A stretch of 64,000 bases of DNA from Sipunculus nudus (Eukaryota > Annelida > Sipuncula > Golfingiida > Sipunculidae): positions 73,074,643 through 73,138,642 of the forward strand of contig CM049307.1 in NCBI GenBank assembly GCA_026874595.1, given 5' to 3'. Position numbers and translations under genes: made by a program. Shown piece after piece: positions 1-64,000 of this stretch (position 1 is the first letter of the stretch; each line of letters begins with the position of its first letter). The notes beneath the pieces were generated by a model. The model ran no database searches, was not told the origin of the DNA, and saw only the letters and a program-made list of their open reading frames with translations.

Positions 1-2084
1 ACGTCACACCTTATGTTAAGAAGATAATAAATGAGATCTACATCAACAGGTTTGACTGAGCTTGCTGCTTAAAAAAATCATTACATAAATGGATTTAGTA
101 TAAACCTGCTTAAACAAAATGTTCTTTTATTTTCTCTACTAAGCTATTGTTCTTCCTATGGTATCAGTTATGCAACCGGTTTAAGAAGTGGAATTATTTA
201 AAGTAATTGGAATATTATAACATATGCCATTTATCAGAAATGTATTATTGTACAGTAAACCAGGTCATTTTAGGGTAGGTTTCATAATTTTATCCACTTT
301 TTACCACTCCACAAGGAAAAACCCACATGGCTCTTGCATTTATCGTGTATTTTATTAATGAAACTGTTGATTAAAGGGAAAACACTACAAACAAATGTAC
401 ATTTTTAGCTGACTGTCATTAGGAAGCTATAAATGTGTATTGACTATTGTATTCACATGTTAACTAGTTTTCGGCAATAAAAGAAAATATATTTTTCTTT
501 CCCTCATACAAGAACGTGGTCAAATGAATGATAAAAATTATTACTAAGTCTTAATGATAATCATTGATAAATATGTATATATGTAAATGATTTATACAAA
601 AATTAAATGCTACCTGGAGGACAACACATTTGAAAACCATCGATTCTGACGTGTATGTTTACATTAGATTTGTATATACTCAAATGCATGTTTATATCAT
701 GGTATAACCATATCACAAAATGCGAGAAAGATTGATACCGTAGAGTGATCAAGATGTATATATTATAAATAAATGTTATTATATTTTTACAAATTTATTT
801 GAGTTTTATTTTCATGGTTGTCTTATTGAAGCGTTGAAGTGTAACAGATTTTGGACAAGGGTTATGCAACCATCAAATTGATGAAATATTATCCAACATA
901 TTAGCTTCAGTTATATCCTTCGCACACGTAATTTACACAACAAAGGTTGCTTATATATAGGATTCTATTTTCTGTTCCACCAACCAATGTCCGTGCATCT
1001 GTTTTTTTTTAAATATACTTAAAAGCTTATATATTTAAGTAATTTTCAAGAAATTTGCATATGGAAGTGTCTTCTTAATATGGCCAAGATGAATATAAAA
1101 TAAATCATCTTTTTATGTTTCACAAATGTTTGGAATTTTTCCCGTGATTAAGCCCTGTGCGAATAACAATCTTTCGACTCCCGGGGACGGGGGGGGGGGG
1201 GGGGGGGGGGGGGGTTGCATGTAACCAATAAAAAGTGGGCTGATATGTTGTTAATGTCGACTGATTTCTCATATTTTGAAATAATTTTGCTAAAATAATG
1301 TCCCAGGTTGATCTATAAATTTTCCTTCTTGAAAATTAGGATACAGATCTATAGTCTACCCTGCAAAATTATTTTCTCCCTCAAAATGTGACTGGGTAAA
1401 ATTTTCATAGCCAAAAACAGGTGGACATGAAGCGAATGAACGGACTATTATAGCTGGTAATAGTCTGCATCTGGTGATCCAGAATATGCATGTTGGCGGA
1501 GGTAAATATGTCATCTCTTACTGTGTTCTAGTAATTATCTTCCTGTGAACCATCAAGTGGTATACCAATAATTTCGACATGAAACCTATGACATCCGGGT
1601 TTTAGTGTATACGCAAAGGCACGACGAGGGCACGGTAATGCAAAATGAAAGAAACGTCCAGGCGAGAGTTAATCTGCAAAGAGATTTTGCCGGCAAGGGC
1701 ACGAGTATTAGCAAAGTTAATAATGGCGGGATAACGTTTTTAGACCACGCGCATATCCTCAAAGTAGGGTAGGATATATACCTTTTTTGACACAAACAGT
1801 TTAGAAAATCAAATTTAATATTTATTTTAAAAAAATCTAACATTTATCAAATCGGCGTGTATGCTTGGCTAAAAAGGCAAAAACAATATGGCTTGTGTTA
1901 AATTATATATGTTCTGTAATACTTGCATCGTATAGGCCCCTATCCTGCTTTAACGACATAGCAAACTGTAATAGAAATAATCTGATATAACAGAAAAAAA
2001 AGATTACGTATGTATGAGAATTACGCACATTTTGTTTAACGGGTCTCCGAGACGGCATGTGTGTTATTTCGCTCTAGAAATAAC
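1..2084. other. gene-free AT-rich DNA
   Basis: No reading frame here resembles a known protein and no splice-flanked exon is visible. The stretch is AT-rich with a 26-base G homopolymer at 1189-1214. The 85-codon minus-strand frame at 1586-1843 has no recognisable domain. Confidence 0.6.
1189..1214. repeat. poly-G run
   Basis: An uninterrupted run of 26 G follows CCGGGGAC. Shorter G or C runs of 12 or more bases recur in the window, for example near 2865, 3028, 6132, 20310, 36990, 43803, 46093 and 53510. Confidence 0.95.
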
Positions 2085-2100
2085 AGGTCATGTGACCTGC
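2085..2100. promoter_or_regulatory. inverted AGGTCA half-sites, 2-base spacer
   Basis: CAGGTCATGTGACCTG contains AGGTCA and TGACCT as an inverted pair separated by TG. AGGTCA is the core half-site of nuclear receptors. Classical estrogen-receptor elements use a 3-base spacer, so receptor binding here is only a suggestion. The overlapping TCATGTGA also resembles an MITF-type E-box. Confidence 0.35.
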
Positions 2101-2101
2101 A

Positions 2102-2130
2102 CAGCAGACGACAGTCACTGTCGTCTGCTG
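2102..2130. repeat. 29-bp perfect inverted repeat
   Basis: Fourteen-base arms CAGCAGACGACAGT and ACTGTCGTCTGCTG are exact reverse complements around a single C. The pair could form a cruciform, or a hairpin if transcribed. It begins 2 bases after the AGGTCA inverted repeat. Confidence 0.9.
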
Positions 2131-2320
2131 GCTTGTTAATATCATCACTGATCCGCTGACGCCCAATGCCATTATACAGCCACTTAAAGACAAGGGTAAA
2201 TACAATTAATACCTACAACCCTTCCCTAGCAGACACAGAAAACATAAAATCGCCCAGCACATACGCATGAACATTACAGGCCTCCTGATTCCTGTCCTAA
2301 AAGTGAACTGAACCTCACGA

Positions 2321-2410
2321 CGTGGGACACATTAATTTTGTTATCTTCTGTAAAAAGGCTCATGCCGTGGGACACATTAATTTTGTTATCTGCTGTAAAA
2401 AGACTGCCAG
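2321..2410. repeat. 45-bp tandem duplication
   Basis: CGTGGGACACATTAATTTTG followed by TTATCTKCTGTAAAAAG occurs twice, starting at 2321 and 2366, with only a few differences. It is a local tandem dimer with no protein significance that I can see. Confidence 0.85.
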
Positions 2411-2655
2411 TCTTTTGATCTGCCTTGTGGTGCAATGTTTCCCCCGTCGGATAATACAAAAAATGTGGGTTTGAATGTTACTGCCTTGTGAAGATGTCAG
2501 GTCAAATCACAGCGCGCCCTGATCAGCGGGACCTTAGCCGAACAAACGCCTCTGCTAAAGTCTGTTCACCTTTTGCACGCTCAGTGTCGTTGTCATGACA
2601 ATTACTGGACGTGCTCATTGGGATTGTATGGGGATTTGGTAGCTACCCCACCCTT

Positions 2656-2656
<1 letters not shown>

Positions 2657-2723
<67 letters not shown>

Positions 2724-2762
2724 TAATAATAATAATAATAATATATATATGTGTGTGTGTGT
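2657..2762. repeat. (TAA)n, (TA)n and (GT)n microsatellite
   Basis: About 28 TAA units, one interrupted by TGA, run into (AT)5 and then (GT)6. The poly-Ile and poly-Leu reading frames over this tract are products of the repeat and not genes. Confidence 0.95.
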
Positions 2763-3277
2763 AAGTAAGTTTGCAAAGTAGGCTACGGAATAATCTGGGC
2801 ATTGGCTAGATTCGTAGATTTGCAAATACCATGCACCTATCGTCGGCGTATACGAATCGACAGGGGGGGGGGGGGGCTGTGTTGCATAAGAAGTAATAAA
2901 ACTGGACAGCAGAAAGTTATAGCAAATCAATTATCTGCTAATAAGCAGCTAACATTCCTTGATAAATAATCTTACTAAATATACCATCATTAAACTCGGA
3001 AAACCGGGAGTTACCAAACCAAATTACCCCCCCCCCCCCCGCCCGAGTTAACTGTCAATTGTTTGGTCTGGAAATGTGGAACCGTCCACACCCATATATA
3101 CATCGTATCTTATTCTGACTATAGAGTGTGTGACATTAAGTAAAGCCGTAAAAATAATTTGTATTTACATTAGCGTCTTCAGTACCGATGTCTATATTTA
3201 ATCACTGAAACAAACTTGGATTCTCATGAAAATGTTATAATACGAAAAAAGTGCTTCCTGGCAAAATATCTCATATT

Positions 3278-3420
3278 CAATATATTATATTATATTATAT
3301 TAAATTATATTATATTATATTATATTATAATCATATAATATTATATCATATACTAAATTATAATTTATTTTATGTTATGTTATAATTTAGCTCATATTAT
3401 TTTATTATTATATTATAGTT
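3278..3420. repeat. (TATAT)n pentanucleotide tract
   Basis: TATAT/ATTAT units form a near-perfect array to about 3352 and then a degenerate ATTATA-rich tail. Confidence 0.85.
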
Positions 3421-4085
3421 GCAATATTTTTGGGTTTTTTTTTCTTTTGATATCAGTTTTATACATTGTTTGATATTTGTTTTTTTCACTGTTTGATACT
3501 GTTGTATATATAGACGAGTTCTGCCCTCTGACCGGCTGGGTTCGTGTGGCGGCGTACCGGTCTCTGCACGGTTTACATGCTGGGGGCATGGACTGGCTCT
3601 CCGCTCCGTCGACATCAACTGGCACTTGAAACACTTCACACCGCCGACTATCAGGTATAATTACAGTCACACTTGAATATGTCCGCAAGCTGAGACCGTG
3701 CAGTATGCGCCCAGCAGTGAGAGATGGTACAAATCTATTTATATATCGATCAACATATACAAGTATATAGAGAGGGGTTATCTATGATGTATATGATTAT
3801 TTTCCGTCTTACATTTATACTAATCCTTGTATTTCATTCCTAAACCTTGCGGAAAAAAGCAAGTATATCAGGCGATTTCAGTGCTCGATTTTGTAGCGAA
3901 ACATACTTCTAAAAAGTAAAATGTAGTTTTGCAACTCCCTTGGCTCATATTGGAGAAGAAATTACTTTGCATTAATTCTGTTAAGGTCCCGATGGATATT
4001 ATCGTATATATATTGTAAAATTCCTACAAAATCCAAACGAGAGAATGTGATATATTCCACTTTTATCATAATTCCGGATATATGT

Positions 4086-4256
4086 TAGAGGTGCGGACCG
4101 GACGGTCCGGTCCACAATTTTTGGCTGGACTGGACCGGACCGCTAACACACAATACCGGACCGCTGATCCCTGGACCGAACTGGTCCCGACCACTCTACC
4201 TAGCGTATTTAAAGAGTCATGCTAAACAGATGACAAAACAGACGGATTTATAGTTT

Positions 4257-4308
<52 letters not shown>

Positions 4309-4850
4309 CTTGTTATTAACAAGGTGTAATTAACCTATCAAAGAAAGTCTCTGTAGCCACGTTAATGTATATTTAAACCAATGGCAGCTGTAAAAGTATA
4401 CTAATATATATACGTGTATTATTTTATATTTGTATTCTTTGAGTAACAGTTAGAGGGGTAATTTTTGGTTATTAATATATGACTGAGGTGACATGTTCAG
4501 TATTAGAATTATTTTCCCCTGCTTTGTTAACAATGCTGATGCTTGTACCTATGGAACACCATGCATGTGTCAATGTATAATAAGAAAAAGTTCTATACAT
4601 AGAATACATTAAATGTATTGCCCTATATATCTATAAGCTATCATTTTGCAACCGTTCCTGCCCAGCAAATTCTTTGAATCAGCTCGCCCCACCCTGCATG
4701 GACAATTTGCTTTATACTCTTACCACCATGCCCCCCTCCCCCCACAGTACATAAACTATTCCACTGTTTTCACTGGACCGGACCAGAACCGGACCGCTTA
4801 TGTGTTAGACCGGACCACCCCGGTGGTCCGCTCCGGTCCGCAACTCGATT
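4086..4850. mobile_element. GGACCGG-rich element with inverted ends (hAT-like MITE?)
   Basis: The left end reads AGGTGCGGACCGGACGG. The right end, reverse-complemented, reads AGTTGCGGACCGGAGCGG. Both ends carry further GGACCGG repeats facing inward, and the roughly 600 bp between is AT-rich with a (TA)n tract and no transposase frame. Inverted GC-rich ends round an AT-rich core suggest a non-autonomous DNA transposon. The AGAGGTGCGGACC start resembles some hAT ends, but I found no clear 8-bp target duplication, so the class is open. Confidence 0.5.
4261..4305. repeat. (AT)n microsatellite
   Basis: About 22 uninterrupted AT units inside the GGACCGG element. Confidence 0.95.
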
Positions 4851-5369
4851 ACTCGAATATATATACAAACTATATGCAGCTTTTTTTCAAATTTTCAGGA
4901 ACATGCATAATTGGTGATTTAAGCTGGTAGATGTTTTAACATTTATATCATCGTTATATTTTCACTTCAAGGCACAGTGTTTTACATTTTGTTTTTATAC
5001 GCGTGGTTCTTTAACAAACATTTTCCAAATGAATGGCTCCATGCAATGTCCGCATATTCCATGTCTCTTTACTTTAGGATTTTGAATGTTTTCCAATTGG
5101 GACTGACCGAATTTGGTCAAGATGCATTAAGTCAGTCATTTATTTAAATTTTTAGCGATCCTTTTCGGGTTAAGTGGCTGTTATAAAAAAAGACAAGTGA
5201 ACAACGAGGACACATATTTAAAGGGGACATATATATATATATATTTAGGTAATTTTCACAAATATATGAACATTTTCTGTTCCTAAAAAACTGTTCACTT
5301 ATGTCTTTGCATTATATATTCAAACTGTAGAGGAGTTCAATAATTAATATTTATATTTCTTCAAAATTA

Positions 5370-5371
<2 letters not shown>

Positions 5372-5414
<43 letters not shown>
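5372..5414. repeat. (AT)n microsatellite
   Basis: About 21 AT units, otherwise featureless. Confidence 0.95.
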
Positions 5415-5417
<3 letters not shown>

Positions 5418-5880
5418 TTTCAATCGTTTTCAACATGTTAAAGCCAATGGCGCAAAGGCACATTTATGTTTATAACTTGCAAAACATCTTTTAAAAGCAA
5501 AGCTCGGAGTAAAATAACTGATATGTTGAAATCTTATATTAAAGTTTACATTTTACCGGTACCGGGATCCGTGGTCTCGACGGCATATACTATAGTAACT
5601 CCTGAGAGCACAGGTCGTGAGTTCCATGCAGAAATTAACCGGTATCACCAGAGGAGCCGTGAGATTGTTCACGGTCGACCCCAACCAGGGCCTGGTGCTG
5701 TGCAGTTGTTCTGCAGCTGTTCATAAATATCCTTATCCTCAAGTAATAAATTTGGAAGTAATTAACTGCAGATAGCTTAATTAAAATCTAAATATAAAAA
5801 AAATCTCAACAGAGGGCCTCGAACCGAAGGCGCCCTCTTTGGATCCGCCACTGCATGGTATAGTAAAGCTTGGCAATATA

Positions 5881-5882
<2 letters not shown>

Positions 5883-5910
<28 letters not shown>
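5883..5910. repeat. (AT)n microsatellite, left of ribozyme
   Basis: About 14 AT units end directly at the first base of the hammerhead-like domain. Confidence 0.95.
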
Positions 5911-5914
<4 letters not shown>

Positions 5915-5982
5915 TAACAACATTCACCTGATGATCGGGTCGCATCCCGTGAAACAGCTAGACTGTAGTGAATTTACAGTGT
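5911..5982 (+). ncRNA. type I hammerhead ribozyme candidate
   Basis: The conserved core boxes are present in order: CTGATGA at 5928-5934, GAAA at 5951-5954, and T5966-A5967 as the cleavage-site dinucleotide. Stem I is ATTCAC (5922-5927) with GTGAAT (5968-5973), then an AACAAC/TTAC internal loop, then ACACT (5911-5915) with AGTGT (5978-5982). Stem II is CGGG (5936-5939) with CCCG (5946-5949) and a 6-base loop. Stem III is ACAG (5954-5957) with CTGT (5963-5966) and a 5-base loop. The stem I internal loop sits where natural hammerheads make their loop-loop contact. Predicted cleavage is after A5967. Deviations are a U-U opposition at 10.1/11.1 (T5935/T5950), where G-C is usual, and A rather than C at position 17. 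Metazoan hammerheads are known in Penelope-like elements and retrozymes; activity here is unproven. Confidence 0.75.
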
Positions 5983-5997
5983 TGTTTTTCTTCAGAG

Positions 5998-5999
<2 letters not shown>

Positions 6000-6056
<57 letters not shown>
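6000..6056. repeat. (TA)n microsatellite, right of ribozyme
   Basis: About 28 TA units begin at the end of the 90-bp segment that carries the hammerhead domain. Confidence 0.95.
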
Positions 6057-6059
<3 letters not shown>

Positions 6060-8452
6060 TATATATTAGTATTAGACTAAGTAAAATTCCGAAAGGACGG
6101 CGAGAACTGGATGCGACCGCGGGGGTGGGGTGGGGGGGGGGGGGCTTAAATTCGGCCCTAGCCCTGGCTATACGCCCCTGTGTTATTGGTCTTATAATCA
6201 AATTACGAAGACAAGATATATAAATGTAAACTTATATCATTAATAAAGTGAAAATGTGTCGTTAATGAACAGTGAAACTTGTCATGCATGAGGAACGAGC
6301 ATAATCTTTTTAATGTTCAAATGATCCCCTTTTTAAATCGCGATGTGCAGAGTATATTTTTTTTATGCTGTGTTTTATTCTTTTAACATATCCTTTTAAG
6401 TCATCTGACACACTTTTTGACGTGATTGTATAATTCACTTACTTGTGATTTGAACTTAGGGACGGTTTGTGTGTTATGATATGCCATAATTATTATCTGA
6501 TATGTTATATATCATATTTATGTATACTTGTATTCCCCATATATCATAAGTATATTGTATATGTTTTTCATTTTGTATATCTTATCTTATATTGTATTAT
6601 GTCAGGGCCCTGTGTAAGAACAGTTTATATAACTGAACTGGTTACCCTGTATAAATATTTGGTATATATAAATAAATAAACGTATATATAGCACCCAACA
6701 AAGACAGATCGTTAGTACATTTAGTTAATTCGGTCAATGTATATAGCTAGCAATGCAGTTAGAAAATATACTTTAATTGGTGTGATTAAATATTTATGAT
6801 ATTCGAAGAATTTAAATAGTACTACTTTATCCTTTTTAAATTTATTTCCATTATATACAAGTTTACGTGGTTTTAATGATGCAGAAAGTTAAAAAGAACT
6901 GAATAGGTTATTTTCAAAATATTCCATTTTGATCGGGACATATATACATGTTAAGGAGAAAAAGGTCCTTTTAAAACATCTGAATAAATGCAATGCACTT
7001 GTTAACTCTGTTTATAAAATTTGATATACGTTGTAACTTCAAGCTGGTAATTGTTTAAAAAATGTAAAAATTATATTGTAGATGGAGCCTTATATCGAGT
7101 GCAGCTGCATGAAAAAGAAACATCTAAATACCGATTGTTTGGCATTAAAATATGTGTGAATTCAGATTAAGTTGAAAATTAAATTTGCATTTTAAACATA
7201 TCAAGGCAGTTCATGCACGCAGCCATTAATGCATGAAAAGTTTTATATAAATTTTCCCTCAAAATATCAATAAAAAAGTAATAATTTTTAAATAATAAAT
7301 AATTTTAAAACTGGGTGCGACATCTCTCAAAACTTGACAATATTATATATAATTATAATTAGTGATTCAGATCCATTGTTTCAGTTTTGAAAACTGAGAT
7401 GTTTTGATAATATCATTATTGTTTTGCCGAACGGATAAAAGCACAACAAAACAAAACGATTCTTATCGAAATTATTTTACTTTACTTTATTTTACTTATT
7501 TTGATGAAAAAAAAAATGTCTAAACGACTGAAACTCATAATCGATAAATTTCTACTGAAAATCAAAATAAACATTTTGGATGTGGGGTCATAATTGACTG
7601 GTTCGGTGTCTGAGAAACCTTTCAATTGTTTGGCCTTATAGCCGAAAAATAACTGAAGAAAATATATATACCCAGTTAAGCACAAAGCAATACATTTCTC
7701 TCTGATTTTCTGTGCGCATATGCATGCAGTGAACGGCTTATTTATTAAAGGGGAAATACACTATATATATGGAATAAAGACAAGGACGTTGGACGTTGTT
7801 GTCTAATGATTAATACATTAAGAAATTCATTTTATGAAATAACAGGAAAATATGAGCAAGAAAGACAAAGGGAAGAATTTATATATATATATAAATATAT
7901 ATATACGGTGCATGTGCATGTATGTGTGCATGTGCATGTCTGCATTTATATATATACATGCTCGTTTATTGTACATTGTATATGGAGAATCAAAGCTATA
8001 CTACACGAACAAATGTTTGATTTATATTTATATATATATACATTCATTAGTCTTTTTCATTTTAAAATGCAATTTTATGCCATTCAAACATTGGAAATGT
8101 ATCACAAGTGTACAGGTATACACTTTAGTTTGCTTCTTGTATCTCTTACACAAGAAGCATTTTATAGTATATAGCGGTCCACCAGAACTTAAACCTTATA
8201 TAGAATAATTTATTTGGTTAAAATATATTTATATGCATGTTATATATATACGAAGTAGTTATTATGAACACCGATATATATATATTGAACATGCATGTGC
8301 ATGCAGTGCTTTTATATATAGATGGTCTATAATTATAAGAGTGTAAAAAAATTAAATAAATTTAGTTCCTTAATTTCATAAGCGATGAATATTTTACATG
8401 TTACAAATGTTACAATTAAAACTAAATTTCATATAAAATGGTCACTCGAATT

Positions 8453-8455
<3 letters not shown>
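6060..8455. other. gene-free AT-rich DNA
   Basis: Only short chance frames are present. There is a G-rich patch at 6120-6144. The overlapping frames at 7806-8208 are Tyr/Ile-rich translations of TATA-type sequence. I see no RNA gene or transposon end. Confidence 0.55.

Positions 8456-8510
<55 letters not shown>
8456..8510. repeat. (TA)n microsatellite
   Basis: About 27 TA units. The poly Tyr-Ile frame over it is spurious. Confidence 0.95.
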
Positions 8511-8516
<6 letters not shown>

Positions 8517-8591
8517 TTATGTGGGAGGACGTTTTTGACATTCACGCACATAACGCTTCTGCATATATGAACTGCATGTGATCGGCTTTTC

Positions 8592-9066
8592 ATCGCGAGG
8601 GTTTCAAAATCGCGATATTCGCGCTAGGAAAATTATCGCGAAAATGAAACCTTTGTGAATACGACGCCCCAACAATACACAGGTGAAAATTTCTTTAACT
8701 GTATAGCCTCATTTACAGGCATATCATATATAATTAAACTATATGTGCTTGTAGCGTCGCAAGACCGAATTTTGATATGATTAACATTAAGAGATTGTTT
8801 ATGTTACCCGCGAGACAAAGATTGATATCCTGAATAATATGAGACCTTTCACATTATCTACCCAGAATGAACAGGGATTTTTATACTATAGTTCTATGTC
8901 CCCGGAACCTTTTCAAATTGTAAATAATTTGCCGACATATTGAATATTTTATTCAATAAAGGATATACTTTGTGTAGTTTACTGTTTGTTGAGATCGCGA
9001 AATTTGTACCCTCACTAAACAATGAAACGGTGAAAATCGCGAAATTTTAACCTCGCGAATATGAAG
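8592..9066. mobile_element. TCGCGA-rich inverted-repeat element (MITE-like)
   Basis: The left end contains TTCATCGCGAGGGTTTCAAA followed by ATCGCGATATTCGCG. The right end, reverse-complemented, contains GGCTTCATATTCGCGAGGTT followed by AAAATTTCGCGATTTTC. The CGCGA spacing is mirrored at both ends over a roughly 475-bp unit without coding capacity. A related fragment, TTCGCGAGGTTAAATTTTCA, lies near 19859. A non-autonomous DNA transposon is the likeliest reading; its class and exact ends are uncertain. Confidence 0.45.
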
Positions 9067-9297
9067 CCAACAAGGATATAGGCCTAATATGTCATATCCG
9101 GCTTGTGGGTCTAATCATAGTCGTTTATGTACGCAGTGAGTCAGGGTTTTAAATCACCCTGGCAATTTTACGATGTTGAGACAAATGTTTTGATTGCTGT
9201 ATAAAAATGATAAAGTCAACAGGATTGCCTAGTCCTACTCATTACTTACACAACTGACAGATTTATTCCAGTCGTGGGCGCCCGCACAGCAACTCCG

Positions 9298-9310
9298 GGG
9301 TCAGAGGTCA
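9298..9310 (+). promoter_or_regulatory. DR1 nuclear-receptor-like site
   Basis: GGGTCAGAGGTCA is two AGGTCA-type half-sites in direct repeat with a 1-base spacer, the arrangement bound by HNF4, RXR and COUP-TF type receptors. It lies about 1 kb upstream of the protease start codon in a locally GC-rich stretch (9270-9440). Function is inferred from the motif only. Confidence 0.4.
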
Positions 9311-9737
9311 ATCCGGTACAGCAATGCATGTGCTCTTGATATGAGGGGAAAGGTCAGCGCGTGCAGCTTTTTTCCCCAGGGCGTGTCAGACGGGGTGGAG
9401 GGGGTAGGGAATAGGTCCCCGGGGTACGGGTTATATGCATTGAGCGGTGCTTATAGAAGTGTGGCTCTTTCAACTCTTTTAACTTGTACTTCCGTTGTCT
9501 CTAGTACCAAGGGCCCAATAACTTTCCTTTCATCTTGGGGAACCCGAGATAGGAATTACAGACTTTCCTGATTGTGAGCAGGGAGTCAATCCATCCATCA
9601 TGAATTGGGCTCTCTGCCTCTCTAACTTATGCATACAACAGCAATTGACTGCTGTGGCCCTGTCATATCTAGCGCTACCGGTCCTCCATCACCCTCTCTT
9701 CAAGGGTGCCGGGTTCTGACCTTTTCACCTCTCAAAT

Positions 9738-9754
9738 ATGACCCCTGGGGTCAT
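9738..9754. promoter_or_regulatory. 17-bp palindrome with everted TGACCC/GGGTCA
   Basis: ATGACCCCTGGGGTCAT is perfectly palindromic around one T. It contains TGACCC and GGGTCA as an everted pair and a CCCCTGGGG core that also resembles AP-2 sites. It lies about 570 bp upstream of the protease start codon. Confidence 0.4.
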
Positions 9755-9959
9755 CAAGATGTATTTACCCGCGTATCGTCGAATCCACATGCAACATTAT
9801 AGAGGAGCTGAGCAGTTAGCCTTTATGACTTGCGAGCCATTGAGTGGGTCTCGTATCTCTATTAGTTCCATAATCTGGCAGTGTTAAAAATGTGACTCAC
9901 TCACACAGGCTTGTCATCAGCCACTGGTCCCCGTGCTGTCTAACTCGTTACTCACAATG

Positions 9960-10325
9960 ACTGGCATCGCTACCCTGACACTAACCAGTCAAAATATATC
10001 GGAGCAGGCTTCTTTATCCTATTGGCTGGCAGATCTCGCAGCGGCAGTGAAGACAGCAGCCTGTCAACGCTTTACGTTCAGTTTTTGCACATCAACTTGT
10101 TCTGTTTAGTAAGGTAAACACAACACGGGTTTTCTTTGGGACTTTTTATATCTGTCGTGCTTTATCTCGATATAAACTCGAGATTTGAGTGAAAACCACC
10201 CAGGATTTAAATCAACGTGGAAGCTGTTCTAGCACAGGAAGCCGATGTGACAGGCGCGGATTTGGTCCACCACTGAATGATTAAGAAGCATTGTCTTGAA
10301 AGGAGTGTCCACAACGCCAGGGACC
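9960..10325 (+). promoter_or_regulatory. presumed promoter and 5' leader of the protease gene
   Basis: This is the stretch before the protease start codon. It has an inverted CCAAT box (ATTGG at 10021) and no convincing TATA box. The start at 10326 has a strong animal context, GGACCATGG. A TTG-initiated extension from 10296 is open in frame, but the ATG gives a normal signal peptide. The transcription start and any 5' untranslated exon cannot be placed from sequence alone. Confidence 0.35.
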
Positions 10326-10445
10326 ATGGCGGGGCCGTCATGGTTGACTTGTACCGTTGTCATGCTTGGATTGTGCGCTCTCGTCACGGCAGGAAAAAAG
10401 AAAAATTACAATATTACAGATGATATGCCAGCCGATCTCAAACTG
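10326..10445 (+). CDS. protease exon 1: signal peptide
   Basis: Forty codons in phase 0. The start is ATG in GGACCATGG context. Residues 1-22 form a typical signal peptide: a short polar start, a hydrophobic core (VVMLGLCALV) and a likely cut after VTA. A basic KKK and an NIT glycosylation sequon (Asn29) follow. The exon ends ...CTG|GTGAGT, a consensus donor at 10446. It is the only recognisable coding sequence between 9.3 and 31.3 kb and shares frame and phase with the TSP1 exon. Confidence 0.75.
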
Positions 10446-11429
10446 GTGAGTTTGCTTAAACAAACAAATAATAATAAACACTTTTTTTTCGGATTATAAA
10501 ATAAAGAAAATTTGAAAAACATTTTGTAATTCCATGATTAAATAGAACACTCAGCTAATATAAAACCCTATGGTAATAATACATTTACATTAATGCAATA
10601 ACGACATGTTTACGTTTAAAAATAACATTTCAGTGAAACAGCTGGAATGACTTCCCGTCATTCAATGTGCTGGTAATTTTTTGTTTGAATTATAATCATA
10701 ATAAAGGGAGGTATACATGTTACACTTGTATGTGTCCAATTATTCACACTTTCCATTCACTTGGCTTGAACAGGGTCACATATGCTTGATTGTTATCGCC
10801 TTCTAATTTACATATGTTTCTCATTGACTATGTTTACATACACATGTCCGTGCATGCCTGTGCCCCAGTCGTGTTTTTCCATATCAGTGATTCTGATATA
10901 GAGTTGTTTCATGCCAGTAATTAATTAAAACAAAAAATCAAGCACTCGAAAAAAAAACAAGAAATATTCTGTCATCTACTGCGTATAATGAAATTTAAAT
11001 ATATATATATATATTTTCAATTGATACAAAGAGGAGATTAAACATTGATAAAGAACTCACACTCTTTCTCCTGGTTGCATGTCATAAGGGACCAGATTAT
11101 GTAAATTAAGGTACATGGCATTTTTAAACCATATGTCGTGCCCTATATGTGAAAATGGTATATCCTTATTTGTCTTTACATAAAATCCAATCTAAACCAT
11201 CATTTCATTTTTATTTCAATTTATTATCCTATTAGAATACGACGCGACTTAATTATATTTACACTGATTTACCGAAAAAACGGATTTACTGACATTATTT
11301 ATTATGAAGGCGTATACATGTATAGTTGTATGTTCATGTAGGCTCATATTTCAGTTCTTTATTTCTTATTATATAAACAGACCTATATTGAGGCTTTTAT
11401 TAAGTTTATATGAACACGATATTACATTA

Positions 11430-13250
11430 TGTAGGCCTACACGGTATTATGTTCACGATTTTTTTTCACTATGTAGGCCTGTACGGTTTTATTATCACAA
11501 ATCTTCCCTATGCAGGCGTATATACGGTTTTATGTTCACAATCCTTCATCATGTAGGCCTATACAATTTCTTGTTCACGATTCTTCACCATGCATGTAGG
11601 CCTATACGGTTTAATGATTACGATTCTTCACCATGTACGCCTATACGGTTATATGACCACGATTCTTCACCATGTAGGCCTGTACGGTTTTATAACCACG
11701 ATTTTTCACCATGTAGGCCTGTACGGTTTTATAACCACGATTTTTCACCATGATGGCCTATACGGTTTTATAACCACGATTTTTCACCATGTAGGCCTGT
11801 ACGGTTTTATAACCACGATTCTTCACCATGTAGGCTTATACGGTTTTATGACCACGATTCTTCACCATGTAGGCCTGTACGGTTTTATAATTACGATTCT
11901 TCACCATGTAGGCCTGTACGGTTTTATAACCACGATTCTTCACCATGTAGGCATGTACGGTTTTATGATAACGATTCTTCACCATGTACGCCTATACGGT
12001 TGTATAACCAAGATTCTTCACCATGTAGGCCTGTACGGTTTTATAATTACGATTCTTCACCATGTAGGCCTGTACGGTTTTATAACCACGATTCTTCACC
12101 ATGTAGGCATGTACGGTTTTATGACCATGATTCTTTACCATTAGGCCTGTAGGATTTTATAATTACCATTCTTCACCATTAGCCTGTACGGTTTTATAAC
12201 CACGATTCTTCACCATGTAGGCAAGTACGGTTTTATGACCACGATTCTTCACCTTGTAGGCCTGTACGGTTTTATAACCACGATTCTTCACCATGTAGGC
12301 ATGTACTGGTTTATGACCACGATTCTTCACCATGTAGGCATGTACGGGTTTATTACCACGATTCCTAATCATGTAGGCCTGTACGGTTTTATGACCACGA
12401 TTCTTCACCATGTGGGCCTGTACGGTTTTATAACCACGATTCTTCACCATGTAGGCATGTACGGTTTTATGACCATGATTCTTTACCATTAGGCCTGTAG
12501 GATTTTATAATTACCATTCTTCACCATTAGCCTGTACGGTTTTATAACCACGATTCTTCACCATGTAGGCAAGTACGGTTTTATGACCACGATTCTTCAC
12601 CTTGTAGGCCTGTACGGTTTTATAACCACGATTCTTCACCATGTAGGCATGTACTGGTTTATGACCACGATTCTTCACCATTTAGGCATGTACGGGTTTA
12701 TTACCACGATTCCTAATCATGTAGGCCTGTACGGTTTTATGACCACGATTCTTCACCATGTGGGCCTGTACGGTTTTATAACCACGATTCTTCACCATGT
12801 AGGCATGTACTGGTTTATGACCACGATTCTTCACCATGTAGGCCTGTACGATTTTATGATTACGATTCTTCACCATGTAGGCCTGTACGGTTTTATAATT
12901 ACGATTCTTCACCATGTAGACCTGTACGGTTGTTTAACCACGATTCTTCACCATGTAGACCTGTACGATTTTATGATTACAATTCTTCACCATGTACGCC
13001 TATATACGGTTTTATAACCACGATTCTTCACCATGTGGGCCTGTACGGTGTAATGACCACGATTCTTCACCATTAGGCCTGTACGGTTTTATGATTACGA
13101 TTCTTCACCATGTAGGCATGTACGGTTTTATGATAACGATTCCTCGCCATTTTTTTGTAGGTCTACATATACAGTTCTAAGATTACAATTCTTCATCATT
13201 TAGTCGTATACGGTTTCATGTTGACGATTCTTCATCATGAAGGCCTGTGC
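11430..13250. repeat. 39-bp minisatellite (about 46 units)
   Basis: The unit is ACCATGTAGGCCTGTACGGT followed by TTTATAACCACGATTCTTC. Because 39 is a multiple of 3, several frames stay open for hundreds of bases and translate as a 13-residue repeat of the form HHVGLYGFITTIL on plus, or KNRGHKTVQAYMV on minus. These are repeat artefacts: no signal, splice or family evidence supports expression. A 348-bp block (about 9 units) is duplicated, marked by GACCATGATTCTTTACCATT at 12123 and 12471. Early units (11430-11600) are more diverged. Confidence 0.9.
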
Positions 13251-13949
13251 AGCCTATATATAAACCCGTCACCACACAATTATGCATGATATTTAAGAAG
13301 CAACAGAAGCTTCTGAAATTTGCCAACAACTCACTACCACTTACGATGTATAGTTGTATGTATCTTATATAAAAACTAACGAAAGTTAATATAGGTGATG
13401 CTGGAAACCGACCCACGTGTTTCCCGGCGGGAGAAATCCCTTCCCCCTCGCATACACGGGTTACATGTGACGTATATGTTGTTTTTGCCGGTGATAAATA
13501 TCGCTGTGTCTACACCCGGCATGGGAAGTATAAACAAAACTCAGCACATATCATAACACAGAAACCCCGCACTCATACACGTCATGGAGGTTCTTTACTT
13601 TTCCCAAATAAACCATTTACATGTAGCATGCGAATTCGGTTGACGGCCGGACTGTTTTTGGGCTATCGTGTTTTAGCTTCCACACCAAATACAAATATTT
13701 AGCACATCTTTTTATAACTTCTGACTTGAGGTCATTTTGTCTGATTAGCTCTGTCATATGTCAGGTTTTTGTCTCAACAGTCTCTTGACATTTATCGCAT
13801 GCCATGTTGACAGTGACTTTTTATAAAGCTGCACGTTTTCTTGTCTGAGACGTTTATTGTGTGTATACATTATTCCTTCCTCCCTCATACCCCATGCAGT
13901 TAATCTGAAAACGTACATGCTTTTGATTTCCTCAGCATGCTCTTATGTG

Positions 13950-13951
<2 letters not shown>

Positions 13952-14006
<55 letters not shown>
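13952..14006. repeat. (AT)n microsatellite
   Basis: About 27 AT units, directly followed by the small hairpin element at 14014. Confidence 0.95.
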
Positions 14007-14009
<3 letters not shown>

Positions 14010-14013
14010 GCAA

Positions 14014-14095
14014 TTAAACCTCAAAATTACGACCACCAACGGGCCTTCTAATAAAGTGGTCACATTTTTGAGGTGGCCGTCAGGCGAGGTTTTAC
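14014..14095. mobile_element. 82-bp imperfect hairpin (mini-MITE?)
   Basis: The left arm TTAAACCTCAAAATTACGAC plus CACC faces a right arm GGTGGCCGTCAGGCGAGGTT plus TTAC; the arms are imperfect reverse complements around 34 bases. It is flanked by (AT)n on the left and (CA)n(TA)n on the right, so it may be a small non-autonomous element lying in simple-sequence DNA. Confidence 0.4.
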
Positions 14096-15840
14096 TACAC
14101 AAACACACACACACATATATATATATACTATGAAATGTATACTTACTGCTTGTGATGCAGTAATGCTTAACGATGTGTTTCTCGATTTTCAATTATATGT
14201 TTTTTCGATTATCTTCTCTTGCATAACTCATATATATGTGTCTGGGGAAACGGGGTGTAACTACTAACGCGAGATAGCTTATCTCACAAATAAATCAAAT
14301 ATGTCCTACATCAAACGCCCCATATATGCTGACGGGGTCTTTGAGAAAACAATGTAAACATATGGAACATTTTATTAAATTCATACATGCGTTAACTGCA
14401 TCTCTATATATATAGTCGACCAGCTTACAGAATCCCGGCATGCCGAGGCCCAGTGATCCGAATCCCAATTGCCTAATCTTAACTTGACAAAAAGAAACTA
14501 AAAAACGAGAAATATATTAAAAAGGCCGTGGATCGTTGACAGGATCAACATGGTTGGTATTAAGAGACCGACGCTGAAGATAATGCCATAAGTTTACTGT
14601 ATTTAGCAGCTAGTCCAAGACGGTTTATACATATAGATGAGAAGGCGTTGTCGGTATATAGCGACAGTGTGTAATGATGCCCTGTCCCTTTTAAGGACTT
14701 ATGAAAAGGAGATTAAGATGATTGGAGATTTTATAAGAAATATTATGTTCTTTAATATTACCTGGCAATGGTTACTTATAAGGATGATGGAGCCTAACAT
14801 ATCCTTTATGTCCAAAGCATTTTGTGAGTTACAAAATTAAAAGTAATGACTTTCGTTTTATTTTAAGTATATATTTTGGATATGAAATCTCAGATCCGTC
14901 CCTTACGTCCGTGTTTTGCTCTGTGATGTCTGAAATAATGCAAAAAAATGTTATTTCGGATCTAAATCATGCGCGTCCAGATGGCTTTTCATTTCTTTAA
15001 AAAAAAATACCCGTTTGATAAAAGATTATAAGTGTCCTATATATACGCTGTACGTGCCTTTGAGATACCAAGTGTAATAAAACACGTGGTCTTTGCCTTT
15101 ATCGTATTCTCTCTTTGCGCTGGTTTATACAGCGCATTAATAGAATTAAGAGGGACCTTTGACGTGTTATCTCCCTGGCACGGAGCGCGTGGCTATAACC
15201 TTAAAGCTAATAATTCCCCCGGGGACTGCATGCATAAAGGAGTGATCTCCACGTGGAAATATAGTATGAGGGAATCAAATAGAGCTATCGCGCCCGTTCA
15301 TTCAGTCGTTCGTTCTTTGCTATCGGCTTTATTGCTTTGTAAGGTACCTTTGATACGGACATGTTTATGACAACGTACGAGTGCCAACTGTCGCTTACAG
15401 CCGGTTAATCTAGCCACCGGAACACGAGCTACATTAACATACAATTCAGCCTTCACATTTACTGGTTCGCCCGCTTCAGCTTATGGTTATGCGTGCATCA
15501 AAGGGGTTATATACCCTCAGTTTATGTGAAAAACAGCGAGAGACAGCACGGATAGCTTTAACATGGCCTACCACATGAACCGGGGTTGTGACTGGTCCAC
15601 TTTTTTCTGTGTTAACTTGTAGGCGTAATCCGGGATCTGTGGTTTAGGTTTAATGACAGTCACACTCTCATGACCATCAGTAATTTAAGAGTGCAGGTGG
15701 GTTTGGGATGACGTATAGGCAGTTATTTAGTTATCATATAGAATGTGTGATAGTAATATGATTAAAGTATATGCGTATTTTATCCTTATTTATGACAATC
15801 TGTTTTCTGTACAGGTATAGATAGAAGGTCAACTAGTGTG

Positions 15841-15905
15841 GATACATCTATATCTATATCTATATCTATAACTATATATCTATATATCTATCTGTCTTCC
15901 TGCCA

Positions 15906-15996
<91 letters not shown>
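15841..15996. repeat. compound microsatellite (ATCTAT)n(TGTC)n(TC)n(TA)n
   Basis: Four simple-sequence blocks follow one another: ATCTAT-type to about 15890, TGTC units at about 15904-15931, TC to 15964, then TA to 15996. Confidence 0.95.
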
Positions 15997-15998
<2 letters not shown>

Positions 15999-18572
15999 CT
16001 GGTTTTCTCGCAATTTTTTGGTTTTTTTTTTCTAACACACACACTCCCTCACACACACAACTTCCCACCGGCGTGTGTATATATGTGTTTGTGTCCAATA
16101 TTTCCAAGAAAAACATGCATGGGTGACTTAGCTCCTCAAATTTTGGAGATTTTGTTTCGTATTAGTTACTTTTGGTTGAGCCAAGCTGACTTGAGAACTG
16201 ACTTGCATATATACCTGTCTGCACCTGGTGTCATTACGGCATGTATCATTCTTAGATCACACGTTATCACGGATATACATCAAGACAGATCGCTCCTCCC
16301 GCCCAGGCTCCCAAGGCTATAGATCCACCGCGGTAACTGGCTGCACTGGGGCGTTTTAAGAGGACCGGTCCGGACAGAGAGACAGAGCTTACTGGCAAGT
16401 GTTCAGCACTTGATGTAGGGATTAGGACTGGTGAAGTAAACCTGTCTCACTATGATGAATGACCAGCCTCAGCAACCAGTTACACCTGTGGCCCGTCCCG
16501 CATCACAGCCCGCCCTCCCGCAACACGCCAGCTCTCCGTGCACTCGGTCACTGGTTTAAAAGGAAGACCTGGTGAAAACATGTTCTCCCTGTTCCTTTTA
16601 GTTCACCTGTCCGTCCGTCTGTCTGTAGTCTGTATATTACCAACGTTTCCTTGAACTGCACGTAGAATAATTCTTATTAGCTCCTGTGTATTTTGGTAAA
16701 AGATGACAAAGATGTTTGTGTATGGTTTACTGGTATTATTATTTTTGTTAATAGTATTATTATTATTATTTCTCAATTAAAATAATTATCATTATTATTA
16801 TTTTCATTTTTAATTCATTAATTATTAATTATTAATGAATAACACTCCCTTATTAGTAAAAAGTCATCATGCAAGTTTCATAACATAAATTTAATATAAT
16901 TTCATTGTGCTGATACTAATATTAGGTTGCCACAGACCATTTCGTGTAAAGCATATATATATATGGTTTTCGAAGCATATATAGCCCTGAGACCAGGACG
17001 CAAGCCTAAAAGTGAAAGTACATTTTTAATCAAGGAAATGGCTTCTGAACTGAAAGCAGTAAGCAGCTGAAATTCTTTGTCATATGGTTGTTTTCCACTT
17101 AGATACTGTAAACCATAAATTTCTCTAGGGGCCTATACCGGTGCTTAAGGGAGCTATAGGATGCAGGAGTATTCGTGTCCGGGTAATGCGTATACCGAGC
17201 AATCCTTGCAACAATTTAGACTTGTGCAGGGGGATTTACACATTACCGCACATGCAGTTATAAGCATTCTGCATTTATTCAATATCGTCTGGATTTAAAC
17301 CTGTTTGTATTCTTTTTCTCATAAACTGAATTGAAATGAGATGACACCCAGTCCGTGGTAAGAGTTTACGTTATCAAAAATATAAATCTTAATCAGTAGG
17401 AAATTAAAGTCATTGTCCTTAATTATGACTAAAATGCTCCTTAGGATGTATTTTTCATTTATTTAGATATATTTCCTCTTTGAAAGAATATTAAGCCGTT
17501 ACCATGTCCGATTTTTACAGATTTTATAGACAGGCCCCATTAAAACCTTCACAGCGATGTCATAGGATCAGTATCCCATATAGTAAATTGCAATACATGC
17601 CGAGTAAAAATATTGGTACCCGCTTAAGCACTGTATTATAAACATGTCAGTATTCACAAAATTATTTGAAATTTTTAAATGTTTTTTGAATAGATACAGA
17701 GTTTAATATATTTTTTTCCTACACACATTGACAACTTCATTCGTCATTTAACCACAAGAACTAAAGGACGTCAATTATAGGCAATCAAACACTTCCCTAC
17801 AACCCACCGCAAATATAATATTTTCATTATAAACCGGAACATCCCCCACATGGATGGTACGTCGGAGGTTAATATGTATTACCCCTAACGCTGTGGCATA
17901 TACTTGGCTTCCTAGGGTTCAGATAAATACGGCAGGAGATTTGCTGTTTTTTTATAGCTCATCTTAAACAATGCAAAGTGTTTAATATTACTTGTCTGAT
18001 ATTACACAAAATCTGTTAGCAAAGAACATGTATACTCCCCTTGCACGACAAAATATAAGACAGTGAACCTAAAAAAATATACTTTTATTTTTATTAAATG
18101 TATTAAAATACACTTTTATATTTGAAATATTTGCAATTTCAGCTCCTATTCAATGTTCATATAACATTGAGCAAGAGCTGAAAATGCAAACATTAAAATA
18201 GTAGTGAATCAAGTAATAACTTGCATGCTCAGTGCTTCGTGATTGTACATTTACGTAACGTGGATTATGTCACTATTTGGCAATGGTAAACTGAATGCTG
18301 TATAGGTTTGACGTCTAAAGACAGTGTGCTCTTTGATCCGTGTACTGTAATTAATGCCGCTGGCGGTTAATCTTCCAGTATCTGCGTATAACAACTTGAA
18401 GATTACCAACATATTCTTGTTAGGCTACTACGTAAGACGTTGTTGCTAGGATCCAAGGTATAACGTTGACTGGGAATGGTTAATGATATATAATGTAGTT
18501 GGGTAAATTAGCAACAGCCAGAGTAAACCTTCTTGGTCACTTATACACATCGTAGTTACAAACAACATAGAA

Positions 18573-18580
<8 letters not shown>

Positions 18581-18614
<34 letters not shown>
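18581..18614. repeat. (TA)n microsatellite
   Basis: About 17 TA units just left of the probable solo LTR. Confidence 0.95.
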
Positions 18615-18615
<1 letters not shown>

Positions 18616-18705
18616 GATATATGGTGTTACGGAACCTAATATAAACAGATAACGTATGCGTGATGAACACAAATTCTGTAACGGAGATAAAAAAAAATAA
18701 TATTC

Positions 18706-19735
18706 TGTAACACTATAGGCAGCGTGAAATGTCTAGGGGAATGAATAAAGAAGTCAGTGTTTTTTTGTTAACAAATATCTATAATTTATTCTTAAAACAA
18801 CCCTAACATTACAATACACTACATCAATACAATTATACAGTAAAACAGCGGTACAGCAACAAGTCAATACAATCACATAGAAAATAATGTGCACAGTACC
18901 TGGATACCAACACCATCACAACGATAAGTCCTTTAAATGTAAACTCTCGGAGAATGACAGTCCAGTGGAAAGTTCTTGCAACAACCCAGAAAGTAAACTG
19001 AATTCCAAATGCATAAAATCCAGGAGAAAGTCTTTGAAAATCTAAAATTGCCGCATTCGTCGGATAAGGTCCTGACACACGCTTCTGCGTCCGCTGGAAC
19101 CGCTCTGCTGTTCTGCCCTTCCGTTCTAAAACACAGTCCCTTTATATACCTTTACACTCAAAGCCGAGAATTTTCCACTTCTCGAACAGTCTATAAGTAC
19201 CCTACTCAACAGTAAACACGCGTTTCAGGAATTCTCTAGAAAACATCGCCGTGCCTCTACACACTATGGTGTACACGTGATCTCGCCCCAAGCCAGCACG
19301 ACAACAAGAGTTCAACCAGTACGGATTAAACATAGAATGTAATATGCGGCCAAATACGAGTGCCGCAACAGGAGCCACACCCGTGTCACATAATAAAAAG
19401 AGCACCTGTAACAATGGTATATTAACTGTTCAGAAAATGCGATTCCGACATTACATGTTGTGAAACACATATATATACGTAAGGGTTATAATGTAAAATT
19501 AAATATTTTTTTTATTATTATTTTATGTCATAATTTTATTTTTATAATGATAAGACATCGCGTCAAAATATGATTATTTGATTATGATAAAATATAAATC
19601 CAAATATTTTAGGAAGTCGGCAATAACTAGCGCTCAATCTCTGGCTCGTATATACTGCCAAAAATTCGCACGTCCCTATGTGCACAATCCCCAGAACCGA
19701 GCGTCAGTGAGGATCTAGGAATTCCGGGCGTTACA
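18706..19735 (-). mobile_element. probable solo LTR of an LTR retrotransposon
   Basis: The 1030-bp segment starts TGTAACACTATAGG and ends GGGCGTTACA, giving TGTAAC...GTTACA termini. On the minus strand it begins TGTAACGCCCGGAATTCC, a start like that of some Ty3/gypsy LTRs. It has a TATATAAAG box (about 19139-19149), an AATAAA signal (about 18786-18791) and a short tail to the TTACA end, a promoter-R-poly(A) order expected of an LTR. No primer-binding site, polypurine tract or gag/pol lies beside it, so a solo LTR is likely. I could not find a matching 4-6 bp target duplication, which lowers confidence. Confidence 0.5.
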
Positions 19736-19760
19736 GACGTGTTCCTGAAAGCCCTCGATA

Positions 19761-19804
19761 TGTATGTGTGTGTGTATATATATATAATATATATAATATG
19801 TATA

Positions 19805-19859
<55 letters not shown>
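19761..19859. repeat. (GT)n/(TA)n microsatellite
   Basis: A TGTG tract passes into imperfect and then pure TA repeats. Confidence 0.9.
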
Positions 19860-19861
<2 letters not shown>

Positions 19862-21130
19862 GCGAGGTTAAATTTTCATTGAAAATGATATGTGTGTGCA
19901 TGCATGTTACAAAGCAGACAGCTAATTTTGCCTTTTACGAAACGGGCAGACGGGGTTTGAAACATATACTTTACGTCACCCCCCTACACGATAGCCTAGC
20001 TTACAAGGCTGTTTTGACGATGAATGACGTACACCAGTAAGAGACAAGTTTATATATTAGAGATATGCGCGTTTCGTGAAAACATGGCAGCAATCTATTA
20101 GGTCCAGGTGGTTATATTACACTTTCTTATAGCAAAGGGAATAACGGGACAACATATTATACACTTTCTATATTACACGAAATAACAGAACAGTGCATGG
20201 GACTTGTATTATATATAGGGGCTATTGTAATGTATATGTATATATATATATATACATTGTACATATATTAATAAGTATGTTGATAGCTGTGATGGGCCTT
20301 GTTTGCACCCCCCCCCCCCCCACCCCCAAACCTTCCCCCTGAATAAGGATATAGCCACCGAAAACTCCACCTTATAATGACAAATATATAAAGAACAAGA
20401 ATCCTCTCCCAGAATATCATAATGCTCTTCACTCAGGCCACATATATTATGTCATATGTATTAACTTTATACTAAAATCGTTTTCGCGCAATTTCAAGCA
20501 CCATATTGTTCATAATATACATTTTTTATTTAAACATGAGGACGCAAGCCATATTCTTGATGTTATCAGTATGAGATGCCATATTGTAGATTATTGAAGA
20601 ACATATCACTGAAATATAAACTCAGTGTCGGGAGACGAGTTCCCTACCCCTAAAAAAGTGAGATTGACATGTCCTCCTGCCCCTCATGAAACAAAGCCGA
20701 TGCATGGTATGTTTAATTATAACTGTTGTGGACCGAAACCATGTATACTCCTGCTTCGGTATTATTAAAAATCTGTTTGAAACATTCAAATCAGACAAGG
20801 CGTATTTTGAAAAATAAAATCTTCACAATTAATTTAAATAAATACCCTAATCATTAAGTTTTCTAGTATCGTATCCTATACAGTGCATTAGTAGCCATAA
20901 TTGCAAAAAAGAAAAAGTTTGAATTGGTAAATAAGCTCATTTGTATTTAATTATAATTAATAGTAGTTTCTCTTCAAATAAGAGTAGTTTTGTATTCATT
21001 TTGAAATTTTATATAGACATTTAACATATGACATCTAGCGTTAAAATCTGTTTAGTTTGGTGACTTGTATATTAAAGATCTCCTATTACCCTTAATTACT
21101 ATATATATGATTGCGGTCATTCAGTATTTT

Positions 21131-21131
21131 A

Positions 21132-21196
<65 letters not shown>
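21131..21196. repeat. (AT)n microsatellite
   Basis: About 30 AT units with one early interruption. Confidence 0.95.
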
Positions 21197-21204
<8 letters not shown>

Positions 21205-21949
21205 TAAAACACCAGCAATAACCGATAAAGCTAACATTAAGACAATGTTCCAGGCTTGTTTATTGCGTTATGACACGGTCGTTTAGTACCCAACACTCCG
21301 TCAACATTGATTATGTAACGACAGTATAACAGCTGTCTCCGGGCTGAAAACATCGAGTAGTCACAGACCACACTAAAAGAATGATATTTTTCTTTGATGA
21401 TGACATGCGTGCCAAAATTGAAAACAAGAAAATCCAATTGGACAAAATACAATTCTAAAAGAGTAAAAACTGATTTTCAGCTGTCAAGGTCTATCATGAT
21501 GTAATGTTATAAATCATCCTTGATTCATCGTCATGTCAGCGAGGACAGCGTCTCGTGTTATCGCAAACCAAACGAACATAATTTCTATAGCAGTATGCCT
21601 GTTTATCTTTTTAAACTATACTTCATGTAGTTTTTCCCACTGGCTGCAATAGGGTGTAGATGTCCAGTGCTTGTTCAGCATGTTACATGTCCCAGTCAAG
21701 GGTTATACCGAAATCCAACTGCTTCGAACCATGCCATTTCAGATCCCAAATGGCGGACTTCTGCATAGACATACTATAAAGATATATATATGCATGCTTA
21801 AGCATACAATGTTGTACATGTTCAAAAACCTAGTATGATAGATTTTATATTAAGTTTCTTCATTACTGGTGCTCCATGCAATCTTGTATTGTCAAGAGCC
21901 AATATATACTGTATTGTATTTGTTACCCGTGCATAATCGCGGTGTTTGC

Positions 21950-21995
21950 ATTGGTCACTAAAACGTCAGGGGCGGCAGGACCTCGCGCATGCGCA
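21950..21995. promoter_or_regulatory. compact CCAAT / GC-box / NRF-1 site cluster in intron 1
   Basis: Within 46 bases there are ATTGG (21950-21954, an inverted CCAAT box), GGGGCGG (21969-21975, a GC box) and CGCGCATGCGCA (21984-21995, a full NRF-1 consensus palindrome). The surrounding intron is AT-rich and CpG-poor, so the cluster stands out. It could mark an internal or alternative promoter or a transposon promoter; no exon is recognised next to it. Confidence 0.4.
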
Positions 21996-22423
21996 CTCCC
22001 TATGGTGTGACAGGTAGCTCGGCTAAATGAAATATCCGATATTGGTAAAGTAGAGTGCAATGTCTCTCATACAGAATATTGATTCTAACTAAAGAATATA
22101 TGATTTTGGCCCATCTGCACAATCGATAACATATCCAATATTGGTATTGCAGCACAAAACGTCCGAGTTTGACATGCACAATAGAGTTTCAATTCTTTAA
22201 GGGACACATAAGTGGTTTTGGGTGACCCTTGTGCACCGTATCTGTGTATTTGTCCAATGATATAGGCTACTGCATCTGAATGGCTTAGGCTGGTAGAAAT
22301 GAGTTTTTTTTATTATGACGCAAACATTTCTCACGAGAAAAGTCTGAATGGCGAATATGTTTATAAGCAAGCAGATCGATTTAACTCTAGTTCCCTGTCA
22401 AATTCACTTTGAACATTTAACAA

Positions 22424-22426
<3 letters not shown>

Positions 22427-22486
<60 letters not shown>
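22427..22486. repeat. (AT)n microsatellite
   Basis: About 29 AT units with one TTTA interruption. Confidence 0.95.
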
Positions 22487-23389
22487 GTTGTGAAAGGACA
22501 TTTTTTGTTGTAGTTGCAGATCTCTACATGAAATGTCCTCCGAGTTAAGCTAGATGTTTTCCGCGAATCCCTAATTTGCTCTGTAAAATTAGACATGCTA
22601 CTCTCAAAGAAGAAAATGCATAACCTAATTAGTGATGGCACGTATTGAAGGGCGTTGCAGTGGTCGTGGTATTTACTTTTCAATTACAAAATTCAAGATT
22701 TATCAAAAGGTCATTCATTAACCTGACAACAGGTGGCGACCTCTCTGTAAGTTCATGTGCAGCTTTAAACATTTTTTTTTAACCGGTATGTAACATCTAT
22801 TAAGCTTTGTTCTGTGAGACATACCAGCTGTCTCAGAGGTGTTAATCGTACAGACCACGCCCATTTGTTATAAGAAGGGAGTAACCGGACCCACAGGACG
22901 CCAATAAGTAAGGCCTCACTATCTTGAGTTGCTCAGTATTATGGTGCAGTCGCGTGAAAACAGAACCGTGTTCAAACGGTGATCCCGCGTATAAACACCA
23001 TGAATGTTCATGTAGAAAATGAATGTTCGTCGTAAGGTCATCGCAATTGTGTCTAAACACCTCCGACGTGTCGGCCATATTTAATCATGGTACTAGTGTA
23101 CTGACTTTTGAGAAAATGTTAAAATTTCATTTACAATAATTTAACAGTTATTTTTTAAACGGTACTGTGATTATAGAAAAAAACTGTTCTTAATCTGTCA
23201 GCTGCTATATACGGATAACTTATTTGATAAATCACATTATAGGTTTGTATGTGTGTTAGACGTGTTCATCTCATAACAGTTAACATACGCTAGCTTGTAA
23301 CATACAACTGTATATACATATATAAAAATTCTTAATTTTATACCGACTGTTTTCTTCGCAAATTTTGTCGATATTATAGAAGAGTGAAA

Positions 23390-23650
23390 ATCAGTGAATC
23401 AGTGAAATAAGAAACATTCAAAATGATTTCGCAAAAGAATTCTTCATCAGCGAAACATGAAACACTCAAAGAAATACATTTTGGTCGATTTTGCAAAAGA
23501 ATTTTTCATCAGTGAAACATGAAACACTAAAAAATATTTTGGGGCGATTTTGCAAAAGAATTCATCTGTGAAACATATAACACTAAAAAAGTACTTTTGA
23601 TCGATTTTGCAAAATAATTTATCATCAGTGAAACAAGAAACACTCGAAAT
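23390..23650. repeat. about 60-bp tandem repeat, 4 units
   Basis: The unit is roughly CGATTTTGCAAAAGAATTTT followed by TCATCAGTGAAACATGAAACACT and a short A/T spacer, repeated four times at 55-63 bp spacing with moderate divergence. Confidence 0.85.
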
Positions 23651-23891
23651 AGGACTTCTGGGTTATATGCATGTACGTGTTATGGAGGTACGAATAGTTT
23701 TGTAAGTGGAATGTCGGAAGGTCGTTTCGGATATACTTTAATAACTTTATACTATATCGTTTTTTTGATTAATAGGATGAAAAAATAGGTAGGGTACAAG
23801 ACGCGTGAATCAGGTTTTGTGAATGATCTCATCGTTCCCCTAGCAACAGAAAAAGAGCAAAAGTAGCTGGAGTAGACCGGTAGCGCAATAA

Positions 23892-24302
23892 GGTTCACAT
23901 GAAGAGCCAATCAATAATGTTCACACGAAGAGCCAATCAATAATGTTCACCTGTAGAGCCAATCAATAATGTTCACATGGCAAGCCAATCAATAATGTTC
24001 ACATGCAGAGCCAATCAACAATGTTTACATGCAGAGCCAATCACGAATGAACACATGCAGGGCCAATCAATAATGTTCACATGCAGAGCCAATTAATAAT
24101 ATTCACATGCAGAGCCAACCAATAATGTTCACATGCAGAGCCAATCAATAATTTTCACATGCAGAGCCAATCAATAATGTTCACTTGTAGAGCCAATCAA
24201 TAATGTTCACATGTAGAGCCAATCAATAATGTTTACATGCTGAGCTAATCAATAATGTTTACTCACTGAGCAAATCAATAATGTTCACATGCAGAGCCAA
24301 TA
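23892..24302. repeat. 26-bp minisatellite carrying CCAAT boxes
   Basis: Sixteen units of AATAATGTTCACATGCAGAG plus CCAATC run head to tail. Thirteen keep CCAAT; in units 9, 14 and 15 it is CCAAC, CTAAT and CAAAT. Most units read AGCCAATCA, close to the NF-Y consensus. There are no unique spacers and the repeats abut, so this is not a CRISPR array. Confidence 0.9.
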
Positions 24303-25520
24303 AAGCCACACCTCGCATAAAGGCTGTCTTCTCCGTCAATCTGGAACGGATGTGTCCCAATATGTTTCCTATATTCCTTGTGTAGTGTAAAGGCAACCAG
24401 TCACTTGGATTTATCATGAATATGCTGGAAGGATTTAAAGCTGTAGTATTACATAATATATTACGTTTGCCTGAAAACATGTGATCATATACCCTATACA
24501 CATGAGAGGTTATAGCTTTAAGTTACCTCCATTCGGATGCTAAAAGCGGGCTTATATCATGGGCCTTCGATGTCCACTAAATAAAATGTTTGGCAAAATA
24601 TTCCCAAAGGATACAAAGGTGCTTCTTTGATGTCCTTTGATTAATACAATATTAGTTTATTATCCAGAGATGGGTGCACATTAACTGTATGATTACACAA
24701 CAGCACTCGTATTACATGTGAGGTTAGCAGAATTTGATGAGAGGCAAGTCTTCAGGCTGTTAAATACATGCAGCCGTTGGGGAGTGGAAGCTGAATGTTT
24801 AGGGATAATGTTGAATTAAATACCATCAATAAAATGATTATAACGGTAAAAACCTGCTTTATTGCGAACGTTAATTATACTTTTATGGCGATATGAATAA
24901 AAAGCCTAACGATTGCGTAAGAAATAATTCAGAAACTATCGCAGAGTAATTGTCGTCTCACGATACTATGAGGCAAAAATGAGCAAGATAAACAGTATAT
25001 ATTTCAAGAAGATACAGAATTAATGTTTAGTTTATGGAGCCACAGTCTTTTTATGGAGTCATTGCCTGCTTCAGCAGGTTTAATTGTATGGAATCAGTTC
25101 TGTTGTTTCAGTTCCATCTCATTCTGCTGACAGAGTTTAATCTATATATGTTAACTGAATACGCGTAGACCAACACTAAATATACATAAAAACAGATAGT
25201 GATTCCATATAAGAGCTGTTAAGCTCAGATACTGACAGTTATTTGCAATTTCATTAATGAAGCAGGAACTATAGGTGTCATACTGCATAAGCATATATTT
25301 GAAAATGTGTAATATTTTACGATAGTATATTTAAAATCGACATTAATATTGCATAATTAAAGAACTAGAGGAATGCTATATATAACCTCCGCCATGTTAG
25401 GGGTCTATTCTGTGGGATTCTCCAAAAACCGTGTTTGCGTTTACTTATCAGGCCATATACCCAGGTTCATTCGTGCTTAAGTGACTCTACATTTATGAAT
25501 ATTCCATGATGACGTTACTG

Positions 25521-25660
25521 AATCCGGATCATGTGCCGGATCCACACCAATATCCTATCCAATATCCAATATCCACACCAATATTCTTTACCGTCCTATT
25601 CCCGAAATGCCTTGAAAATTACATGACATTCCGTTCATGAATACGTGAGTTCTGTTGTGA

Positions 25661-25691
<31 letters not shown>

Positions 25692-25722
25692 CGGGAATGA
25701 ACGCCTACCCTCCTGGCGGAGG
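25521..25722 (+). repeat. dispersed repeat S, copy 1
   Basis: It starts AATCCGGATCATGTGCCGGA and ends CTACCCTCCTGGCGGAGG, with an (AC)n tract inside. The same text occurs reverse-complemented at 53970-54145, including TGATCCACACCAAAAT, CATTCCCGAAATGGCCGGAA and TTCATGAGTGG. The two copies are diverged, and the family is non-coding as far as seen. Confidence 0.7.
25661..25688. repeat. (AC)n microsatellite
   Basis: Fourteen AC units inside dispersed repeat S. Confidence 0.95.
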
Positions 25723-25889
25723 CAATAAGACAAATGCCGAATTGAATATGTAACGGTAACTCCAAATAGCCGCACTTTATGTATGTAATATCATCCGAAG
25801 CATGCAGAAAATAAACAGTAACTTCATATAGTGTTACATATATATTCATTAATTATGTGTAGTATATTCTGTATTACAATAATGTAATG

Positions 25890-26450
25890 GCAGTCTGCAA
25901 GGCTTCATATATTCATATTCGTAATATCAGTAAAATAAGAAAGTTTGTGAACAGATCGTCTTTGGAGTAAGTAGTTCATTCTTTTATTACCTTAAAATTA
26001 GATTATTGCAATGCACTTTTGTGTGGAACTCCCTCATCATTTACGACTCGACTACAAAGTATACAGAATGCTGCGGCGAGGGTTTTTATGGGTGCTTCAA
26101 AATCAGATCATTTTACACCAATTTTGTATTCTCTGCATTGGCTGCCCGTTGTGCAAAGGGTAAAATTCTAAATGTTAATTCTTGTGTATAAGGCAATAAA
26201 TAATTTAGCTCCTCTTAACCTGCAAGAGCTTATTCACAGTTATACTCCATTAAGAAGCCTCCGGTCAGCAGATAAAAACTTACTGGTCGTGCCTTTCACC
26301 AAATCGTCCTGTGTACAAAATCAGGCATTCAGTGTTGTTGGCCCGCAACTATGGAATGACTTACCAGATACTTTAAGAGAAGCCACCATTCTCTCAGAAT
26401 TTAAAACTAAATTAAAAACATATTTGTTCATGGAATATTTTTATGCCTAG
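25890..26450 (+). pseudogene. 5'-truncated non-LTR retrotransposon (CR1/L2-like) RT C-terminus
   Basis: In one frame the segment reads like the C-terminal end of CR1/L2-group LINE reverse transcriptases, with HIRNISKIRKF, LKLDYCNALLCG, RLQSIQNAAARV, LHWLPVVQRVKF and WNDLPDTLRE in family order, ending at TAG 26448-26450. Two in-frame TAA codons (25968-25970 and 26169-26171) break it, and everything upstream (endonuclease and catalytic RT motifs) is absent, as expected from 5' truncation on insertion. It lies in intron 1 in the same orientation as the host gene. It is a dead copy. Confidence 0.85.
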
Positions 26451-26740
26451 TCATTTTGTATGATATTTTATACTATTGATAGTGAAATGTTTGAACATTT
26501 TAATGGAATTATGAAAGTTTTAACAGATAATTGAACCATGGACTTTTATATGTCTTTTTTAATACTGTAAGCTTCTGAATGTAATATTTTAGTCAACTGG
26601 ACTTTAATTTCATATTCTTACAATGCTATGTTTAATGATTGCTGATTGTATTCTAGTTATGAAACAGCGTTTTAGAGCATTTATCATCATTGATTTTACG
26701 CTTTATTAAATAAATTATTATACTTATTATTATACAGTAA
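26451..26740 (+). mobile_element. LINE 3' untranslated tail
   Basis: The sequence after the RT stop ends in CAGCGTTTTAGAGCATTTAT, then TTTACGCTTTATTAAATAAA and (TTA)n-like repeats to about 26740. CR1/L2-type LINEs end in an AAGCGCTTTGAGCA-like block plus a short simple repeat instead of poly(A), which this matches. Confidence 0.65.
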
Positions 26741-27405
26741 AATAATGATCGTTTCCACTCAGAGCGTTTAGCCGTGGAAGAAGGATAGCTTTCCGCCGGT
26801 GAAAGCTGGGATATTTTTTTATCATCGTAAATATACTTGATGATTTGGAAATATTTTGCCAATTATCTCGGTGTTTTCACATTGTCCATGCATGCTTAAG
26901 ACAGTCGAACACATTCTTAGTAACATAATTACAATATATCATAACCTGTGTTTATATTTGCACAAAAAATACACGGCTTCGGAAGCAGAATGCTGATTGG
27001 TTCATATTCCTCATGTGATCGTCATACATCATGTCGTCTTGTTTGTATCGGAGCACACTCAGCAGATACATGGGAAATGTCACGGATTGTCATTGTGTGT
27101 ATAAGGTTATCAGAATTGTGGATTCCGCTGTCACACGCTGTTTCAGGACATCTTTTGATCACGGATTCTTAACTCTTGTAAGTTTGAGCAGACCTTATTT
27201 AGGGCAATGGCAATGTGGTGTATATAAACTCTGCAACAGATAGGACTTGTGCTTACAAACATCTTCAAAGAGTCGTGTACATGCAAACAGGTTATCTAAT
27301 TATACGATTTGTCTTATCCTTTGAGAAACTATCATGTGTCATTTAATCAAAATAATCTGTAAATTTTGAACACCCTGGAACCAAACATGTTTTTCTGTAT
27401 ATATG

Positions 27406-27408
<3 letters not shown>

Positions 27409-27451
<43 letters not shown>
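27409..27451. repeat. (CT)n microsatellite
   Basis: About 21 CT units. Confidence 0.95.
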
Positions 27452-27454
<3 letters not shown>

Positions 27455-27866
27455 GGTTCGTGAAATGGTCTTGAACTGTAAAATTATATGTAAATCCACG
27501 TTGCTATATTGAAAATATTACTGCATTTGGCATAAAAATGTGGCTAAAGTGGGATTTCTTGTTTTAATTACAATCGTGATTACCCGAAATAACTTCGTAA
27601 CAAATATTAAATCCATATACATGTATATACTCCCGATATGTTTTAATGCAACCTATTTGGCCGTAAAATATAAACTATATATAAGGAATGCATCCTTGGT
27701 GGGCCCGTGTTTGCTTGTCTTTTATACCGTCATATCATGAACCTGGGTTCAATTCCTGTCATAATGATTTCCAAAGTGTTTATTTAAATAAAATTTATTT
27801 CTTTTTATTGACAAGTAACTGTTGTGGTTTATTGTTGATGCAAGCTCTTTTAAAAGGGATCTGTTG

Positions 27867-28207
27867 TTCCGATATCTGATATCTATTAACTAAGGGTAAT
27901 CCCTTGAACCTTTTATTTAAAGAAAATGGTCAGAGAATGCCATTCCTACCGCACACATACTGTTTGGTTTGTTAATAATCCAAACACAGCCTACAAGGAC
28001 ATCTGGCGACAAGTCAGACCAACTAGAGTTTTCAAAGGGCGTTTTGCAACAAATGACCTTTCACATAAACAACCAACCAACTTGGGTTACATGGGTTTTT
28101 TTCCGTTTGTCAACTTTATACTATGTTATGTTTATACTGACAGCTTGCAGATGAACATGCTCATACATACATCAAAAAGGCGTTATAAGAACTTTTCAAA
28201 ATAGGTA
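27867..28207 (+). repeat. dispersed repeat R, copy 1
   Basis: It starts TTCCGATATCTGATATCTAT and ends GGCGTTATAAGAACTTTTC. It is shared with 40223-40600 and 61862-62207 (same strand) and 49440-49678 (opposite strand). Common internal text includes AATCCAAACACA, GACATCTGG, AAGTCAGAC and AACTAGAGTTTT. Frames of 61-92 codons over it are not conserved between copies. It is about 340-370 bp, so probably a non-autonomous element of unknown class. Confidence 0.75.
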
Positions 28208-28237
28208 CAGAGTTCAAAAATAAGTACGCAGACTTAA

Positions 28238-28921
28238 GCTTTGTACACATCTAACGGTTGTCCGGCAACGGCGACTACAACGACAATGCGTTTTTGGTGT
28301 ACACATTAATCCGGTAAAATTTATTATCGGAGGCCAAATCGACGTGATTTGTTTATCATATTGTAAAGCTCAAGGGGCGACGATAAAATATTTTTGAATA
28401 TTGCCTTTGACTCAAATTACCGTGCCGACAAGATGAACAGGTAAAGGGGTATATTGGGTCAATTTTATTAACCAAAGACGAAGACAGAATGAAGTAATTG
28501 AATTTATTTCATAAACTTTATAAAAATTAAGATTTATTTAAATTATATTACCGTGTATCTAGGCAAATTTCAGTTCTCTATCTCACCTTTTTCACCCATT
28601 TAGCCGATAGTTTGGCTTTTCGGGGCATTTCACTGTTCTTAAAACTACAATGCTGGGAAAGGATGCCTGCATGTGTATGGTAGTAGTGACGTCCTTTTAT
28701 GGTATTGGCGCCGTACGATTATGTCCAGCAACGGCAAAAAATCGTTCACAAACGCGGATTCGAAAAACAGCTGGACAGTCGTACCGCATTGCCGTTGCCG
28801 TGCGCATGTTTACACTCCAATGAAATTTCATATGAGCGGTTTCTTTGCCGTTGCTGCATAACCGTTGCCGGAGAAGCCTGTCGTTGCCGGGAAAATGCGT
28901 ACCGAAGAATGTGTACACAGC
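28238..28921. mobile_element. TTAA-flanked terminal-inverted-repeat element
   Basis: The left end is GCTTTGTACACAT (28238-28250). The right end is ATGTGTACACAGC (28909-28921), its reverse complement with one mismatch. Both sides are flanked by TTAA (28234-28237 and 28922-28925). Subterminal CGGCAACG motifs are also mirrored. The 684-bp interior has no transposase. The TTAA duplication recalls piggyBac; the GTGTACACA and CGGCAACG style recalls Harbinger MITEs with TTA duplications. The reading frames on both strands at 28673-28941 are shadows of this repeat. Confidence 0.65.
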
Positions 28922-29160
28922 TTAAACTAGAAATTACATAACTTCTGTAGAAAAGGTTGTTGAATAGCTAACTTTTATATATTCAAACGTATGTTGGAAA
29001 TCCTCATAATTACTTGTAGATGTACTTCAAACATGTACGAAACAGGGACAAACTTCAAACATGTATAATGCAGGGACATATATAAAACCGTGTCTCAGAT
29101 GAATAATAATTGACGAACCCATCATTAGTCCGGAAATACCTATCAATTTAATCAAACCAT

Positions 29161-29179
29161 CCTTGTATGTCATACAAGG
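29161..29179. repeat. 19-bp perfect palindrome
   Basis: CCTTGTATG and CATACAAGG are exact reverse complements separated by one T. Confidence 0.85.
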
Positions 29180-31375
29180 CTCGGGAATATGTAAGAGGTC
29201 AGTGCCGTCAGTCTTAAAGTCGAAAACTCTGGATTTTGTTGTTGTTGTCCGAAAACTGTCCACTATAATGTTGCGTGTATCTTCCACTAATGTTGCATTA
29301 GTGTATCAGATTGACAATATGTATTCCAATCCGAACGTCAGTGTTTGTACCACAAAGAGCTTTATCATATCATGGCCCTGACCTGAAAGGGCATGGTTTT
29401 TCCGAGTTCTAACCTCCGAGTTCCAGGAAAAGTCGGTGTCAAGGAGATTTGGATACAAATCCGTGCCAAAGTCCCTTAAAAAGCACTATATAGCTTAACA
29501 CTATTACTTTAAATAAACATGTATTGCCCCTGCACCAGTCCTTTTTCTGTTTATTTTAGATACAGTTTTGGTATAACCTGCATAACATTCCATGTAATGC
29601 ACTTGTTTATTTTCCCAATCGGATTCAAAGAATCAAAGTTCACCGGCCTACACTGTGATACAGTTTCAGAATATTTTAAATTTTTTTATAGATTTCGGGG
29701 TGGGAAATTTGAAAATTATAATTTGTTAAAAAAGGTGATTATTAAATCTTATTTTGATTTTTCCTTTGCTTCTATATAAAGTTTTGCGGGGATGTGCGCA
29801 ATACCATCCAAATATTATTGCATAGAACGATATTTTGCATAATTGATAACGATTGACAATTATAAATGGAAATAGATAGCGAGAGATACCGGGATATCAT
29901 TTCTCCTTTTGTTTTGTCCTGTTTGAAGGGCTAACGAGATAAGCATGTCTTCTCGTTCAGTGGTGCTATAATAACGCAGAGAACAAGTCCACGCCGGCAG
30001 GTCAAACAATGAGAATCAATAAAAGATGATCATAAAAGTTTATCAGGTCATCAAGTGCATTCCCGTGAGACGCCGTCCTCATAAATCTTCATATTATCGA
30101 TGATTTTGATGGTGCTGGACATCATTCGTGGTCCGACCAGACGTTATCTTTGTTACAGACATTCATAAAGTTCCATATGAGCAGTTATTACGCAATATAC
30201 GCTAGCATTGTTCCCCGTAGCCCAGGCAACAGGACAGTAGGGCAGGCTATCGTCATTATTCACAATCAATCAGCCCATCTGTCTCAGATGACAGTGTTAC
30301 TCACGAACGGCTACTTCATATTAAAACACCAGTTATCTTGAATAAAGTTTCTAGCCACGAACTTGGAATAAACCAAATCTTCATGCCACCGTAAACATTT
30401 TACTAATTACAACGTGATCAAGCTGAAAGGGGGTACAGCGGGGTCACAAAAGAACGACAACGCTATCTCCACCCAGGGCGTGGGTACCCCGCCTGACTTT
30501 ATATGGTTGATATGATTGCGGCACCCCTAGTATCTGATAATACTTCAGACTTTCCTGCCTCCGTCCATTCATCAAGCAATCCATCACGCAAGCTCTAGTT
30601 TACCAATATTATCACTCTCGTGCTTACAAATAACTTAAAACACTGAATATAATAAGGCGTAATAAATTTGAACAGAAAACAGTTTCTCGGAGTACTTTCA
30701 TTTCGTGTTTTCTTAATGCCTGTAATTTAAAGTTAACCGACTCCATTACCAGTTGATTTATCGCAATTTTGTACTTCGTGAAATAAAACATGGTTTCCTG
30801 TAAGTGAACCTCGTTTATGCTGAAAACATATCGGACCCTCGAAATCCCCCTTTTATTGCATTATATGGATATGCTAAAACGAAAATAAATGTTTTACCCG
30901 AAAGATATTCTGATAAACCTCTATATAGGTTAATTTCTGTCCGTTTCGCAACCGATTTTCAGTACTTTTACTATTTGTAGAATGGAGACTTCCTTAGCCG
31001 TTGGAATTTTAGTTCCCACTTGATAATAAAACTGTTTATCAGAACTACGAGTACTGGCTCTGTTGTACAGACCTAATTCGAGGATGTCGGTCTTTGTTCC
31101 TGCCATCTAGCGTTTAATTTCATAATTATTGAATGAGACTGAAAGTGACACATGTCAAGGACATCAAATTTCTACTTGCGAAAAGACATTTTATTTAGCT
31201 AAATCCTTTATATTTATTCTTCAGATTACACTGCAAACGTTTTGAAACAAATGACAAATTAGATCGAATCATTCTTTTGGTGATTTTCCTAATTTGTCTT
31301 ACCTGGTAATTATATATATATGTTCACTATTTTTGCATATGTGTCATGGTGATTTTTTTCTGTTGTTATTTATAG

Positions 31376-31856
31376 GTATCAACGTTCAACATTTCTGAGA
31401 TCTCCAGCGGCCCAAGTTATACGGTGGACAAATTGTTTTCCTCTTGGTCAGGATGGTCCACATGCATCAACCGGTGTCGACAGACGCGAGTGCGCAAGTG
31501 CAGAAAGCGGTCCGTGTGCAAAAGGAAGCGGTTCAAAGAGAGGCGACTGTGCGAAACACCTGCTGGTAGGCGGTGCAGGAACAAGAAACTTAGACGAGGA
31601 ACCCAAGGCCTCGACCGTTATATCCAAAAGTTTGTCAGTGATTTGCTTTTCTACGAATGGAGCCGATGGTCGGCGTGTCTGCGCAGCTGCAAACAGAGGC
31701 GCTTCCGGATGTGTTCTTCCCGTCGCTGGTGTCGTAACACGGCTCTGATGGAGGAAAAATCTTGTCACATAGAGGGAACCAATTGTACTCCAGCCCCAAC
31801 CACGCCCATTCCATCTACCAAGCCAATGACCACCCCTGAATTGTCTCTGCGCGCAG
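31376..31856 (+). CDS. protease exon 2: two TSP1 domains and linker
   Basis: It encodes residues 41-200 plus the first base of codon 201. TSP1 domain 1 runs from WSGW (Trp64, Trp67) with cysteines 70, 74, 82, 88, 99 and 107. Domain 2 runs from WSRW (Trp135, Trp138) with cysteines 141, 145, 153, 159, 170 and 177. Both have the six-cysteine TSP1 pattern and a WxxW C-mannosylation motif, but lack the CSxTCG fucosylation motif (CINRC and CLRSC instead). Domain 1 is strikingly basic, for example RVRKCRKRSVCKRKRF, suggesting binding to heparan sulfate or another polyanion. A Pro/Thr-rich linker likely to be O-glycosylated follows. The acceptor TTTATAG|GTATC and donor GCAG|GTATAT define the ends. 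Confidence 0.88.
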
Positions 31857-32348
31857 GTATATGCTTAATGGTTTCTTGAATTCCATCCGTCCCGTCTGTC
31901 ATTCAATCAAGTTTAATAACCCTGTCAATCTGAACTCTTTCGTATGTCTCCACGTGTGTTAACAAGCAACATATAGACTGATGCGTTTTCTGTCGTAAAC
32001 AATTAATATAAAAGGTAAGTGTTTAAGTGCAAAGTATTCAATAGAAGTCGAATAGCTTTTGGTGACAAAATCACTTGCCTCAAATTTGGTTAAAATATTA
32101 CTAAGGATAAATGTTCTTTCGTATCAAACTCAGTTTGAAGCATGTTTGTTTTCAAGGAGATATGTATTTAGTCTCGCAGGTTTTACACGTTCGCCAAAAT
32201 ATATAGGTTCGATATACCAGAGGGATTGCCAGTCAAAGGTCTGAAAGGTTTGATAAAAAAGAAAAGCAGCGAAATTTTGTTAAAAAATAGTTCGAAAAGT
32301 GACTATAGTATATATATATATATATATTGGATTTTGTCATCTTTTCAG
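31857..32348 (+). other. protease intron 2
   Basis: A 492-bp phase-1 intron from GTATAT to TTTTCAG, with a short (TA)n tract near its 3' end. Nothing else is seen. Confidence 0.85.
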
Positions 32349-32476
32349 CGCCAACAGCTGCCATAATCACGAACAGCACGAGATTATACGGGGACACGTG
32401 CGGCGTGAAGAACGTTGGTGGGACGCTAAGGATTGTGGGAGGTAGACAGGCTCGTCGTGGCAGCTGGCCCTTCGTG
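32349..32476 (+). CDS. protease exon 3: propeptide cysteine and activation site
   Basis: It completes Ala201 and encodes residues 202-243. It contains an NST sequon (Asn209), Cys218 (equivalent to Cys1 of chymotrypsin), and the cleavage site TLR|IVGG at Arg228-Ile229, then SWPFV. The exon ends after the WPFV strand, a common intron position in S1 protease genes. The donor is GTG|GTAAGT, and phase 0 matches the next exon. Confidence 0.88.
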
Positions 32477-34049
32477 GTAAGTGTTGTAAGTATACTATAT
32501 CTTGCTCACTCTCCCTCCATCTCTAGGCAACCATAATGGACTCCTCCATTAATTTTACATCAGTTTTACTGAAAAGTGTAAGTTCCATATAAGGTAGCAG
32601 TGAAAACATGACTCGGTAGGAACTCTAATTTAATCGATATGACCTTCTTAAATCTTTGCCTTAGCCATAATGAAAACTGCAGTATAGTGGTAGTCCATCA
32701 CTATGATATCACTGTACACAGCAGGTAACTTTGATAATAAGCTTAAAACGAGAAATGAATGAAAAAAAAATATGCGAGTGAACGAAGCAATGTGTAAATT
32801 GCTAAGAAAAAGCCGAACCTGCCATGCTAGGTTGCGAGTGTAAATTCAAAACACATGCATGGGGGATTCACCAGTATGCTTTTAGTTGAAACGGAATCTT
32901 TTTCACACAAGTTAGATACTTTAGAACGTAATCAAAACAAATCTACCCGCTAGTCTGGTTTATTTGAAGTGCCACACGCTCGTTACCGGAAATGAAAAAG
33001 AAAGTTTGTTTGCTCATCGAGATCTTCAGTCCAATTTTGGAAATTACCCTTTCTGTTTCTCAGACGTCCTTAGTATAAAACCTTACGTTTGAAGGATTAG
33101 TCTATTCAAGAAGGTTTAATATTCCTTGAAAAACTCTTGACCTATTTGAAGGAACCCACATGTAGTATTACACAAACTGCTGCTAGGTCTTACGTTGTCT
33201 GCAATAACATATTCTACTGGTGGATGGAAGACGTTAGGTGTTTGTACGAAGTCCGGTTTGATAAGTTGATAATATCTCACCGCGGGTTGCAGTTTAACTG
33301 CTGGACACAGTTTCAGAGTATTAAGATTTAAGAATTCTAAGTCAAGTGCGAATCATTATGGTTGCCTTACATTCCGCTTTCTTTCTGGACATTAATTCAA
33401 TTACAATATTTCTCTAAATCAATAAACTATGCTTTATAATTTCCTTCTTCAAACTTGTGTCAAAGAACTTTATAATCCGACATTTTAAGGATGTGAACAA
33501 AATAAATGGTGTCCTAAATAATCGAGTATGATAAATGAGTTAAATTGGTTATACTTTGTTGACACAAGCACTGAAATATTCTAATACTCTCTAGGGTGCT
33601 TTGAATCCTTATTATTGCGCATGACTATATGAAGTATTTTCGCCTTCACATCGATAAAACTGATTTGAACTGCATGGTTGTAACATTTTCTTGACCAATC
33701 AATCTGATTAATACTATGCTCTCTTCAACGTCTTCTTTTATTTTTGTGGCACCTATTTCAGCTTGATAGTTAGAAAAACCTGAAACATACATGGTAAGAA
33801 ATTAATCTAACCTATTTTTATTCATTAGCTACTATTACCCAGACCTATCAGGCGTATGCTTATTTTAGACCAGAATCTTAACAAAAAAGGGACCATATGC
33901 TTATTGAAGACCAGGATTTTAACAAAAAACTATATACTATTTTACGTAAATTTCACAAAGTAATACAGGAATGTTGTTCTCATGTGACCTTACCTTAAAA
34001 CTTCAGTTTATGTTCATCAGCATTAATTGACTTTTTTTCTGCTCTGTAG
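32477..34049 (+). other. protease intron 3
   Basis: A 1573-bp phase-0 intron from GTAAGT to TCTGTAG. It is AT-rich, and I see no repeat family or exon in it. Confidence 0.8.
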
Positions 34050-34730
34050 GTCGCCATATTGAACCGCTGGCGAGAGCAATATTGCGGAGGTGTTCTCATA
34101 TCACCCCAGCATATCCTAACTGCAGCCCACTGCGTCCAGAAAAATGGCCGGAAACGCACGTTACGAGTACGGATCGGAGAACACGACCTGTTGTCGCCGG
34201 AAGGATCAGAAACTGATTACTCGGTGTCGAAGTATTATGTACACTACAATTACAATCTGGACACTATTGATAGCGACATAGCTGTTCTCAAACTTGTCAC
34301 CCCTGTTAGAACAGGACCTTATGTCAACTACGCATGTCTGCCTAACAGTAACGAGTCACTTCCGCCGAAGACGATGTGTTACATTATGGGATGGGGCAAA
34401 ACAAAAGAATCAAGATTCCAGGGAGCTTCTACTTTACGACAGGCAGCAGTACCGCTGGTCTCCGACGGCAACTGTCAAAGCGCTTTTCAGTACGACATAA
34501 CAGAAACTCAAATGTGCGCAGGGTACAAGCGCGGTGGTGTTGACGCATGCGCGGGGGATTCTGGCGGGCCTCTTATGTGCCGTGTGCAAACACTTGGGGA
34601 CACGCCACGCTGGATTGTATATGGCGTCACAAGTTTTGGAGAGGGATGTGGTGACAAGGGAAAATATGGCATTTATACTAAAGTGGCGAAGTTTTCAGAC
34701 TGGATAAAGCAAAAACTAGCTGGAGATTAG
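34050..34730 (+). CDS. protease exon 4: trypsin-like S1 catalytic domain
   Basis: It encodes residues 244-469 and a TAG stop. The catalytic triad is intact: His270 in LTAAHC, Asp319 in DSDIAVLKL and Ser414 in GDSGGP. Asp408 six residues before the serine (DACAGDS) predicts cleavage after Arg or Lys. Cysteines form the standard pairs 255-271, 353-420, 385-399 and 410-443, with Cys339 free to pair with Cys218 of the propeptide. Residue 225 in chymotrypsin numbering is Tyr (GKYGIYTKV), not Pro; in vertebrate clotting and complement enzymes Tyr225 goes with Na+ activation. The whole second half of the enzyme is one exon, unlike multi-exon vertebrate trypsins. Confidence 0.95.
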   Translation, partial: VAILNRWREQYCGGVLISPQHILTAAHCVQKNGRKRTLRVRIGEHDLLSPEGSETDYSVSKYYVHYNYNLDTIDSDIAVLKLVTPVRTGPYVNYACLPNSNESLPPKTMCYIMGWGKTKESRFQGASTLRQAAVPLVSDGNCQSAFQYDITETQMCAGYKRGGVDACAGDSGGPLMCRVQTLGDTPRWIVYGVTSFGEGCGDKGKYGIYTKVAKFSDWIKQKLAGD

Positions 34731-34901
34731 GAGCAATGATATTCATTGACGCCATAATGTACATACCCAGATTTCATATATAATACATTTTGCGATATAA
34801 CTGTTCGTTATCATGTTCAAATGTGGTTGTTTTTACACGTGAAAGTTTCAGAGTCACAGTTTACTAATTTATGTATAGTTTCATTAAAAAGTGCACTGTT
34901 A

Positions 34902-34907
34902 AATAAA
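34902..34907 (+). promoter_or_regulatory. poly(A) signal of the protease gene
   Basis: AATAAA lies 172 bases after the stop codon, followed within 30 bases by a GT-rich stretch (TGTGTTATTATTC). This is the best 3' end candidate. Confidence 0.75.
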
Positions 34908-34929
34908 GTCTAACTAGAAAATGTGTTAT

Positions 34930-36240
34930 TATTCATTGACATTAGGCCTACAGTGACCTCACAAAACATTTCACAGCCAACACAATTGGACTTTTCAGCC
35001 TCATTTGTCGGTCTCTACATCTCTGTTTTGTAAGTATTCCTATGTTTCTGACATTTTTTCTGTCTGTACAAGACACCTCAAATGGTATCGGGAAGAGAGG
35101 GATATATTCAAAAAAATTATGAAAGAGGGAAATCTCTTAAGGATAGATACGGATCTAAATGTTGGTGCTGGGTTATTTTCTGCTCCTACTGTAGAACTTT
35201 CATCTGTCTGTAAGGAAGTCTCACTTGCAGCGCAATCTGGTGAAGAAATTTGATACTAAAGACAGGCGATTAGCTCAAATATAAATGACTTGTGCGCCGT
35301 GTTATTATGAGATACATATTTGCAAGTCATTAAAGTGATTATAATAGAAACGCCAAGGTGAAAACGATCATTATAATAATTACACATTTCTGCCCATATA
35401 TTTTGCGTCATTTCCTAAAATGCAAATAATTCCCTACATCGGCATCTTGATAGCTAACAGGAAGTTTTAACAGAAATGGACCATCCGGTTCAGAAATATC
35501 CCTTAAATTTGAAAATCTTCACTGTAATTGGTCATTTCGGAGAAACTTTTGTAAAGTTTAAATATAACAAATAATAACGTAGGGATTGCCATGAAATTAT
35601 CTATATGCTTGCTGACCTTGGACGTTATTATCTTTGATTTGAGATAAGTGGCGCCGGCTGTTTTTTTTTTCATTTTCACCCAAGTTTAGTATTATTTTTA
35701 GACTAGCAAATAACAGCAAACGTATATTTATCGTTATTTCAGGCGTATCTATAACATTATGCCCCCGTTATACACGAAGTGTAAAAAAATTAAAGTCTTT
35801 GGTTTTATACCGCTTTAGAAGTTGACCTTTGGCCACAGGCACAAACAATTTGGACTTGAGTGATCTTTGATCTTTGAGTGACGAAATTCTGAAGTACATA
35901 CTAACAAGGTGAACTTCATTTATTTTTACATTATTTATCTCATTATAAATCTGCCGTGTTGAGAGGTAAATATTTCATACCAGAACAAAAATATGACGAG
36001 ATGGTCATTCGTCTATATTGTTTTAACTTATTGTTAACTTAAAGCGGTCAGTTCCTAGCTGGCCAGGTATTAACCGAACTTTACAAATACGATACATCTT
36101 TTTACACATACGCGACGTCTGTTGGCGACGACTGATATTAAGTGTTCGGACAAGTTACATAATCAAACAAAGTGTGTATTTATTAACCTATAAAATGGTA
36201 AAAGTATTAAATTACTTATCCTTCAGTGACCTGTATCGCG
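34930..36240. other. intergenic DNA, no gene seen
   Basis: This AT-rich spacer lies beyond the protease 3' end. An 82-codon plus frame at 35005-35253 has no recognisable domain and no splice support. There are no transposon ends or RNA genes. Confidence 0.55.
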
Positions 36241-36241
<1 letters not shown>

Positions 36242-36309
<68 letters not shown>

Positions 36310-36345
36310 TATCTATATATATATGTGTGTGCGCGTGTGTGTTCG
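36242..36345. repeat. (TA)n(CA)n(TA)n(TG)n microsatellite
   Basis: About 22 TA units, then about 12 CA units, then short TA and TG runs. Confidence 0.95.
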
Positions 36346-36789
36346 ACATATCTTGTCCTGGATTAACGTATACCATAAAACCTGAAAGATTTTATTATTA
36401 AGAAATAGATAAATTTTAGGAAATACCCATGTATGGTCAAGATAAACAATAATGTGAACGTGCAATAATTATGGAGAGCCTCCATTCAACAGTGATGCTG
36501 AGGAAAACCAGAACACAGTGCGACGAAGCAGAACGTACCATGGCATTCTGATTTGTATTCTTTAAACTTTCCTCCAGGTGTCGCTCGCACTCGGGAGAAA
36601 ACTTTTGTTTACCTTGAGTGGTTTGGCGTTTCACAAAATGATACAAGTATAAAACTAGTGGCCCGTTGGCCATGACGCTCAGCTGGATTCGAGCAATGTT
36701 GAACAATGAGCAAAATGACTGCAAGAGTGCAAAAAAGTCATGAATTTTGTGAAGAGTCCTTAGAAATTGGTTTTAGTGGGCTTTTGGAC

Positions 36790-37917
36790 AGATGACCACT
36801 TCATTTGAAGGTCTCATAAAAAGAAAAAAAAATGTATAGAAAATTTGAAAAATTACAGGTAGTGCCACCAGTGTGCAGGAACTGAAGAACACCCTATGAT
36901 CAAGATATATCCAAAGAATCATGGCTATCAATGTATTAGTTATTCATATACAGGAGCTTTTGTATAATATTTTTGATTATTCAGGATTGGGGGGGGGGGG
37001 GGATATTATTAGCCTAACAGCTCGGAGGATAAGAGTAACAGAGACCTAATTTCAGATTTCCAAGAAGACTTTTCATGGACCTCCCTAGGTGTCATGTATG
37101 AAGATTCTAGGTCAAGGGGTTACGATAAAAATTTGTAAAAATTGGAAAAAATACAGGTGGTCCCTGTATCCCGGGTCCAGCGGTTAAGATTTGTGCCCTG
37201 TTTACAGATGACAGCTTCTTTGAAGGTCTCAAAAATAGAGAACAAAATTCGTAAAAATTTGAAAAAAATACAGGTGGCGCCACCAGGTTACAGGAACTGA
37301 TGGAACACTCCATCATTAATTTTCATGCAAAGAATCATGGTAATCAATGCAGTAGTTATTCAGATAATTGAGCTTTTGTATCAATTTTTTTTATTATACT
37401 GGGGGTATTGACGAGACCCATAGCTCAAAGAATATGGGTAACAGAGACCTAATTTCAGGTTTCCACTGAGACTTTTAATGGACCTCCCTTGATGTAAAGT
37501 AGGAAGATTCCAGGTCCAGTGGTTAAGATTTGTGCCCTGTTAACAAATGACAGCTTTTTTGAAGGTCTCAAAAATAGAGAACAAAATTTGTAAAAATAGG
37601 AAAAAATCAAGGTGGGGGCACAAGGTTACAGGAACTAATGGTACACTCCATGATCAATATTCATGCAAAGAATCATGGTGATAAAGGCAGTAGTTATTCA
37701 GATATTTGAGCTTTGGTATCAATTTTTTTATTATTCTGGGGGATATTACGAGACCCATAGCTCGTAGAATATGGGTAACAGAGACTTAATTTCAATTTGG
37801 ATGTCAAGTTAGAAGATTCGAGGTCTAGCGGTTACGATTTGTGCCCTGTTAACGGACGGACGACCGGACGGACGAAGAGTGATCGCTATAGCTCAGATGA
37901 CTTTCAGTCAGCTGAGC
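36790..37917. repeat. degenerate tandem repeat (338-415 bp units) ending in GACGGACGG
   Basis: Three units share CAGGAACTG...ACACTCC (at 36876, 37291 and 37629), AAAGAATCATGG, GTAGTTATTCA and GGTAACAGAGACCTAATTTC. The last unit ends in AACGGACGGACGACCGGACG and GATCGCTATAGCTCAGATGA, a tail like that of a repeat I recall from molluscan genomes. A diverged relative occupies 59270-60095. It is non-coding. Confidence 0.7.
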
Positions 37918-37959
37918 TAAAAATATGAAAATTCAGTTGTTTCTTTTTAAGTTTAGTTT

Positions 37960-37960
<1 letters not shown>

Positions 37961-38026
<66 letters not shown>
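37961..38026. repeat. (AG)n microsatellite
   Basis: Thirty-three AG units. Confidence 0.95.
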
Positions 38027-38027
<1 letters not shown>

Positions 38028-38285
38028 ACATTCAAATAAAAAACCCTTTCTAGAGAGCGAGGAATGAATTCCCTGCGCATTGATCGTTGCACAGAGTCCT
38101 TAAATTATCATATCACATTTATAAATGCAGCATGGTAGAATTCGTAAAATCTTAAACGAACATATATGTTTTATTCTGAAAACTGTACATTCACAGCTGA
38201 GTCAAAGTTTTCGGAGTATATAGGAGACATTACCAGTTTACTAATCTTAATGCACGAAAGCATCACGTTCGAAATTGTTTTGTTT

Positions 38286-38291
38286 TTTATT
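38286..38291 (-). promoter_or_regulatory. possible poly(A) signal of the synaptotagmin gene
   Basis: AATAAA on the minus strand, about 310 bases beyond the stop at 38601. Another AATAAA lies at 38170-38175. Either could serve. Confidence 0.35.
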
Positions 38292-38600
38292 TAAATATTT
38301 GTATTTACTTGTACATAAGTTAACCTTCAGAAACATTTTGTTGTTCTTTAATGAATGGCAGTGATAACCAAACAAAATATAACAAAAATATATGACTATA
38401 TACAAGACTTTGTACAGACAAAATGACAGCATAGGGAGGTACAATAACAAATGCATGTAAATGTTGAAGCCCGCATTATATCGCATCCCGGTTATTATCA
38501 TAATTTAGGTCTGCACATGCGACATGACAATAACCGGGCTTGACTGTACAGTGTTGATCATGTTTGTGCTAATTACATCCTACGCCAGAGGGAGCCACTG

Positions 38601-38917
38601 CTATCTGAGTGGTAGCCACTGCGCCACTTGACTTCTTGGTGACGACATCATGTCTGACCACTGACTGAGACCTGCCCCGGTCGCATAGGCCTCAGGACCC
38701 AGCGTGGTTTTACCCACCAAATGTTTAACTCCAGCGTGGACACGCACACACAACGTCAGAACAATACTTGTGTTGTCTAATTGGTCACTCGCAGTATACC
38801 GGAAGTCCAGCACTTCGTTGAAGCTCGGATTTAAAATGTCTTTACTCTTTGTGCGTTTTGTTGAGATCACCCGTTCTCCATGAAGCATGGTCGCTTTTGT
38901 GTAAACACAGGATCCAC
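38601..38917 (-). CDS. synaptotagmin exon 3: most of C2B and C-terminus
   Basis: It completes Gly328 and encodes residues 329-432. ISTKRTKSKDILNPSFNEVL matches the C2B strand with the polybasic region and the conserved NPxFNE turn. The C2B sites that normally hold calcium-binding Asp are not conserved: KGGSCVY stands where SDPYV is usual, and CVRVHAG where DYDRIG is usual. The end AQWLPLR corresponds to the family's WHxL-type C-terminal motif with His replaced by Leu. The acceptor is CTTTTCAG|GTGGATCC. Confidence 0.85.
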
Positions 38918-38970
38918 CTGAAAAGACGTGGATGACAAGGATATGTAAACAATCATGAACACCGATTATC

Positions 38971-39361
38971 CACCCTTCCGCCAGAGGTCGTTTCCACTCA
39001 AAACGAACATCTTCCAGTTAGGCATTGTGGGACGACCGGAACTACTTCTCTTAACTGTTAATTTTTTAATATCAAAATCTGTTACATTTTTCAAGGAAAT
39101 TTACATTTCCCATGCGTAAACATGCTTATAAAATTTATTCCGTGAAGTCCTTACAATATATACACCTAGCTTTGTTTAAGTCAATTGCTCTAAAACAATT
39201 CTTATCCAACATATTAGGCCGGACTATATTAGCCTCTTCACAGATTTATTCCTATGCCGTTGGTTTATTTAGAAGCCCCGGTGCATTGTGGGTAGCAGCT
39301 TTTGACGCCCACAAACCATAACTAACAGAGCCGTGCTCTTGTGAGTCCGATTCTGCGCAGT
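38971..39361 (+). repeat. dispersed repeat P, copy 1
   Basis: It starts CACCCTTCCGCCAGAG and ends TGCTCTTGTGAGTCCGATTC followed by TGCGCAG. It shares TCTTCCAGTTAGGCA, TGTGGGACG, TTATTCCGTGAA and AGCCCCGGTGCATTGTGGG with 49876-50239. It lies in synaptotagmin intron 2, 54 bp from exon 3. Confidence 0.75.
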
Positions 39362-39390
39362 GGGACCAATAGCGAGTGCACTTGTGCATA

Positions 39391-39659
39391 AAGATCAAGC
39401 AAACGTGTTTCAAATCCCGTTATATCATCGTATAAAGCACTTGCCTATAAAAAAACTATTAATATAGAGTTTGTATGCATACACTGAACCCAACTCTGAA
39501 GAAAAACGTTTTTCTATTTCAGCAAAACATTTTCAGGGAAGAATAAAAACATGAATTGCTAGATTAAAATTACTTTCCAAATGTTGCCTGTGACGTCACA
39601 CTTTGCACCAGCCAGTCATATCAGGGCCCAGTCTCTGTTCTGGATGCAATGTACTCTAG
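39391..39659 (+). repeat. dispersed repeat Q, copy 1, with a CRE
   Basis: It is shared with 48472-48862: GTCAAGCAAACGT-type start, CAGGGAAGAATAAAAACA, GCCTGTGACGTCACACTTTG and CAGTCTCTGTTCTGGA. It contains a full palindromic cAMP-response element TGACGTCA at 39591-39598. In this locus P precedes Q; at 48-50 kb Q precedes P. Confidence 0.75.
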
Positions 39660-40222
39660 ACATATCCTAGACATATCAAACCCACATGCAAATGCGTTTA
39701 CCTTAACTATAAGTATCCATTTAATACATAATAGCGCCCCATCTGATGGCAGCCCGATAAACTAAACGAGTATACAAGCGGACCCAGTCTGACACCGCTT
39801 AACCAACAAGTCCTTCTCTCACAGAGACACAGACGAAATTCTTAAGGTCCCAGTGGCTATAAGCGAGGGTTGCAGTTGCCAGTCCAAGGTCTGATGCTAC
39901 TTTTTCCTCCTCTAGACACTACCGTCGTAGTGATACCCAAACGAATGGGATTTTGCTAAGAGTATATCCAGATCCAGATAATTAATATTACCGAAAACAA
40001 ACTAGGTAGCAGGGTTTTTCCCCAGAAGACAAGGATTCCGCTCGATGTCCCTACTAATGCTATTTGTTCTGACAAGACAGATACAAAAACAGGTAAGTAT
40101 ATGATTCTGCACGCATGTATGGACAAGGAGCAAACGTGGATTTAATAAATTACACATATACTCCAGTCTACCTCCCATAAGCCGTTGCTACATTTACTTG
40201 GTATCCTTTTTAAAGAGACTTA

Positions 40223-40600
40223 TTCCGATATCTAACGTCTGTTTACTAAAAACAATCCCTTTAACCTTTCATAAAAAAAATCGGCCAGAAGACGCTGTTC
40301 CCACGGCACACATGCTGTTCGTTTTGTTTATATACCCGTGTTTATAACATGAGAGGGGCCCGCCAAGATAATCCAAATACATTCAATAAGGAAATTTAAT
40401 CGAACCAGAGTTTTGGATCGAGTATTTGGCAAGAGTGACCTTTCAATTTTCGCATATATGCAACAGCAACCTTAAGTTACAAGGTATTTTTCGTCTGTCA
40501 ATACTGCTGTGTTTACTAACACCTTGCCTATAAACAATCATGCACATCCGTAAAGAGGCGTTATAAGAACTTTCCTGAACAGGAATTACCTATTTACAGG
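40223..40600 (+). repeat. dispersed repeat R, copy 2
   Basis: It starts TTCCGATATCTAACGTCTG. It has GGGCCCGCCAAGATAATCCA and ends GCGTTATAAGAACTTTCCTG plus CAGGAATTACC. See copy 1 at 27867. Confidence 0.75.
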
Positions 40601-41943
40601 GGTTCGTTCATACGTAAGCTAAGTGAGTAAAAAGTGCATATATATTCTGTAGAAAAGGTGGTTTAATATGCAAGCATACGAGTAAACAATGACAATTTTG
40701 TACCCGTATCTATCCATAACATTCAAACAGACAAACAGACGATCAGATAAATTGGTTTGGTCTGAATCAAGCTGCGTAAACATGTGGTCAGACGGGCAAA
40801 CATATTATCACTGTGTTTATGAGTAGGGCGAAGTTCTTAGATAAATGGGTTTGGTCTGAATCATGCTGCGTGAACAATCTGTTGTGGGAGCATGTCACTG
40901 CTTAAAGGAAACAGCTGTTGAACAAAATAAAGCTAACGTCAGGTTACTCGTGGTTATTAGCCCTATGTGGTGATGAGTGTGCAGATCATCGCTTTATAAC
41001 CTTGACCTTATAAATTATGACTGATGGACCTTACTGTTTATACAAACACATACAACCAGGGCGGGTTCATGATATATGTGTACATGGCTGGGGCGTTATC
41101 TGTTCTAAATTGTTCAGATTTTTTAAACAATATAACTGTATTGAAAACAGACATGATACGTGATTCTAATCCTCTTTCCACGTGGAGGGGGAATTGTTAA
41201 ATAACAGTGTGACGTGAAGTTTTCTCCGAGAAAAAGGTGGCAGAGGTTTGTGTGATCAGCGCTGTGTGTGTGTTCAAACAACATCTCATTAAAATCTCAA
41301 CAGATTTTTGATGAAATTGTGTGGAATGGTCGGACATGGGACAAAGAACAAAAGTTATAAGGACGGGTCTGGATCCGGCCAAATAAGTCCATTCTGCCCG
41401 CTGTCTTGTGAATTTCTCCGTATGGACCAGTGTCCATTTTTTATCGATCCGCCAAAAAAATTAATGAAATTAATAAAGATATTGTGTTGTCTAGAAAAGT
41501 ACATTTATTTATTCATTGGCCTCCTGTGATGGTGACGTGTTCTTAATGGAAGAACGGTGAAGTCACCAAGATACCTAGATGAGGTCATACAACTCATAAT
41601 AATGTATTGCGTTCAACGATTCCGGTTTTAATACACAGAAACGTAAAAGATGAGTAACAAGAAGATATATATAGTGGAAACGATACAAGCAGCGGGCAAG
41701 TGGTTCGCCATACAGCCAACTCTGGCTCGACCTTTCGTTTTTCTATATGAATGCCTCCAAATATAGATTGTGAATATGAAGAAACTTGGAGGAAGAGAGA
41801 GTCAAGGAACAATTGACTTACTTTTCGGCTGGATCTACTACATTTTGGCGCGGAAATGGATGACGATCGATTACGACATCGGTGGAGGTGTAGGGTTTGC
41901 TAGTGTTTTCTAGTTCTCTATATAATCATCAACTGTACATTAA

Positions 41944-41987
41944 GAAATAGTGGGGACATAATTATATCATTCGGTCCCCATAATTTC
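41944..41987. repeat. 14-bp inverted repeat (hairpin)
   Basis: GAAATAGTGGGGAC and GTCCCCATAATTTC pair at 12 of 14 positions around 16 bases. It lies inside synaptotagmin intron 2. Confidence 0.65.
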
Positions 41988-42343
41988 TATTTAAGACTGA
42001 TGATGAAACCATAGAAAAGTATTTGCAGTGTGACTAATACGTCATGACTGATAACGACATTATCAATATTGACACTGCATGAGAGACCTCGAGCACTGTG
42101 TGCACATCTTACAAACAAAACATTGCACCACTCAGGACGCCTGATGAAAGCTGTATCGTAGCTTACTAATGAACAAACCTAACGATAGTTAATCATATTT
42201 GTTAAAATGCCATATTTGAAACACTTAACTGTAAAATTAATAAAAATTCTGTCAGTTATCACCCAAATAATAATTTATCTTTTTTCCCCGACAAAGGGGT
42301 TAACTTTGTCCAAAGGAAACTTAGAACCAGGCTAATATTAATA

Positions 42344-42346
<3 letters not shown>

Positions 42347-42382
<36 letters not shown>
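42347..42382. repeat. (AT)n microsatellite
   Basis: About 17 AT units. Confidence 0.95.
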
Positions 42383-42386
<4 letters not shown>

Positions 42387-42988
42387 GTTTGAGCTTATTG
42401 GTTATTAATATTAGGTCAACTCATAGAGGGCATTATGTAGCTAACTTTATATCAGAGTCGCATCAGTTGCAAATGGCAGTATTTTAGATGGTTGACACTG
42501 TGGTCGACTTTGGTCTAATTATATAAGAAAAAATAGTAAAGGTGATCGTTAAACAGCTTTCTGGGATGCATCGGGCAAGCGCCGTGATGGGCAGCCATGG
42601 AAACTATGTAGTTATTCAAACATAGTACGAACGTGTATTCTGTGATTGGTATTGGTCTGCTGATTCTCCACTGTTAACGAACTAATGGATACTCCATGTT
42701 TTATTAAAGTAAAAAAAAAACTTGATTTATAGCTAAGCAGTCTTACTATACGTTTCCAACGTAATTGCAATGACGGACACTACGAGTATCGCAGTCATAT
42801 TCTGGATATGAAAGTTAACCCATTGAATATAAAAGCCGGGTTTTTTTTCTCATTTATTATTTGTCACCAGACGAAGAGACCATTTTCCTGGAAAAGTAGA
42901 TTAGACAAAGATTTAATTTCGGGCCACCAGTGACAAAATTGGTCTAAATTTGGATTATTTAGATAATCAGATTTATGGCGAAACCCAC

Positions 42989-43109
42989 CTTTAATTGGTC
43001 CCAAGGTGCCTAGCTTGAGGCTCTTAGCGCGCATGACAGTCAGCCGAAGGATCTTCCGGTCTGGCAGGTGACAAAGTGACACCATCAGCTCCCCCTGTTG
43101 TTGAGATGC
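42989..43109 (-). CDS. synaptotagmin exon 2: start of C2B
   Basis: It encodes residues 288-327 plus the first base of codon 328. GELMVSLCHLPDRKILRLTV matches the first strands of a C2B domain, followed by RAKSLKLGTLGP, where an Asp is normally found in the first calcium loop and is missing. The acceptor is TGCTTCAG|GCATCT and the donor AAAG|GTGGGT. Phases fit both neighbours. Confidence 0.85.
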
Positions 43110-43899
43110 CTGAAGCACACACCAAGGTATGTTAATATAACGGAGATCAGTTTTTAAATATGATTTTCGTTCATTATCTGAAATACGATTAAGATAATAA
43201 TACAAGCTTGATGTATAAAAAGGGAAAGAAAACTATTATTGATGTAAATTTCCATGTCATTCTTGGTCTAAAATCCACAAAAGAATTAATTTGATGATTC
43301 ATTATTTTAGATATTCCCTGAGATTGTGCAGCTCTAGTCTGGCTCGACAGTCACTAAAAGTATGCTACCACAATTTACAAAGACACTGTTCTTCGTCCAA
43401 TTATTAATGAAATACATTTCATAGTAAGTTCACAAGTGGTCAATAATACAAAAAGCCTATGGGAACAATCTCCTGCCGTCAGACTAGCCAAATTTATCAT
43501 TAAATAAATTAAGTTTTCTTAACCTCATTAAATAAGAATGAATGGATGCGAATCATGAAAATATTGGAAAAATGTCATTTTGCGCCAATTTCACTATGTT
43601 TTGACTGAAATAAGCACTTGTATAACCTATTTGGTTTATACATGTATTTATAATAAGCGGATTTTCGTTCAGTGCTTTCACTATGTATTTCAATCAAATT
43701 AAGAAATTTTTCCTTAAACAACATAGATAATTTAAATAAACCATGTTATAGTAATTTAATAACGATAGAGGCTCATCTACGGTAATAATTGAGACACAAT
43801 CCGGGGGGGGGGGGGGGAGAGAAAAAACAGTGTTGTATAACCTGCTAACACAAGGGGAATAATGTATGACGATTATTTACTTCATATATATATATATAC
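43110..43899 (-). other. synaptotagmin intron 1
   Basis: A 790-bp phase-0 intron from GTATAT to GTGCTTCAG on the minus strand. It holds a G-rich run at 43803-43816 and is otherwise featureless. Confidence 0.8.
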
Positions 43900-44760
43900 C
43901 TCCTTTATCAGGTCAAACCAGATCTCGTCCGTATTCTCGTGTTCCTCGACAAGTTGGTCTCTGTGGGCCAGGGGTAGTGTAATGGATCCCATGACAACGG
44001 GCCGCGAGAAGCGGTCATAGTCACACACACTCAGTGTTAATACTTTATGATCTATAGCTTCCCTTGGTATTGGGAAAGCAAAACTTTCTTCAAACACCGG
44101 GTTCCTTGTCGCACGACATACTTGCGTCATACGATGTTCCACGACATTTTCGTAGCGATTGTCATGGAGACTTATTCGTACAAACACATCTGCGGTTTCC
44201 TTGAGACTGTGAGGTTTTAAATAAGCAGCTCGGAGTATGGCCAGATTGAGGAATTGACTCTCAGAATCGTATTGTATCCCGAGTGCTATTTTTCCAACGT
44301 CGGTTATCCCAGGAATGGAAGACTTTTTCCGGTACATTTTCGGATCAAAACTGGTTCCAAGTTGTGATATATTTGTTATTTTTCCTGTAGTTTTGGTACA
44401 TAAGTAACAATCGTCTGCTGAAGCACATCTGCTTGTCACTGAAGACGTTTTCCCCACGGTGGGAGGAATTACAAAATCTAAATGCACACTTGGTTGGATG
44501 ACTGCAGGTTTTGGGATTTTCCGTATTGGCGTCCAGGATATATTCTTAGTGCGATCCAACAACACAGGGCGTATCCACTGGTACCACACACCAAAATTAC
44601 TGACGTCAGGTGTTGAGCTGGTGTGCGGGTGAAGTTTTGCTAATTTCATCGGTCGACAGATATATTTCCGAATTAGAAACATAATACATATGGCAAGAAA
44701 CAGAGCTAATATAATCAAAACGGTAAGGATTATGGCAGGCCGAGAAAAATTTTCCGACAT
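43900..44760 (-). CDS. synaptotagmin exon 1: membrane segment, linker and C2A
   Basis: It encodes residues 1-287. An NFS sequon (Asn4) precedes the hydrophobic segment 9-30; Cys25 and Cys35 could be palmitoylated. C2A (about 155-285) shows GIQYDSESQFLNLAIL, TRNPVFEESF and CDYDRF. Of the five calcium aspartates of Syt1 C2A, Asp191, Asp247 and Asp249 are kept, the first is lost (LKPHSLKE) and the last is Val255. That suggests weak or no calcium binding, as proposed for Syt15. ATG 44760 is chosen because the membrane segment follows at once, as in the family. The donor GAG|GTATAT is followed by a (TA)n run. Confidence 0.88.
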
Positions 44761-46390
<1,630 letters not shown>

Positions 46391-46396
46391 ACTCTT

Positions 46397-47100
46397 AAGG
46401 CCGGCATACACGTTGCGACCCGACTCAACTCAACTCAACTGGGCCCGACTGAACAGGTTTCCTCAAGTTTTCTACAGTTTCTTCCAGTTTTTGACCCTGC
46501 AGACTGACGAAAACTGGGGTGCATACACATAACGACCCGACTCAACTCAACTGGATCGACGGCAGAGGCGGTACATTCAAATCAACAAAAATGGTGACAA
46601 GCTTGTGACATATGAAAGCAAAGTCATTATAACATGTCATATTATTTATCAGTATACATGTATGTATATGTATGTCGCCCTTTCAATTCTTCTCATCGCA
46701 TTGCTGAATTAATTTAGCCTAGTTTGATATAATTTTAGTCTATAAAATAGTATTCGATGTCCTGTGATATAAACTATATATTCTACATCCATGAACATGA
46801 AGCATATTGATATTATGCTGACATTGTACTGGTTACATTGGCTATACAGATCTATATTTATATATAATGCGCGCATAGTGCTCATGTAATGCATTGCTGT
46901 CTTTCTCTGCACATTACGATTTTGGCCAAGAAGGTCACATGACCGAGGTACTCATGTGATCAGAGACGTAGACGTGATTGGTTGCTGACTGTATACTTCT
47001 GAACGACGCGACTCAACTGAACACGATTTTTTCTGACACTGCCAGAAACCAAAAACTGACGCCGACTGGTGCCGACTCTTGTTGAGTCGGAGAACGATGA
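46397..47100. mobile_element. Harbinger-like MITE candidate
   Basis: The left end TTAAGGCCGGCATACACGTT is followed by GCGACCCGACTCAACTCAAC, and a second GCATACACATAACGACCCGA with CTCAACTCAAC occurs at about 46523. The right side carries reverse complements of this style (GACGCGACTCAACTGAACAC and CTTGTTGAGTCGGAGAACGA). PIF/Harbinger elements have GGCCGG-type ends after a TTA or TAA target. The right terminus is not clear and no transposase is present. Confidence 0.4.
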
Positions 47101-47312
47101 CAAGGGTAGGGTATATTTTCCTAAATTTGACATTTTATGTTTATTTAACTAAATTTGACATTATAAATTTGACTTAATTTGACATTAAAGGTGCAAACAT
47201 ATAATTGGGAACATTTAATTACTAATGTGAGGGGTTTAACTGTTAAACATCTTGAGGTTAAAGTCATCGTATGAGTGATCTTCACAAAAACGGTTAACGT
47301 TTTGAGAGAATT

Positions 47313-47315
<3 letters not shown>

Positions 47316-47401
<86 letters not shown>
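47316..47401. repeat. (CT)n(AT)n microsatellite
   Basis: About 25 CT units followed by about 17 AT units. Confidence 0.95.
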
Positions 47402-47405
<4 letters not shown>

Positions 47406-48327
47406 TTTAAGGTGCCGCCACTACCTCTATATATGTTGAGGTTCACCCGTGCTTATGATTCATACGAGGGAGGGGACCTCACAGTCTTCAAGGTAATAAC
47501 CCTTTTCAACACCACGCCCCGGCCCCCAGGGCTGACTAGCAATAGTCTCTCTGATCACACGCCCCCACACCCGGTTGACATTTCGGTTTGAGCCAAGAGC
47601 GGCCTTGACTTGCCCTAGTGCGTGGTTACTCATACAAGTAGTGCTTGCCTGGTCTTTTCTGGTCTAGGAATGAAAATATCAAAGGTTGCTACATGCACTG
47701 ATAGCACAGAATTACGTGCATGTTGTATACAAAATCACATAAACCATTCATTTGGAAACAACTTTAAGGTCCTCCCTTACACATGAGTTCATTCAGTATA
47801 TACATTTGACCAATGCTTTGATTCTATATTTATAATTTATGTTGGTAGAATGTATAATAAATTATTCATGAAGAGAAACTACAGACAGAAATACTAAAAT
47901 TCAGAAAACATTATTCGCTGTGACAAGTATGTCATACACACACGTATATCCAAATATACTTGCGAAAGGTGCATTTATATCCAAATGAATATTAATTCAA
48001 AAATACATAAATTATAAAAAAAAAACAGAGTTGAGTGGAGAAAATAAGGCTCACGTGTTCTTTATATTTTCGGAGACTTTTTCATTACAATCCCAACTAT
48101 AGATATATTGTTTTACTAACAAGTTTAAAACTAGTTGAGCAATAAGCCAAATTGAAAATGTAAAGCAAAAATGGATCAAATTGTTGAATGCAAAAGTTTT
48201 GCGAAAATGTGAAAAATGGCAAATGGCCAAATCCTAAGAAACCAAGGCTAAAAAGAAAAATAATAATGCAGTCAGTTTATTCAATGATTTTGAATTGATT
48301 TACATTGTTTCTATAAAAGCCCTGCCG

Positions 48328-48430
<103 letters not shown>

Positions 48431-48471
48431 TTTGGTGTTACATCAGTCAGTGCCAGTGCTGAAGGTCAAGC

Positions 48472-48862
48472 AAACGTATCCCAAATGTCATTATAGTATC
48501 ATATAACACACGTGCCTATTAAAATTTTGCATAAACGGAACCCAGTTACCGGAAGAAAACATTTTTACTTTTTATTTTTCTACAAAAATACATGAGGTTG
48601 TTTGATTTGTTGGCACATCTATGAGCTCTGTCAACTCAGCAGTGACGTCAGCCACAGGGAAAACTGCTGTGACTGAACTTAAATTCTAGATCTCATCAGA
48701 AGCTTAGTATTTCTGACACTGTCAGCCCGAAATTTCCAGGGAAGAATAAAAACAACATGCATTGCTAGAATCAAGTTAGTATTTAATTTTGCCTGTGACG
48801 TCACACTTTGCACTAGCCAATCACATCAGGGCCTAGTCTCTGTTCTGGACGCAATGCTCTAG
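48472..48862 (+). repeat. dispersed repeat Q, copy 2, with two CREs
   Basis: Same text as 39391-39659, with about 120 bp extra in the middle. It holds TGACGTCA at 48643-48650 (in the extra part) and at 48796-48803 (shared with copy 1). Confidence 0.75.
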
Positions 48863-49439
48863 TGTTGACCTACACTAAAAATATCCATTTTACTCCCTCC
48901 ACATAACAAACCCATGTTGCTAATACGTTCTACCTTACACGGACTCTGTTATAAAATAAGGTGATTGTCAAAACCTGCAGTATTAATGGAGTTAAAAAAT
49001 CAATATTGACAAGAAAATACACAGTATTTATTTTATGAAGAATATTGCCCGTGGTCATCTTGTGTAACACGATTTTCCCCACCATTCCAATCACCGAGAG
49101 AGGTCTCCCCACTATGCTGGACCTGCAGCACACAAGGTCATTCCCCTGACTCTGCTTCTCTCTGGGCAACCGGACTTTCCCTTTCCATCCGGTCACGGAC
49201 CCGGATTACAAACCACAAACACAGGAATTCATTTGGTGATTAATTACATTGCTGTGTGGGAAAATCCATGATTTACCTCCCTAATTCGTACTGATTTATC
49301 GAACAAACGGTCGTGGGTTTATAGTCTCATAAAAAAAGTATGCATTTATGTCTCATCCTATTTTATACTTTTCTTCATGTTTTCGGACCATGTTCATACT
49401 TTCACCTTTTCTCAACTCTATCGGAAGCATATGTACGGA

Positions 49440-49678
49440 AGTTGACATGTCACTAGTTTGCAAAACGCCCTTTGTAAAACTCTAGTTCGTCTCACAAGCC
49501 ACCAGATGTCTTTGTTGAATGTGTTTATATTATTTTGGTGGGCCCCTATGCACCTGTTATAAAAACGTGGATATAAATAAAACGAAAAGTCTGTATGCGG
49601 TAAGATCGGCGTTTTCTTGCCTGTTTTCATTACATGTTCCAGGAATTACCTTTAGTGAATATACGTCAGATATCGGAA
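49440..49678 (-). repeat. dispersed repeat R, copy 3 (inverted, shorter)
   Basis: Reverse-complemented it starts TTCCGATATCTGACGTATAT, contains GGGGCCCACCAAAATAATAT, AAACACATTCAACAAAGACA and GACGAACTAGAGTTTTACAA, and stops near GTGACATG, lacking the GCGTTATAAGAAC end. Confidence 0.7.
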
Positions 49679-49875
49679 TAGGCCACTTTAAATTTGCCTG
49701 CCGCTCGTGTAGCGACCTTTCAGGGTCGAGAGCGTGGCCTCCTGTGGTTATAACCTAGGCCTAGGGTTCCAGCGCTGAATAGGTCATGATTACACTGTCA
49801 AACGCCCCATCAATCAAACAACATGCAATACGCTAATACAACCCGGTGTCATCATCGAACATGGGTTGAAATGTG

Positions 49876-50239
49876 CACCCTTCCGCCAGAGAACGTTAAT
49901 TTCTACCTCAAATAAACCTCTTCCAGTTAGGCACTGTGGGACGGCATGAACTTCTTTAAATCAAAACACTTTCTGTTTAAATTTCACATGCGTATGCTTT
50001 CAAAATATTACTTATTCCGTGAATTCTTTGCCACAAAACACCCATGTTTATGTAATTTGCCTCGAAACAATTCTAATATCACGTATTTGGACGAACTACA
50101 TTTCCCATTACTTCACTACATTTAAACCTACGCCATCTGCTTTTTTAAAAGCCCCGGTGCATTGTGGGCCGTAGCTTCCTTAACCTAAAAAACCTAAACA
50201 TCAGAGCTGTACTCTTGTGAGGTCAGTTTTGTGCAGTGT
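49876..50239 (+). repeat. dispersed repeat P, copy 2
   Basis: It starts CACCCTTCCGCCAGAGAACG and ends near GTACTCTTGTGAGGTCAG. It is homologous to 38971-39361 along its length. Confidence 0.75.
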
Positions 50240-50589
50240 GTAAATAATGATGTTTAAGGGCAGAAGGACACATTGTGTTTGCGTCCGCTAAAAAGTGAAG
50301 GCGGGGGCTCCGCATGGTGTTTCAGTAGAATTGATTCTCACAACTGCGTGCTACTTCAGCAAATAAACAACAACAAAAATGTTTGTGTCACAAAAATAGG
50401 ACGGACACCTATATTTTTTCTTGTCATATCACGAGCGCATAGAAAAACATGATGTATAATAATGATTATCTTCAAAAGATATACATTGCCGGCATGTATG
50501 TGATCAATCGTTTTAATTATCATATAACACCAATGAATACTGATATGCCTGGAAATATTTTGGGTTTCAATATTAAAATCTCATCCATT

Positions 50590-50642
<53 letters not shown>
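50590..50642. repeat. (TA)n microsatellite
   Basis: About 26 TA units with one interruption. Confidence 0.95.
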
Positions 50643-50643
<1 letters not shown>

Positions 50644-52240
50644 TACTTAGGACAACTTAATTAAGTCTGAATCCCATCTACACCATATATGAAACTTTCG
50701 AAACGAACAGTTATTTGTTATGTATCAGATGTATAGGTAGTTATAAAACCTATGTCCGCTGGTACTCAGCTAATCATTTTCAATAATTATTCACGCTATA
50801 TCTGTCAAACACACATTGTATATCTCGACACACTGCATGTACTTCGCACACAGGACATTCCATTGTAATATCCATGCATGTCCTCTGTGCTGTGAAATTA
50901 ATTGATGCCAAATTATAGCAACAGGCTTATGTCACAATAACCGTCAACAATCTTTATGAATAATCGAGTGTAATACACAATTATATTATTGATATCGCTC
51001 CAAGTAATCTGTATTATTATATTAATTGAAAGCTCTATATTATGCCATATACCGGTACTAAACTCCGGTACTCTACCTTGACTAAACAAGTCTACATTCT
51101 GGTCTTGCAGAGTAAATATCTGCACATTCTAGGGGTATGCGTTTTAAATGAATGCTGGTTTGTCAAATAATTTCTTAAACGACTATAATAGTCCATATAT
51201 GAGCGTTTTATATAGTCTATGCATGTGACCTGTTCAGTGAAAGGGTTTATTAAGCAATATTAATTAGATAATGTTATATTTACATATATGTGTGTATATA
51301 TTTAATTTCCTTATCTTAGAGTGTCCGCCTGATTTACAATTTCAAAGAAACATTTGCTCAGATTTACTTTCATTTTACGCCATAAAATATTTACAGCCAC
51401 CTATCCCGGCAACCCTAGACGAAACACCTTTTTAATAATGAACAATAACAAACATTTAAGAAAATTTACAGTAGTTTGACAAGTTCAGAAATGTTTTTAC
51501 TTACAGTTTTGACCTGGTCACGATTTGGTAACTTCCCAATATATTGCCCTACTATATAATAAACATTCGTCAAATTTCTTCCTCAGTTACTGACAGTTGC
51601 GGATATATATTTATTTCCTTTGAAGACCTCTGATAAATGCTTCTCTTTATGCCCCCAGAAATGCAGTCCACTCACGCATGAAAAGTCAGATTCCCAAGCG
51701 CAAAACTTCTCAAATGAAGTAACATAAACGACACAACATGCAAATATTATCAAAGAGACTGCATGGGCAGTTAAAACGGATTGTTACTTGTCTGCTCAAC
51801 CTCTGACTACGCTCAACTCTCACAGCGTTCGTTATCAGCTCACACTATAGGCTGATTCACTAATTATGAACAAATGCGTTTAGGAGAACGGACAAACTAT
51901 CCCGGAATTTGCGGTTTATAATACGTGACCATGAATCTATTACAATTTGACCATTCTCGTAGCCCTTATGTCAACAGTGTATATATTTATATACACTTTA
52001 TTATAAAAAAAGACCAATATATTAAATATTTTGAACCGATCTAGTTGGTAGATATGTGTCCAACCTATCTCTTGGTCACAGCAAACAATTTCTTTGGTAA
52101 AATATTTAACTTATCTAGATTGGTGACATACTAATCAACTATAGTTTTGGTCTGTTATACCTATATCTTGGTATATCTATCATTAACAAATTGGTTAAAT
52201 TGGGTCATATGAATCTATTCCAGTTGGTTAGACCAGTAGA
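50643..52240. other. gene-free AT-rich DNA
   Basis: No conserved frame, RNA gene or repeat family is recognised. Confidence 0.5.
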
Positions 52241-52249
52241 CACGTTTAC

Positions 52250-52437
52250 GTGTGCACTGCTACTTCCATCCTCCTTTTCTCCAGATTCGGTGGAAGCTTT
52301 GTTACAAGGCATTCTTCAGATTCGGGTTACTTTGGTGCAGGTTTCATAGGGGACACACAACTTCCGCCCGATCGTGGAATCGAACCTGTGACCGCTCGCA
52401 AACAAGTCAGACGTTTAACCCCTCAGCCAGTAAAGCC
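52250..52437 (-). mobile_element. tRNA-derived SINE
   Basis: On the minus strand an A box TGGCTGAGGGG (52419-52429) and a perfect B box GGTTCGATTCC (52376-52386) are spaced as in a tRNA gene. The text continues into a non-tRNA body (CGGAAGTTGTGTGTCCCCTA and onward) and there is no acceptor stem, which points to a SINE and not a functional tRNA. The 3' end is uncertain. Confidence 0.6.
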
Positions 52438-52445
52438 TATTCACT

Positions 52446-52595
52446 TTTAAAAAGGTTCTGGATTGAACCTGAAGATTCCACAAAAGAACCCTCTGGATGT
52501 TCCAAAAAGAACCATGTGTTAATGATTATATTCAGAGCCTAAAAGGTTCCCCGCTTAGTCAACTGCGAAGAACCCTTTTGGGTTCTAACTAGATC
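52446..52595. repeat. cluster of AAGGTTC / AAGAACC inverted motifs
   Basis: AAAAAGGTTC, GAACCTGAA, AAAAGAACCC, AAAAAGAACC, AAAAGGTTCC, AAGAACCCTTTT and GGGTTCT occur within 150 bp in both orientations, so the segment can fold on itself. It may be a small palindromic transposon beside the SINE. Confidence 0.5.
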
Positions 52596-53004
52596 CCCAT
52601 TTTTGTCTCACTGTAGGCTATATATAGGTAAGTCAGAAAACAGAGTCTGCAACGAAATAAATTTTCCGAGAGTTGTGAAACTGAACCTTGGTCCATATAG
52701 CGGTCACATTGTTGTCGCAGAGAACAGTAGCGACAATATATATGTCAAATTCCCGACAATAATTTAAGGTAAATGTCGCCACAGTGGGACGATAACAACA
52801 GCTAGAATGATGATAACAGTTACTACACAGAGTCCCTGGATATGAAAATTGACCCATTTTGTGTACAATGTGTTACAAAACAACAAACCTAAATCTTCCC
52901 ATGTGACTACATCCATCTCTTTTATATCTGGTGTTGTCTCTATATACGAAACTGATTCATTGATAACTACTATATTTATTTAGTCTAATTTAATCCAGTA
53001 CACA

Positions 53005-53008
<4 letters not shown>

Positions 53009-53054
<46 letters not shown>
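53009..53054. repeat. (AT)n microsatellite
   Basis: About 22 AT units. Confidence 0.95.
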
Positions 53055-53060
<6 letters not shown>

Positions 53061-53446
53061 ATATAATATAGTACATAGATATGATATATTTAGATATTTG
53101 TTTACTAAAAGCTGGTATTAAATGTGTCTCCTAAACCATGAAATTCCATGATCTAATAATAAGACAAAATTGGTACAAAAATACTGAATATTATTATTAA
53201 AAATTGTAATTGTAGTTTTCAGGTGCGTGCACAAAGGGTAGTAGGGGTACTTTTCTGCAAAGGACGTGATCAATGTAATTATCACCCTTATATTCAGATG
53301 ATAAATTTTTTTATATTGAAAATAAATTATATTAATAATTATAATGATGAACTTTTTTCACCATTTCTCAGTTAACTATAAAATATTATATATCTGAGCC
53401 TGGTTTAGAAGTAACATATACAAAATGCCTTAGTTTTTAAAAGCTT

Positions 53447-53473
53447 ATATATATATATATATATATATATATA
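53447..53473. repeat. (AT)n microsatellite
   Basis: About 13 AT units, followed 40 bases later by a C-rich run (53510-53536). Confidence 0.95.
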
Positions 53474-53969
53474 CTTAGTTTGAATATACCTTTCCATGCC
53501 TGTGAGAAACCTCCCCCCCCCCCCCCCCCACCCCCAATCCTTGAATATAATTCGACGCCACTAGTTGTTTTTATTGTGTTAGTGTGTGTTTTCAGTGGTT
53601 TAAGGGTTAATCGAGCAATATGCTAGACTTAGTTTCAAGCTATAAATAATTTAAAACAATACCCCCTTTAATTAACCACTAAAATCCTGCACTATTTGAG
53701 CCTTGGTCACGAGTCTGAGGTGTAATTTTAATTAACACAGCGTTACGCCCCGTGTGTCGACCGGTACACAGAGTGCAGTTCCCATGCAAGTTTGCGGCAC
53801 ACCAGCCGTTAAGACTTAATTTAGAAAACGAGATTGTTACGCCTGTCATAATGTTATCACAATGTCACATTAACAAGGGGAAAGCTACTTGGTGTCTTGC
53901 TGCATATCAAATAATATGAGCGCTGACTGATTATGGAACGTATACTTTATATCATATATCAGTAAATCC

Positions 53970-54145
53970 ACCATGCAGGAGGGTATGCGTTCATCCCTGT
54001 TCGTGTGTGCGTGTGTGTGTTTGTATACAACATAATCCAGCCACTCATGAATGTAATCTCATGAAATTTTCCGGCCATTTCGGGAATGGGCCAGAAAGAA
54101 TCGATAAGATTTTGGTGTGGATCAGGCACATGATCCGGATTAAGG
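53970..54145 (-). repeat. dispersed repeat S, copy 2
   Basis: Reverse complement of the 25521-25722 text, with (GT)n at the matching place. CTCCTGCATGG replaces CTCCTGGCGGAGG at its end. Confidence 0.7.
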
Positions 54146-54149
54146 AACT

Positions 54150-57030
54150 TTTCTTTTACTCTCTATTACCATTTACTTTTTAACCCTGACAATAGCCAAC
54201 TTCTCGTTTATATATTAATTATGGCCGTCAAATTTTCTGCACTCTAATCGACGCCATACCTAGTCTAACTCCAGGAGTTTGGTTGTGAAGTTTTAGAGTT
54301 GAACGAAGGACAACGGTTACATTATTTCTTTCCAGCTGTCACTTCACAACAGGTACTGTCAACAATAACAACTACAGACGAAAGAGTAAAATGTATATTG
54401 CGTATTACAAACGCATAATGGCAGTTTAAATAAATATAATGACAGTTTATTACGAATAAGTGTGAATGAAAGATACCCGTTGTGGATGAAGAGGATCCGG
54501 CCAATACGCCAAAACGCTTTCGTCAATAAAGCGGAAAACGGAGCATGCAGGTGACCTACCACTGAGCACGTGCCCTGCGAGCTAAAAAACTGCTGTAACA
54601 ACTGGTCACGGACCAGTCTCCGCCAGGCACTAGATATTCTTGTTTTACGGTATCCATTAATGACCTAAGCTTTGGGGTAGTATGCCTTTGCCTTTATCAA
54701 CGTCACAACGGGGAAATCAGGATGTGAGCACACTAGCACGGTTGATGCAAGGGCTGCATCCCTGACATGCGAATAATGTTCATCGATCACCCACTATCAA
54801 TATGTATCATACACATTTCGGTTCCTGTCGTTAAAAGACTGTTACTATTATCTCAACATGCATAACACTTTGTTAGGGATCGCTGCTTCAGATGCCTGGT
54901 CCATGAATTGGTTAGCGCATTGCATCGAACCCATATAGAAATTCTTGAGTTACCAGGCTTTATAAAACCTGTTAAATTAGAATTTTGTGCAAAATTAAAA
55001 AAAAAATTATCGAAGAGAAAATTGTTAAAAAGTTTACTAATTACCCCAAGAACACTGTAAACCCAATTTTCAAAAGGTGTCAGGGTTGACCTATGCTGCA
55101 GCAGGTAAGATTGTTTTGGTGTATCGGAATTTAAGCGGGTGATTTTTCCCCTGGGGCATCTCACTAAGCACGTACTCGCGATTATAGTACATACTCTGCA
55201 TATACACACAGCAAACACAAAAAGACCCACTGCAAATTGATTAAAACAAATTTGTTCTTATATCACAGCGTCTTAGAATAACTTGGTAAACCAGTCGTCT
55301 CGAATAATCATAACAACACGCCTGACGGAAGATTCGCTGTGCCTCGGACCATAGGCGCTTGATTTGCTATTAGTGTAGATTTCGGTAAAATTTGTTACTT
55401 TTCTGGGTCATTTCCTTATAACTGTTACTTATCTGACATTTTTCCTAATGTTTTTTACACTATATGGCCCATCTCTTCCTTCATTACCTAACTTTTTAGA
55501 TAGGCAGGCAAGAAGCCCCCGTCATTAGGTCCGACAGCCATAGCAACCGAGGACGCGCTTTCAGATGGTGACACTGTTGACGTAACAAAGGTTCAGCCAA
55601 TCACGCATGTACTTAAAGTTTAGCCCGATACATATGTGCCAGTCTGTAAGTCTGATCATAACCTTGCCAAAAAAAAAAAGAAAGTAGGGGGGCTGATCTC
55701 GGGTGTCAGAACAATTAGCTTTGGCTTGTTGACAGTTTATGATACTATATCCGGATTTAATTGGTTTATGGCCATTGACTATACAAATCACGTCACATGA
55801 GCTGGTTAGCATCACTTAATGTCACAGCGTGTCCGGGAGACGGTCAGCCGCAAACCACAAAACACGTGTAAATATCAAATGCCAGGAAATATGACACATT
55901 CCGGCATAGTTATCGTATTAGACGACCCCGATCAAGTTACGATTTAGTCACCGATATGACATTCATGTATTTGTATCATTTAACTGACCTTGTGTGCCAG
56001 GATAATCAATCTAGTTGTTTTGGTGTCGTGTTTCACTCAGACATGAGAGATCTGACTTCACATTTTTTTTCAACAAATACAAAATACAAATACCGATGAA
56101 AGCAAGCAGAATGTTTGAACATGATTCGCAACAAGTTGATGAAACAATGCCTTTAAAGGTACTCCAGTGCTTACTCATGAAACAAAGGTATGAAAATGTT
56201 ACAGGTCAGTTTCGGGATATGACATAGCGTTAAAATGCATTGAATACATTACATCCAGATTATTTCCTATCTCACAACAAATTAGATTCGTCTATATGCT
56301 TTTTCTTGTCTCTGTACCCATCGATGTCTTTTCAATATTGCTCCATGCATGCAGTCTGTCCTTTATACCCCTGGTGATCACTCGTCCGTTTTTCAAACGT
56401 CCGTGATCATGTTTCCCTCTGACATAAGACAGTCCATCGAGACGTCAGAGTGCCATGCTCAGTAACGACGAGAAACTCAATGTAAAGCATGACGAGGACA
56501 CAAAAAATTTCAGCATTTTGACAACGGCTTATTGCCCACAGTTACTCTGCCACTTAAAATGAAAATGAAAAAGACAAGTCGTTCGATATGTTTGTGTACT
56601 TTCTGAGAACACCTAACATGTGCGAGAACAATTGCATTGTAATATGGCATATTGGTAAATCTGCCTGCATGTTTGTTGAATTTCTGTCCACATGAATGCA
56701 AACATGGCTCGTATGGGTTTCTGGACAATGGCCAACTTGTGGCGACACAGGAGATGACTTAATTGTTACCACATAGATGGATTTACACTTTAGTTTGTCA
56801 GGTCACATGTATTCTTTTGTGTGAGTTCATAACTCGTAGCCTAATGGTAAGATCACGGGCGGTTTACCACAATATCGATGCAATATGATGGATTGCCGTT
56901 GTAGTGAATTCCCCCGTATGATTTGTGTCACGAATCCATAAGTCTTACCAGTCCAATATGCCTGCTCAGTATTCTGTAATCGCTAGTTATAAAATTATCG
57001 TGCGTCTATTCTTTGCAACTGTCCGTTATG
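54150..57030. other. gene-free DNA
   Basis: Several frames of 60-125 codons occur on the minus strand (54322-54601, 54853-55230, 55561-55815 and 56510-56772), but none shows a known domain, a splice-supported end or biased codon use that I can judge by eye. Confidence 0.45.
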
Positions 57031-57039
57031 TTATCTTGC

Positions 57040-58110
57040 GTCTTTTGTTCACATATCTGTGTCAGTCGTGCGTCTGTTCTTCACGTCTCTGTGTCAGTCG
57101 TGCCGCTGTTCTCAAGGCCTCTCTGTCAGTCGTGCGTCTGTTCTTCACGTCTCTGTGTCAGTCTTGCGTCTGTTCTCCAATCCTCTGTGACAGTCGTGCG
57201 CCCGTCTTCAAGTCTCTGTGTCAGTCGTGCGTCTGTTCTTCACGTCTCTGTGTCAGTCATGCGTCTGTTCTTCACGTCTCTGTGTCAGTCTTGCGTCTGT
57301 TCTCCAATCCTCTGTGACAGTCGTGCCTCTGTTCTTCATGCCTCTGTGTTAGTCGTGCGTCTGTTCTTCACGCCTCTGTGTCAGTCGTGCGTCTCTTCTT
57401 CATGCCTCTCTGTCATTCGCGCGTCTCTTCTTCACGCCTCTGCGTCAGTCGTGCGTCCCTTCTTCACGCTTCTGTGTCAGTCGTGCGTCTGTTCTTCACG
57501 CCTCTGTGTCAGTCTTGCATCTGTTCTCCGAGCCTCTGTTTCAGTCGTGCGTCTGTTCTTCACGCCTCTGTGTCAGTCGTGCGTCTTTTCTTCACGTCTC
57601 TGTGTCAGTCTTGCGTCTGTTCTTCACGTTTCTGTGTCAGTCGTGCGTCTGTTCTTCACGTCTCTGTGTCAGTCGTGCGTCTGTTCTTCACGTCTCTGTG
57701 TCAGTCGTGCGTCTGTTCTTCACGTCTCTGTGTCAGTCTTGCGTCTGTTCTTCACGTCTCTGTGTCAGTTGTGCCTCTGTTCTTCACGCCTCTGTGTCAG
57801 TCGTGCGTCTGTTCTTCACGCCTCTGTGTCAGTCGTGCGTCTGTTCTTCACGCCTCTGTGTCAGTCTTGCGTCTGTTCTTCACGTTTCTGTGTCAGTCGT
57901 GCGTCTGTTCTTCACGTCTCTGTGTCAGTCGTGCGTCTGTTCTTCACGTCTCTGTGTCAGTCGTGCGTCTGTTCTTCACGTCTCTGTGTCAGTCTTGCGT
58001 CTGTTCTTCACGTCTCTGTGTCAGTTGTGCCTCTGTTCTTCACGCCTCTGTGTCAGTCGTGCGTCTGTTCTTCACGCCTCTGTGCCAGTCGTGCGTCTCT
58101 TCTTACTGAC
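57040..58110. repeat. 32-bp satellite (about 33 units) with 256-bp higher order
   Basis: The unit is CTGTGTCAGTCGTGCGTCTG followed by TTCTTCACGTCT. Because 32 is not a multiple of 3, each frame cycles through all phases with a 96-bp period, and all three plus frames stay open, giving frames of up to 390 codons that read SVVRLFFTSLCQSCVCSSRL-like text. These are artefacts of a stop-free unit. A distinctive TTCACGTTTCTG variant recurs at 57625 and 57881, a 256-bp (8-unit) higher-order duplication. Confidence 0.9.
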
Positions 58111-58189
58111 ATTCATATAACTCCAAGCCAAGTGCAGATTTCTTTTTTCTTAGCTGATGACCAGTTTCAAAATGAGATCAAATGAACGA

Positions 58190-59265
58190 ATAACTTGAAT
58201 GAATGTCAGATTAGAACTTAATTCCAAAGTTAATAATCTGTACCTTTATATAGAACATAAGTGAGGCTGTTGTAGTTCAGTGTCAGGGAGAATAAACTAA
58301 GTACATGTGAAGTAAATACTTACTGTTCTACCAGAAGTAAAAAAAAAACTTCAGAGTCAGTCCAGTAAATAAAGAATAATTAGGTATGTTCCTATAAATC
58401 ATCGTGTTACAATGCTAAACTTTCTGTACAAGGGTCAATATAAATATTATTCTTAGATAGACTCACCTCAGAGGTGGATGTAAAGTACAGGGGCTGTCCT
58501 CTCGTTCGTTAAAGGGTCTGATCACGAATAACACGCCCCGCCGTACACTCAAGTACAGTACCAAATACAGTACAGTCAGAGCGACACGTGCGGCTGTGTC
58601 ATCTCAGTTTTGTGTGGGCATCTATGGTTTTAGGGGACATAATACGCTGGTACTGGGCGTGGGAGTGGGTGGGTACTTTTGTGTGTGTGTGGAGGGGGGG
58701 GGCGATTATAATTGATTTAACGTTTTAATGTGTGCAGTCACCAGCTGAGAAATACAGCGTTTTACTAAAAGTGTCCTTTAATTATTAAAAATAATATTCG
58801 ACCTGACGTCCAGGATTTTGCATTGGCTACAGACTGCTTCATACTACAAGACATACTGTCTTATTATTTCACAATGAAAAATGTCCAAGTAAACTTAAAA
58901 TTAGGGAGCCATAGAATTCCCCCATCATCAAATAAATCGACTCCAAAGAATACAGAATCATTGTAGATTTTACGCTTTACAAAATAATTTATTATTATTA
59001 TTAGTCACGAAAGGCCCACGTGGACAGACCGACGGACAGAATATGCAAATAACATTAACATCAGTTAAAGACTTCACAAGCAGTGTAGTATACACACCAG
59101 AGACGAGCATGTTAAGCTGGTAAGGCTGTATAAATGCTGTTGACTGACTGGGGTCCTCGCTCTCCTTTTTGGACACTGAATCAAGAATAATTATGTAGCC
59201 CAGTTTACTACAAAACATCTGAAAACCAAACTAGGAATAACTCTGACCATTTAATTTTCCCTTAT
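58190..59265. other. gene-free DNA
   Basis: Mixed-composition DNA with a G-rich patch at 58690-58702. Nothing else is recognised. Confidence 0.5.
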
Positions 59266-59269
59266 CCTT

Positions 59270-60095
59270 CTGATCTCAAATTTAACAGGACGGGTCTTCT
59301 TTAAGGACGGGTCATATATAAGTCCAATTTGAATCCAATATCTCAACCCAGATCACCCGGAAATGAATTTGCTGAAGGATATGGTCAAGGTCACCAGTTT
59401 TCAAACTCCACTGTGAACTAAGGAAACAATAAATAAGTAAAATTTGAGGGGGGAAATGCAGTAACTCTAGAATTATGACGTTCACAAAAACACTGTATTT
59501 CAGCTGAATTCACCTTGAAAAGCAAGGGCATGGTCTCCAGTTTTCCATTTCTTCTGGGAACTTGGATGAAACAATTTGTATATCAATTAAAAAAAAATAT
59601 ATGCAGTGACTAAAGTGATGGGTTCACAAATATCCAATTGTTCCAAAGATTTAACCTTTAACATCATGGTCAAGGTCAGCAGTTTACGCTTTATACAAGA
59701 AATTGTATCAAAATATGAAGTACTTAAAAAGTTAAAAAATGTCCTTTATTTCCGCAGTTTTTACCTAAAAACAGCATAAGGATCATAGGTGGCATCCCAG
59801 TCTTCTGTACAAGGCAAAACTATCCAAGGTCTCCTGGTAACTGGGTTTTCAGAACAGTCCTTCAAGATACCCATTCATATATGTCTGGTTATTTTAATGT
59901 ATTTAACTTTATAACTGGTATGTTCAAACACGCCCAATAACTCGAAGAATATAGGTCACAGTGACCTTATTTAACGTTTCCAAGGAGATCTTTTAGAATC
60001 CCTGAGCTTTCACATGCAGCATCCTCCTATAGCTCTTCGGTTACGGTTTGTGGACGACAATACGGCCGGGCGGATGACGGACAAAGCTCCATCGT
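59270..60095. repeat. diverged relative of the GACGGACGG-tailed repeat
   Basis: It shares the style and several words of 36790-37917: AAGGATATGGTCAAGGTCAC and ATCATGGTCAAGGTCAGCAG inside, AACTCGAAGAATATAGGTCA near the end, and a tail GGTTACGGTTTGTGGACGAC with GGATGACGGACAAAG. It is non-coding. Confidence 0.55.
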
Positions 60096-60104
60096 TGTAA
60101 AGCC

Positions 60105-60560
60105 TAATTACCGGCCGAGCTCTGGTGGATTTTTTAAATCAGCCGAGCAGCGAGCTCCTCGCCCATTTTAAAAATCCGGCCGAGCCCAAAGATTTTTCCT
60201 GCACCTGATTGTGAAAAGGGCCCGACAGGACGTCGTTGTAAACACGTCCGAGCCTCTTCCGAACATCGTACGGAACTCGTCCGACGCTTTTAACTCGACC
60301 GAGGCTCCTCAGTGGTCCGCCCGACCAGTCTGGACCTGTCAGCGGTGTCCTGGCGGAGCTCACTCGAGTGGAAACTTAGGACGATCCCAAAGATCCCCCA
60401 ACGGTGCTCACTTGGGGCCCGGCCATCTCTTGCCGAACTGCTAGCGAGCAAAACTTTCGCCGAATTTCCAGCGAGACCTCGTCGCTCTTTAACTCCGCGC
60501 TAAAGCCCCAGTCATATCACGTCAACGAGCCCCTACCGAGTTGATTTTTGGCTAAAAAAA
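60105..60560. other. GC-rich island with inverted repeats
   Basis: About 450 bp of clearly higher GC and CpG content than its surroundings. It has an inverted pair near the left end (GGATTTTTTAAATCAGCCGAG and CTCGCCCATTTTAAAAATCC) and repeated GAGCTC, CCGAGC and CGTCCGA words. The plus-strand frames at 60211-60503 and minus frame at 60139-60363 have no recognisable domain. A transposon fragment is more likely than a gene. Confidence 0.45.
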
Positions 60561-60809
60561 AATGGTCTTTTCAGGTGAGCTTCGGCCGGATATTGTTTAC
60601 TTGGACGAGACTCGTCAGTATTGTAACAGCTCGTTGGGGAGCTCGTCACTCTTTTTTAGGCTAATAAATGGTCCAAACTTTCAAATTTCTGTTCGTAACT
60701 AATGAAAAAGATCATATCAAATGAAAAATAATAAAACAAATAATGCAAATGATGAACACTCTTTATTTAAATACAGTTTTATCATTTTATGTAAAAATGG
60801 TGGCATATG

Positions 60810-60965
60810 AACCACATTTTGTTTGCTCGTGCGGTCAGTAAGCCGGTGTACCAGAGGGTTTGGGTTCGAATCTGAATGAGACAGGTCCTGCCCGTGTCGG
60901 ATTTTCGTCCATTATATTTCGACAGTTCATGAGAGAATCGGCAACCGTTCAACAACTTGGTGGAG
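60810..60965 (+). mobile_element. possible tRNA-derived SINE head
   Basis: GGTTCGAATCT at 60862-60872 is one base from the tRNA B-box consensus, and TGCGGTCAGTAAGCCGG about 35 bases upstream is a weak A-box candidate. There is no tRNA fold, so at most a SINE fragment. Confidence 0.3.
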
Positions 60966-61861
60966 ACATATCTGCAAGTTTGTGTCAACTTGTGCATGGT
61001 TATACCATCCACATTCATTGAAAACCCTGCCACCAACAGACCATGGATCTATTCTTTAAAAAAATAACTAGATTTTAGGGAGTGTATGCGTAAGAAATAT
61101 GAAAACATTTGAAAATTCAAATTATATTTGATTTTTAAATAAAATAATTAACACCCCGTTTATATAATAGATTTAGAAAGAGATGATCTATGTATTGACA
61201 TAACTGGTTTATTACCCATGTCGGAGGCTTGCGGCTGTAGCTGCACTTGTTGTACCCTAAGCGTGATTCCTAAATCCCTAATAAACCGCCGTACCTGGTT
61301 TCAACCGTACCAGCTGTTATAAACATCCGTAAACTCAGCCTCCACGCAGGGTGGAGACACCGGGGTATATGACGGACACTGCGGACCGTGTCAGATTTGA
61401 GCGACCTGACCTTGACCAAGTTTCTGTGATCAAATCTTTTTCACTTTTCAAATGACATTTTTTTTAACAGATGAAATAACTTATGACTTTCCATAACAAG
61501 TCATGCTGACATGCTGTAATGACGATTTCGCCAGTTTTATCCAGGGGATCATGTCGCATTAGGTTAAAAGTGAATACCGCCTGATAACATAATACATTGC
61601 TATCTTCAGTAATTTTAGAAGCAGTTGTGATATTATTTTTTGCCGTAGGACACTGGAGGATTTTTACAACATCCGCATCCATATACTGTAAGCATATCAA
61701 ACATCGCACTTTTTGTTCTTTGTCTATAATTCGAGGTTTAATTTTTTATTGCCTCGACCATACACCGTGCATGGTTGTCGGAAATATAATATCTACAATG
61801 CTAAAAAAACATTCTGAGTGGACTAACTTTTTTTTGACTATAATAAAGTAAAACGGTCCTT

Positions 61862-62207
61862 TTCCGATATCTGAAGTCTATTAAAAGATAATCCCTTGAA
61901 TTAAGCTTTTATAAAAATAGTGCAGAAAACGCAAAACCCATCGCCCACACATAATTCGTTTTGTTAATATCCAGATGTTTTTACCCACATGTGGCGGGCC
62001 CGCCAAAATAATCCAAACACATTCAACAAGGACATCTGGTGGCAAGTCAGACGAACTAGAGTTTTACAACCACCTTAGACTACATGTTTGTTTTCCCGTT
62101 TGTCAACATTGACGGGTTGATAGTGTTTACTAAAAACTTGTAGATAAACAAGCTGATACATCCGTAACAGAGGCGTTATAAGAACTATCTTTACAGGAAT
62201 TACCTAC
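61862..62207 (+). repeat. dispersed repeat R, copy 4
   Basis: It starts TTCCGATATCTGAAGTCTAT, contains GGGCCCGCCAAAATAATCCA, ACACATTCAACAAGGACATC and GGTGGCAAGTCAGACGAACT, and ends GGCGTTATAAGAACTATC. It is the best full-length match to copies 1 and 2. Confidence 0.75.
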
Positions 62208-62209
62208 AA

Positions 62210-63255
62210 ATATTTATCATTTGAAAGAGAAAGCCAGACATCACATATATTCTACAGCAAAGGTAAGTTAATAACTGACTTTAATCTTCTCCACGGTGCC
62301 ATGCACTTTTCTTCATGTATCCACACGCGTTGAGAAAAGACTAACACGACTATATCATATGATTTTCCAGTGCAGTCGAAGCATTTTCGTCTGTAACTGT
62401 ATCCTTCAATCGAAACTGGGGATAGGATTGTGACAATTGATCAAGAAGTACAAATAATAGGCTTCGGGCAAGAATAGACACATTCAGCAAAATCATTGCT
62501 ATAATGTTTTTGCAAACATGATGTGTCCAAGGATATTTTGCACGCTGCTTTTTAATGTTTTAATAACATTTTCATGAAACCCACTGTTGTCCATTTTTTC
62601 CATTGTTACGAAGCCAGTAAATCATTTTCAAAATCACTATATGCAGTTCTGAGCTAGACTATAAAATCAGCTACACTATAAAATTATATTTGAAATACGT
62701 ATAAAAAATACAGTATTGGTGAGTATAGAGATGTTTTATTTATTTACACATGCAAAAAAGTGATGAAAAAAAAAACAGTTAAAAAACAAGGGAAAACATC
62801 AGTACTAACCTCATTGCTGTACGGCTCATGGTTGTACCACCATCAGTACAAGATAGTACCCAAACGTACCTCATGAACTGCACGTGACAGTCTGGCTAAA
62901 TAACACCGCTCGTCATTCTGACATACCCTCCGTGTAAATATGATTTTCACTTCCCAGTGTAAACTGACGACCACTCAGCCGATACAGCCCGGTCTGACAA
63001 TACACCACAGTCAGTGTCTGATAAGTAGGCGTTTCCTTAGTATTAAAGTGAACATTAATGCCATAATGTCTCGGAAGAACCAACATGTTATTCTTTGACA
63101 GTAATTTGGCAGCTCCATTCTAATGGAATTAAGCATTGCCATAGTTAAATCAAGTATAATTTTCTCTCCGAGTCAGTGAACGCAAATATAATGTCCTTCA
63201 TGTGTTCTGAAAGCTGCCAGAAACGTGTGAGCTGAGCAAAACAACTATATTTCGA
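62210..63255. other. gene-free DNA
   Basis: AT-rich; no conserved frame, RNA gene or transposon end is recognised. Confidence 0.5.
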
Positions 63256-63277
63256 ACAGGACATTTTCTATTTAATA

Positions 63278-63670
63278 CCTCCGCCGTCATTTTACTTTCA
63301 CCGTTGGTTGGTTTGTCTGTCAGCAACGTGTTTCCAATTTTAGGATGATTGGATTTTGCTGAAATATGTGGAACCATGCACCAAGCCTTTGAAATTTCGA
63401 GGTATTCTTGATCACCATAATATCTGTTTGTTTCAACTATGCTTAACATTGCGATACAGGACAGGATGAGGTGTGGGAGGCGCCTTTGTTCTGGAAGACA
63501 TAGCTGATCTTTGATGCAACCAACGAGGCGATTCAAATAAATCGTGGCACACATTTCTCCCGGCCTTGATTCATTTACCAGCGTTAACTAACCATACACC
63601 AAAGTTTGACCAGGACCCTGGTAATATTCCGGATCTTTCTGGCCCAGAATTTTGGTGGAGGTATGAGTTC
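63278..63670. repeat. element bounded by ACCTCCGCC ... GGTGGAGGT
   Basis: The left side is TACCTCCGCC followed by GTTGGTTGGTTTGTCTGTCA and GATTGGATTTTGCTGAAAT. The right side is TTCCGGATCTTTCTGGCCCA followed by TTTTGGTGGAGGTATGAG. These words recall a widespread invertebrate repeat bounded by GGCGGAGGT, and CCGGATC and GGCGGAGG also occur in repeat S. The 118-codon minus frame at 63198-63554 overlaps it and is probably not a gene. Confidence 0.45.
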
Positions 63671-64000
63671 CCGGGTGCTTTCTAATATTTTTTATGCAAT
63701 AAATAAATTTCTTTGTGATCAAGAATTTGATCTCTGTTTATGTAAAAGGTACATTGCTTGGTGGAATCAAAGATCAGAGAGAGGTGTAAATGAATGGCAT
63801 GGGCAGTGGCCTATCGGCGACGGTCATTTATTCCACATGTATAATTGAACATTCGCGGCCACAAGCGCATTTACATCATATTTTAAAATATAGGTGACAC
63901 TGTATTCAGGACGGGGAGGAGAAATGATGTTTAAGCGAGGCAAGACGATGAAACACTTATACGTTTTATACGTCACTGGCACTTGCCAGGCCAGCCATGC

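Follow-up and report, generated by a model that had tools for sequence, protein, structure and literature searches.

A hammerhead ribozyme fold in Sipunculus nudus as a probable ribozyme-only copy of an abundant Penelope-like element

Is the hammerhead-like sequence that lies between two TA microsatellites in the genome of Sipunculus nudus a true ribozyme fold, and what placed it there? The window (the whole stretch of DNA that was analysed, 64,000 nucleotides) is C2:73074643-73138642 of the 1.43-Gb host genome, and an initial annotation had pointed to a self-cleaving hammerhead ribozyme in it. The sequence evidence confirms that the type I hammerhead fold at 5911-5982 is real, with self-cleavage predicted (Table 1). 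We consider it highly likely that 5914-5999 is a ribozyme-only terminal-repeat copy of an abundant, apparently recently active Penelope-like element (PLE), made by the mechanism set out below. This explanation builds on the family to which the copy belongs, a unit of about 2.92 kb with an open frame of about 700 aa in several copies, sharp copy boundaries, and (TA)n flanks.

Table 1 Features at and around the hammerhead fold (window coordinates)
Feature	Position	Strand	Basis or remark
(TA)n microsatellite, 5' flank	5884..5911	.	TA run
Solo terminal repeat (ribozyme-only copy) of Penelope-like element	5914..5999	+	blastn of L031 unit
Type I hammerhead-ribozyme fold	5916..5986	+	core boxes and three helices; descriptor scan
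Outer stem I, AACAAC/GTTGTT	5916-5921/5981-5986	+	7-nt bulge, 3' side only
Inner stem I, ATTCAC/GTGAAT	5922-5927/5968-5973	+	
Core box CTGATGA (C3-A9)	5928..5934	+	letters read directly
Unpaired 10.1/11.1 positions	U5935, U5950	+	flank stem II
Stem II, CGGG/CCCG, with 6-nt loop II, TCGCAT	5936..5949	+	letters read directly
GGTCG, DPE-like (fits RGWYV)	5938..5942	+	+28 to +32 from the initiator-like A; stem II/loop II
Core box GAAA (G12-A15.1)	5951..5954	+	letters read directly
Stem III, ACAG/CTGT, with 5-nt loop	5954-5957/5963-5966 (whole 5954..5966)	+	4 nt above family length
Predicted competing hairpin CTGTA/TACAG, buries cleavage site	5963..5979	+	minimum-free-energy folds
A17, predicted cleavage 3' of this base	5967	+	place in fold
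3' tail TTCTTCAGAGTT, putative reverse-transcription start, then TA repeats	5988..5999	+	
(TA)n microsatellite, 3' flank	5999..6055	.	TA run

The fold has the traits that define a type I hammerhead: both core boxes in order, H17 (not G) following U16.1, and three helices with an open stem I. The initial annotation had placed the core boxes and the cleavage dinucleotide in the same order with a cut after 5967, and the present analysis agrees. It had also given the helices as 6+5, 4, and 4 bp. All three do pair, but stem I is 6+6, its outer strand running to 5986, beyond the proposed end at 5982. The 4-bp stem III that it had counted comes from a private 4-nt insertion: stem III in the family copies read is ACA/TGT, 3 bp with a 3-nt loop, an extended stem III (with the pattern used) occurs at nine places genome-wide, and the window version occurs once, only here. 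G10.1-C11.1 is the usual hammerhead pair, outside the core; it is absent in the window copy, which has U-U instead.

A descriptor composed after the motif had been seen (core boxes, stem II of four pairs with a free closing mismatch, stem III of at least three, stem I of five, H17 not G) finds this fold as its one match on both strands of the window and has no match in 62,000,000 bases of first-order Markov sequence. The CTGATGA...GAAA boxes alone, with three window matches against 1.17 expected, are weak evidence. A chance look-alike would account for the outcome of an Rfam search, a check that the initial annotation had proposed. The window scores below threshold, with no hammerhead match at the gathering score nor at E<=10, and Rfam likewise reports no hammerhead match in another family copy or in a possible diverged relative (L126), an above-threshold score being a detection rule rather than a trait defining hammerheads. 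A look-alike would also fit the energetics, in that the stability of the stretch is unremarkable given its composition (z -1.29) and that the lowest-energy fold of the window copy (-17.4 kcal/mol) is not the hammerhead pairing (-14.0 kcal/mol). However, the empty random sequence stands beside 1,716 exact genomic matches to the 30-nt core (890 + 826; reversed control, 0), which leaves chance hardly any credence, as the initial annotation had judged. L126 may add a relative, a point limited by its 2-bp stem I and by the pattern for other hammerheads of similar shape, which gives 51 matches (reversed control, 7), with point variants of the window family making up most of those that can be recognised.

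To describe the family independently of the core, copies were chosen by their tail (40 of the first 41 places on C2; hereafter the core-blind sample). Thirty-six of the 40 reach stem I, and both core boxes are intact in 32 of these 36. The pairing is kept at related loci, an outcome that the initial annotation had named as a check. U-U at 10.1/11.1 is present in 35 of the 36 copies; at position 17, 31 copies have U and 5 have A. Exact 22-mers genome-wide define an A17 subfamily (435 + 13) and a commoner U17 form (1,336 + 450). Because both U-U and A17 recur through the family, neither is a mark of decay, which the initial annotation had offered as one cause of the two. Changed letters in the core-blind sample amount to 5/360 in the core, 6/288 in stem II, 0/216 in loop II, 2/432 in inner stem I, and 2/216 in stem III; selection on the ribozyme was considered from these substitution rates and set aside, the divergence being too small to tell. 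As a separate observation, L126 (C5:9218500-9220400; site C5:9219437) is a possible diverged hammerhead that keeps both core boxes and stem III and has a different but paired stem II (GCGGA/TCTGC), G10.1-C11.1, A17, and a similar tail; its stem I has only 2 bp, and GGACG lies inside its stem II.

In a blastn comparison, one L031 unit matches the window at 5914-6002 with 91% identity, and the second ribozyme of that unit matches 5914-5956; the rest of the window gives no further DNA match to the L031 unit, and three protein pieces compared by tblastn match nowhere in it. The terminal repeat is about 85 nt long, essentially the ribozyme. For a larger sample, homology was extended both ways from 99 of the first 100 core places listed, all on C1. 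The 5' end lies exactly 17 nt before C3 in 20 of the 99 copies and within -12 to -22 in 40. The 3' end lies exactly +41 past the core in 46, that is, after ...GAGTTATA (equivalent to ...TTCAGAGTTATA, ending TTATA). By class, 24 copies are ribozyme-only with tail, 26 have body and tail, 19 have body on both sides, 12 have a junction and body, and 18 are of other kinds. Exact tails genome-wide run into (TA)n in 815 cases and into element body in 557.

The (TA)n association is found on both sides of the copies. A TA run of at least 16 lies within 60 nt downstream of 42 of 56 tail-ended copies, compared with 2.4% of window positions, and a run of at least 10 lies in the 30 nt upstream of 10 of 24 ribozyme-only copies, compared with 2.3% of window positions. 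With a loose pattern, inverted ribozyme pieces are found upstream of the 5' end in 8 of the 24 ribozyme-only copies (6 clear, 2 a GTTAG stub) and in 7 of the 12 junction-body copies. The window copy has its 5' end at -14, TA on both sides, and neither initiator nor ORF, and is probably an inert remnant. Two apparent end classes in the 99-copy sample were discarded: 5' extents of around 103 nt run up to a poly-C tract, where they stop, and probably do not mark true ends, and a second exact-match peak at 27 (18/99, beside 18 at 17) is read as a body sequence variant. (TA)n itself is common in the window, since 18 runs of at least 20 nt occur in its 64 kb, and only the pair flanking the ribozyme adjoins an element match.

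On C1, where neighbouring cores are arranged directly or head to head, they recur at intervals of ~2.87-2.93 kb, the spacing of the ~2.92-kb unit. Frames of 700 aa are open in two units of L031 and one of L032, and one L029 unit has 690 aa; in a second L029 unit the frame is interrupted, leaving 215 and 455 aa, and broken copies occur at L010. The ORF opens 157 nt downstream of the ribozyme match. In a protein search of the genome, all 150 candidates scored, among 3,133, match, with many open frames near 700 aa and arrays of matches on C12 and C17. The C17 array spans about 52 unit lengths, in which at least 42 units are listed, and has a 38,029-bp (13-unit) higher-order period, seen in 10 pairs among the 42 units listed. 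The arrays at L030/L031 and C17:42718759-42871515 are long tandem arrays of a coding PLE-like unit and resemble a megasatellite. L009 was dropped as a candidate 4.17-kb unit between two ribozymes; it is a 4.17-kb tandem duplication carrying a UDPGT-like gene, with a ribozyme repeat in each copy.

The ORF scores below the cut-off against Pfam RVT_1 (E 0.0036) and far below the cut-offs of NCBIfam reverse transcriptase (RT) models (E 0.00093 and 0.0035), and it carries a YRDD box. Its C-terminal part contains IVYKA...HYIG...R...H, which, read by eye, we take to be a GIY-YIG motif; a Pfam profile search and a PDB sequence search give no GIY-YIG endonuclease match in the ORF. Single-sequence fold models of two ORF pieces are unusable (pLDDT 39.6 and 32.3), and a viral_contigs scan with the C-terminal part finds no relative. 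Profile support is weak for the RT and absent for the endonuclease; the PLE assignment is carried by organisation. Tandem and partial-tandem copies with pseudo-LTRs and inverted 5' pieces, minimal hammerheads in the terminal repeats, and AT-rich insertion sites, all of which characterise PLEs, are present. The initial annotation had recognised a type I hammerhead of the animal-retroelement kind and named PLEs and retrozymes as hosts; the kind is borne out, and of the two hosts the evidence points to a PLE rather than a retrozyme.

Other origins would leave a similar footprint. Recombination between the two ribozyme repeats of a former full-length insertion would yield a solo pseudo-LTR with the same boundaries, and recombination and/or deletion has been suggested as the origin of several solo pLTRs of a rotifer (PMC3846280, available in part). 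However, ribozyme-only copies make up 24 of the 99 sampled, 8 of these 24 are preceded by an inverted ribozyme piece or stub, and the 5' ends of this class are spread between -12 and -22 (the window copy, -14), so that we regard recombination as an unlikely source of the window copy. The tandem arrays could instead be built by rolling reverse transcription of ribozyme-made RNA circles, in keeping with the single ribozyme per tandem unit in the arrays read. Yet the copies begin 5' of the ribozyme rather than at the cut, although circles could restore that stretch, and the 38,029-bp period suggests that the C17 array arose by unequal exchange or segmental duplication; we think the circular route improbable.

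Non-LTR retrozymes, small non-autonomous tandem repeats expressed as ribozyme-made RNA circles, also bring type I hammerheads into animal genomes and coexist there with PLEs (PMC7229834, available in part), and a type I hammerhead in many copies would suit them. In contrast to metazoan retrozymes, which are small non-coding tandem repeats of 150-450 bp (about 170-400 nt in the available text of the same source), the repeating unit here is ~2.92 kb and coding, and no same-strand pair of cores lies within 1 kb among 100 places listed of 1,716. A retrozyme origin therefore has very little to recommend it. The preferred reading remains a ribozyme-only copy of a PLE.

Where would the RNA of this element begin? 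The initiator consensus is TCAKTY, and the DPE consensus is RGWYV. In 42 of 48 body-flanked copies, the A at the -17 boundary belongs to an initiator-like TCATTC. One 2,924-nt unit contains four TCAKTY sites, and only the one at -17 has RGWYV at +28. The DPE-like motif is present in 99 of 99 sampled copies by construction, because the core that contains it was selected for, and both initiator and DPE are short motifs. The usual position of a DPE is +28 to +32 (PMC4748587, available in part). From the motifs and the copy ends, we infer that the element RNA starts at the initiator-like A 17 nt upstream of the core. The ~85-nt stretch may be the promoter of the element and also its copying start. 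Among the titles and abstracts listed from the open-licence literature, none describes a promoter inside a PLE hammerhead.

Whether cleavage is used can be judged from the 5' ends. Copies made from RNA that had been cut first would start at GTGAATT. The corresponding pattern (U-type only, with the four upstream letters all changed) has five matches genome-wide; two that were read are a deletion and an inverted junction, and a third has the same string as the first. Of the 40 core-blind copies, 4 begin within the ribozyme or beyond it, one of them (L166) 1 nt past the cut. Neither the pattern matches read nor the 40 core-blind copies contain an excess of copies starting at the cleavage site. 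Because the 5' ends lie upstream of the ribozyme and not at the cut, the templates of those copies appear to have been uncut at the 5' ribozyme, and most of the copies seen would derive from such RNA.

The competing hairpin is predicted to be more stable than the hammerhead fold in both subfamilies (A-type, -18.2 vs -10.6 kcal/mol; U-type, -13.8 vs -5.9 kcal/mol), in folds that leave out tertiary contacts, dimers, and protein help. The modelling suggests that the ribozyme is weak as a monomer, since the hairpin that buries the cut is favoured. The subfamilies differ in the fifth pair of the hairpin, one having A-U and the other U-A, while U/U is the third common state and A/A is rare; the genome-wide counts for position 17 and its partner are U/A 1336, A/U 435, U/U 450, and A/A 13. 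The two positions thus show a suggestive covariation, which we keep as a lead only because the counts are copies and perhaps represent only two events.

These results can be assembled into a mechanism. With RNA starting at the -17 A, each element RNA would open with a ribozyme. The element RT would prime at UUAUA just 3' of a ribozyme, on nicked (TA)n DNA. Reverse transcription from the first ribozyme, running off the 5' end of the RNA, would give an ~85-nt ribozyme-only copy like that in the window, and reverse transcription from a later ribozyme would give full or tandem copies. The inverted ribozyme pieces would fit extension from both DNA strands, or self-priming.

A more ambitious version of this mechanism is possible, and we put it forward tentatively. 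All cis functions of the element would reside in one ~85-nt module: an initiator/DPE promoter, with the DPE in stem II; the ribozyme; a switch hairpin that hides the cut; and a UUAUA RT start that pairs with nicked (TA)n. RT from the first module would produce the ribozyme-only copies, cleavage at the 5' ribozyme would be unused for insertion, and the ribozyme may be kept for binding of the RNA by the RT or as promoter letters. By analogy, we infer a promoter-plus-hammerhead-plus-RT-start module like Pr77 of the trypanosome element L1Tc. In Pr77/L1TcRz, one 77-nt 5' module acts as an internal DPE promoter and also as a self-cleaving ribozyme (PMC4748587, available in part). The L1Tc ribozyme is HDV-like and its promoter has been tested, whereas here a hammerhead lies in a PLE-like element and the promoter is proposed from motifs and copy ends.

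Hammerheads in PLEs, their minimal form, and their position in pLTRs are known (PMC6155905, PMC7229834, PMC6431247; available in part), as are inverted ribozyme pieces upstream of the 5' end, for which self-priming has been proposed (PMC3846280, available in part). Like PAc/Poseidon of Anolis and the Penelope families of a bdelloid rotifer, the element carries one ORF flanked by repeats, occurs in tandem and in inverted, head-to-head copies, and has a minimal hammerhead in the terminal repeat, an AT-rich target, and a putative RT start downstream of the hammerhead (PMC11167929; PMC3846280 and PMC6155905, both available in part). Unlike those PLEs, the element has a repeat of just ~85 nt that consists almost entirely of ribozyme, U-U at 10.1/11.1, and an ORF whose start lies beyond the ribozyme match rather than within it. 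A PLE protein studied in purified form initiates RT within its RNA, cuts both DNA strands and extends them, and prefers AT-rich DNA (PMC11167929). The start used by PAc is not homologous to the cut DNA, whereas the putative start here, UUAUA, resembles its (TA)n target. In rotifer terminons and telomere-attached PLEs, as here, the hammerhead is the 3'-terminal fold, and immediately after it comes a short stretch able to pair with the target repeats (PMC6431247, available in part); in contrast to terminons, the target here is (TA)n inside chromosomes and not telomere repeats, and the element seems, by eye, to have retained an endonuclease-like C-terminus.

Features that seem to be new are a terminal repeat made up almost wholly of ribozyme, the large class of ribozyme-only copies, a tail that matches the targeted (TA)n, and the overlap with a promoter proposed above. 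The reason why PLEs keep hammerhead ribozymes appears open, since the studied protein inserted without hammerhead cleavage in vitro (PMC11167929). Here, over a thousand natural copies carry ends that record the template used by the reverse transcriptase. The sampled ends point to uncut templates, to an RNA start just before the ribozyme, and to a ribozyme overlapping a possible promoter, and they make the question of why PLEs keep ribozymes directly testable.

Elsewhere in the window, an ORF at 34059-34730 encodes a trypsin-like serine protease (Pfam Trypsin, E 6.4e-65), and an ORF on the minus strand at 43882-44760 has a C2 domain (Pfam, E 1e-15) and, at its N-terminus, a stretch that looks hydrophobic by eye. 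Minisatellites of 39 nt and 32 nt, with long open repeat frames, lie at about 11393-13000 and 56970-58240, respectively.
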